Part shown: piece after piece, positions 1 through 39,062 of the stretch
How positions within the stretch are numbered: the stretch's first letter is position 1
Layout of the letters: the number at the start of each line of letters is the position of its first letter
Source of the DNA: Bacteroidetes bacterium CG18_big_fil_WC_8_21_14_2_50_41_14
GTDB taxonomy: Bacteria > Bacteroidota > Bacteroidia > Bacteroidales > F082
Assembly (NCBI GenBank): GCA_002771745.1
Contig: PCUL01000368.1
Location: 15,437-54,498, forward strand
Direction of reading: 5' to 3'
DNA length: 39,062 bases
Translations under genes and position numbers: made by a program
The notes under the pieces: generated by a model
Told to the model about the DNA's origin: nothing
Databases searched by the model: none
Seen by the model: the letters and a program-made list of their open reading frames with translations, nothing else

Positions 1-3000
1 ACAGATGCAACTGGTACAGCAACCGGAATGAATCCGGGTTTAGTTGATGGTCGATAAAATTCTGGTAATTATCAGACGTTAGAAGCCCATCATCATCTGG
101 CTTTCCGGTATATGAATACACATCGTAAACATTCTGGAAGTTAAATACATTTTCGATGGTCAGATAGACGTTCATCATGGCTTTTGTTCCAAGGGAAATA
201 TCTTTCTGGATATTGAGGTTAAACAGGTTGATATTTGGAGTGTGCTTAACTCCGGAGTATAAGTATCCGCCGACATCCCTTGTTGAATAATAAGGAATTC
301 CACGGCGGTATTGATAATAAACAGTAGCCGAAAGCCCGTGCAATGCCTTCACATTGGCCCACGATGGACCTCTGAAATTATTTTTGTTTCCAAATTGATA
401 ACCCGCGTTTGTATTGATTACCAGGTCGCTAACCGCTATTTTGAAAGGGTATTCTTCATCTGTAAATAATTTTGTTGCATTTAAACCTCCGAAAAATCCG
501 GTTCCGGTGGTGCTTACGTAGTTGATTCGTGTTTCAAATCCATTTGTTGTTACCGGATGTGGGTCGTTATAGAGGGTGACATAAGTGGATGGATAAGCCC
601 CAACATAACTTTTGAGACTTATCATATTATATATGGTAGTACTTATAAAGGATAAATCAACCACCAGGTTTTTCCACACTCTTGATTTTACTCCGGTAAA
701 AAACTTCTCGGCCATCATGGGTTTTAGGTTGGGATTTTCTATGCTGTTCGTCTGAGAATAAGCGGACCAGTAATAGTATTGTTCCGGACGAAAATTATTG
801 TAGCTGGTTGGGTTTTGTGTAAAAGAACTATAATTAACGTAGAAGTTGATGCGGTTGATCAACGTATAGTCGATGCTGATTTGTGGCAGTAAATTTATCG
901 TCTTTTTGTAATCCTGAAAGGTCATATCAGGAGTCCAATCTCCGTGTAGACTTTTTATTTCAGGATTTTTAAGAGAGGGAGAAATGCCGCTGCCTGCATC
1001 TAAAATTGTGGGATCTTGTATTTCAAGTCCAGAGGCATTAAACCACTGATCTCCATTGCGGTAACCAACCACCCTGGTGGGATCCATCACCTTATTCACA
1101 TAAACTAAATAGTTGCCTCCGATATTTGAGGGCCTGGTAAATTCGATGGCTCCCTGGTCCTGAACCTCAGCCAATGTATTTATTTCAAAAAGCGAGTAAT
1201 CATCTTTTAGAACCGGGCGGTTGGCATCATATACATCAACACGCAATCCAATATTCACATGCAGGTTTTTCCAGTTAAATTCATCCTGCGCAAAGGCGGA
1301 CCAATAGGTAGGTTTTGAAGCATTGATGCTGAAATCGCTGAAAAAGGAATAAGGATCGTTTCCTGAAGTCTTTTGTCCGGTAAAATCGTATCCGGCATAG
1401 TTTACCAGAGGAAAGCCTCCGTTAAGTAATTCATTGGCAGTAAACAGATTCATTGACAATAGGTTGTCAGGTGTGTTAATGGTTTGCCTTTTACCATATT
1501 GATCATAGTATTCAATGGTGTTGTTTTCCTTGTCGTACGAATCAGTCACGATGTATTCGAGGCCGTCCACTGGCAAACCAAGTACCTGACGCAGATTTTT
1601 TGAAAATTCCGTTTGTGAGGCAGCATCAAATTTTCTAAAATAATTTATAGTGTCGACCGATCCATCCCACATAACGATTTCCGGGTTGGATTTGTCCAGT
1701 TGATGCAAATGATAATTTGTCATGCCACGCATCAATCCCCATAAATTATTGGGGTTGAGCGCATAGTGGCTTCTCGTTTCACGATTGTATTCACCACCAA
1801 TGGTGAAATGGTGGATTTTGTAATCCCCATTAAACTGCAATTGTGCCCTGATTTTGTCTTTCTTTGTTTCCTGATAACCTGAGGTAACGGTACCTGTATT
1901 ATTAAATAATCCGTAAACGCTTTGGGGTTGGCCACCATTTACTAGTCCTCCATTTAAGATAATCTGATCCATATTCTGAAAATGGCCCTCAGGTTGATCT
2001 GCATAAAAGTCAAAATAGTTTGATGTATAGGCTGCTATATCCGGATTAATATTCGAAGGCTCAAATGTAACCAATGTGTCAAAGTCCCATGAATTTAATA
2101 CCCATACATTATTATAGGCCTGACTATCAACAGTAACACTTCCAAACTCATAGTTAGGCATTTTGTAGGTAGTGAATTTCCCCAAATAACCATAGTCGAA
2201 GAAATCTTTCCCGTGTTCGGGATCACCTGTGGTTTGGTGATAACTGGAATATTGCAGGTGGAGGTCATACGATAGGCTGAGTTCCTGATTTATTTTGAAT
2301 TGCTGCTTCCAGTGGACGAAATTATCAAAGTTTCTCCGGGTTTGCAATGCATTGCGGTTGCTGTTGAAAATGGAATTTCCCCGGCTATAAACCTGTGTTT
2401 CGTCGATGGTGGAGTAATTCCCCAATTGCAGCATCCCGTTATTTAGGATGGGCAAGCTGAGCTGTATATAAGGGTAAAAACCTGTTCTGCCGCTGTTTTC
2501 GGGTATCTTTTGATCGACCAGGTCGTTGGCTGTCACAAATTCAGCATTTAAATAGGTACCCATTCCTGATTCTCCCTGCCGTAAAGGATCTTGGGTGAGG
2601 TTGGCCAGTATTTCGTTGTTAAGCCTTTGAGTTTTTTTCCAAACGGGGTTGGTGTTGTTCGTAGTTGCAAATTTACCGGCAATTAAAAGCCCCGGAACAT
2701 ACTGGATACTTTGGTGGTCTTTCTTTGACACGAATGGGATATTCACCAAAATTTCTCCATTGGTGCCCTGCATGCTATAAGCCTGATCGGTGTTTACATC
2801 CACCTGAACCAGAAATTCATCCGGACTGAGGGTTTCGATGGTGGTAATTTCGCCCACCGTAAATCCCCTGTTGATGGGTGCCTGGCGAGTATAAAGTTTA
2901 TACGATTCGATCAGCCTGACAGGAAAGTTGGAGGCATCCTGAACCTGCATACCATTAATATAGGTGTTGCTACCGTCTGAGGCCATACCATAATAATAGG

Positions 3001-3238
3001 TATTGTCTCCCTTCATCTGATAACCTGATGCCGACATCATTCCAAAGGATGAAAGTTTTTGAAAAGGCAATCGCCTGATTTCTGACTGATTGAAATGAAG
3101 TGAATTTCCATATTCTGCAATATTCACAGTAGAATCACTTTTTGGTGAGCGAACAACAGTATCCTGGGCCAGGAGTTCCACACACAAACCAGCCATCATC
3201 CATACAGCCAGCGTAAAAAATAAACGGTAATGCATCAT
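1..3238 (-). CDS. TonB-dependent outer-membrane receptor (C-terminus beyond window)
   Basis: The minus-strand frame is open from ATG at 3238 to the left edge, about 1079 codons without the stop. A second ATG follows immediately at 3235. The N-terminus is a signal peptide (hydrophobic LFFTLAVWMMAGLCVELLA, then QD). A plug-like segment follows at once (EIRRLPFQ, then YYYGMASDG and INGMQVQDA), and after it a long stretch of alternating aromatic/polar strands typical of a beta-barrel, including IGLRVDVYD and LTIENVFNF. There is no N-terminal carboxypeptidase-D-like domain of the SusC type. By family it would import a substrate across the outer membrane using TonB energy; the substrate is not readable. 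It lies 126 bp downstream of a T9SS-secreted protein on the same strand and may be co-transcribed. The family call is fairly sure; the specificity is unknown. Confidence 0.8.
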   Translation of the reverse strand, partial: MMHYRLFFTLAVWMMAGLCVELLAQDTVVRSPKSDSTVNIAEYGNSLHFNQSEIRRLPFQKLSSFGMMSASGYQMKGDNTYYYGMASDGSNTYINGMQVQDASNFPVRLIESYKLYTRQAPINRGFTVGEITTIETLSPDEFLVQVDVNTDQAYSMQGTNGEILVNIPFVSKKDHQSIQYVPGLLIAGKFATTNNTNPVWKKTQRLNNEILANLTQDPLRQGESGMGTYLNAEFVTANDLVDQKIPENSGRTGFYPYIQLSLPILNNGMLQLGNYSTIDETQVYSRGNSIFNSNRNALQTRRNFDNFVHWKQQFKINQELSLSYDLHLQYSSYHQTTGDPEHGKDFFDYGYLGKFTTYKMPNYEFGSVTVDSQAYNNVWVLNSWDFDTLVTFEPSNINPDIAAYTSNYFDFYADQPEGHFQNMDQIILNGGLVNGGQPQSVYGLFNNTGTVTSGYQETKKDKIRAQLQFNGDYKIHHFTIGGEYNRETRSHYALNPNNLWGLMRGMTNYHLHQLDKSNPEIVMWDGSVDTINYFRKFDAASQTEFSKNLRQVLGLPVDGLEYIVTDSYDKENNTIEYYDQYGKRQTINTPDNLLSMNLFTANELLNGGFPLVNYAGYDFTGQKTSGNDPYSFFSDFSINASKPTYWSAFAQDEFNWKNLHVNIGLRVDVYDANRPVLKDDYSLFEINTLAEVQDQGAIEFTRPSNIGGNYLVYVNKVMDPTRVVGYRNGDQWFNASGLEIQDPTILDAGSGISPSLKNPEIKSLHGDWTPDMTFQDYKKTINLLPQISIDYTLINRINFYVNYSSFTQNPTSYNNFRPEQYYYWSAYSQTNSIENPNLKPMMAEKFFTGVKSRVWKNLVVDLSFISTTIYNMISLKSYVGAYPSTYVTLYNDPHPVTTNGFETRINYVSTTGTGFFGGLNATKLFTDEEYPFKIAVSDLVINTNAGYQFGNKNNFRGPSWANVKALHGLSATVYYQYRRGIPYYSTRDVGGYLYSGVKHTPNINLFNLNIQKDISLGTKAMMNVYLTIENVFNFQNVYDVYSYTGKPDDDGLLTSDNYQNFIDHQLNPDSFRLLYQLHL

Positions 3239-3364
3239 TTTGAAGGGTTTTCAGTAAAAAACAAACAAATCTAAGCCTTTATTTGTTCAGTCCGATTGGT
3301 TCAGTTTAATTTAGAACAGCTTTAATTTGTTGCTGGTAAACGTCCGGAACCAAAATTCAACTAG

Positions 3365-5116
3365 CTACTTTTTTATAAATCTGATGGTTTTAACCTCAGT
3401 TCGGGATTGAATCAACAGGCAATAAATACCTGGTTTTAAATCAGAAACAGGAATGATGTTGGTTACAACCTTTCCTTTCTTCATTACCCTTCCAAATGAA
3501 TCCATAATAACAAACTCATTTGCAGGACTTATAGTTTTTGAGAGTGTAAGATATTCTTTTGCAGGGTTGGGATATACGAAGAGCTTATCCAACTCGCTTT
3601 TGTTTTGGTGAATGCCAACGTAGTTGTCACCAAATCCATTGGGGTTTGTGATAAATGTGTTTCTAATTTCAGAGAGGTAGGTTTTGAGCAGGGTCACCGA
3701 ATTTGAATCTGAAAAATCGCGTGCCGAAACAAAAGCCAGATCTAGGTTTTGCACGGAGTTTGCTTTGAAGGTGAATGGGCCTGAAATAGCCACACCACTT
3801 CTTTCGCCCGGAGGATTGGGAAAACCATTATTTCCGGTTTCATCGCTCCAGTTTGCGTAAACGGGGCAGGTTTGCCCGTCAACACCCCAATAGCATGGGT
3901 CGGAATTTGCCGGTTGCTCAAATTTGTAAGGTACTGTTGTTAGCGAGTCATCGCAAAATACCCGGGTCTCCTGGCCATCAATATACTTACCTGTTAGAAT
4001 ATTGTAATACTCAGGAGCCACGTGAGGTAAGCCAAAGTTGTTGACGTCGTTGTTGATCCGTCTTGACCCAGTTAAACCAAGTCGTTCGTTGTCAACAACG
4101 CCATCACCAAATCCAACACCGTTAATACTGACATCACAGCCACCCGATGGATCGTCCATGTTGTTTTCATTCATCAGTGGTCCGGCAAGCAAGGCCATGG
4201 CCTGCGCCGGAGGGTTGCTTCCATAACCGGTTTCTCCTTCATCAAAACCATCGCCATTGTATTGGTAAATTGCCCCCAGTTGAACCTCTGTGGCAAAATA
4301 GTCGTCCAAAAAATATCCTATGTCAATATCGGCGAAAGCACCGATGTAGGTATCGTGGTATTCGTTATTGGATCGGTTATAAATTTTGTAATTTACAAAA
4401 ATGGTGTGATTGATGGCCTCACTTTCGGTAGAATTGAAAGCGTAAGCCATTCCATGTATCTCTATACCAAGACTATCTCCATCACTTTCTGTATGGCGTT
4501 TAACATCGTTAAAAATAAAGTAGATGCATTGATCACCTTTTATTAAGGGATAATCACCGTTCATGGGATTGTATATCTGATCGTTGTCAAAATCAACAAA
4601 AGGAGCGAGGTTGGCCGATTGATTTAAGTTCATGTCGCCATGAGCCGGCCAGGAGGCAATATTTTCAGTTGGTATATATCCCCAGTCGCGGTAATGTTGA
4701 ATGTGCCAGGCAATTTCCTCCGCGCTAAGTTTCCATACTTTGTTCCATTGATTGGCGGTTGTTTCACTACAACTTACCAATCCATTGTTCACCGAAAGTG
4801 GCCCATTCCAGAAGTCATTTCCCACCTGGTTATAAAGTTCACCTGCAAGCCTGAGTTCGTTGTTTTCATTCAAGCCTCCAATCCAAAAAGTGGAGTTGAA
4901 AAATGTATGCTTTCCACTTCCTTTAGGGAATTCATAACCAAGTTCAAAATTGCTGGTATCAGTCGGCGTATAAAACAGGTTCCCGTTGGCATTGATGGTG
5001 GCCTCTATGTTGTTGATATCGAGCCGGGCACTATTAAAAATAATGGGATTGCTTATTTGTGAAAAAAGCATAGATCCTAACAAGATTAAAAAAATCAGTC
5101 CGGTTGTCTTTTTCAT
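3365..5116 (-). CDS. T9SS-secreted protein with type A C-terminal sorting domain, function unknown
   Basis: 583 residues. The N-terminus is a signal peptide (MKKTTGLIFLILLGSMLFSQ). The last ~75 residues form a Por-secretion (type A) sorting domain: VYPNPAKEYLTL, a MDSFGRVMKKG turn, LKPGIYCLLI, and a C-terminal KTIRFIKK. Such domains send proteins through the type IX system to the cell surface or outside. The central ~480 residues contain FNSTFWIGGL, an Asp/Asn/Gly-rich calcium-loop-like stretch (DFDNDQIYNPMNGDYP) and YKIYNRSNNEYHDTYIG. They resemble large uncharacterised Bacteroidota surface proteins, and I see no catalytic motif. The TonB receptor gene follows 126 bp downstream. Export by T9SS is well supported; the role is unknown. 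Confidence 0.85.
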   Translation of the reverse strand: MKKTTGLIFLILLGSMLFSQISNPIIFNSARLDINNIEATINANGNLFYTPTDTSNFELGYEFPKGSGKHTFFNSTFWIGGLNENNELRLAGELYNQVGNDFWNGPLSVNNGLVSCSETTANQWNKVWKLSAEEIAWHIQHYRDWGYIPTENIASWPAHGDMNLNQSANLAPFVDFDNDQIYNPMNGDYPLIKGDQCIYFIFNDVKRHTESDGDSLGIEIHGMAYAFNSTESEAINHTIFVNYKIYNRSNNEYHDTYIGAFADIDIGYFLDDYFATEVQLGAIYQYNGDGFDEGETGYGSNPPAQAMALLAGPLMNENNMDDPSGGCDVSINGVGFGDGVVDNERLGLTGSRRINNDVNNFGLPHVAPEYYNILTGKYIDGQETRVFCDDSLTTVPYKFEQPANSDPCYWGVDGQTCPVYANWSDETGNNGFPNPPGERSGVAISGPFTFKANSVQNLDLAFVSARDFSDSNSVTLLKTYLSEIRNTFITNPNGFGDNYVGIHQNKSELDKLFVYPNPAKEYLTLSKTISPANEFVIMDSFGRVMKKGKVVTNIIPVSDLKPGIYCLLIQSRTEVKTIRFIKK

Positions 5117-5504
5117 AGGTCTCAGGTTGTTTATGTTGTTACAAAAATAAGGTTTGTTGAGTAATAATGTTATACATGTTTGATTTTTATGAAGTTATTT
5201 CATTATTCAAATACAATAGACGGTTTTCACTTGTTATTTGGTTGTTGGTAAAAAAATAAAGCGTAGATCTTGTACTTGTATTAGGAACTACATGGCAGAT
5301 TTTCTTCAATTGAACCAGTTATTTTATGGCCTGTATTATCAGAATGGAATACTGGATGCAAGCATTGGTTTGAGATGAGGCCCTGGGATTAAATTTGATG
5401 TAAAGCGGTTTTTAATTCAAACCAAGTAATGAATAATTAAAAATATTTATATCTTTGCAGCCCTTAAAAATAGTATTAATTAAAAAGAAAGTAAGGTATT
5501 AGCT
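5117..5504. other. Divergent intergenic region between T9SS protein and rpsU
   Basis: 388 bp separate the divergent genes. On the minus strand TATTTTTG (5149-5142) fits the Bacteroidota -7 box TAnnTTTG for the T9SS gene, but no TTTG is seen at -33. On the plus strand TATCTTTG (5450-5457) fits a -7 box for rpsU. Apart from a 28-codon open frame (5292-5378) that I do not accept as a gene, nothing else is recognisable. Confidence 0.5.
5450..5457 (+). promoter_or_regulatory. Bacteroidota -7 promoter box for rpsU
   Basis: TATCTTTG matches TAnnTTTG exactly and lies 47 bp before the rpsU ATG. A TTTG at the expected -33 spacing is not present, so only half of the consensus is supported. The leader between box and start is very A/T-rich, as is common for Bacteroidota ribosomal genes that lack a Shine-Dalgarno sequence. 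Confidence 0.5.
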
Positions 5505-5702
5505 ATGATTATCATTCCTGTTAAAGAGGGTGAAAACATCGACAGAGCCCTAAAACGTTACAAACGTAAGTTTGAAAAAACCGGTGCAATGCGTGAGCTG
5601 CGTGCCCGTCAGCGCTTCGATAAACCTTCCGTTGTAAACCGTGAGCAAAAACTCAAAGCCATTTACGTTCAATCGCTCCGTCAAGCTGATATGGGTTTAT
5701 AA
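5505..5702 (+). CDS. rpsU: 30S ribosomal protein bS21
   Basis: 65 residues, the usual length for the family. It opens with MIIIPVKEGENIDRALKRYK and is followed by the basic helix KFEKTGAMRELRARQRF, which is the bS21 signature. The protein sits on the 30S subunit near the anti-Shine-Dalgarno region of 16S rRNA and acts in translation initiation. The ATG at 5505 has no clear Shine-Dalgarno sequence, only AAAGTAAGG upstream. A TAnnTTTG promoter box precedes it and a strong terminator follows its stop, so it is probably transcribed alone. xerC and hpf follow downstream. Confidence 0.95.
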   Translation: MIIIPVKEGENIDRALKRYKRKFEKTGAMRELRARQRFDKPSVVNREQKLKAIYVQSLRQADMGL

Positions 5703-5724
5703 ACCCGATTAGGGAAAATTAACA

Positions 5725-5787
5725 GAAGAAATTTTGAATCCGGGATATTTTAGTTTATCTTTGGTTCAGGATTTCTTCTTTTTTTTT
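5725..5787 (+). terminator. Rho-independent terminator after rpsU
   Basis: The arms GAAGAAATTTTGAATC (5725-5740) and GGTTCAGGATTTCTTC (5763-5778) pair over 16 positions when G-U pairs are allowed. They enclose a 22-nt loop, and a run of nine T (5779-5787) follows. It lies 22 bp past the rpsU stop and runs up to the xerC start codon. A good xerC promoter match lies within the same hairpin. Confidence 0.8.
5733..5763 (+). promoter_or_regulatory. Promoter for xerC-hpf, embedded in the rpsU terminator
   Basis: TTTG (5733-5736), 19 nt, TATCTTTG (5756-5763) matches both Bacteroidota sigma-A elements at the usual spacing. The predicted transcription start, a few bases after 5763, would give a leader of about 20 nt before the xerC ATG at 5792. 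The start lies in the right arm of the terminator, so the new transcript cannot form that hairpin. Confidence 0.55.
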
Positions 5788-5791
5788 GCCC

Positions 5792-6682
5792 ATGACAATA
5801 ACTAAGTTTATTCAATACCTTCAGTTAGAAAAACGATATTCAACGCACACCGTTGTGGCCTATCAAACTGATTTGGATTCATTTACAGAATATCTTACTT
5901 CTCACTATGCACTTTCAAATCCTGAAGAGTCCACTCGTGATATGATCCGTTCCTGGGTGATGACACTCATGGAACAGGGATTTTCTGCCACTTCAGTGAA
6001 TAGAAAGCTCAGTACATTAAAAACCTACTATCATTTTCTTCTCCGACAGGGCATTGTTACTGTCAATCCGGTAAAAGCCATCCAGTCGTTAAAGACACCC
6101 AAGCGCCTACCGGTATATATTGAGGAAGAGCAACTTTCGGTTGCCCTTGATAAGGAGACTGAGCATCCGCATGGTTTCCGTGCCATTCGCGACCACATTG
6201 TTCTTGAATTGCTGTATGCAACAGGTATGCGCAGGAGCGAATTGACTGAACTCCGCCAGGGGTCTGTTGATACCAGTCAGTCCGCACTTAAAGTACGTGG
6301 TAAAAGAAATAAAGAACGTTTAATTCCGTTATCAAAACAGATGATGGATCAATTACTGGCTTATTTGGAGATGAAGAGAAAAACTTTTGGAGATGGCAAC
6401 GATTATCTGATAGTGACCAACAAAGGCCAAAAAGCCTATCCTGAATTAATATATCATATCGCCCATCGGGCACTCGAAGGCGTATCATCGAAGAGGAAAA
6501 GCCCACATGTACTTCGGCATAGTTTCGCCACCCATCTCCTCAACAGGGGTGCCGAATTGAACACCATTAAAGAATTACTTGGCCACGCGAGCCTGGCAGC
6601 AACACAAGTATACACGCACAGTACCATTGAACAACTAAAGACTATTTATCACCAAGCCCATCCACGGGCCAAACTTAAATAA
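5792..6682 (+). CDS. xerC: Tyrosine recombinase XerC/XerD
   Basis: 296 residues from ATG 5792. A TTG two codons upstream is in frame but lies at the end of the terminator T-run, so ATG is preferred. The N-terminal SAM-like core-binding domain (about 1-85: FIQYLQLEKRYSTHTVVAY) precedes the catalytic domain. All expected catalytic residues are present: R147 in GMRRSE, K171 in GKRNKER, H239 and R242 in HVLRH, H265 in LGHAS, Y274 in VYTHS. The family resolves chromosome dimers at dif sites together with a partner recombinase and FtsK. XerC and XerD are hard to separate by eye. The position next to hpf and tuf, and the housekeeping context, argue for a chromosomal Xer enzyme and not a phage integrase. 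The hpf start follows 13 bp after the stop. Confidence 0.9.
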   Translation: MTITKFIQYLQLEKRYSTHTVVAYQTDLDSFTEYLTSHYALSNPEESTRDMIRSWVMTLMEQGFSATSVNRKLSTLKTYYHFLLRQGIVTVNPVKAIQSLKTPKRLPVYIEEEQLSVALDKETEHPHGFRAIRDHIVLELLYATGMRRSELTELRQGSVDTSQSALKVRGKRNKERLIPLSKQMMDQLLAYLEMKRKTFGDGNDYLIVTNKGQKAYPELIYHIAHRALEGVSSKRKSPHVLRHSFATHLLNRGAELNTIKELLGHASLAATQVYTHSTIEQLKTIYHQAHPRAKLK

Positions 6683-6695
6683 TGGAGGAATGACT

Positions 6696-6992
6696 ATGAA
6701 AGTAAACATCACCTCGGTTCATTTTAAAACCGACACCAAACTTGAAAACTTCATTGAGAAGAAAGTTGAAAAACTTTCAGGATTGTATGAAGGAGTCATC
6801 GGGACAGAAGTCACGTTGAAACTCGACAAGACTGAGACCAGGGAGAACAAGATTGCTGAAATCCGGATGCAAATCCCCGGTTATGACTTGTATGCCAAGA
6901 AGCAAAGCAAGACCTTTGAAGAGGCGGCAGACACGGCTATCGATGCGCTAAAGAAGCAGTTAGAGAAGTATAAAGGTAGATTGAAAAAATAA
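6696..6992 (+). CDS. hpf: Ribosome hibernation promoting factor, short form
   Basis: 98 residues: MKVNITSVHFKTDTKLENFI, with the KVEKLSGLYEGVIGTEVTL and AKKQSKTFEEAADTAIDALK segments of the HPF/YfiA (RaiA) fold. It lacks the C-terminal dimerisation domain of long HPF. The family binds the decoding centre of the 30S subunit and inactivates ribosomes in stationary phase. An ATG at 6690 is in frame, but GGAGG (6684-6688) sits only 1 nt before it and 7 nt before ATG 6696, so 6696 is chosen. It is probably co-transcribed with xerC; a terminator-like hairpin follows. Confidence 0.9.
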   Translation: MKVNITSVHFKTDTKLENFIEKKVEKLSGLYEGVIGTEVTLKLDKTETRENKIAEIRMQIPGYDLYAKKQSKTFEEAADTAIDALKKQLEKYKGRLKK

Positions 6993-7014
6993 ATTGTTTT
7001 TTTATCACAAATTC

Positions 7015-7046
7015 TTTGGTAGTTAAAACTAAAGTATATATTTTTG
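7015..7046 (+). promoter_or_regulatory. Promoter for the tRNA-tuf-secE block
   Basis: TTTG (7015-7018), 20 nt, TATTTTTG (7039-7046) is a full match to the Bacteroidota promoter. Transcription would begin around 7050-7053, inside the hpf terminator hairpin and about 90 bp before the first tRNA. Confidence 0.55.
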
Positions 7047-7080
7047 CAGACCTTTTTAAACAGGGGTCTGCATTTTTTTT
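7046..7080 (+). terminator. Rho-independent terminator after hpf
   Basis: GCAGACC (7046-7052) pairs with GGTCTGC (7065-7071) across a 12-nt loop, and a tract of eight T (7073-7080) follows. It lies 54 bp past the hpf stop. The last base of the tRNA/tuf promoter match coincides with the first base of this hairpin. Confidence 0.7.
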
Positions 7081-7143
7081 GCAGAGGCAGTTCTGACAGT
7101 AATGATGATCAAGATAACAATACGAATTGTTTGATTGAGTAGT

Positions 7144-7217
7144 GCCAGTATAGCTCAGTTGGCCAGAGCAGCTGATTTGTAATCAGCTGGTCGGGGGTTC
7201 GAATCCCTCTACTGGCT
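7144..7217 (+). tRNA. tRNA-Thr (anticodon TGT)
   Basis: The acceptor stem GCCAGTA pairs with TACTGGC. D arm AGCTCAGTTGGCCAGAGC, anticodon loop TTTGTAA closed by GCTGA/TCAGC, and T arm GGGGGTTCGAATCCCT are all present. CCA is not encoded. It is the first of four tRNAs ahead of tuf. Confidence 0.95.
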
Positions 7218-7239
7218 CAGTTCGTAAACATGTTGAAAT

Positions 7240-7321
7240 GGGGAGATACCGAAGCGGTCAAACGGGGCAGACTGTAAATCTGTTGGCTCAGCCTTCGGAG
7301 GTTCGAATCCTCCTCTCCCCA
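7240..7321 (+). tRNA. tRNA-Tyr (anticodon GTA)
   Basis: The acceptor stem GGGGAGA pairs with TCTCCCC. The anticodon loop is CTGTAAA, closed by GCAGA/TCTGT. The long variable arm (TTGGCTCAGCCTTCGG) is expected of a class II bacterial tRNA-Tyr. T arm GGAGGTTCGAATCCTCC. CCA is not encoded. Confidence 0.95.
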
Positions 7322-7428
7322 CAATTAGGCAAAAAGGCTAAAGTTAAAAGGCCAAAGATAGAAGGACAGATCAGTTGATTTTTCGCTGCAACTTTTTATC
7401 TTTTTTCTTCTTACTTTTTTCTTAAAAA

Positions 7429-7501
7429 GCGGGAATAGCTCATTTGGTAGAGCGACAGCCTTCCAAGCTGTAGGTGGTCGGTTCGAGCCCGATTTCCCGC
7501 T
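7429..7501 (+). tRNA. tRNA-Gly (anticodon TCC)
   Basis: The acceptor stem GCGGGAA pairs with TTCCCGC. The anticodon loop is CTTCCAA within ACAGC/GCTGT, and the T arm is TCGGTTCGAGCCCGA. CCA is not encoded. The 107-bp gap before it (7322-7428) is A/T-rich and shows no feature. Confidence 0.95.
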
Positions 7502-7509
7502 CAAATTTT

Positions 7510-7581
7510 GCCGGGGTAGCTCAGGGGTAGAGCGCTTCCTTGGTAAGGAAGAGGTCATGAGTTCAATTCTCATCCTCGGCT
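7510..7581 (+). tRNA. tRNA-Thr (anticodon GGT)
   Basis: The acceptor stem GCCGGGG pairs with CCTCGGC with one G-U pair. The anticodon loop is TTGGTAA within CTTCC/GGAAG, and the T arm is ATGAGTTCAATTCTCAT. CCA is not encoded. It lies 8 bp after tRNA-Gly and 73 bp before tuf. Together with the TGT isoacceptor it reads all four ACN codons with wobble. Confidence 0.95.
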
Positions 7582-7654
7582 CATTTTTTTATTGATTAAA
7601 TTGAAACTGAAAAGAAGAATACGAATCTCATTTACATTAAAATAAGTTATTGAT

Positions 7655-8842
7655 ATGGCTAAAGCAAAATTCGACCGTTCCAAACCACACGTAAATATTG
7701 GAACAATTGGACACGTTGACCACGGCAAAACGACTTTGACAGCCGCTATTACGCTTTCCTTACAAGCTGATGGTTTGGCTGAATTTGCGTCTTTTGACTC
7801 AATCGACAACGCTCCTGAAGAAAGAGAAAGGGGTATTACTATTAATACTGCTCACGTTGAATACTCGACGAAAAATCGTCACTACGCTCACGTTGACTGT
7901 CCCGGTCACGCTGACTACGTAAAAAATATGGTTACCGGTGCTGCCCAAATGGACGGTGCTATTATCGTTGTTGCCGCTACCGATGGTCCTATGCCACAAA
8001 CCCGTGAGCACATCCTGCTCGCCCGTCAGGTTGGTGTACCCCGTCTGGTTGTTTTTATGAACAAAGTTGACATGGTCGACGACGAAGAGTTGCTCGAACT
8101 GGTTGAAATGGAAATCAGGGATTTACTTACCTTCTATGAATTTGATGGTGAAAATACACCTGTAATTCAAGGATCGGCTCTTGGTGCTTTGAATCAGGAA
8201 CCAAAGTGGGTTGAAAAAATCCACGAATTGATGGATGCTTGTGATACATGGATTCCACTCCCAACACGTGATCAGGACAAACCATTCCTGATGCCTGTTG
8301 AGGATGTGTTCTCAATTACCGGTCGTGGTACTGTTGCCACCGGTAGAATTGAAACAGGGGTTATTCATACCGGAGATCCTGTTGACATCATTGGTATGGG
8401 AGCAGAAAAACTAAAATCAGTTGTAACGGGTGTTGAAATGTTCCGCAAAATCCTGGATGAAGGACAAGCTGGTGACAACGCCGGTCTGTTGCTCCGTGGT
8501 ATTGATAAGGACAGTATCCGTCGTGGTATGGTTATCATCAAACCAGGAAGCGTTACTCCTCATAAAAACATCAAAGCAGAGGTTTATATTCTGAAAAAAG
8601 AAGAAGGTGGCCGTCACACTCCATTCCACAACAGATACCGTCCTCAGTTCTATTTCCGCACAACTGATGTAACAGGTGAAATTATGTTACCTGAAGGTGT
8701 TGAGATGGTAATGCCAGGCGACAACCTGACTGTAGAGATTCATTTGATTGCTGAAATCGCCATGAACAAAGGTCTTCGCTTTGCAATTCGTGAAGGTGGT
8801 CGTACCGTTGGTGCTGGTCAGGTTACAGAAATCATTGATTAA
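7655..8842 (+). CDS. tuf: Elongation factor Tu
   Basis: 395 residues, full length. G1 is GHVDHGKT (19-26), the switch region is [17 protein letters not shown]3 is DCPGH (81-85) and G4 is NKVD (136-139). Domain 2 ([18 protein letters not shown]) and domain 3, ending [16 protein letters not shown], are intact. The GTPase delivers aminoacyl-tRNA to the ribosome. It lies in the classic tRNA - tuf - tRNA-Trp - secE order and is probably transcribed from the promoter ahead of the tRNAs. ATG 7655 is the only sensible start. Confidence 0.98.
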
Positions 8843-8870
8843 TCTCGTTGTAAAATAAATATGAATGGAA

Positions 8871-8908
8871 AAAACCGGAAAAACTCCTGTTGGAGGGGTT
8901 TCGGTTTT
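8871..8908 (+). other. Hairpin between tuf and tRNA-Trp (processing or attenuation element)
   Basis: AAAACCGGAAAAACTCC (8871-8887) folds onto GGAGGGGTTTCGGTTTT (8892-8908) with a 4-nt loop and one AAA/GGG internal mismatch. There is no T-run after it, and tRNA-Trp begins 9 nt later. A partial terminator and an RNase processing signal are both possible. Confidence 0.45.
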
Positions 8909-8916
8909 GACCGAAC

Positions 8917-8989
8917 ACGGGTGTAGCTCAATTGGTAGAGTGGCGGTCTCCAAAACCGTAGGTTGTGGGTTCGACTCCTACCACCCGTG
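8917..8989 (+). tRNA. tRNA-Trp (anticodon CCA)
   Basis: The acceptor stem ACGGGTG pairs with CACCCGT and the discriminator base is G. The anticodon loop is CTCCAAA within GCGGT/ACCGT, and the T arm is GTGGGTTCGACTCCTAC. CCA is not encoded. It stands between tuf and secE, a position conserved in many bacteria. Confidence 0.95.
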
Positions 8990-9007
8990 CAGATTAAATT
9001 TTCTCAA

Positions 9008-9205
9008 ATGGCAAAGTTCAGTATCAGCAACTATTTTAATGAAAGTTATGACGAGTGGATGCATAAAGTATCCTGGCCAACATGGAGTGAGCTGCAGAAC
9101 AGCGCAATCGTAGTATCCGTTGCTTCCCTTATAATCGCAATTGTGGTTTATTTGATGGATATTTCGTTTTCCAGCGTATTGGAGCGTTTCTACGGGTTGT
9201 TTTAA
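9008..9205 (+). CDS. secE: Preprotein translocase subunit SecE
   Basis: 65 residues from ATG 9008. The longer in-frame extension would overlap tRNA-Trp and is rejected. A short amphipathic N-terminus (FNESYDEWMHKVSWPTWSEL) holds the conserved KVSWPT motif. One transmembrane helix follows (about 30-49: AIVVSVASLIIAIVVYLMDI). This is the single-span form of SecE that clamps SecY in the Sec translocon. It lies directly upstream of nusG, as in most bacteria. Confidence 0.95.
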   Translation: MAKFSISNYFNESYDEWMHKVSWPTWSELQNSAIVVSVASLIIAIVVYLMDISFSSVLERFYGLF

Positions 9206-9287
9206 CCTATAGGATTGTTTCAACACGATAGCTGTTCGATTTATTATATAATTAACTGTTTATAACTATTCACATCACACCTGCAAA

Positions 9288-9833
9288 ATGACCGAGCAAT
9301 CAGGAAAAAAATGGTACGTTGTTAGAGCGATTAGTGGTAAAGAGAAAAAGGTGAAAGAATACCTTGAAAGTGAGATTTCAAATCTCAAACTGCAAGACTT
9401 TATTAGCCAGGTTCTCATACCCACTGAAAAGATCTATCAAATCCGTAAAGGGAAAAAAGTGAGCAAAGAGCGAAACTATTTTCCTGGTTATGTCCTGATT
9501 GAGGCAGAGTTGTCGGGAGAAATCCCACACATCATCAAAAATGTACCCAATGTTCTTGGATTTCTGGGCTCGCATGGCGAACCCGAACCCATCAGGGCTT
9601 CTGAGGTAAAACGGATTTTAGGTAAAGTGGACGAACTCGCCGAATTAGGCGAAGAAGTCAACATCCCCTATATTATAGGTGAAACCGTAACCGTCATCGA
9701 TGGACCTTTTAATAGTTTCAGCGGTGTGATCGAAGAAATCAATGAGGAGAAAAAGAAACTCAAGGTCATGGTGAAAATTTTTGGTAGGAAAACACCTCTC
9801 GAGTTGGGATTTATGCAAGTGGAAAAGGAATAG
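9288..9833 (+). CDS. nusG: Transcription termination/antitermination protein NusG
   Basis: 181 residues. The NGN domain (about 8-115) contains KWYVVRAISGKEKKVKEYL and NYFPGYVLIEAEL. The C-terminal KOW domain (about 128-181) contains GETVTVIDGPFNSFSGVIEEI and ends KTPLELGFMQVEKE. NusG binds the RNA polymerase clamp and couples it to Rho or to ribosomal protein uS10. It stands 82 bp after secE and 36 bp before rplK, consistent with one operon. Confidence 0.97.
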   Translation: MTEQSGKKWYVVRAISGKEKKVKEYLESEISNLKLQDFISQVLIPTEKIYQIRKGKKVSKERNYFPGYVLIEAELSGEIPHIIKNVPNVLGFLGSHGEPEPIRASEVKRILGKVDELAELGEEVNIPYIIGETVTVIDGPFNSFSGVIEEINEEKKKLKVMVKIFGRKTPLELGFMQVEKE

Positions 9834-9869
9834 TGTAGACGTAATCAAAATTTTAAACGTTGGTTTAAA

Positions 9870-10313
9870 ATGGCAAAAGAAATTAGTGGATTAATTAAAT
9901 TACAGATCAAGGGGGGGGCCGCGAATCCTTCTCCACCCGTAGGTCCGGCATTGGGTGCCAAAGGGGTAAATATCATGGAGTTCTGTAAACAGTTTAATGC
10001 TCGTACGCAGGAGCAAGCCGGTAAGGTAACTCCTGTGATCATTACTGTTTATAAGGATAAATCCTTCGATTTTATCATCAAAACACCCCCGGTAGCGGTT
10101 CAGATTATGGAAATAGCTAAATTGAAAAAAGGCTCCGCTGAACCAAACCGTGATAAAGTCGCTACCATTACCTGGGAACAGGTGAAAGACATTGCTGAAG
10201 GCAAGATGAAAGACTTAAATGCTTTCACCATAGAATCAGCGATGACAATGGTGGCCGGTACAGCCAGAAGCATGGGCGTGAGAGTGAAAGGCGAATTCCC
10301 TTCACATGTTTAA
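9870..10313 (+). CDS. rplK: 50S ribosomal protein uL11
   Basis: 147 residues. It contains [19 protein letters not shown] (the proline-rich N-terminal signature of L11), [17 protein letters not shown], and the rRNA-binding C-terminal domain ending [10 protein letters not shown]. It forms the GTPase-associated centre of the 50S subunit together with L10 and L7/L12, which are encoded downstream. ATG 9870; rplA starts 27 bp after the stop. Confidence 0.98.
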
Positions 10314-10340
10314 ATACACATCTGTTAACAGGAGAAGAAT

Positions 10341-11042
10341 ATGGCAAAATTGACCAAAAAACACAAAGAAGCTTTAGCCAAATTCGAAAAAAATAAAGAG
10401 TACTCCTTGGCAGAAGCGGTTGAAGTAGTGAGGAAAATTTCCTACACAAAATTCGACCCTTCAGTTGATGTTAGCGTTAGATTGGGCGTTGACCCGCGTA
10501 AAGCGAACCAAATGGTTCGTGGCTCTGTTACCCTGCCTCACGGCACGGGTAAAGACATTCGGGTTCTCGTTCTTTGTACACCTGACAAAGAGGAGGAAGC
10601 TAAAGCAGCAGGAGCCGACCATGTTGGTCTGGACGATTACGTCCAGAAAATCAAGGAAGGCTGGACCGATATTGATGTGGTAATTACCATGCCAAGTGTG
10701 ATGTCCAAGGTAGGTGCCTTAGGTAGGATTTTAGGCCCGAGGGGCTTAATGCCTAACCCAAAGACCGGTACCGTGACCATGGACATTGGTGATGCCGTTA
10801 GGGCATCGAAAGCTGGTAAAATCGACTTTAAAGTCGATAAGTATGGTATTATTCATTCGAGTGTCGGTAAACTAGGTTTTACCAGTGATAAATTAGTTGA
10901 CAATGCTCGTGAGCTCGTCACTAACATTATCAAGCTTAAACCCTCGTCCTCAAAAGGAACTTACGTGAAAAGTATCTTTCTTTCGAGTACCATGAGTCCA
11001 GGTGTAAAAATTGACGTTAAATCAGTAACCACTGCAGGTTAA
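10341..11042 (+). CDS. rplA: 50S ribosomal protein uL1
   Basis: 233 residues, full length. It contains [22 protein letters not shown], the [18 protein letters not shown] motif, and [19 protein letters not shown]. It forms the L1 stalk at the ribosomal E site. In other bacteria L1 also represses its own rplK-rplA mRNA; no such leader structure was identified here. An AGGAG (10330-10334) stands 6 nt before the ATG. rplJ starts only 12 bp after the stop. Confidence 0.98.
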
Positions 11043-11054
11043 AATTCAGGAACT

Positions 11055-11576
11055 ATGAGAAAAGAAGAAAAAAAAGTACTCATCGAGTCCTTAACTCAGC
11101 AGTTGAAAGAGAACAACAATTTCTATTTAACTGATATTTCTACATTAAATGCAGAAGCCACCAGCAAACTCAGAAGGTTAAGTTTTAAAAGCAACATTAA
11201 AATTACTGTTGTTAAAAACACCTTACTGAAAAAAGCCATGGAAAATGTTGAAAAAGATTTTTCAGGACTTTACGTTGCTGTAAAAGGCCAGACCGCTGTT
11301 ATGTTCAGTGAAGCAGGTAATGCGCCTGCCCTTATGATTAAGGATTATAGAAAGAAAAGTGCTTATCCCATTCTTAAAGCCGCCTACATTGAAGAAACGG
11401 TTTATTTGGGTGACGATCAGATCGACTTTCTTATTTCTATTAAATCGAAGAATGAACTGGTTGCCGATCTGATAGCCTTGTTGCAGTCACCTGCAAAGAA
11501 TGTGATTTCTGCACTACAATCCGGCGGTCAAAAACTATCCGGAATTCTGGAAACCCTGAGTGAAAAAGGGAACTAA
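11055..11576 (+). CDS. rplJ: 50S ribosomal protein uL10
   Basis: 173 residues. The N-terminal globular domain contains NNNFYLTDISTLNAEATSKL and IKITVVKNTLLKKAM. The C-terminal helix (about 130-173: SPAKNVISALQSGGQKLSGIL) is the scaffold that carries the L7/L12 dimers. It lies in the rplK-rplA-rplJ-rplL order with a 12-bp gap before it, so the separate rplJ leader known from E. coli is absent. Confidence 0.97.
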   Translation: MRKEEKKVLIESLTQQLKENNNFYLTDISTLNAEATSKLRRLSFKSNIKITVVKNTLLKKAMENVEKDFSGLYVAVKGQTAVMFSEAGNAPALMIKDYRKKSAYPILKAAYIEETVYLGDDQIDFLISIKSKNELVADLIALLQSPAKNVISALQSGGQKLSGILETLSEKGN

Positions 11577-11634
11577 TAGTATATTATATTTGAGTTAAAG
11601 ATTTATTATTCAGAACATTAAAAAGTAAAATAAA

Positions 11635-12009
11635 ATGGCAGATTTAAAAGCATTTGCGGAACAACTGGTAAACTTAACTGTTAAAGAAGTTAACGAACTG
11701 GCGGCTATCCTTAAAAACGAATACGGAATTGAACCTGCAGCCGCGGCTGTAGCTATTGCTGGTCCTGCTGCCGCTGCTGAAGCGGTGGAAGAAGAGCAGA
11801 CATCATTTGATGTAATCCTCAAGGCGGCCGGTCAATCAAAATTGGCCGTAGTTAAATTGGTGAAAGAATTAACCAGTTTAGGATTGAAAGAGTCGAAGGA
11901 ATTAGTTGACTCCGCTCCAAAAGCAATTAAAGAAGGTGTAACTAAAGATGAAGCCAACGTACTGAAATCTCAGCTTGAAGAAGCTGGTGCAGAAGTTGAG
12001 ATAAAATAA
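11635..12009 (+). CDS. rplL: 50S ribosomal protein bL12 (L7/L12)
   Basis: 124 residues. The N-terminal dimerisation helices ([21 protein letters not shown]) and the alanine-rich hinge ([20 protein letters not shown]) precede the C-terminal factor-binding domain ([20 protein letters not shown], then [15 protein letters not shown]). It recruits translational GTPases, including EF-Tu encoded nearby. It lies 58 bp after rplJ. A strong hairpin separates it from rpoB. Confidence 0.98.
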
Positions 12010-12036
12010 CATCTCAATTGTACACTAAAAGACGTT

Positions 12037-12065
12037 AACCTCTGCCCCAATTTGGGGTAGAGGTT
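12037..12065 (+). promoter_or_regulatory. Hairpin in the rplL-rpoB intergenic region (attenuator or processing site)
   Basis: AACCTCT, G, CCCC (12037-12048), a 5-nt loop AATTT, then GGGG, T, AGAGGTT (12054-12065) give a 12-pair stem with one G-U. No T-run follows. In E. coli the same gap holds an attenuator and an RNase III site. The position suggests an analogous control of RNA polymerase versus ribosomal protein output. Confidence 0.55.
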
Positions 12066-12145
12066 TGCGCCTATATGCTCTTATATATCATTCTTTCAAT
12101 TTAACTGGCTCAAAACCAGATCTTGTTAACTTAATACTGTAAGTC

Positions 12146-15100
12146 TTGGCTGAAATACAAACCGGAAGAATTAGTTTCGCATCCACAAAAAATCAACTTC
12201 CTTACCCCGATTTTTTGGACATTCAGTTAAAGTCTTTTCAAGACTTTTTCCAGTTGGAAACAAATCCTGAAAACCGCAGGAACGAAGGCCTTTTTAGGGT
12301 TTTCGCCGAAAATTTTCCAATTACCGATGCGAGAAACAACTTTGTACTCGAATTTTTAGATTATTATGTCGATCCTCCCCGCTATGCAATTGAGGAAGCG
12401 ATTGAACGTGGATTAACATACAGTGTCCCGCTTAAGGCAAAACTTAAGCTATACTGTACCGATCCCGATCACGAAGATTTTGAAACCATCGTTCAGGACG
12501 TTTATTTGGGTATGATCCCTTATATGACTCCCAAAGGTACATTCGTGGTGAATGGAGCCGAACGTGTTGTTGTTTCACAGCTTCATAGATCTCCGGGTGT
12601 GTTTTTCGGACAACACCGCCATGCCAACGGTACACAGCTTTATTCAGCGCGTATTATTCCTTTTAAGGGATCTTGGATGGAGTTCTCCACCGACATCAAC
12701 AACGTGATGTATGCATACATCGATCGTAAGAAAAAAATGCCTGTCACCACACTTTTGAGGGCTATCGGTTATGAAACTGACCGCGATATCCTCGAAATTT
12801 TTAATCTCGCCGAAGAGGTTAAAGTGAGCAAGGCTGGTCTTAAACGTGTCCTGGGTCGTAAATTGGCTGCCCGCGTGGTTCGGTCATGGTTCGAGGATTT
12901 TGTGGATGAGGATACAGGTGAAGTGGTTACCATCGAAAGAAATGATGTTATCATCGAACGTGAAACCATTCTCGAGAATGACCATATCGACCGGATTGTG
13001 GACGCAGGTGTAAAATCTATCCTTTTACATAAGGACGATCCTACCTTGGCCGACTATTCTATCATTTTCAATACATTACAGAAAGATACCACCAATTCTG
13101 AAAAAGAAGCCGTGGAATTTATCTATTTCCAGTTGCGTAACGCGCTTCCACCTGATGAAGAAACTGCTCGTGGAATCTTCGAGAAGCTCTTCTTCTCAGA
13201 TAAAAGATACGATCTTGGTGAAGTAGGACGGTATCGCATTAACAAGAAACTGAATATCAATACTTCAATGTCAATCAAGGTGCTAACCAAAGAGGACATT
13301 ATATTGATTATAAAATACCTCATCAAACTGGTGAACAATAAAACCATCGTTGATGATATCGACCATTTAAGTAATCGCAGGGTACGTACTGTGGGCGAGC
13401 AGCTCTCTAATCAATTTGGTGTTGGATTGGCTCGTATGGCTCGTACTATCCGCGAGCGAATGAACGTTCGTGATAACGAGGTGTTTACACCCACCGACCT
13501 CATCAATGCCAAGACGCTTTCATCGGTGATTAACTCATTCTTCGGTACCAACGCGTTGTCACAGTTCATGGATCAAACCAACCCTCTGAGTGAAATTACT
13601 CACAAGCGCCGTATTTCGGCTCTGGGACCGGGTGGTTTGTCGCGTGAACGCGCCGGGTTTGAAGTACGTGACGTCCATTATACCCATTATGGACGGTTGT
13701 GTACCATCGAAACACCTGAAGGACCCAATATTGGACTCATTTCCTCTCTTTGTGTTTATGCTCAGATTAACAATTTGGGCTTTATCGAAACCCCATACCG
13801 AAATGTCATCAAAGGATCCATTGATTATTCTCATAAACCTATCTATTTAAGCGCGGAAGAGGAAGAGGACAAAATTATAGCTCAGGCAAGCACGCTTGTA
13901 TCCGATACCGGGCAATTCGTCCGTGAAAAGGTGAAAGTGCGTTACCAGGCTGATTACCCGATTACCCCGCGTGAAGAAGTTCACCTGATCGACATTGCCC
14001 CTAACCAAATTGCCTCCATTGCTGCTTCATTGATTCCTTTTCTTGAACATGATGATGCCAACCGTGCCCTGATGGGATCGAATATGATGCGTCAGGCAGT
14101 TCCTCTGTTAAATGCCGAAGCTCCAATTGTTGGTACCGGTATCGAAGGAAACGTGGCCCGTGACTCACGCGTTCTCATCAATGCACAAGGAGAAGGAAGT
14201 GTTGAATATGTTGATGCAGAGAGGATTGTAATCCGTTATATCCGCGATGAAGAAGATCGATTGGTGAGCTTTGACGATGACCTTAAAACGTATCACCTGG
14301 TTAAATTTCAACGTACCAACCAAAATACTTCCATCAACTTACGGCCTATCGTGCACAAAGGTGATAAAGTGGTAAAAGGCCAGGTGCTTTGTGAAGGATA
14401 TGCCACTCAAAACGGTGAATTGGCCTTGGGACGAAACCTGATGGTGGCATTTATGCCTTGGAAAGGATATAATTTTGAGGATGCCATCGTTATTTCTGAG
14501 AAAATCGTAAAAGAAGATATTTTTACATCTGTACATATTGAGGAATTTTCTTTGGATGTCCGTGATACAAAACGAGGCATCGAAGAGCTTACGAACGATA
14601 TTCCAAACGTGAGCGCGGAAGCAACCAAAGATCTCAACGAAGATGGTTTGATACGCATTGGTGCTGAAGTAAATGAAGGTGATATATTGATTGGCAAAAT
14701 CACGCCTAAAGGCGAAAGCGATCCAACACCTGAAGAAAAACTTCTCCGAGCCATATTTGGTGACAAGGCTGGTGACGTGAAAAACGCCTCTCTTAAGGCT
14801 CCACCATCTATGAAAGGCGTTGTTATTGGCAGCAGTCTGTTTTCCAGGTCGGTGAAAGACAAAAAATCCAAAAACCGTGAAAAAGAAATCCTGGCTGTAT
14901 TGGAAGCTGAGTATAACAAAAATTATGCTGAGTTAAAAGTAAAGCTGATAGACAAAATGTCGCAGTTGGTGGGCGGACGTACTTCACAAGGTGTTACCAA
15001 CAATTACGGCGAAATGGTCGTTGCCCCTAAAGTTAAGTTTACACAAAAAATTCTTCAGGGAATCGATTACACCGAAATAAACCCTGATAAATGGACCACC

Positions 15101-15952
15101 GACAAAGATAAAAACGACCTTGTTAAGATACTGATCAATAACTTTATCATCAAGTACAAAGAGCTGCTTGGAATATACAACCGCAAACAGTTTGTTGCCT
15201 CTGTGGGCGATGAGCTTCCAAATGGTATTGTACAAATGGCTAAAGTTTATATTGCTAAAAAGCGTAAGCTTAAAGTGGGTGATAAAATGGCCGGTCGTCA
15301 TGGTAATAAGGGGATTGTGGCTCGTATTGTTCGTGAAGAAGACATGCCATTTCTCGAAGATGGAACCCCTGTTGACATCGTGTTGAATCCATTGGGCGTA
15401 CCTTCGCGTATGAACCTTGGACAGATCTACGAAACTGTTTTGGGTTGGGCCGGTAAAAAATTGGGATTGACTTTTGGAACCCCTATTTTTGATGGTGCTT
15501 CTGTTGACCAAATCAATCAATATATGGTAAAAGCAGGATTGCCGGTTAATGGCAGTACCTACTTGTATGATGGCGGCACAGGCGAACGTTTCGACCAGCC
15601 AGCCACCGTTGGTTATATCTATATGCTGAAACTTCACCATATGGTGGATGATAAAATGCATGCCAGATCAATTGGCCCATACTCGCTCATTACGCAGCAG
15701 CCTCTGGGGGGTAAAGCCCAGTTTGGAGGACAGCGTTTTGGAGAAATGGAGGTTTGGGCTCTTGAAGCCTTTGGTGCTGCTAACATTCTCCAGGAAATTT
15801 TAACAGTTAAATCTGACGACGTTACCGGTAGGGCAAAAGCCTACGAAGCGATTGTAAAAGGAGAGGTAATGCCTATCCCCAACGTACCTGAATCGTTTAA
15901 CGTACTCGTGCACGAATTGCGCGGACTTGGGCTCGAACTGAGTTTCGATTAA
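12146..15952 (+). CDS. rpoB: DNA-directed RNA polymerase subunit beta (TTG start)
   Basis: 1268 residues, full length for Bacteroidota. It opens [20 protein letters not shown]. The rifampicin region is visible as [34 protein letters not shown] and [17 protein letters not shown]. The C-terminal half holds [15 protein letters not shown] and ends [19 protein letters not shown] and [11 protein letters not shown]. The reading frame has a stop (TAA, 12140-12142) two codons before the TTG at 12146, and no ATG lies between them. TTG is therefore the only start that keeps the conserved N-terminus. The codon may lower translation relative to the L7/L12 gene upstream. rpoC follows after 36 bp. Confidence 0.97.
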
Positions 15953-15988
15953 ACTTTAGTAAACCTGATAAAAATAATAGGATAACAT

Positions 15989-18900
15989 ATGGCTTTCAGA
16001 AAAGATAGTAAAATTCCGAGCACGTTTAACAACATCACCATTAGTCTGGCCTCTCCTGAATCGATTCTCGACAGGTCGCATGGCGAGGTGTTAAAACCGG
16101 AAACCATCAATTACCGTACTTACAAACCTGAACGTGATGGCTTGTTCTGTGAGAGGATATTCGGACCCATCAAGGACTACGAGTGCCACTGTGGTAAATA
16201 TAAACGGATCCGGTACAAAGGAATCGTTTGCGACCGTTGCGGTGTAGAAGTAACAGAAAAGAAAGTACGCCGCGAGCGAATGGGCCACATTCAACTGGTG
16301 GTGCCGGTAGTTCACATTTGGTTTTTCCGCTCGCTGCCAAATAAAATTGGTTCAATGCTCGGCCTTCAGACAAAAAAACTGGAGATGATCATTTATTACG
16401 AACGGTATGTAGTAATCAACCCGGGTATTAAAAAAGGCAATGGTGTTGAATACCTGGATTTTCTCACGGAAGAGGAATACTTTGATATTTTAGATACTTT
16501 ACCGCCAGAAAACCAACATCTCGATGATACGCACCCGGACAAGTTTATTGCCAAGATGGGTGCAGAGGCCGTTCGTGATTTGCTTTCACGCCTCGACCTG
16601 GATAAAATGTCCTATGAATTAAGACATAAAGCCAATACTGAAACTTCTCAACAACGCAAGGCGGATGCGCTGAAACGTTTGCAGGTTTTCGAAGCCTTCC
16701 GTGATGCACGTAACCGTGCTGAAAATCGACCTGAATGGATGATTGTGCAGATCGTACCAGTGATTCCTCCTGAATTGCGTCCTTTGGTTCCATTGGATGG
16801 TGGGCGTTTTGCAACTTCCGACCTGAATGACCTTTACCGCAGGGTGATCATACGTAACAACCGGTTGAAACGACTGATAGAAATTAAAGCTCCTGATGTG
16901 ATCATGCGCAATGAAAAGCGGATGCTTCAGGAAGCTGTTGATTCACTTTTGGATAATTCCAGAAAATCGAGCGCCGTTAAAACCGAATCGAACCGACCAT
17001 TGAAATCCTTAAGCGATAGCCTGAAAGGAAAACAAGGAAGATTCCGCCAGAACCTGCTGGGTAAACGCGTGGATTATTCCGGACGTTCGGTCATCGTGGT
17101 TGGTCCTGATCTTCAGCTAAATGAATGTGGTTTGCCAAAAGCCATGGCGGCAGAATTGTTTAAACCATTTATTATCAGAAAATTGCTGGAGCGCGGGATT
17201 GTAAAAACCGTGAAATCGGCAAAAAAAATTGTAGAACGAAAAGACGCCGTGGTTTGGGATATTCTTGAAAATATCCTCAAAGGCCATCCTGTCTTGTTAA
17301 ACCGTGCTCCTACATTGCACCGGTTGGGTATCCAGGCTTTTCAGCCAAAACTGGTTGAAGGCAAAGCCATTCAACTTCACCCATTGGTATGTACCGCGTT
17401 CAACGCCGACTTCGATGGTGACCAGATGGCTGTTCACGTTCCACTTGGAAACGCAGCCGTGTTGGAAGCTCAAATTTTAATGCTTGCTTCGCATAATATC
17501 CTGAATCCTGCCAATGGAGCTCCAATCATGGTGCCTTCCCAGGACATGGTTCTTGGACTTTACTATATTACTAAACCCAGGAAAAGCACACCCGATCATC
17601 CTGTTAAAGGAGAGGGCATGAGTTTCTATTCGCCGGAAGAAGTAAATATTGCTTACAACGAGAAAAGAGTGGATTTGCATGCCATTATCAATGTGAAGGT
17701 GGATGACGTGGTAGATGGTGTCGCGGTAAACAGGATGATTGAAACCTCTGTTGGTCGCGTGATGTTTAACCAGTTTGTTCCGAAAGAATACGGTTACATC
17801 AATGCCCTGATGACTAAAAAGGCACTCCGCGATATCATTGGTGGCATATTGAAAGTGACCAGCACGGACGTAACGGCCCGTTTTCTCGATGACATTAAAC
17901 ATCTGGGATTTACCATGGCATTTAAGGGCGGACTTTCCTTTAGCCTTGGTAACGTGATGGTGCCTGAAATCAAAGTATCGTTGGTTAAGAAAGCCAACGA
18001 TGAAGTTGAAGAGGTGTTGAATAACTATAATATGGGATTTATCACCAACAACGAGCGTTATAACCAGATTATTGATATCTGGACACATGCCAACTCGCAT
18101 TTGACCAACACCCTGATGAAAGAACTTTCTCAGGACGATCAAGGATTTAATCCCGTATATATGATGCTCGATTCCGGGGCTCGTGGTTCCAAGGAACAAA
18201 TTCGGCAGCTTTCCGGGATGAGGGGTTTGATGGCAAAACCACAAAAATCGGGTGCCAAAGGAGGTGAGATTATTGAAAACCCGATTCTTTCTAACTTTAA
18301 GGAAGGCCTTTCAGTACTTGAGTACTTTATTTCTACTCACGGTGCACGTAAAGGTTTGGCAGATACTGCACTTAAAACTGCTGATGCCGGTTATCTGACG
18401 CGTAGGTTAGTCGACGTAGCTCAGGATGTGGTTATTAATGAGGTAGACTGTGGAACTCTTCGCGGTTTAACCATTAATGCATTAAAGAAAAATGAAGATA
18501 TCGTTGAATCGTTGTACGACCGTATTCTTGGCCGTGTCGCCCTGCACGATGTATATCATCCAATTACAGGTGAGGTAATTATCGAGGCAGGCCTGGAAAT
18601 CACCGAAGACATCGCCAAAATCATCGAGGATTCAAGCATTGAAGGTGTTGAAATTCGTTCAGTACTTACCTGCGAATCAAAACGAGGTGTTTGTGCGTTG
18701 TGTTATGGTCGTAACCTGGCTTCAGGCCGACTGGTTCAGGATGGAGAAGCTGTTGGTGTAATTGCCGCTCAATCTATCGGAGAACCCGGTACCCAGCTTA
18801 CATTGAGAACATTCCACCAGGGAGGTACGGCGTCTAACGTTGGAAGTACATCGAAGATTGATAGCAAATTTGATGGACACCTCGAAATTGAAGAATTAAG

Positions 18901-20278
18901 AACAGTTGATTTCACCAACAACGAGGGTAAAAAATACCAGGTTGTGGTTGGCCGTTCGGCTGAAATGAGAATTCTTGACCCTTCTACCGGCGTGGTTCTG
19001 GCCTCTGCCAACATTCCATATTCTGCTAACTTATATATCAAGAATGGCTCGAATGTAAAAAAAGGAGACATCATTGCTGACTGGGATCCTTATAATGCTG
19101 TCATTGTTTCTGAAACGGCGGGTACGATTTCGTTTGAGCATATCATCGAAGGTATTACCTACCGCGTTGAATCGGATGACCAAACAGGTTATTTTGAAAA
19201 AGTAATCGTGGAATCCCGGTTGAAAAACAAGAATCCGATCATTAAAATCCTGAACAAGGATGGGATTATTCTTAATACCTATGACATGCCTGTTGGTTCG
19301 CACATTCTTGTTGAAGAAGGAGCCTCAATAAAAGCCGGTGATTTATTGGTTAAAATCCCCCGTGCTTTTGGGAAATCTGGTGACATCACCGGAGGTCTTC
19401 CCCGCGTAACCGAATTGTTTGAGGCCCGTAACCCTTCCGATCCTGCTGTAGTTTCCGAAATTGACGGTGTAGTTAGTTTTAGTCAAAAACTAAAACGTGG
19501 TAACCGGGAAGTGGTGATTACTTCAAAAACAGGAGAAGAAAAGAAATACCTGGTACCAACCTCAAAACAGATTCTGGCACAAAAAAATGACTTTGTAAAG
19601 GCAGGTACACCTTTATCTGACGGCGTTATGACACCATCTGATATTTTGGCAATCAAAGGCCCAATGGCTGTACAGGAATATATCGTTAACGAAATCCAGG
19701 AGGTATATCGCCTTCAGGGGGTAAAAATTAATGATAAACATTTTGAAACCATTGTCCGTCAGATGATGCGCAAAGTAAGAGTTGAAGATTCAGGTGACAC
19801 GCGGTTTCTGGAGGGAGAACTGGTAAACAGGATTGACTTCCACGAAGTGAATGATGAAATTTATGGACAAATGGTGGTGGTTGATCCAGGTGAATCAGAA
19901 AACCTGCTCCAGGGTCAGATTATAACTGCTCGTAAATTGCGTGATGATAACTCCGCTTTAAAAAGGCGCGACAAACAGTTGGCTGAAGCACGTCCTGCCC
20001 AACCGGCAACAGGTACACAGGTGTTGCAGGGTATTACCCGTGCTTCTCTTCAAACCAACAGTTGGATCTCCGCAGCTTCATTCCAGGAAACTACCAAGGT
20101 GTTAACAGTGGCCTCCATCAGTGCAAAAACTGATAATCTGCTCGGTTTGAAGGAAAATGTGATTGTCGGTCATAAGATCCCTGCAGGTTCAGGTTTACGC
20201 AAGTATGAAGATATCATTGTAGGCTCCAAAGAGGATTATGAATCTGTAATGAAGCACGATAACCAGATCGATATCTAA
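15989..20278 (+). CDS. rpoC: DNA-directed RNA polymerase subunit beta'
   Basis: 1429 residues. The N-terminal zinc-binding cysteines are in [20 protein letters not shown]. The active-site [12 protein letters not shown] motif holds the three Mg-binding aspartates, preceded by [14 protein letters not shown] and [15 protein letters not shown]. The second zinc site is [13 protein letters not shown], and the trigger-loop region carries [18 protein letters not shown]. The C-terminus has the usual Bacteroidota form ([20 protein letters not shown]). It is complete with no frameshift. A 12-bp-stem hairpin follows 6 bp after the stop. Confidence 0.98.
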
Positions 20279-20284
20279 AATCTC

Positions 20285-20318
20285 ATAACGAGCACCTTTT
20301 TGAAAAGGTGCTCGTTAT
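20285..20318 (+). terminator. Strong perfect hairpin after rpoC
   Basis: ATAACGAGCACC (20285-20296) and GGTGCTCGTTAT (20307-20318) are exact reverse complements around TTTTTGAAAA, which can extend the stem by four more pairs. No T-run follows (ATATAAAA), so it may be a weak terminator or a 3'-end stabiliser. The DUF3467 gene starts 15 bp later and would need read-through or its own promoter. Confidence 0.6.
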
Positions 20319-20333
20319 ATAAAACCAACTATC

Positions 20334-20648
20334 ATGGAAGAACAAAAAAATGCCAATAAGATCAACATCGATTTGCCTGAAGACATTGCCGAAGGCATCT
20401 ACTCTAATTTGGCCATCATCACCCACTCACATGCCGAGTTTATTATTGATTTTGTAAAACTGATGCCTGGTGCACCAAAGGCCAAAGTTAAATCCAGAAT
20501 CATTCTGACACCGGAACATGCCAAGCGTTTGTATAAAGCCTTGCAAGACAATGTGAAGAAATTCGAGGCGATCCATGGTATTATTAAAGAGTCAAAAGAC
20601 GGTGGTTTGCCCCCCTTTTCACTGGGAGGGCCTACTGCTCAGGCATAA
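20334..20648 (+). CDS. DUF3467 family protein
   Basis: 104 residues, a small soluble protein. It contains KINIDLPEDIAEGIYSNLAI, SHAEFIIDFVKLMPG and KSRIILTPEHAKRLYKALQDN, the DUF3467 signature as I know it. No enzymatic motif is visible. The family's function is not established. Genes of this family are often found next to rpoC in Bacteroidota, as here (55 bp downstream), which suggests a link to transcription; that is inference. A canonical terminator follows 6 bp after the stop. Confidence 0.8.
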   Translation: MEEQKNANKINIDLPEDIAEGIYSNLAIITHSHAEFIIDFVKLMPGAPKAKVKSRIILTPEHAKRLYKALQDNVKKFEAIHGIIKESKDGGLPPFSLGGPTAQA

Positions 20649-20654
20649 CTTTAC

Positions 20655-20680
20655 AAAGCTCCATTTTTGGGGCTTTTTTT
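20655..20680 (+). terminator. Rho-independent terminator after the DUF3467 gene
   Basis: AAAGCTCC (20655-20662) pairs with GGGGCTTT (20669-20676) with one G-U pair around a 6-nt loop and ends in a T-run to 20680. It closes the rpoBC block. It also lies 9 bp past the stop of the convergent NUDIX gene and may serve both strands. Confidence 0.8.
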
Positions 20681-20688
20681 ATGTAAAA

Positions 20689-21324
20689 TTACTGTAGAGG
20701 AAGGCTTAACAATTGGAGCAGCTCGGCAAGCATCATGGAAGAAGCGCCCCATACAATTTCTCTCTCAAGCAAATAACAAGGAACATGAAGTGGCAACGTG
20801 CGTACCATGATCGTTTTTTCGATGCAATTCGCGGGATCCAATAACTCAGCCAGAGGAACAACAAGAACACTTTCCACTTCATTGTTAGTTATAAAATGGG
20901 GCTCTTCTTTTAGAATGCCTACAAACGGTGTAACCAGAAAATTGCTGGGTGGAATATATAGCTCAGTCAGTTTCCCCAGTATTTCGATTTTCGATGGTTC
21001 AATTCCAATTTCTTCGAAGGTTTCACGTAAAGCCGTGTTCTCCAGCGTCGCATCCTCCATCTCTGCTTTGCCACCTGGAAAAGCAATCTGGCCACTATGA
21101 ACTGAATCGTCAATGGCCCTCTTTATCATGATCAGGTAGATTGCTTCATTTCTCGAAAAAAACGAAATCAATACGGCACTTTTTTTTGGTTCAGGGATGG
21201 GCCTGCGTTCAAGCTCAACTTTACGCGATACAGGTGCCATTTGCATCTGTGCCTTTATTCCCGGTAAGGGTGAGTTGTTGAGTTTATAGCTTAACTCTAA
21301 TGAAAATTGTGAAAATGAAATCAT
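20689..21324 (-). CDS. NUDIX hydrolase, CoA pyrophosphatase type
   Basis: 211 residues from ATG 21324. A longer in-frame start at 21399 adds 25 residues unlike the family and is not preferred. N-terminal LPGIKAQMQMAPVSRK and the box SGQIAFPGGKAEMED..TALRETFEEIGI (about residues 77-108) match the CoA-pyrophosphatase (NudL/NUDT7) subfamily, including the two-residue longer Nudix box and the GQ(I/V)xFPGGK lead. The REtxEE residues bind the metal. Members split CoA into 3',5'-ADP and 4'-phosphopantetheine. On its own strand TAATTTTG (21337-21330) lies only 5 nt before the ATG, so the transcript could be nearly leaderless. It converges on the rpoC block and diverges from the hydrogenase cluster. 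Confidence 0.85.
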   Translation of the reverse strand: MISFSQFSLELSYKLNNSPLPGIKAQMQMAPVSRKVELERRPIPEPKKSAVLISFFSRNEAIYLIMIKRAIDDSVHSGQIAFPGGKAEMEDATLENTALRETFEEIGIEPSKIEILGKLTELYIPPSNFLVTPFVGILKEEPHFITNNEVESVLVVPLAELLDPANCIEKTIMVRTLPLHVPCYLLEREIVWGASSMMLAELLQLLSLPLQ

Positions 21325-21380
21325 GCCCGCAAAATTAAAGATAAAGACGTTGTAAGCTATATTTATTCCTTTTCTCCTCA

Positions 21381-21422
21381 AACCAGTACTTTCACGCAAA
21401 TCATTACCTGATAGTACTGGTT
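21381..21422. promoter_or_regulatory. Inverted repeat upstream of the hydrogenase cluster
   Basis: AACCAGTACT (21381-21390) and AGTACTGGTT (21413-21422) are exact 10-bp inverted repeats with a 22-nt spacer. A short T-run (TTTTTC) follows on the plus strand. It lies between the divergent NUDIX and receiver genes. No plus-strand gene ends just before it, so an operator or a leader structure fits better than a terminator, but this is inference. Confidence 0.4.
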
Positions 21423-21534
21423 TTTCTCCTTAAAAAACAGGACTATTTTCCTTTAAAAAAGGTAGGTTCCTGCCTATATCACGTTGAAGGTTCAAGGTAG
21501 TTTTACCACATTAAAAACCATAAACGCTCTGACC

Positions 21535-22044
21535 ATGAACACAAAAAAGAAAATTGTAATCGTTGATGACGACATTGACATTATTAACGTTGTAGAAGCC
21601 ATTCTAACGGCCAAGGGATATGAAGTTTCTTCGGCTAACGACAAAATACAGGGTATCGCGTTGCTAAAAAAAGTAAAACCCGATTTAGCCATTTTGGATG
21701 TGATGATGACCACACACTTCGAAGGATTTGAGTTGGCGAAAGAAATTGTGGAAGACCCCGAGCTGAAAAACATGCCGGTGATTATTCAAACCTCCATTGA
21801 AGTGCTTACAACAACCAAACCCAGTGTGCAGGCAATGGCACGCGAATTTAGAAGAGATCCTGCCTACAGCGACCTGAGGGTAATTCTGGTTAAAGATTTA
21901 GTTACAGGCAATGCGGGAGTTGACTATCTCAACGAGCATGATGAAAGTATTTGGTTTCCGGTGAACGCTTTTGTTAGAAAACCTGTCAGTGCCAACGTGT
22001 TGATTCCTGAAATTGAAAAACAACTGACCGAAAAAAATGAGTCA
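21535..22044 (+). CDS. Single-domain response regulator (hydrogenase-linked, atypical receiver)
   Basis: 170 residues from ATG 21535 (the open frame extends to 21484, but the receiver fold starts right after MNTKKK). Acidic pocket D11-D13 (IVIVDDDID), phospho-acceptor D55 in LAILDVMM, T86 (IIQTS) and conserved K149 (AFVRKP) are present. Between T86 and K149 there are about 60 residues where an ordinary receiver has about 20, so it carries an insertion of roughly 40 residues (TKPSVQAMAREFRRDPA and following). There is no output domain. It is the first gene of the hydrogenase cluster, 47 bp before hydC. It probably receives phosphate from a kinase in the cluster. Its D-x-M-M-(E/T) motif is shared with the receiver at 28368. 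Confidence 0.85.
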
Positions 22045-22090
22045 TAGGCCTGGTTGAGGCGATGTAAAATCAATTAAAATAACCTGAATA

Positions 22091-22552
22091 ATGACTTTAG
22101 TTCAACATGTCCTCCATAAATACCCGGAAACCGGGCGTGATAATTTGATACCCATTTTGCAGGAAATACAAACTGCAGAAGGGTATTTATCAAAGAAATC
22201 AATACTTGAAGTGGGTAGACACCTGGACATCCCTGCAAGTAAAATTTTTGGCGTTGCCACCTTCTATAACCAGTTCAGGTTCGAGCCTTTTGGCGTGAAT
22301 CATGTTCAGGTTTGTCGCGGCACTGCCTGTCATGTGTTGGGGTCGTCTACCGTTTTGCAGGAACTGGAGAAACATTTAAAAGTGAAAGCAGGACAAACTT
22401 CGCGCGACGGCCTGTTTAGTATTGAAGTGGTGGCTTGTATCGGAGCTTGTGGATTAGCACCGGTGATTTGTGTTAATGGCGAGTTTCATGCCAAAGTAAC
22501 AGCCCGGTCAATTAAGGAAATTGTCGACCAATATAAAACCCGTGGAGAATAG
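22091..22552 (+). CDS. hydC: [FeFe]-hydrogenase subunit HydC (NuoE-like, [2Fe-2S])
   Basis: 153 residues. It has the NuoE/HndA fold: helical N-terminus (NLIPILQEIQTAEGYLSKKS), GVATFYNQFRFEP, then a thioredoxin-like [2Fe-2S] domain. The four cluster ligands are C75 and C80 (VCRGTAC) and C116 and C120 (ACIGACG). In trimeric hydrogenases this small subunit relays electrons next to the NAD(P)H-oxidising HydB. The stop is 3 bp from the hydB ATG, so translation is probably coupled. The symbol follows hydABC of electron-bifurcating hydrogenases. Confidence 0.92.
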   Translation: MTLVQHVLHKYPETGRDNLIPILQEIQTAEGYLSKKSILEVGRHLDIPASKIFGVATFYNQFRFEPFGVNHVQVCRGTACHVLGSSTVLQELEKHLKVKAGQTSRDGLFSIEVVACIGACGLAPVICVNGEFHAKVTARSIKEIVDQYKTRGE

Positions 22553-22555
22553 TAT

Positions 22556-24508
22556 ATGTGTTTAATTCATCAAAATATCCAGCAACAGATCCTGATCGAG
22601 AAGGTTCAAAAGGTACATTCTCCTGAAATTCAACTGAGCCAGGAAGAGTTTTGTATAAAATATACAAGGAGTAAAATTGCTAAACCTGTCATTTTTATAG
22701 GGGCAGGAACCTGTGGTTTGGGAGCAGGGGCAGCAAAAACATTGGCCGCTACAAAAAATTATCTCCGTGAAAATAAATTAGATGCCGAAATTGTTGAAGT
22801 TGGATGTATCGGTCTTTGTTCTGCCGAACCACTTCTCGATATTCAACTGCCAGGCCATAACCGGATTTCTTTTCAAAGGGTGGACGAACAAAAAGTGGAC
22901 GGATTACTTAGGTCGGTTTTTCAGCTGGAAATACCAGCTGAGGCAGAGGTTCTTGGACAATTTTCATCCTCATCAAATCGGATATGGCAAGGGGTTCCTA
23001 ACCTGATGGAGCATCCTTTTTTTGGTCCTCAAACACGCGTGGTACTTAAAAATTGTGGGCTTGTAAACCCGGTTAGCATCGAAGAGTACCTGGCATTCGG
23101 TGGCTATAGCAACTATCTTCACCTGATTAACAATTATAAATCGCTTGAAGTTTGTGAATTAGTCGAAAAGAGTGGGCTTCGTGGACGTGGGGGTGGTGGC
23201 TTCCCAACGGGTAAAAAATGGAAGTTTGCCTATAACACGATAGCTGATCAGAAGTACCTGATTTGCAACGCGGATGAAGGTGACCCGGGTGCGTTTATGG
23301 ATCGTGCCGTTATTGAGGGTGACCCTCATCGCCTGCTGGAAGGTATGGCCATTGCTGCTTATGGAATTGGTGCCACACTAGGATATGTCTATATCCGGGC
23401 AGAGTATCCTCTGGCCATAAAACGATTGAACAGTGCCCTTGACCAAGCCCGGGAACTGGGGGTGTTGGGCAAAAATATCTTTGGAAGTGGAGTCGACTTC
23501 GACATCAAAGTAAAAATGGGAGCCGGTGCTTTTGTTTGTGGTGAAGAGACCGCCCTGATCAACTCCATCGAAGGAAAAAGAGGCATGCCACGTCCACGGC
23601 CACCTTTTCCTGCCGTAAGTGGTTTGTTCGGTAAGCCTACTGTGATCAATAACGTGGAAACACTGTCATCGTTAGCCGAAATTTTTGCCAGGGGCATTGA
23701 TCATTATCGGTCAATAGGTACTGAAAACAACAAAGGGACCAAAGTATTTGCCCTGTCGGGAAAAGTTAATTTGACCGGGCTTGTGGAAGTGCCCATGGGA
23801 ACCACCATCCGGCAGGTGATCTTCGGCATCGCTGGTGGCATCCCAAATGGAAAAAAATTCAAATCTGTGCAAATCGGGGGCCCTTCCGGAGGTTGTATTA
23901 CAGAGGCCAACCTGGATATTAAAATTGAATATGAATCACTTTTGAAAATTGGTGCCATGATGGGATCTGGTGGCTTGGTTGTGATGGATGAAGATACCTG
24001 CATGGTGGATATTGCCAAGTTCTTTATGGATTTTATCCAACACGAAAGCTGCGGAAAGTGCATCCCTTGTCGCGAGGGCACCAAGCGAATGCTCGAAATT
24101 CTGGAAAGCATTACCCACAAGCCATCCGATGGTTCACACTATGAAGCTCTCGAACGTTTTAAAGGCATTATGCAACTTGAGAAACTGGGGAAAGTGATTA
24201 AAGAAACTTCGCTTTGCGGATTGGGACAATCGGCTCCAAACCCTGTTCTCAGCACCTTAAAATGGTTTCGTCACGAATATGAAGAACATATCTTCGACAG
24301 AAAATGCCCGGCCAACGTATGTACCGAACTACGCACCTTTAAAATTGATGTGGAAAAATGTACAGGCTGTACTGTTTGTGCAAAAAAATGCCCAACCAAT
24401 GCTATTATTGGCACCCGGAAATCACCCCACTTTATTGTTGAAGACAAGTGTATATCGTGTGGTAGCTGTTTCGAGGTATGTAAATTTGACGCTATTCTGA
24501 TTTCGTAA
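22556..24508 (+). CDS. hydB: [FeFe]-hydrogenase subunit HydB (NuoF-like, FMN/NAD and Fe-S)
   Basis: 650 residues. Order: an N-terminal thioredoxin-like ferredoxin domain (about 43-100: FIGAGTCGLGAG, then CIGLC), the NuoF core with the FMN/NADH glycine-rich loop GRGGGGFPTGKKW (210-222) and NADEGDPGAFMDR, the SLBB region, the [4Fe-4S] motif ESCGKCIPCREG, and two C-terminal [4Fe-4S] ferredoxin motifs (CTGCTVCAKKCP and CISCGSCFEVC). By family it exchanges electrons with NAD(P)H and, in bifurcating enzymes, ferredoxin. Only three cysteines (C53, C84, C88) are visible for the N-terminal [2Fe-2S] site, where four are usual. hydA starts 18 bp downstream. Whether this enzyme bifurcates electrons cannot be read from sequence. 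Confidence 0.93.
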   Translation: MCLIHQNIQQQILIEKVQKVHSPEIQLSQEEFCIKYTRSKIAKPVIFIGAGTCGLGAGAAKTLAATKNYLRENKLDAEIVEVGCIGLCSAEPLLDIQLPGHNRISFQRVDEQKVDGLLRSVFQLEIPAEAEVLGQFSSSSNRIWQGVPNLMEHPFFGPQTRVVLKNCGLVNPVSIEEYLAFGGYSNYLHLINNYKSLEVCELVEKSGLRGRGGGGFPTGKKWKFAYNTIADQKYLICNADEGDPGAFMDRAVIEGDPHRLLEGMAIAAYGIGATLGYVYIRAEYPLAIKRLNSALDQARELGVLGKNIFGSGVDFDIKVKMGAGAFVCGEETALINSIEGKRGMPRPRPPFPAVSGLFGKPTVINNVETLSSLAEIFARGIDHYRSIGTENNKGTKVFALSGKVNLTGLVEVPMGTTIRQVIFGIAGGIPNGKKFKSVQIGGPSGGCITEANLDIKIEYESLLKIGAMMGSGGLVVMDEDTCMVDIAKFFMDFIQHESCGKCIPCREGTKRMLEILESITHKPSDGSHYEALERFKGIMQLEKLGKVIKETSLCGLGQSAPNPVLSTLKWFRHEYEEHIFDRKCPANVCTELRTFKIDVEKCTGCTVCAKKCPTNAIIGTRKSPHFIVEDKCISCGSCFEVCKFDAILIS

Positions 24509-24526
24509 CAAATAAAAGAGTTCAAC

Positions 24527-26251
24527 ATGGATTTTACCATCAATATCAATAATAAAACAATTGTAGCTTCCAGTGGCGAAACCATTTTGGAGGTGATGAA
24601 CCGAAACGGGATCAGGGTACCTACACTTTGCCATATTAAAAATGCGCTACCCACGGGTGCCTGTAGGATGTGTGTGGTGGAAGACAACAAAACCGGTAAA
24701 TTGATTACATCCTGTTCTTTTCCGGCTGAACCGGGCATGAGCATTTTAACGCATTCACCACGCGTGGTTGAATCGCGCAAAACAATCATTGAGTTGCTTT
24801 TGTCTAATCACCCTGACGATTGTTTGTACTGTGTTCGCAATAAAAACTGCGAGTTGCAGGACCTGAGTGAAGAGTTGCATGTAACAGAACGCCGCATCCG
24901 CGGTATAAAGAACAAGGCCAACCTCGACCTTTCGAGCTCCAGCATTGTGCGCGATCCGGAAAAATGTATTCTTTGCGGACGATGTGTTTATGTTTGCGAA
25001 GAAGTGATGGGTGTTGCTTGCATTGATTTTATCAACCGGGGAAATAAATCGATTATTGGAACCGCCTTTCACCAAGGATTAAACACCTCCAGTTGTATCA
25101 ATTGCGGGCAATGTGTGATGGTTTGCCCAACCGGCGCACTCACCGAGAAAAATCACTTTGCCCAGATTCAGGAAGCACTGAACAACCCTTCAAAACGAGT
25201 GGTAGTGCAATATGCACCTTCCATTACGGTTTCTATGGCCGAAGAGTTGGGCATGGAACCAGGCGTAGATATCAACGGGATACTAAATGCGGCCCTTCGT
25301 AAAGTAGGATTTGATCATATCTTCGACTCTTCTTTTTCAGCCGACTTAACCATCATGGAAGAATCAGCCGAATTGATTCATCGCATCCAAAATGGAGGTG
25401 TTTTGCCTATGATTACCAGTTGTTGCCCGGGTTGGGTGAAATACGCCGAGGAGTTTGCCCCGGAATTCCTGCCCAACCTATCCTCTTGCAAATCGCCTCA
25501 GCAAATGATGGGTGCTATCATAAAAAGTCATTTTGCAGCACAGGAAAACCTGAAACCAGAAGAAATTTTTTCTGTTTCCATTATGCCTTGCACTGCCAAG
25601 AAGTTTGAAGCCCAGCGAGAAGAAATGACCCGTGAAGGTATTTCGGACGTAGATGCTGTTCTTACCACCCGTGAATTGACTAAGTTTTTGAAGCTTTTTG
25701 GCGTAGATATGTTTAATATCAAACCCGAACTCGTCGACTCCCCACTTGGCTTTCGCAGCACTGCCGGAAAACTATTTGGTACCTCAGGTGGAGTAATGGA
25801 AGCCGCCATACGTACCGCTTATCATAGCATCACCGGCAAAGAAATGGTTGAGTTTCAGGTGCCTGCCATCAGGGGATTTGAAGGCAGAAAAGAGACCAAA
25901 ATAAATATCAACGGGCTCGTGTTGGGAGTGGTTGTCGTAAACGGCATGGCCAACGCCAAAGTGTTGCTTGACGAAATCAGAGGTGGCAAAAATGATGTTC
26001 ATTTTATTGAGATTATGGCATGCCCCGGAGGTTGTATTGGTGGAGGAGGTCAACACATCGGAACGAGTGACGAACAGCTTAAGTCCAGGATGAATGCACT
26101 CTACCGCATTGATGAAACTGAACGCATCAAGGTATCGCACAAAAACCCTGAGATCGTGGAACTTTACAAAGAATTTCTGGGAAAACCACTAGGTCATAAA
26201 AGTCATGAATTGCTGCATACACATTATCACGAACGTGAAGTAGTAAAATAG
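24527..26251 (+). CDS. hydA: [FeFe]-hydrogenase catalytic subunit HydA (group A, trimeric type)
   Basis: 574 residues. The N-terminal [2Fe-2S] domain has C35, C46, C49 and C63. The His-ligated [4Fe-4S] site is H95, C99, C102, C108. Two ferredoxin clusters use C147/C150/C153/C157 and C190/C193/C196/C200. The H-cluster motifs are canonical: L1 TSCCPGW (C299 as proton donor, C300 as ligand), L2 MPCTAKKFE (C355), L3 EIMACPGGCIGGGG (C499, C503). An active H2-producing or H2-oxidising enzyme is expected. The C-terminal ~40 residues form a small-subunit-like tail (VELYKEFLGKPLGHKSHELLH). With HydB and HydC it matches the NAD-linked trimeric class (A3), which in fermenting anaerobes couples H2 to NAD(H) and ferredoxin. 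Confidence 0.96.
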   Translation: MDFTININNKTIVASSGETILEVMNRNGIRVPTLCHIKNALPTGACRMCVVEDNKTGKLITSCSFPAEPGMSILTHSPRVVESRKTIIELLLSNHPDDCLYCVRNKNCELQDLSEELHVTERRIRGIKNKANLDLSSSSIVRDPEKCILCGRCVYVCEEVMGVACIDFINRGNKSIIGTAFHQGLNTSSCINCGQCVMVCPTGALTEKNHFAQIQEALNNPSKRVVVQYAPSITVSMAEELGMEPGVDINGILNAALRKVGFDHIFDSSFSADLTIMEESAELIHRIQNGGVLPMITSCCPGWVKYAEEFAPEFLPNLSSCKSPQQMMGAIIKSHFAAQENLKPEEIFSVSIMPCTAKKFEAQREEMTREGISDVDAVLTTRELTKFLKLFGVDMFNIKPELVDSPLGFRSTAGKLFGTSGGVMEAAIRTAYHSITGKEMVEFQVPAIRGFEGRKETKININGLVLGVVVVNGMANAKVLLDEIRGGKNDVHFIEIMACPGGCIGGGGQHIGTSDEQLKSRMNALYRIDETERIKVSHKNPEIVELYKEFLGKPLGHKSHELLHTHYHEREVVK

Positions 26252-26263
26252 AAAATAGGTGAT

Positions 26264-26334
26264 GCTGCCGGGGAGCAAAATATTGGGATTTATTTTTGGT
26301 TAATGAATTACAGACTTAAGCTTCCCCGGTTAGC
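26264..26334 (+). promoter_or_regulatory. Large hairpin with embedded promoter box between hydA and the sensor gene
   Basis: CCGGGGAG (26268-26275) pairs with CTTCCCCGG (26321-26329), with a G-U near the tip, and the flanking GCTG and TTAGC can extend it. The loop is about 45 nt and carries TATTTTTG (26291-26298), a match to the Bacteroidota -7 box, but no -33 TTTG is seen. No T-run follows. It may split the cluster into an enzyme unit and a signalling/maturation unit. Confidence 0.35.
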
Positions 26335-26358
26335 ATACACTTTAAAAAATAAAAGCAG

Positions 26359-28347
26359 ATGACACACGTAAGTAGAAATAAGTTGGTTTACACTGTAAAA
26401 GACAGATGTAGGGTCTGCTATACGTGTGTGCGTGAATGTCCGGTAAAAGCTATTAAAATTATCAATGGACAGGCTGAGGTAATAGGCGAGCGCTGCATTG
26501 CCTGTGGTAATTGCGTGAATGTTTGTAGCCAGGGAGCCAAGGCGTTTTTTGAGATGAAAGATGCTGTAAGCCAACTCCTGGCTTCTGATGAAAAAGCGAT
26601 TGCCATGGTGGCTCCCAGTTTTCCGGCCGAATTTACCGAGTATGACGATTTCCGCATTTTTGTCGGTATGTTGAAAAAGTTGGGCTTCTACCGGGTAGTT
26701 GAGGTGTCGTTTGGTGCCGATATGGTGGCCCTGGAATACAAAAAACTAATGATCCGGCGCCGGCTGGAAGGCTACATCTCATCAGATTGCCCGGCTGTTG
26801 TGGCCTACGTGGAGCAACATCATCCTAAGTTAATTGGAAGCCTGGCCCCAATCGTATCTCCCATGGTGGCCATCTCTCGCATCATTAAAAAAGCCTATGG
26901 TGAAGAGGCCAAGGTGGTGTTTATTGGCCCGTGCATCGCGAAAAAAGGAGAGAGTACAGAAATTGATGAATCCATCACTTTTACCGAATTGCGCGATCTG
27001 TTTAATCAGTCAGGCATTAACCCATCATCCATCCAGCCGGTTGATTTCGATCCTCCACATGCGGCCAAAGGCGCTGGTTTCCCAATCAGTCATGGTTTAC
27101 TTAATACCATGGGTAAGTCATCTGACGTAACCGATTGTTCTGTAATTGTTACCGATGGAAAGAATAATTTTAAAGATGCCATCAAGGAATTTGAAAAGGG
27201 AAACCTGAAAGGAAAACACCTGGAATTATTGTGTTGTGAGGGCTGTATTATGGGGCCTGGTATGTCGAAAGGGGGCAGCAGGTTTCGTCGCCGCAGCGTA
27301 ATCAGCCATTATGTTTCCGACAAATTAGCGAAATTAGATACCGAAGCATGGACAGCACAAGTGAAGGAGTTTGAAAATGTCGACTTTTCACGAAAGTTCT
27401 CTGCTTCTGAACAAATAATACCAATACCTGACGAAAATGAGATTTCAAAGGTATTGCTTTCTTTAGGAAAGCTTAAACCAGCCGATCACCTCAATTGTGG
27501 TGCGTGTGGTTACGATAACTGCCGTGAACATGCCATTGCTATTCTTAATGGTCTGGCCGAAAGTGAGATGTGCCTACCTTATGCCATCGAAAAAATGCAC
27601 AGCACCATAGCCGACCTTAACGAAAGCAACGAAAAACTAGCCAATGCGCGCCTGGCGTTACGACAATCGGAGAAACTGGCGAATATGGGACAATTGTCTG
27701 CTGGAATTGCGCATGAACTTAACAATCCGCTGGGCGTGATCACCATGTACAGCAACATTTTAAAGGATGAAATGGCTGAGGGTGACCCCATGTCAAAGGA
27801 TCTGACACTGATAGTGGAACAGGCCGAACGCTGTAAAAACATCGTGGGAGGTTTGTTGAATTTTGCCCGAAAAAGCCAGGTGAATCTCTTGGAGACCAAT
27901 ATGGTTGAGTTTTGTGAACACAGCCTTGATTCGGTAATAAAACCCGCCAGTGTTCAAATCAAATTTGAATCTGATGTGGAAAATCCGATGGCGATGATCG
28001 ACCGTGATCAGTTGATGCAGGTACTTACGAACCTGGAGAGAAATGCAGTTGAGGCAATGCCCACGGGAGGTACACTCACGGTGAGTATTGAGGATGCTGA
28101 AGAGGAACTTAAAATTACCATTGCTGATACAGGAATCGGAATAGCCCCGGAGAATATGGAAAAAATATTTACCCCCTTTTTTACCACCAAAGCCATTGGA
28201 AAAGGTACAGGAATGGGATTGCCACTGGTGTACGGAATAGTTAAAATGCATAAGGGGCAAATTAAAGTGAAGTCGGTGAGCGATCCTGCATTGGGTCCCA
28301 CGGGAACGCGTTTTAAAATTACGCTGCCTCGTCAACCACAGAATTAG
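26359..28347 (+). CDS. Hydrogenase-like sensor fused to histidine kinase
   Basis: 662 residues. Two [4Fe-4S] ferredoxin motifs (CRVCYTCVREC and CIACGNCVNVC, residues 17-56) precede a reduced [FeFe]-hydrogenase domain (about 75-320). Its presumed H-cluster cysteines are C144 (SSDCPAV), C192 (GPCIAKKGE), C292 and C296 (LLCCEGC). The usual proton-donor Cys is D143. A third [4Fe-4S] domain follows (C380, C383, C388, C405; GACGYDNC), then a short coiled segment, then a kinase with H452 (AGIAHELNNPL), N box LTNLERNAVEAMP, G1 DTGIGI and G2 GTGMGLPLV. By analogy with other hydrogenase-derived sensors it should sense H2 or redox state and phosphorylate a receiver. It has no membrane segment, so it is cytoplasmic. 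Confidence 0.9.
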   Translation: MTHVSRNKLVYTVKDRCRVCYTCVRECPVKAIKIINGQAEVIGERCIACGNCVNVCSQGAKAFFEMKDAVSQLLASDEKAIAMVAPSFPAEFTEYDDFRIFVGMLKKLGFYRVVEVSFGADMVALEYKKLMIRRRLEGYISSDCPAVVAYVEQHHPKLIGSLAPIVSPMVAISRIIKKAYGEEAKVVFIGPCIAKKGESTEIDESITFTELRDLFNQSGINPSSIQPVDFDPPHAAKGAGFPISHGLLNTMGKSSDVTDCSVIVTDGKNNFKDAIKEFEKGNLKGKHLELLCCEGCIMGPGMSKGGSRFRRRSVISHYVSDKLAKLDTEAWTAQVKEFENVDFSRKFSASEQIIPIPDENEISKVLLSLGKLKPADHLNCGACGYDNCREHAIAILNGLAESEMCLPYAIEKMHSTIADLNESNEKLANARLALRQSEKLANMGQLSAGIAHELNNPLGVITMYSNILKDEMAEGDPMSKDLTLIVEQAERCKNIVGGLLNFARKSQVNLLETNMVEFCEHSLDSVIKPASVQIKFESDVENPMAMIDRDQLMQVLTNLERNAVEAMPTGGTLTVSIEDAEEELKITIADTGIGIAPENMEKIFTPFFTTKAIGKGTGMGLPLVYGIVKMHKGQIKVKSVSDPALGPTGTRFKITLPRQPQN

Positions 28348-28367
28348 AAATTTTTAAATTATGAGTC

Positions 28368-28763
28368 ATGTCTGAATTAAAAAAGCTTGTACTGATTGTA
28401 GACGATGATCAGGATTACCTGGAACAAATGAAATTGCAGGTTGAACATTTTGGCTTTAATACCATCATTGCATCCAGCAGGAGCGAAGGTGAGGAGTTGT
28501 TGAACAAGATCAGGCCCGATTTGGCCATTTTCGACCTGATGATGGAAACACAAGACAGTGGTTTCGTGTTGGCTTATAAGGCCAAAAAATTGTACCCGGA
28601 AATACCGGTTATTATTGCCACCGCTGCTACCACCGAAACAGGAATTACCTTCAAGGTGGAGACCGAAGAAGACAAAAACTGGATCAAAGCCGATCTGTAC
28701 CTTGAAAAAGGAATCCGAGGCGATCAGTTGCACCGTGAAATCAATAAATTGTTGAAAATCTAA
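28368..28763 (+). CDS. Single-domain response regulator (atypical receiver)
   Basis: 131 residues, receiver domain only. D12-D14 (LIVDDDQD), phospho-acceptor D56 in LAIFDLMMET, and K114 (YLEKG) are visible. The segment from beta-4 (VIIATAATT) to the conserved Lys is lengthened (TGITFKVETEEDKNWIKADL), as in the receiver at 21535, though less so. With that protein it shares the pattern (L/I)(A)I(L/F)D(V/L)MM. It starts 20 bp after the sensor kinase, its likely phosphodonor. With no output domain it would act by protein-protein contact or as a relay. Confidence 0.87.
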   Translation: MSELKKLVLIVDDDQDYLEQMKLQVEHFGFNTIIASSRSEGEELLNKIRPDLAIFDLMMETQDSGFVLAYKAKKLYPEIPVIIATAATTETGITFKVETEEDKNWIKADLYLEKGIRGDQLHREINKLLKI

Positions 28764-28803
28764 CCAGAAGTTAAAACAGTAAAAAAAGCAATTATGTTGT
28801 TCT

Positions 28804-28819
28804 TTCAACGAAAGTTGAA
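28804..28819 (+). other. Small GNRA-tetraloop hairpin between two receiver genes
   Basis: TTCAAC and GTTGAA close a GAAA tetraloop, 19 bp before the start of the next gene. Six pairs with a stable loop could influence translation or processing. It may be chance. Confidence 0.25.
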
Positions 28820-28837
28820 TTAAAAAAACTAAAAGCC

Positions 28838-29956
28838 ATGGAAAAACTAAAAGTACTAATTGTTGATGATGAACCTGGCATCAGGTCGGGAATTGAGCGT
28901 ATACTACGTAATTACACCATTGGTTTTCCATTTTTAGATGAGGATTTCTCCTACGAAATGATCGAAGCCGCTACCGGTGAAGAGGCACTCGCGATAATCA
29001 ATAAGGGAAATGTGGATATTATCCTGCTCGACAATAAACTGCCCGGAATTCAGGGCATTGAGGTGCTGGAGGAAATAAACAAGATGAAACTCGATGCTGC
29101 GGTGATGATGATCACGTCCTATGCATCCCTTGATATCGCCGTCAAGGCAACTAACTTTGGCGCCTATAATTTTGTACCTAAACCTTTTACGCCACAGGAA
29201 CTTAAATCGGCTATCGAGGGCATCAGTAAACATCTGTTCCTGAAACGCATGACAAAACGCATGAACAAGGAAGGAAAACAAATCCGCTTTCAGTTTTTGT
29301 CGGTGCTTTCGCACGAACTTAAATCACCCCTCAACGCCATTGAGGGTTATCTGAGGATTATGCAGGATAAGCAGGTAGGCGACAGCATTGACGACTATAT
29401 GGCCATGATCGACAGGTCGTTGATACGCATAAAAGGAATGCGTGGTCTGATTATGGATATGCTTGATTTAACCAAGCTGGAATCAGGCAAAAAAACCAGG
29501 GAACTAAAAAAAACAGACCTTGTCGAAATCGCTAAACTAGCCATTGCCACCATCGAACCATTGGCCATCCAACGCAATGTAAAGGTGAATTTTGATACCG
29601 ATCACGACATCACGATGACCGCTGATGCGGAAGAAATTGAAATTATTCTTAACAACCTGCTGTCAAACGCGGTGAAATACAACAAGGAAAATGGCGAAAT
29701 CCACTTCAATATCAAGAAAAAAAGCACGGCCATCGTGATCAAGGTGGAAGATACCGGAATAGGTATTTCTGAGGAAAGCCTATCGAAATTATTTCATGAA
29801 TTTACCCGGATCAAGACCGATAAAACAAGGGATATCTCAGGAAGTGGACTTGGATTGTCTATCATAAAAAAGATGATCGACCTGTATGGAGGTACTGTTG
29901 AAGTGCAAAGCACCCCTGATATTGGAACTACGTTCATCGTCACCTTGCCTTTCTAA
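28838..29956 (+). CDS. Receiver-histidine kinase hybrid (REC then kinase)
   Basis: 372 residues. An N-terminal receiver (about 5-128) has D10 and D11 (LIVDDE), phospho-acceptor D65 (IILLDNKLPG) and K115 (VPKPF); its first loop is extended (NYTIGFPFLDEDFSYE). A soluble kinase follows: H159 in VLSHELKSPLNAI, N box LNNLLSNAVKYN, G1 DTGIGI, F box FHEFTR and G2 GSGLGLSII. There is no sensor domain, membrane span or DNA-binding domain. The receiver placed before the kinase suggests that phosphorylation by another kinase, perhaps the hydrogenase-like sensor upstream, controls this kinase's activity. It starts 74 bp after the preceding receiver and 18 bp before hydG. Confidence 0.9.
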   Translation: MEKLKVLIVDDEPGIRSGIERILRNYTIGFPFLDEDFSYEMIEAATGEEALAIINKGNVDIILLDNKLPGIQGIEVLEEINKMKLDAAVMMITSYASLDIAVKATNFGAYNFVPKPFTPQELKSAIEGISKHLFLKRMTKRMNKEGKQIRFQFLSVLSHELKSPLNAIEGYLRIMQDKQVGDSIDDYMAMIDRSLIRIKGMRGLIMDMLDLTKLESGKKTRELKKTDLVEIAKLAIATIEPLAIQRNVKVNFDTDHDITMTADAEEIEIILNNLLSNAVKYNKENGEIHFNIKKKSTAIVIKVEDTGIGISEESLSKLFHEFTRIKTDKTRDISGSGLGLSIIKKMIDLYGGTVEVQSTPDIGTTFIVTLPF

Positions 29957-29974
29957 TTAACACACTCAATTGCC

Positions 29975-31405
29975 ATGAAATTCTACCCCGAACACTATAA
30001 AATACCTGATGAGCGACAAAAGCCATTTATCGATGCCTTGGAAATTGAAACCTTTTTAAATGAGGCTGTTTCAACTAAAGAAGAAGTTTTGCGCATCATC
30101 GCTAAATCGCTTGATAAAAACCGGCTTTCGATGCCTGAGGTGGCTGTCCTACTCAATACAGAAGATCCTGAGTTGGTAGAACTAATTAAACAGGGCGCTA
30201 AAGAGCTTAAGAAAAAGGTGTATGGAAACAGGATTGTGTTGTTTGCCCCTCTTTATGTAGGGAATCTTTGCTCCAACAACTGCAAGTATTGCGGGTTCAA
30301 AAGCTCGAATGCAGCAGCCGTAAGGAAAACACTTTCTGATACAGAACTCGTAAACAATGTGAAGGCCCTTGAGCAAAACGGCCAAAAGCGTTTGATTTTG
30401 GTTTATGGTGAGCATAAAACCTATAGCCCTGAATTTATTGCCTCTAACGTAAAAACAGTATATGGGGTTAAAACCGGAAATGGTGAGATCAGAAGAGTCA
30501 ACATCAATGCTGCACCGCTTGAAGTGGAAGGCTTTAGAACAGTAAAAGAATCCGGAATTGGCACCTATCAGGTGTTTCAGGAGACATATCATCCTGAGGC
30601 ATATAAAGCGTACCATCCAAGCGGGAGAAAAGCGGATTATCACTATCGGTTAACTTCGCTCGACCGGGCTCAGGAAGCCGGTCTGGATGATGTGGGCATT
30701 GGCGTGCTCTTCGGTCTTTACGACTGGCGTTTTGAAGTCATGGGTTTGGTCCGGCATACCAACCACCTGGAAGCATGCTATAACGTTGGCCCTCATACCA
30801 TTTCCTTCCCCCGTTTAACGGATGCTGCTGATTTTAAAGTCGATCCGCAGTACCGTGTAAATGATAATGACTTTACAAAAATCATTGCCATCCTTCGTCT
30901 GGCGGTGCCTTACACGGGCATGATCCTGACGGCACGTGAACCCAAACACATCCGCACCGAGGTGCTTCAGTATGGTTGTTCGCAGATTGATGCAGGAACC
31001 AAACTTGAGATGGGAGCTTATTCTGATAAGAAGGAAAAAGTCACCCAGAATTTGAACAAGGAACAGTTTCTTATCAACGACGAACGCTCGCTGGCGGAAG
31101 TGATTGATGAGCTGCTGGATACTGATTTTCTTCCGTCATTTTGCACCGCGTGCTACCGCAAAGGCAGAACAGGCGAGCACTTTATGGAGTTTTCCGTACC
31201 CGGATTTATCAAGCGATTTTGCACTCCAAACGCCATCTTAACCTTGTCGGAATACATTATGGATTATGCCGGTATGGAAACTGCCTCAAAGGGCTGGAAA
31301 GTGATTGAAAAAAATATCGTTCAGCTCATCGATCCAACTTTGGAAGAGGAAGTGCGTCAGCGCATCGGGAAAATAAAAGCTGGCGAACGGGATTTGTATT
31401 TTTAA
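29975..31405 (+). CDS. hydG: [FeFe]-hydrogenase maturase HydG (tyrosine lyase, radical SAM)
   Basis: 476 residues. The radical-SAM motif CSNNCKYC (C99, C103, C106) binds the SAM cluster. The C-terminal extension has C390 and C393 (FCTACYRKG) and C416 (RFCTPN), the CX2CX22C motif specific to HydG that binds the auxiliary cluster. HydG cleaves tyrosine to supply the CO and CN ligands of the H-cluster as an Fe(CO)2(CN) synthon. A plain ThiH lacks this C-terminal site, so HydG is well supported. hydF begins 16 bp later. Confidence 0.96.
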   Translation: MKFYPEHYKIPDERQKPFIDALEIETFLNEAVSTKEEVLRIIAKSLDKNRLSMPEVAVLLNTEDPELVELIKQGAKELKKKVYGNRIVLFAPLYVGNLCSNNCKYCGFKSSNAAAVRKTLSDTELVNNVKALEQNGQKRLILVYGEHKTYSPEFIASNVKTVYGVKTGNGEIRRVNINAAPLEVEGFRTVKESGIGTYQVFQETYHPEAYKAYHPSGRKADYHYRLTSLDRAQEAGLDDVGIGVLFGLYDWRFEVMGLVRHTNHLEACYNVGPHTISFPRLTDAADFKVDPQYRVNDNDFTKIIAILRLAVPYTGMILTAREPKHIRTEVLQYGCSQIDAGTKLEMGAYSDKKEKVTQNLNKEQFLINDERSLAEVIDELLDTDFLPSFCTACYRKGRTGEHFMEFSVPGFIKRFCTPNAILTLSEYIMDYAGMETASKGWKVIEKNIVQLIDPTLEEEVRQRIGKIKAGERDLYF

Positions 31406-31421
31406 TTTAAGCTTAAAAGTC

Positions 31422-32636
31422 ATGTCCAAAGGAAAAGATCTAAAACCACATATCGGCATCTTCGGTAGAAGAAACAACGGCAAAAGTTCCATCATCAACA
31501 TGCTGGTCGGGCAGGATGTAGCCATTGTGTCTGGTGTTGCGGGTACCACCACCGATCCTGTGAAGAAATCGGTGGAAATTTTTGGCGTGGGATCGGCCAT
31601 CATCATCGATACGGCCGGCATTGACGACTCCGGGGATTTGGGTGAGAAACGCATCGAACGTACCTTAAAGGTAATCTCTACCATCGATCTGGCCATTCTG
31701 GTCATTGTTTCCGAACTGTTCGGAAGCTATGAGAAGGATCTGATCAAAGGCTTTCAGGAATACCATGTGCCGTTTGTGATTTTCCATAATAAGGCCGATC
31801 AGAAATCTCTGAGCGAGGAAGCCAGAATAAAAATAGGGCTATTAACAAATGCTGAAATACTGGACATCAGTACCTTGAATAACAACTCGTTGGTTCCTGC
31901 CACCGAGGTGATTAAAAAGGTGATCCCGCCATCGGCCTACCTTAAACCTTCGTTGTTTGAAGGCATGATCAGGCCAAAGGATTTGGTGTTGCTCGTAACC
32001 CCCATCGACTCAGAAGCCCCCGAGGGCCGCATGATCCTGCCACAGCAAATGGCCATCCGCGATGTGCTCGACCAGGATGCACTCTGCCTGGTGGTGAAAG
32101 AAACCGAGTTGCAGGATGTGTTTGACAGAGGTCTTAAGCCTGCATTGGTGGTAACCGATAGCCAGGCTTTTGGGATGGTGTCGAAGATTGTTCCAGAAGA
32201 CATTCCGCTTACAGGTTTTAGTGTCTTGTTTGCCCGCATCCGGGCCAACTTCGATCTTTATCTTAAAGGAACGCACAAACTTTCGGAACTAAAAACCGGT
32301 GACCGGGTGCTTATTCTTGAATCTTGCAGTCATCATGTGAGTTGCGATGATATTGGCCGGGTCAAACTTCCCAAATGGATCAGTGAGTTTTCGGGCAAAG
32401 GCATTCAGTTTGATGTAGTGGCCGGCCAGGATCCCATTCCTGGTAGTATGACCGATTATGCACTGGTTGTGCAGTGCGGTGGATGTGTGGTGACTCAAAA
32501 ACAATTGGCAGGCCGTTTGAAACCCGCTGTGGAGGCCGGAATTCCAGTCACCAACTACGGTCTTTCCATCGCTTATATGAATGGTGTTTTCGATCGTGCA
32601 GTTGCACCTTTGTCGTTGAAAACTACAGAACAATGA
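31422..32636 (+). CDS. hydF: [FeFe]-hydrogenase maturation GTPase HydF
   Basis: 404 residues. The N-terminal GTPase domain has P-loop GRRNNGKSS (15-23), G3 DTAGIDD and G4 NKAD. A central dimerisation domain and a C-terminal [4Fe-4S]-binding domain follow, with C302 and H304 (ESCSHH) and C352 and C355 (QCGGC), the CxH...CxxC pattern typical of HydF. It is the scaffold on which the diiron subcluster is assembled before transfer to HydA. The stop overlaps the hydE start (ATGA), so translation is coupled. Confidence 0.95.
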   Translation: MSKGKDLKPHIGIFGRRNNGKSSIINMLVGQDVAIVSGVAGTTTDPVKKSVEIFGVGSAIIIDTAGIDDSGDLGEKRIERTLKVISTIDLAILVIVSELFGSYEKDLIKGFQEYHVPFVIFHNKADQKSLSEEARIKIGLLTNAEILDISTLNNNSLVPATEVIKKVIPPSAYLKPSLFEGMIRPKDLVLLVTPIDSEAPEGRMILPQQMAIRDVLDQDALCLVVKETELQDVFDRGLKPALVVTDSQAFGMVSKIVPEDIPLTGFSVLFARIRANFDLYLKGTHKLSELKTGDRVLILESCSHHVSCDDIGRVKLPKWISEFSGKGIQFDVVAGQDPIPGSMTDYALVVQCGGCVVTQKQLAGRLKPAVEAGIPVTNYGLSIAYMNGVFDRAVAPLSLKTTEQ

Positions 32637-33718
32637 GTCGGGCAGTAGCTTCCATATTAAAACAGCGTGATTTTAACCGGGAAACCCTGGTACGACTGCT
32701 TGAAGCCAATGAGGAGGAAACCCGATTGATTTTTTCCGAAGCCGCCCGCATCAAACATCAGAAGGTGGGTAACCGGGTATATCTGCGCGGACTCATCGAA
32801 TTATCAAACATCTGTGCAAAAGACTGCCTGTATTGTGGTATCCGCAAGAGCAATGAAAATTGCCAGCGGTATGTGGTTTCAGATGCAGAGATTGACAAAG
32901 CCATCCAATATGCGGTTGATAGCCGAATGGGAAGTTTGGTGATCCAGTCGGGTGAGCTACAGACCGAAAATTTCATTGAAAGGGTAAATAATATACTGAT
33001 CCGTGCCCGTGAAATTGGAAAAGGGGAATTGGGCGTAACCCTTTCGTGCGGCGAACAAAGCCGTGAAACTTATGAGAAATGGCGTGAGCTGGGAGCATCC
33101 AGGTATTTGCTGCGCATCGAATCTTCCAATCAGGAACTCTACTATAAGATCCATCCACAGGATGAAACCCATCGGTATCAAGTCAGGCTGAATGCCTTGC
33201 GTTTACTCAAATCATGCGGATATCAGGTTGGTACCGGGGTGATGATTGGATTGCCCTTCCAAACCATGGACGATTTGGCAGCCGATCTGCTGTTTATGCG
33301 CGATCTCGACATCGATATGTGTGGCATGGGTCCGTACATCGAGCACCAGGATACGCCGCTTTATCAATATAAAAACCAGTTACATCCGGTTGCCGAACGC
33401 GTACAGCTTAGTCTTAAAATGATCGCCCTGCTCCGCATTTTGATGCAGGACATCAACATCGCATCTACCACGGCTTTGCAGGCCCTGGATAAACAAGGGC
33501 GGATTTATGCGTTGAAGGTGGGTGCCAATGTGATGATGCCCAACATCACACCCGGACTTTACCGCAACAATTACGCCCTCTACCTCAACAAACCCGGCAT
33601 GGACGAAGAAGCGGAAGACAGCCTGCGTAACCTGGAGAAACAGGTACATGATGCCGGTTGCGTGGTTGGATATGGTGTTAGAGGTGATTCGGTGCATTAT
33701 TCGGCAAGGAAAAGGTAG
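32633..33718 (+). CDS. hydE: [FeFe]-hydrogenase maturase HydE (radical SAM)
   Basis: 361 residues from ATG 32633, which overlaps the hydF stop; the 53-codon upstream extension lies inside hydF and is rejected. The SAM motif is CAKDCLYC (C61, C65, C68). The body contains GVTLSCGEQSRETYEKW, IESSNQELYYKIHP and VGTGVMIGLPFQTMDDL, typical of HydE in the BioB-like family. It acts on the HydG product to build the diiron azadithiolate precursor. All three maturases are adjacent, so the cluster is self-sufficient. It is the last gene before a repeat-bearing gap. Confidence 0.95.
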   Translation: MSRAVASILKQRDFNRETLVRLLEANEEETRLIFSEAARIKHQKVGNRVYLRGLIELSNICAKDCLYCGIRKSNENCQRYVVSDAEIDKAIQYAVDSRMGSLVIQSGELQTENFIERVNNILIRAREIGKGELGVTLSCGEQSRETYEKWRELGASRYLLRIESSNQELYYKIHPQDETHRYQVRLNALRLLKSCGYQVGTGVMIGLPFQTMDDLAADLLFMRDLDIDMCGMGPYIEHQDTPLYQYKNQLHPVAERVQLSLKMIALLRILMQDINIASTTALQALDKQGRIYALKVGANVMMPNITPGLYRNNYALYLNKPGMDEEAEDSLRNLEKQVHDAGCVVGYGVRGDSVHYSARKR

Positions 33719-34344
33719 GACACACCAGTCTGCCGATAGGTAGAGATTACACGGATCAAACGGATTAAAGGGATTAAAGGGATTCCCCTTTTAACCGTCA
33801 CTCGACCTTTCATGGTAAAGTGCATAACCCCCGGGATTTCATCTCCGGCGGTAGTATTAAAATAAATTCCTACCCTGTCTATTGATGTTGGATTTTTTTT
33901 TAAGTTTACCCCACCAAACACCTGATGATCCAATTACAATGAAGTAGAAAGAAACCGATTTAACTAATTATAAACGATTATAAATGGGTAGGTTATTATG
34001 CCTAAAGAGGTTAAATAAAAGGGGTATTAAACAGATAACTGCTAGAGTAGGTTTTAGACACTCGTTGTACGCAAGCCGAAAAAAGACACCGCAGTAATAT
34101 GATTGCAGATTTGAAAAAGAAAAAAAATGGAAAAAGCTAACCCACAAAAGCAAGAGTTTGGCAGCCCATCCCTGCAAACCGTCCCTGCCTGCGCCGAAGC
34201 TTCGGCAGGCAGGTCTTCGCTGCCAAATACATGCTTTTTTTGCCAACGCACACGGATTAGCATGACACTTTTGGATTGATAATGACGATAAAATTGTATT
34301 TTGTAGATTGATAACTGGATTAAAAATGAGATTAAAAGGATAAA
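33719..34344. other. Gene-free gap with repeat-like sequences
   Basis: 626 bp between hydE and the restriction-modification gene. After hydE there is a short tandem (GGATTAAAGGGATTAAAGGGATT, 33760-33782 region). From about 34040 to 34260 there is a palindrome-rich block described separately. The short open frames on the minus strand, with compositions such as IPLIPLIRLI, come from these repeats and are not believable genes. No complete TTTG/TAnnTTTG promoter is seen before the restriction gene. Confidence 0.55.
34157..34227. repeat. Nested inverted repeat, dispersed-repeat-like
   Basis: The outer arms TTTGGCAGC (34157-34165) and GCTGCCAAA (34219-34227) enclose an inner palindrome. There CCTGCCT, GC, GCCGAAG (34184-34199) is followed directly by CTTCGGC, AGGCAGG (34200-34213): 14 pairs with a 2-nt bulge and no loop. 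Sequences of the CTGCCGAAGCTTCGGCAG type are, from memory, common dispersed palindromes in Bacteroidota genomes. I see only this one copy in the window. Confidence 0.65.
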
Positions 34345-37300
34345 ATGAGTTTGTTTCAAAAATCGGTAGAGAAAAAATATTTAAACGAGTTAGATTCCGT
34401 TCTGATTGACAATAAATACAAGGAATTTCAAGATTACTTTGGAAATCCTTCGATTCAGGAAAATATCAGAAATTCTAAGGAGGAGCAATTTCAAGAGGGG
34501 TTTTTACGGGAACTTTTCGTTTCTATTTTTGGATATACACTCAATCCACAACCTAATTTTAACCTGACAACGGAATTAAAAAATATTGTAAATAGCAAGA
34601 AAGCTGACGGGGCGATTTTGAAAGGTGAAGGTGCTATTGCGGTTATTGAATTAAAAGGAACAGACACAACCGACTTAGACAAGATTGAAACACAAGCATT
34701 CGGATATAAAAACCATCATCCTAAATGCGTTTATGTGATAACTTCAAACTTTGAAAAACTCCGTTTTTACATTCAAAATGCGGTTGACCATATCGACTTT
34801 GATTTATTCAACCTGACACGGGAGCAGTTTTCGTTAATGTGGCTTTGTTTGGCAAAAGACAATTTGCTAAACGGATTACCTAAGATAATTAAGGAATCAT
34901 CGCTTTTACAGGAAGAAAACATTACCAAAAAACTGTATTTCGATTACTCAAAATTCCGAGAAGCGATATACAACAACCTCTTAAAGAACAATCCAGAAAC
35001 CGATAAACTTTTACTTTTCAAGAAAACCCAGAAATTACTTGACCGTTTTCTGTTTATCTTTTTTGCTGAAGACAGGTTGTTATTACCGCCAAATTCAATT
35101 AGCGAGATTGTAAAACAATGGACAACCTTAAAAGAGGAACTTGACGAATATGTTCCATTGTACGACCGATTTAAAAAGTATTTCGGTTACATGAACACAG
35201 GTTACAAAGGCAAGAAATACGACATTTACGCCTACAACGGTGGCCTATTTGCACCTGATGAAATTCTAGATAACATTTCTATTGACGATGAAATTCTTCA
35301 TAAACATACGTTAATATTAAGCCAGTACGATTTTGAAACCGATGTAGATGTAAATATTCTGGGACACATTTTCGAACATTCACTTGGTGATATTGAAAAC
35401 GTGCAAGCCGAAATTAAAGGCGAAAAAATAGACAGCCAAAAGACCAAACGCAAAAAGGACGGAATTTTTTACACACCCAAATACATTACAAAATACATTG
35501 TAGAAAACACCGTTGGCAAACTTTGCGAAGAAAAACGGAGAGAATTTGATATTGTTGACGAAGAGTATGCCAAAGATCGTAAAAACAGAAAAAAGGACAC
35601 CATTAAAGCCCTCGATGATAAATTAACTGATTACCGCAATTGGCTTTTAAGTTTAACCATTCTCGACCCGGCTTGTGGTTCGGGAGCATTTCTAAACCAA
35701 GCTTTAGACTTTTTAATAATCGAACACCGCAAAATTGACGATTTACGTGCACAGCTTTTTGGAAGTGGTTTGGTTTTCTCCGACATCACAACTGATATTC
35801 TCGAAAAAAACATTTATGGAGTTGACATAAACGAGGAGTCAGTTGAAATTGCGAAACTCTCACTTTGGTTAAGGACAGCACAAAAAGGCAGAAAACTTAA
35901 CAAACTTAACAACAATATAAAATGTGGAAATTCACTCATTGACGACCCCGAAGTTGCAGGAGAGAAAGCATTTAACTGGCAAAACGAGTTTCCGAATATT
36001 TTTCAGGCAAAAGAGAAAAAAGCATGGCATGTTACCTGGGTTACGCATGATACAAGAACATCGGAACGTATGATAAAATACAAAGTTCGTGAACGCAGAG
36101 CAACAGGAGAAATGCATATTGACCGAAGTGTGTATTTAGAAAACGAAGATGCAATAAAAGTAACTGAAATTATTTCGGATATTGTTGTTGAAGAAAAGTA
36201 CAATTGTATAGCATACAATATCTGTAATGACCATATTCATGCATTATTGGTATGTGAAGAAGTAGAACTACCTAATGTAGTCCGAAAACTAAAAGGTAAA
36301 TCAGCACAGAAGTTCAAAGAATATCTAGGTATAGCTAAAGATGAAACGTTCAATTTATGGGCACAAAAGTTTGATAGGAAGCTCATAGAAACAGAAACAC
36401 AGCTAACAAATGTTATAGAATACATCAAAACCAATCGGGGAAAGCATGGACTACCTGATATCAACAAGGGGTTGCAACCCCTTGTTCAGAGAATGACCTG
36501 CACATACGACCACGCTTTCCGAACCGAATACAAAGGCGGTTTTGATGTTGTAATTGGGAATCCGCCTTATGTACAATCTCATTCAATATCTGAATCAGAA
36601 AAAGAATTTATTTACAAAAATTATAAAACAGCGGAATATCAGATTAATACCTATGGTGTTTTTGTTGAACAATTTATAAAACTATTAAAATTCAGTTCGT
36701 ACTACAGCCTAATTATTCCAAATTACTGGCTTTCAACGAAATTTGACAAGCGTTTGCGAAAAGAAATTTTTATTGATAACCATGCTCTCGAAGTAATTAA
36801 CACCTATGAAGTTTTTGAAAGTGCGACAGTTGACACATTAATTTTAACAGGACAAAAAGTAAAATTTTCGAATCCAAAAACATTATTTTATTCAATTTCA
36901 AAAGAATACAAAACAATTGAAGAAAGATTGACTGCAATTAACCTCAGAATATGGGAATACTCAGAACAAAAGCAATTTGTGCAAGGTGATGAAGATAATA
37001 TAATAAGTTTTAATATAGAATTTAATTTAAAAGGAGAACATTTGTTAGAGGATTTTCTAATATTTAAAAAGGGAATGCAACCATATGAAGAAGGGAAAGG
37101 AAATCCGCCACAAACAAGAGAAATGATGAATGAAAAAGTGTATCATTCAGCCATTAAAATTGATGAATCCTATTTTCCACTATTGGGGGCAAGACATATT
37201 CAACGTCATTATTTGGTGCCATTTACTGAATATATAAAATATGGTAAAAATCTTGCAGCCCCCCGTAATCCAGATATTTTTAAAGGCGAAAGGATTTTAA

Positions 37301-37917
37301 TTAATCGCATTTTATCAAAGAATAAAATTGATGGTGTACTTCTTTCTGAAGCGTACATCAATAATACCGATGTCTTTAATCTTGTTCCGATTATTAGCAA
37401 TTCAATCTCAATTAAAGTATTATACGCTTTGATAGTGTCAAAACTTTGTGCCACCTATTTTAAAAAAGCCAATGTAAATTTGAATCGTAATGCTTTTCCA
37501 AAGATTAATGTAAATACATTGGAAGCTTTTCCTGTACCAGATATATCGCTTGAAATTCAAAGGCAAATTGAATTACTAATTGATAGAATTTTAACAAAAA
37601 CAAATGAATTTCAAGCAATCAAAGTAAAGTTTATCGCACTGGTTCAAGATAATTTAGCAATAACTTCAATTTCAAAAATTTTAGAAACCTTTTATGAATC
37701 TGATTTCAAAAGTTTTCTTTCAGAATTGAAAAAACAAAAAGTTATTCTTTCACTGGCAGACCAGTCAGAATGGAAAGATTACTTTGAAAAAACAAAATCA
37801 AAAATAAACCTACTCCAATCTGAAATAGAAAAAGTTGACAGAGAAATTGACCAAATGGTTTATGAATTATACGGTTTAACAGAGGAGGAAATTAAAATTG
37901 TGGAGGAGGCTATTTAA
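34345..37917 (+). CDS. Type IIG (Eco57I-like) restriction-modification enzyme with inserted HUH/Y1 domain
   Basis: 1190 residues, read without interruption. The N-terminal nuclease has D88 and E102-L-K104 (IAVIELKG), a PD-(D/E)xK site, with Q117 after it. A helical linker leads to the methyltransferase: motif X region DGIFYTPKYI, motif I DPACGSG (441-447), motif IV NPPY (739-742), which marks N6-adenine methylation. The C-terminal ~350 residues look like a target-recognition domain (LEDFLIFKKGMQPYEEGKG, LLGARHIQRHYLVPF) followed by coiled helices. Unusually, residues ~556-730 between motifs I and IV are a Y1-transposase-like domain, described separately. Start ATG 34345 with AGGA 4 nt upstream. 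The sequence is clearly more AT-rich than the core genes, suggesting transfer. Confidence 0.9.
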   Translation: MSLFQKSVEKKYLNELDSVLIDNKYKEFQDYFGNPSIQENIRNSKEEQFQEGFLRELFVSIFGYTLNPQPNFNLTTELKNIVNSKKADGAILKGEGAIAVIELKGTDTTDLDKIETQAFGYKNHHPKCVYVITSNFEKLRFYIQNAVDHIDFDLFNLTREQFSLMWLCLAKDNLLNGLPKIIKESSLLQEENITKKLYFDYSKFREAIYNNLLKNNPETDKLLLFKKTQKLLDRFLFIFFAEDRLLLPPNSISEIVKQWTTLKEELDEYVPLYDRFKKYFGYMNTGYKGKKYDIYAYNGGLFAPDEILDNISIDDEILHKHTLILSQYDFETDVDVNILGHIFEHSLGDIENVQAEIKGEKIDSQKTKRKKDGIFYTPKYITKYIVENTVGKLCEEKRREFDIVDEEYAKDRKNRKKDTIKALDDKLTDYRNWLLSLTILDPACGSGAFLNQALDFLIIEHRKIDDLRAQLFGSGLVFSDITTDILEKNIYGVDINEESVEIAKLSLWLRTAQKGRKLNKLNNNIKCGNSLIDDPEVAGEKAFNWQNEFPNIFQAKEKKAWHVTWVTHDTRTSERMIKYKVRERRATGEMHIDRSVYLENEDAIKVTEIISDIVVEEKYNCIAYNICNDHIHALLVCEEVELPNVVRKLKGKSAQKFKEYLGIAKDETFNLWAQKFDRKLIETETQLTNVIEYIKTNRGKHGLPDINKGLQPLVQRMTCTYDHAFRTEYKGGFDVVIGNPPYVQSHSISESEKEFIYKNYKTAEYQINTYGVFVEQFIKLLKFSSYYSLIIPNYWLSTKFDKRLRKEIFIDNHALEVINTYEVFESATVDTLILTGQKVKFSNPKTLFYSISKEYKTIEERLTAINLRIWEYSEQKQFVQGDEDNIISFNIEFNLKGEHLLEDFLIFKKGMQPYEEGKGNPPQTREMMNEKVYHSAIKIDESYFPLLGARHIQRHYLVPFTEYIKYGKNLAAPRNPDIFKGERILINRILSKNKIDGVLLSEAYINNTDVFNLVPIISNSISIKVLYALIVSKLCATYFKKANVNLNRNAFPKINVNTLEAFPVPDISLEIQRQIELLIDRILTKTNEFQAIKVKFIALVQDNLAITSISKILETFYESDFKSFLSELKKQKVILSLADQSEWKDYFEKTKSKINLLQSEIEKVDREIDQMVYELYGLTEEEIKIVEEAI
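36009..36530 (+). mobile_element. In-frame REP-associated (Y1/HUH) transposase-like insertion within the restriction gene
   Basis: This part of the restriction gene encodes residues ~556-729. It starts after NEFPNIFQ and ends before GGFDVVIGNPPY, which are usually close together in Eco57I-type enzymes. The start (WHVTWVTHDTRTSER), the HUH motif H630-I-H632 in NDHIHALLV, the helix VVRKLKGKSAQKFKEYLG, and Y693 in NVIEYIKTNRGKHGL match the order in IS200-like/RAYT proteins, whose Tyr attacks DNA. A perfect palindrome lies at its 3' end. There is no stop codon or frameshift. Boundaries are approximate. Either a mobile element inserted in frame or a domesticated domain would explain it. Confidence 0.65.
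36463..36486. repeat. Perfect 24-bp palindrome (REP-like) inside the restriction gene
   Basis: The half-site AACAAGGGGTTG (36463-36474) is followed immediately by its exact reverse complement CAACCCCTTGTT (36475-36486). It is translated in frame as N-K-G-L-Q-P-L-V. It lies 42 bp after the presumed catalytic Tyr codon of the HUH domain, where a REP hairpin recognised by a RAYT enzyme would be expected. Confidence 0.9.
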
Positions 37918-38951
37918 TGGGTAAAGTTGATTTTTCACAAGTTGAAAAAAGTAATGCAATTCAACAAGAAGTTGAAGCCTCTTTCAAATTTATTATTGAG
38001 GGAATAAGAATATTAAAAACTAAGAAATCAGCAATTCTAAATAATCACGTTGAATTACAATTATTTGCGGGTGGATTTGAACGATTAGCAAAAATACTTT
38101 TGTTTCTAAAATATAAGCAGATTAATAGTAAATATCCGGAACTTAGGGACAATAAGAATTTTTTTAGTAATTACGACAATGGTCACGGTATTAAAAAAAT
38201 GATTGATGAACTTGTTTTGTATTCTAAAACCATTGAATTTATGAACTCAATTCCAATGGTTGCAGAAGATATTAACTTTTTAGAAAATGACCATAGTTTC
38301 AATAAGTTTATGGAGATATTATCTGATTTTTCTAGGTGTCAACGTTATTATTATGTCGATGTAATTGCAAAAAAAGAAAATAAAGGAACAAATGCTTTTG
38401 AAGAATTTTCAAAGTTAATCTATTCTTATTCTGATAATATTGATGTTTCTAAAATGTCATACGAAGAGGAAGATAAACACCAAATAGACTCATTTATCAA
38501 AACAATTGAAAAGGGTGTAAGAGCCATATCACGATTTTTCACACATGGTTTTGGGAATGAAGGGCAACGATATTATGGTGATTTTGTAGAATTTATTTTT
38601 ATGAAAGATGAAGATTTAGGCGATAATAAATACCTCAAACCAAAACTTGACCCTCAGCATGATTACAAACCTTGGAGAACTAATAAGTTGCATTTTCTAA
38701 AAATCAAAGCATTTGCCAAAACGAAAATTGTAAAGTCTGATGAATTTGAAGATTGGGCTTTTACAGTTGATAAGGTTAAAGTTTATAATTATAAAAATGG
38801 GGTTTATTGCTTTGTGAAAATTGGTAAAAGCATTTTTGCTTTAAATGGAAGTGCAGGAATTGTATTTAAAATACCAACTTACTATGCTTCAGAAAATTTA
38901 ATGCCAAGAAAATACCAAACGGAACTATTAGGTATTGCTCAAAAATTATAA
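37917..38951 (+). CDS. Hypothetical protein coupled to the restriction enzyme
   Basis: 344 residues. I do not recognise it. It is soluble, rich in Lys, Glu, Phe and Tyr, with no signal peptide or membrane span. It is mostly helical in the first ~200 residues (QQEVEASFKFIIEGIRILK, ELQLFAGGFERLAKILLFL). The C-terminal part looks mixed alpha/beta, ending FVKIGKSIFALNGSAGIVFK. No nuclease, ATPase or helicase motif is visible. The ATG shares one base with the stop of the restriction gene (TAATG), so the two are translationally coupled. That implies a shared job, for example an accessory or control factor; this is inference. Base composition is as AT-rich as that of the preceding gene. Confidence 0.8.
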   Translation: MGKVDFSQVEKSNAIQQEVEASFKFIIEGIRILKTKKSAILNNHVELQLFAGGFERLAKILLFLKYKQINSKYPELRDNKNFFSNYDNGHGIKKMIDELVLYSKTIEFMNSIPMVAEDINFLENDHSFNKFMEILSDFSRCQRYYYVDVIAKKENKGTNAFEEFSKLIYSYSDNIDVSKMSYEEEDKHQIDSFIKTIEKGVRAISRFFTHGFGNEGQRYYGDFVEFIFMKDEDLGDNKYLKPKLDPQHDYKPWRTNKLHFLKIKAFAKTKIVKSDEFEDWAFTVDKVKVYNYKNGVYCFVKIGKSIFALNGSAGIVFKIPTYYASENLMPRKYQTELLGIAQKL

Positions 38952-38954
38952 CTT

Positions 38955-39062
38955 ATGAAAGGAAACAGTTCGGAAATAATACTCTACCAAACCGAAGACG
39001 GGCAAACCAAAATTGATGTCCGCTTGGAAGAAGAAACTGTTTGGCTTTCGCAGGCACAAATG
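38955..39062 (+). CDS. RhuM-family protein, 5' end only
   Basis: The first 36 codons are visible, then the window ends. The start (MKGNSSEIILYQTEDGQTK, then IDVRLEEETVWLSQAQM) is the typical opening of the virulence RhuM/DinD-like family, an N-terminal DNA-binding-like domain common in Bacteroidota genomic islands and next to restriction systems. The biochemical role of the family is not settled. It begins 3 bp after the preceding stop, so it is likely the third gene of the same operon. Confidence 0.75.
   Translation, partial: MKGNSSEIILYQTEDGQTKIDVRLEEETVWLSQAQM

Follow-up and report, generated by a model that had tools for sequence, protein, structure and literature searches.

Inteins with homing endonucleases lie in frame at one conserved site of a conserved host enzyme, are patchily distributed, and are exchanged between alleles. 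The TnpA transposases of the IS200/IS605 group (ISDra2, IS608) are encoded by stand-alone tnpA genes between subterminal hairpins, and the TnpA-REP proteins, or RAYTs, go with multi-copy extragenic REPs that have a GT[AG]G foot. In the part of Quentin et al. 2018 (PMC6006769) drawn on here, in-frame REP insertion within tnpA-REP genes is unique to subclass 2.4, which is abundant in Bacteroidetes and Cyanobacteria, and unexpectedly long proteins were discarded as fusions or annotation errors, which may be why fusions of the kind reported below are not treated in that part.

The locus analyzed here joins two systems that are usually studied apart, the RAYT/REP elements, with a function still under debate, and restriction-modification (RM) enzymes. 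It lies in the window, a stretch of 39,062 nucleotides of a Bacteroidetes genome, where a type IIG RM gene contains a Y1 (HUH) nuclease domain within its reading frame; no paper in the literature that we searched was recognised as describing a Y1 domain fused into a type IIG enzyme. Recurrence, exchange of the domain as a cassette, and palindromes of its own suggest that a mobile element can inhabit a defence gene in a manner that is new. Because the Y1 domain has target-like palindromes within the ORF that encodes it, a single gene suffices for testing cleavage, the choice of target, and mobility.

A Y1 domain within a type IIG restriction-modification gene

The gene occupies positions 34345-37917 of the window (+ strand) and is an uninterrupted ORF, translated without a break through 1190 codons. 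Pfam matches its product to Eco57I (E 9.2e-37) and TaqI_C (E 1.1e-9), with N6_Mtase and MmeI_Mtase also placed, and the PADLOC type IIG model PDLC03609 matches at E 2.7e-299, its best stretch being residues 1-554. Pfam, PADLOC, and alignment put a PD-ExK nuclease, a gamma N6-methyltransferase (MTase), and a specificity region in one chain, which makes the protein a type IIG enzyme by architecture, with predicted restriction and methylation activities. The PD-ExK-type nuclease residues run from D88 to K104 (34606-34656, +), MTase motif I (DPACGSG) spans residues 441-447 (35665-35685, +), and motif IV is contained in GGFDVVIGNPP (36535-36567, +), directly after the insert; the protein is otherwise the same as the MmeI/Eco57I-like type IIG enzymes, but has one more domain, placed between motifs III and IV of the MTase. 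In 43 aligned full-length Y1-bearing proteins (from 49 candidates, with L091, L107, L110, L111, L123, L131, and L142 left out), D88, E102, K104, DPACGSG, NPP, H630, H632, and Y693 are all invariant, which bears out the claim of an earlier note on this DNA that the frame is intact through nuclease, motif I, insert, and motif IV.

The borders of the insert are given by homologues that lack it. Within the same order, 22 Y1-free homologues have exactly 31 aa from CGNSLI (or a variant) to NPPY, with a spacer that typically reads EFPxIFxKGGFDVVIGNPPY, and six Y1-bearing homologues have 215-392 aa there. This constant spacing places the cassette at residues Q554 to K730 (36004-36534, +), where it replaces two residues (e.g. 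AK); the earlier note had picked out the right segment, at 36009-36530, and the edges prove to be a few bases wider. It also leads us to reject the idea that the Y1 segment is an ordinary part of the methylase, and since 27 of the 38 homologous gene copies examined in relatives are without it, the concern that most homologues might carry the segment falls away.

Pfam places Y1_Tnp on residues 594-696 (E 5.1e-11; 43.2 bits against a cut-off of 23). An AlphaFold model of the insert made with 66 aligned domains, a prediction and not a solved structure, has a mean pLDDT of 88.5 and a pTM of 0.82, and a Foldseek comparison of this model with the PDB finds ISDra2 TnpA and 4er8, a RAYT bound to a REP hairpin, both at E 6e-6; a profile search of PDB sequences with the domain gives eight matches, every one named a transposase. 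The 66 domains comprise 65 RM-embedded ones (window included) and one stand-alone, with L084, L108, L152, and L157 left out, as were inserts shorter than 150 aa or containing N. The HUH motif HIH lies at residues 630-632 (CAT ATT CAT, 36232-36240, +) and the candidate catalytic tyrosine, Y693 in YIKTNR, has the codon TAC at 36421-36423 (+); both histidines and the tyrosine are invariant in the domain and full-length alignments alike, as are W672, N697, and R698 across the 66 domains. The tyrosine of the insert model sits in helix 132-148, such that the domain has the HxH metal site and the single Tyr on a later helix (H630, H632, Y693) that define a Y1 member of the HUH nucleases. All 76 RM inserts of at least 140 aa, the divergent L216 included, have the motifs DH/NH-x-H and Y-x-x-x-N-x-x-x-H, and dN/dS of 0.076-0.235 in eight of eight pairs indicates that the insert is under purifying selection. 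Residues 554-730 are thus predicted to be a Y1 HUH nuclease domain akin to REP-associated transposases, and the residues of its active site are conserved. Pfam, AlphaFold, and Foldseek agree with the earlier reading, in which an HUH/Y1 domain separates motifs I and IV of the MTase without breaking the frame, a reading that hinged on a Y1 fold in residues 556-730, and such a fold is predicted. Because the catalytic residues of both are conserved, both the RM and the Y1 enzyme look competent, and an inactive relic is unlikely in view of the catalytic motifs in all 76 inserts and the low dN/dS. The AlphaFold model of the full-length 1190-aa protein is weak (pLDDT 78.2, pTM 0.40), so the Y1 domain is not placeable relative to DNA.

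With the TnpA-REP/RAYT proteins (class 2, subclass 2.4, as far as they are covered in the part of PMC6006769 used here) the domain shares the HUH/Tyr fold (the 4er8 match), an Asn four residues past the Tyr, in-frame REP-like palindromes in the gene, occurrence in Bacteroidota, and a patchy distribution. It differs from them in being embedded in a type IIG enzyme, in having YxxxNR (Y693 then IKTNR, N and R being invariant in the 66 domains) where the same part of PMC6006769 gives YxxxNP, and in that its own genome has few palindrome copies, all in Y1 genes, as against multi-copy extragenic REPs. The NCBIfam model NF047646 (REP_Tyr_transposase) matches 66 of the 66 aligned domains at E<=0.001 and gives the window insert 48.8 bits, below its curated cut-off of 80; it is nearer than the IS200 profile, which gives 31.8 bits, below a cut-off of 55. 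Three marks of a RAYT are absent, namely the NP after the tyrosine, extragenic REPs with a GTAG foot in the genome that carries the domain, and a score above the NCBIfam cut-off, and the domain is therefore not filed as one. It likewise resembles the IS200/IS605 TnpA proteins in fold and active site, but is internal to a 1190-aa ORF.

We note that three RM genes without Y1 (L047, L050, and L051) have another insert at the same motif III-IV site, 70-75 aa of helical-looking sequence, and the loop between MTase motifs III and IV is therefore permissive. Behind the RM gene is a 344-aa ORF with no function assigned (37917-38951, +), which overlaps the RM stop codon by that codon's final base. It has no match in Pfam, NCBIfam, or PADLOC and one weak PHROG match (E 0.0009), and a single homologue, 57% identical, is at the same position behind the Y1-bearing RM gene of L086; it is a possible partner of the RM gene.

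Recurrence in Bacteroidota and other phyla

When GTDB genomes were scanned with the alignment of inserts, 110 relatives of the domain were recovered, of which the best 80 were kept. Among these best 80 the same insertion site is found in 78, a share of RM-embedded copies that is biased upwards because seven of the eight rows of the query alignment were RM inserts. In 67 of the best 80 (66, and L095 under code 25) a single ORF holds the domain with a methylase motif on either side, 11 have one flank only (contig end, stop, N run, or altered motif), and two, L101 and L150, are stand-alone domains. Some copies may be broken, as closed ORFs of only 607-1008 aa are seen in seven of the best 80 (L137 contains an N run); the Jejuia ORF stops early. 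L095 (951-4583, code 25, TGA=Gly), from a MAG with the label Gracilibacteria, has an RM-embedded Y1 and contains 37 TGA codons in frame; it is a recoded copy of a Y1-RM gene otherwise seen mainly in Bacteroidota.

By label the carriers are foremost Bacteroidota, then Chlorobiota, Ignavibacteria, Balneolia, Neomarinimicrobiota, Cloacimonadota, Gracilibacteria, and one gammaproteobacterial MAG, a taxonomy in which some bins are possibly contaminated, though named isolates are included. A one-off or an assembly artefact is rejected, since the gene recurs in the isolates Algibacter, Chlorobaculum, Tangfeifania, Psychroflexus, Jejuia, and Gelidibacter. The architecture is, judged from these genome sequences, recurrent across several phyla, and the recurrence in Bacteroidota that the earlier note had tentatively suggested is both confirmed and extended.

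In a phylum-wide sample such a domain is present in an ORF of at least 767 aa in six of 395 genomes, own genome included. In one of the six, G295, the domain and its host are both divergent; the insertion site is unchanged and the palindrome is another one. At E<=1e-50 the RM protein has a homologue in 27 of 100 relatives (own genome counted), and ten of these 27 have Y1, own genome not counted. The own genome has a second Y1-RM copy (G000:C272, L052), with N runs, frame breaks, and its own palindrome. No copy of the Y1 insert was found in viral, phage, and plasmid collections, and carriage on known phages or plasmids is rejected for want of a match there.

Exchange of the domain between alleles

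For a modular analysis, complete proteins (51 Y1-bearing and 22 Y1-free) were cut into N-half, Y1, and C-half; L056 and L070 were left out, and L142, which was split wrongly, was removed by length filters. Pairwise identities among 50 Y1-bearing proteins (995 usable of 1225 pairs) give Spearman coefficients of 0.16 between N-half and Y1 and 0.10 between Y1 and C-half, against 0.31 between the two halves. Individual pairs illustrate this in both directions: L093 and L148 are 61, 88, and 34% identical in N-half, Y1, and C-half, and L128 and L146 61, 81, and 32%, while the figures for L082 and L102 are 85, 44, and 72%, the Y1 identity being low across most of the insert. In codon alignments, identity shifts within about one 75-base bin of the insert borders, and the Y1 dS is 0.44 in L093/L148, where the N-half is saturated, and 0.66 in L128/L146, against 3.2 for the N-half. 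In L093/L110 (94, 62, and 94%) the strong difference is confined to mid-domain and the ends are 76-91% alike, so this is an internal change and not a swap of the whole cassette.

Y1-bearing and Y1-free proteins can be similar in both halves (L112/L063, 74 and 68%; L149/L069, 75 and 66%), and the N-half nearest to that of the window, 95% identical, is without Y1. On an N-half tree of 72 rows (50 with Y1 and 22 without), presence or absence of Y1 changes at least 13 times, gain and loss being indistinguishable on this quick tree, for which the Y1-free genes were from the window's own order and the Y1-bearing ones mostly from all genomes. The earlier note had asked whether the insertion is vertically inherited or patchy, and it is patchy. 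With its presence patchy and its divergence nearly uncorrelated with that of either flank, the Y1 domain behaves as a cassette. The Y1-free RM genes are also mosaic (N/C Spearman 0.43; 117 pairs, 19 genes), and specificity parts are sharply different between alleles with near-identical N-halves. On a Y1 tree, the stand-alone L005 (own genome) and L181 (same genus), which are nearly identical, are nested among RM-embedded copies, as if the domain had left an RM gene; ordinary RAYTs are on a single long branch (length 3.2), with placement and root uncertain.

Presence in frame at a single conserved site, patchiness, and allelic exchange are likenesses to inteins, and the safe insertion site proposed in the earlier note fits the cassette behaviour. 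Its comparison with inteins does not extend to the insert itself, which is rejected as an intein because it runs from Q554 to a YK before GG without splice-junction residues and no intein family was found in Pfam or NCBIfam scans; it is retained in the protein, and its nuclease is of the HUH type.

Palindromes within the insert and elsewhere in the gene

A perfect 24-bp palindrome, AACAAGGGGTTGCAACCCCTTGTT (36463-36486), lies in the coding sequence of the insert and is read as an NKGLQPLV loop. Pattern search and hairpin folding identify it as a hairpin of -10.4 kcal/mol (z -4.2); it has no GTAG foot beside it, and a search of 31345-39062 for perfect palindromes found no second one. Alone it is weak evidence, because a match with two mismatches or fewer turns up in nine of 100 shuffled versions of the window, the real one having none. 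Across the collection, perfect palindromes (arms of at least 9) are found in 70 of 77 inserts, with 93 in 45,981 bp (2.02/kb) against six in 919,620 bp of codon-shuffled inserts (0.0065/kb), an enrichment of about 300-fold, and densities are 0.22/kb in the rest of the gene and 0.10/kb in the flanks. Seven of the 77 inserts have no perfect palindrome; L156, L158, and L161 end at contig ends. An in-frame REP within the tnpA gene, the mark of RAYT subclass 2.4, thus has its counterpart in the 70 inserts. These palindromes, which the earlier note did not mention, point to a RAYT/REP-like activity on the gene itself. Like intragenic REPs and the Rickettsia palindromic elements, as described in the part of PMC3733652 used here, they are translated in frame within proteins, and they differ in being linked to a Y1 domain of the same gene.

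Outside the insert, palindromes are present in 21 of 50 complete Y1-bearing genes and in one of 25 Y1-free genes (p 0.0004). They lie preferentially in a few loops: between the D and ExK of the nuclease (DGAIL/AVIELKG), before SKRKKDG, and before C-terminal helices. The 16-bp centre is identical to that in the insert of the same gene for 15 of 47 outside copies, where permutation gives a mean of 1.9 and a maximum of 8 (2000 trials). Comparison of related genes (L107/L111 and L098/L104) shows half-sites also multiplying as tandem repeats that keep the frame, and in L111, L104, and L042 such repeats, with units of 12, 30, and 27 bp and palindrome half-sites, are located in variable loops of the Y1 domain. 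Palindromes are also present in a further Y1-free gene, L183, and in L182 (G075:C222), whose type IIG family (DUF7149/DUF7814/Eco57I) is a different one; the two genes are from a genome in which a Y1-bearing allele is present.

Possible mechanism and alternatives

We hold with middling confidence that a RAYT-like element, probably active, has become a non-splicing in-frame cassette of RM genes and acts mainly on its own locus. The computed part of this explanation consists of the predicted fold, the conservation of the active site, purifying selection, the fixed site, patchiness, exchange, and the palindromes. The cassette would occupy one permissive loop in the methyltransferase half of a type IIG enzyme, in frame and unspliced, and the host enzyme would stay functional because the insert folds independently. 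The Y1 domain would bind the palindromes as single-stranded hairpins, either on the lagging strand or in incoming single strands, and would cut beside them via Tyr693. Such cutting might seed new in-frame palindrome copies near its own gene, and the breaks might let the cassette copy into cassette-free RM alleles by recombination via the conserved flanks, as homing elements do; a cassette placed in a loop that is essential, within an RM gene that is addictive, would be guarded from loss. If homing is true, this is an intein-like parasite with no need for splicing. We go no further than middling confidence because ordinary recombination could exchange cassettes and Y1-free alleles shuffle their halves too; homologous recombination via the conserved flanks can account for the exchanges without nuclease activity. 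Also counting against this explanation are the palindromes outside the RM gene in many Y1-bearing genomes and in G085, the seven inserts without a perfect palindrome, the closed ORFs that stop early, the internal change in L093/L110, and the lack of a match in the viral, phage, and plasmid collections. A bolder form, which we advance tentatively and rather doubt, is a new class of mobile element: a non-splicing homing HUH element that lives permanently as a domain in the frame of RM enzymes. It would recognise the palindromes of its coding sequence and place further copies, in frame, in loops between the domains of the host gene. Cuts at these sites would then serve its own spread and also the exchange of specificity modules in a defence enzyme.

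The domain could instead be a passive passenger, a single ancient fusion for which ordinary homologous recombination between RM alleles has been the sole means of movement, with palindromes that are REP-like repeats tolerated in loops. The conserved flanks on both sides, the mosaicism of Y1-free genes, and the dispersal of palindromes in some genomes would all fit, and REPs inside tnpA-REP genes are known from subclass 2.4 (PMC6006769, in the part used here), but we judge this unlikely: the catalytic motifs in all 76 inserts and the low dN/dS speak against inert cargo, and the roughly 300-fold enrichment of palindromes over codon-shuffled inserts and the above-chance match between outside copies and the local insert also count against it.

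It is also improbable that, in line with the recruited nicking activity put forward in the earlier note, the Y1 domain is a domesticated effector, part of a defence enzyme that nicks invading single-stranded or hairpin DNA or helps to engage replicating phage DNA. Such a role would suit the PD-ExK and HUH/Tyr sites being kept together in the 43 aligned full-length proteins and the purifying selection on the insert. It sits poorly with patchiness among close enzymes (the 95% identical N-half without Y1) and a Y1 divergence that is nearly independent of both halves, and palindromes in the host's own gene fit a phage-directed nuclease poorly. Least probable, indeed very doubtful, is a diversification device in which cuts at interdomain palindromes promote swapping of nuclease, methylase, and specificity modules and so alter the target, which if true would give RM enzymes a quick route to new restriction specificities and would agree with the recurrence of palindromes at DGAIL/AVIELKG, before SKRKKDG, and before C-terminal helices and with the sharply different specificity parts behind near-identical N-halves, but Y1-free genes shuffle too and no breakpoint is shown at a palindrome.

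Genome-wide distribution of the palindromes

The palindromes are not always near the cassette, which speaks against the proposal of one acting mainly on its own locus. In the own genome (4.49 Mb) a strict pattern has two copies, both within Y1-RM genes, and a relaxed pattern has three, all in Y1 genes, the third being the stand-alone Y1 gene; with only these three, a genome-wide high-copy REP is rejected there. The relaxed pattern gives 42 matches in 100 relatives against 12 for a reversed control. Half of these (21, in nine genomes) are in RM or Y1 genes and 11 are in G085; the other ten are single matches with poorly self-complementary centres, consistent with the control rate. G085 has its 11 copies yet no match to the RM protein at E<=1e-50. 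Ten of the 11 were examined (L184-L189); the palindrome there is CAAGGGGGCWWGCCCCCTTG, some copies are 42 bp apart, and nine of the ten are outside ORFs of at least 110 aa.

In 36 other Y1-bearing genomes, hand-chosen from the 78 RM loci, there are 204 pattern copies against six for the reversed-pattern control, with 62 in the RM gene, where 0.2 are expected by length, and 142 outside it. All copies are within the RM gene in 19 of the 36 genomes, and two genomes hold 47 and 52. Since 17 of the 36 have copies elsewhere, a strictly gene-private palindrome is rejected in general. Two sites in G495 and a single site in each of G500 and G529 are outside open frames of at least 150 aa, and all six sites examined in G498 are inside such frames. 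Four loci of G498 (L253-L256) have the palindrome in open frames that resemble sensor or repeat proteins, on contigs other than that of the RM gene.
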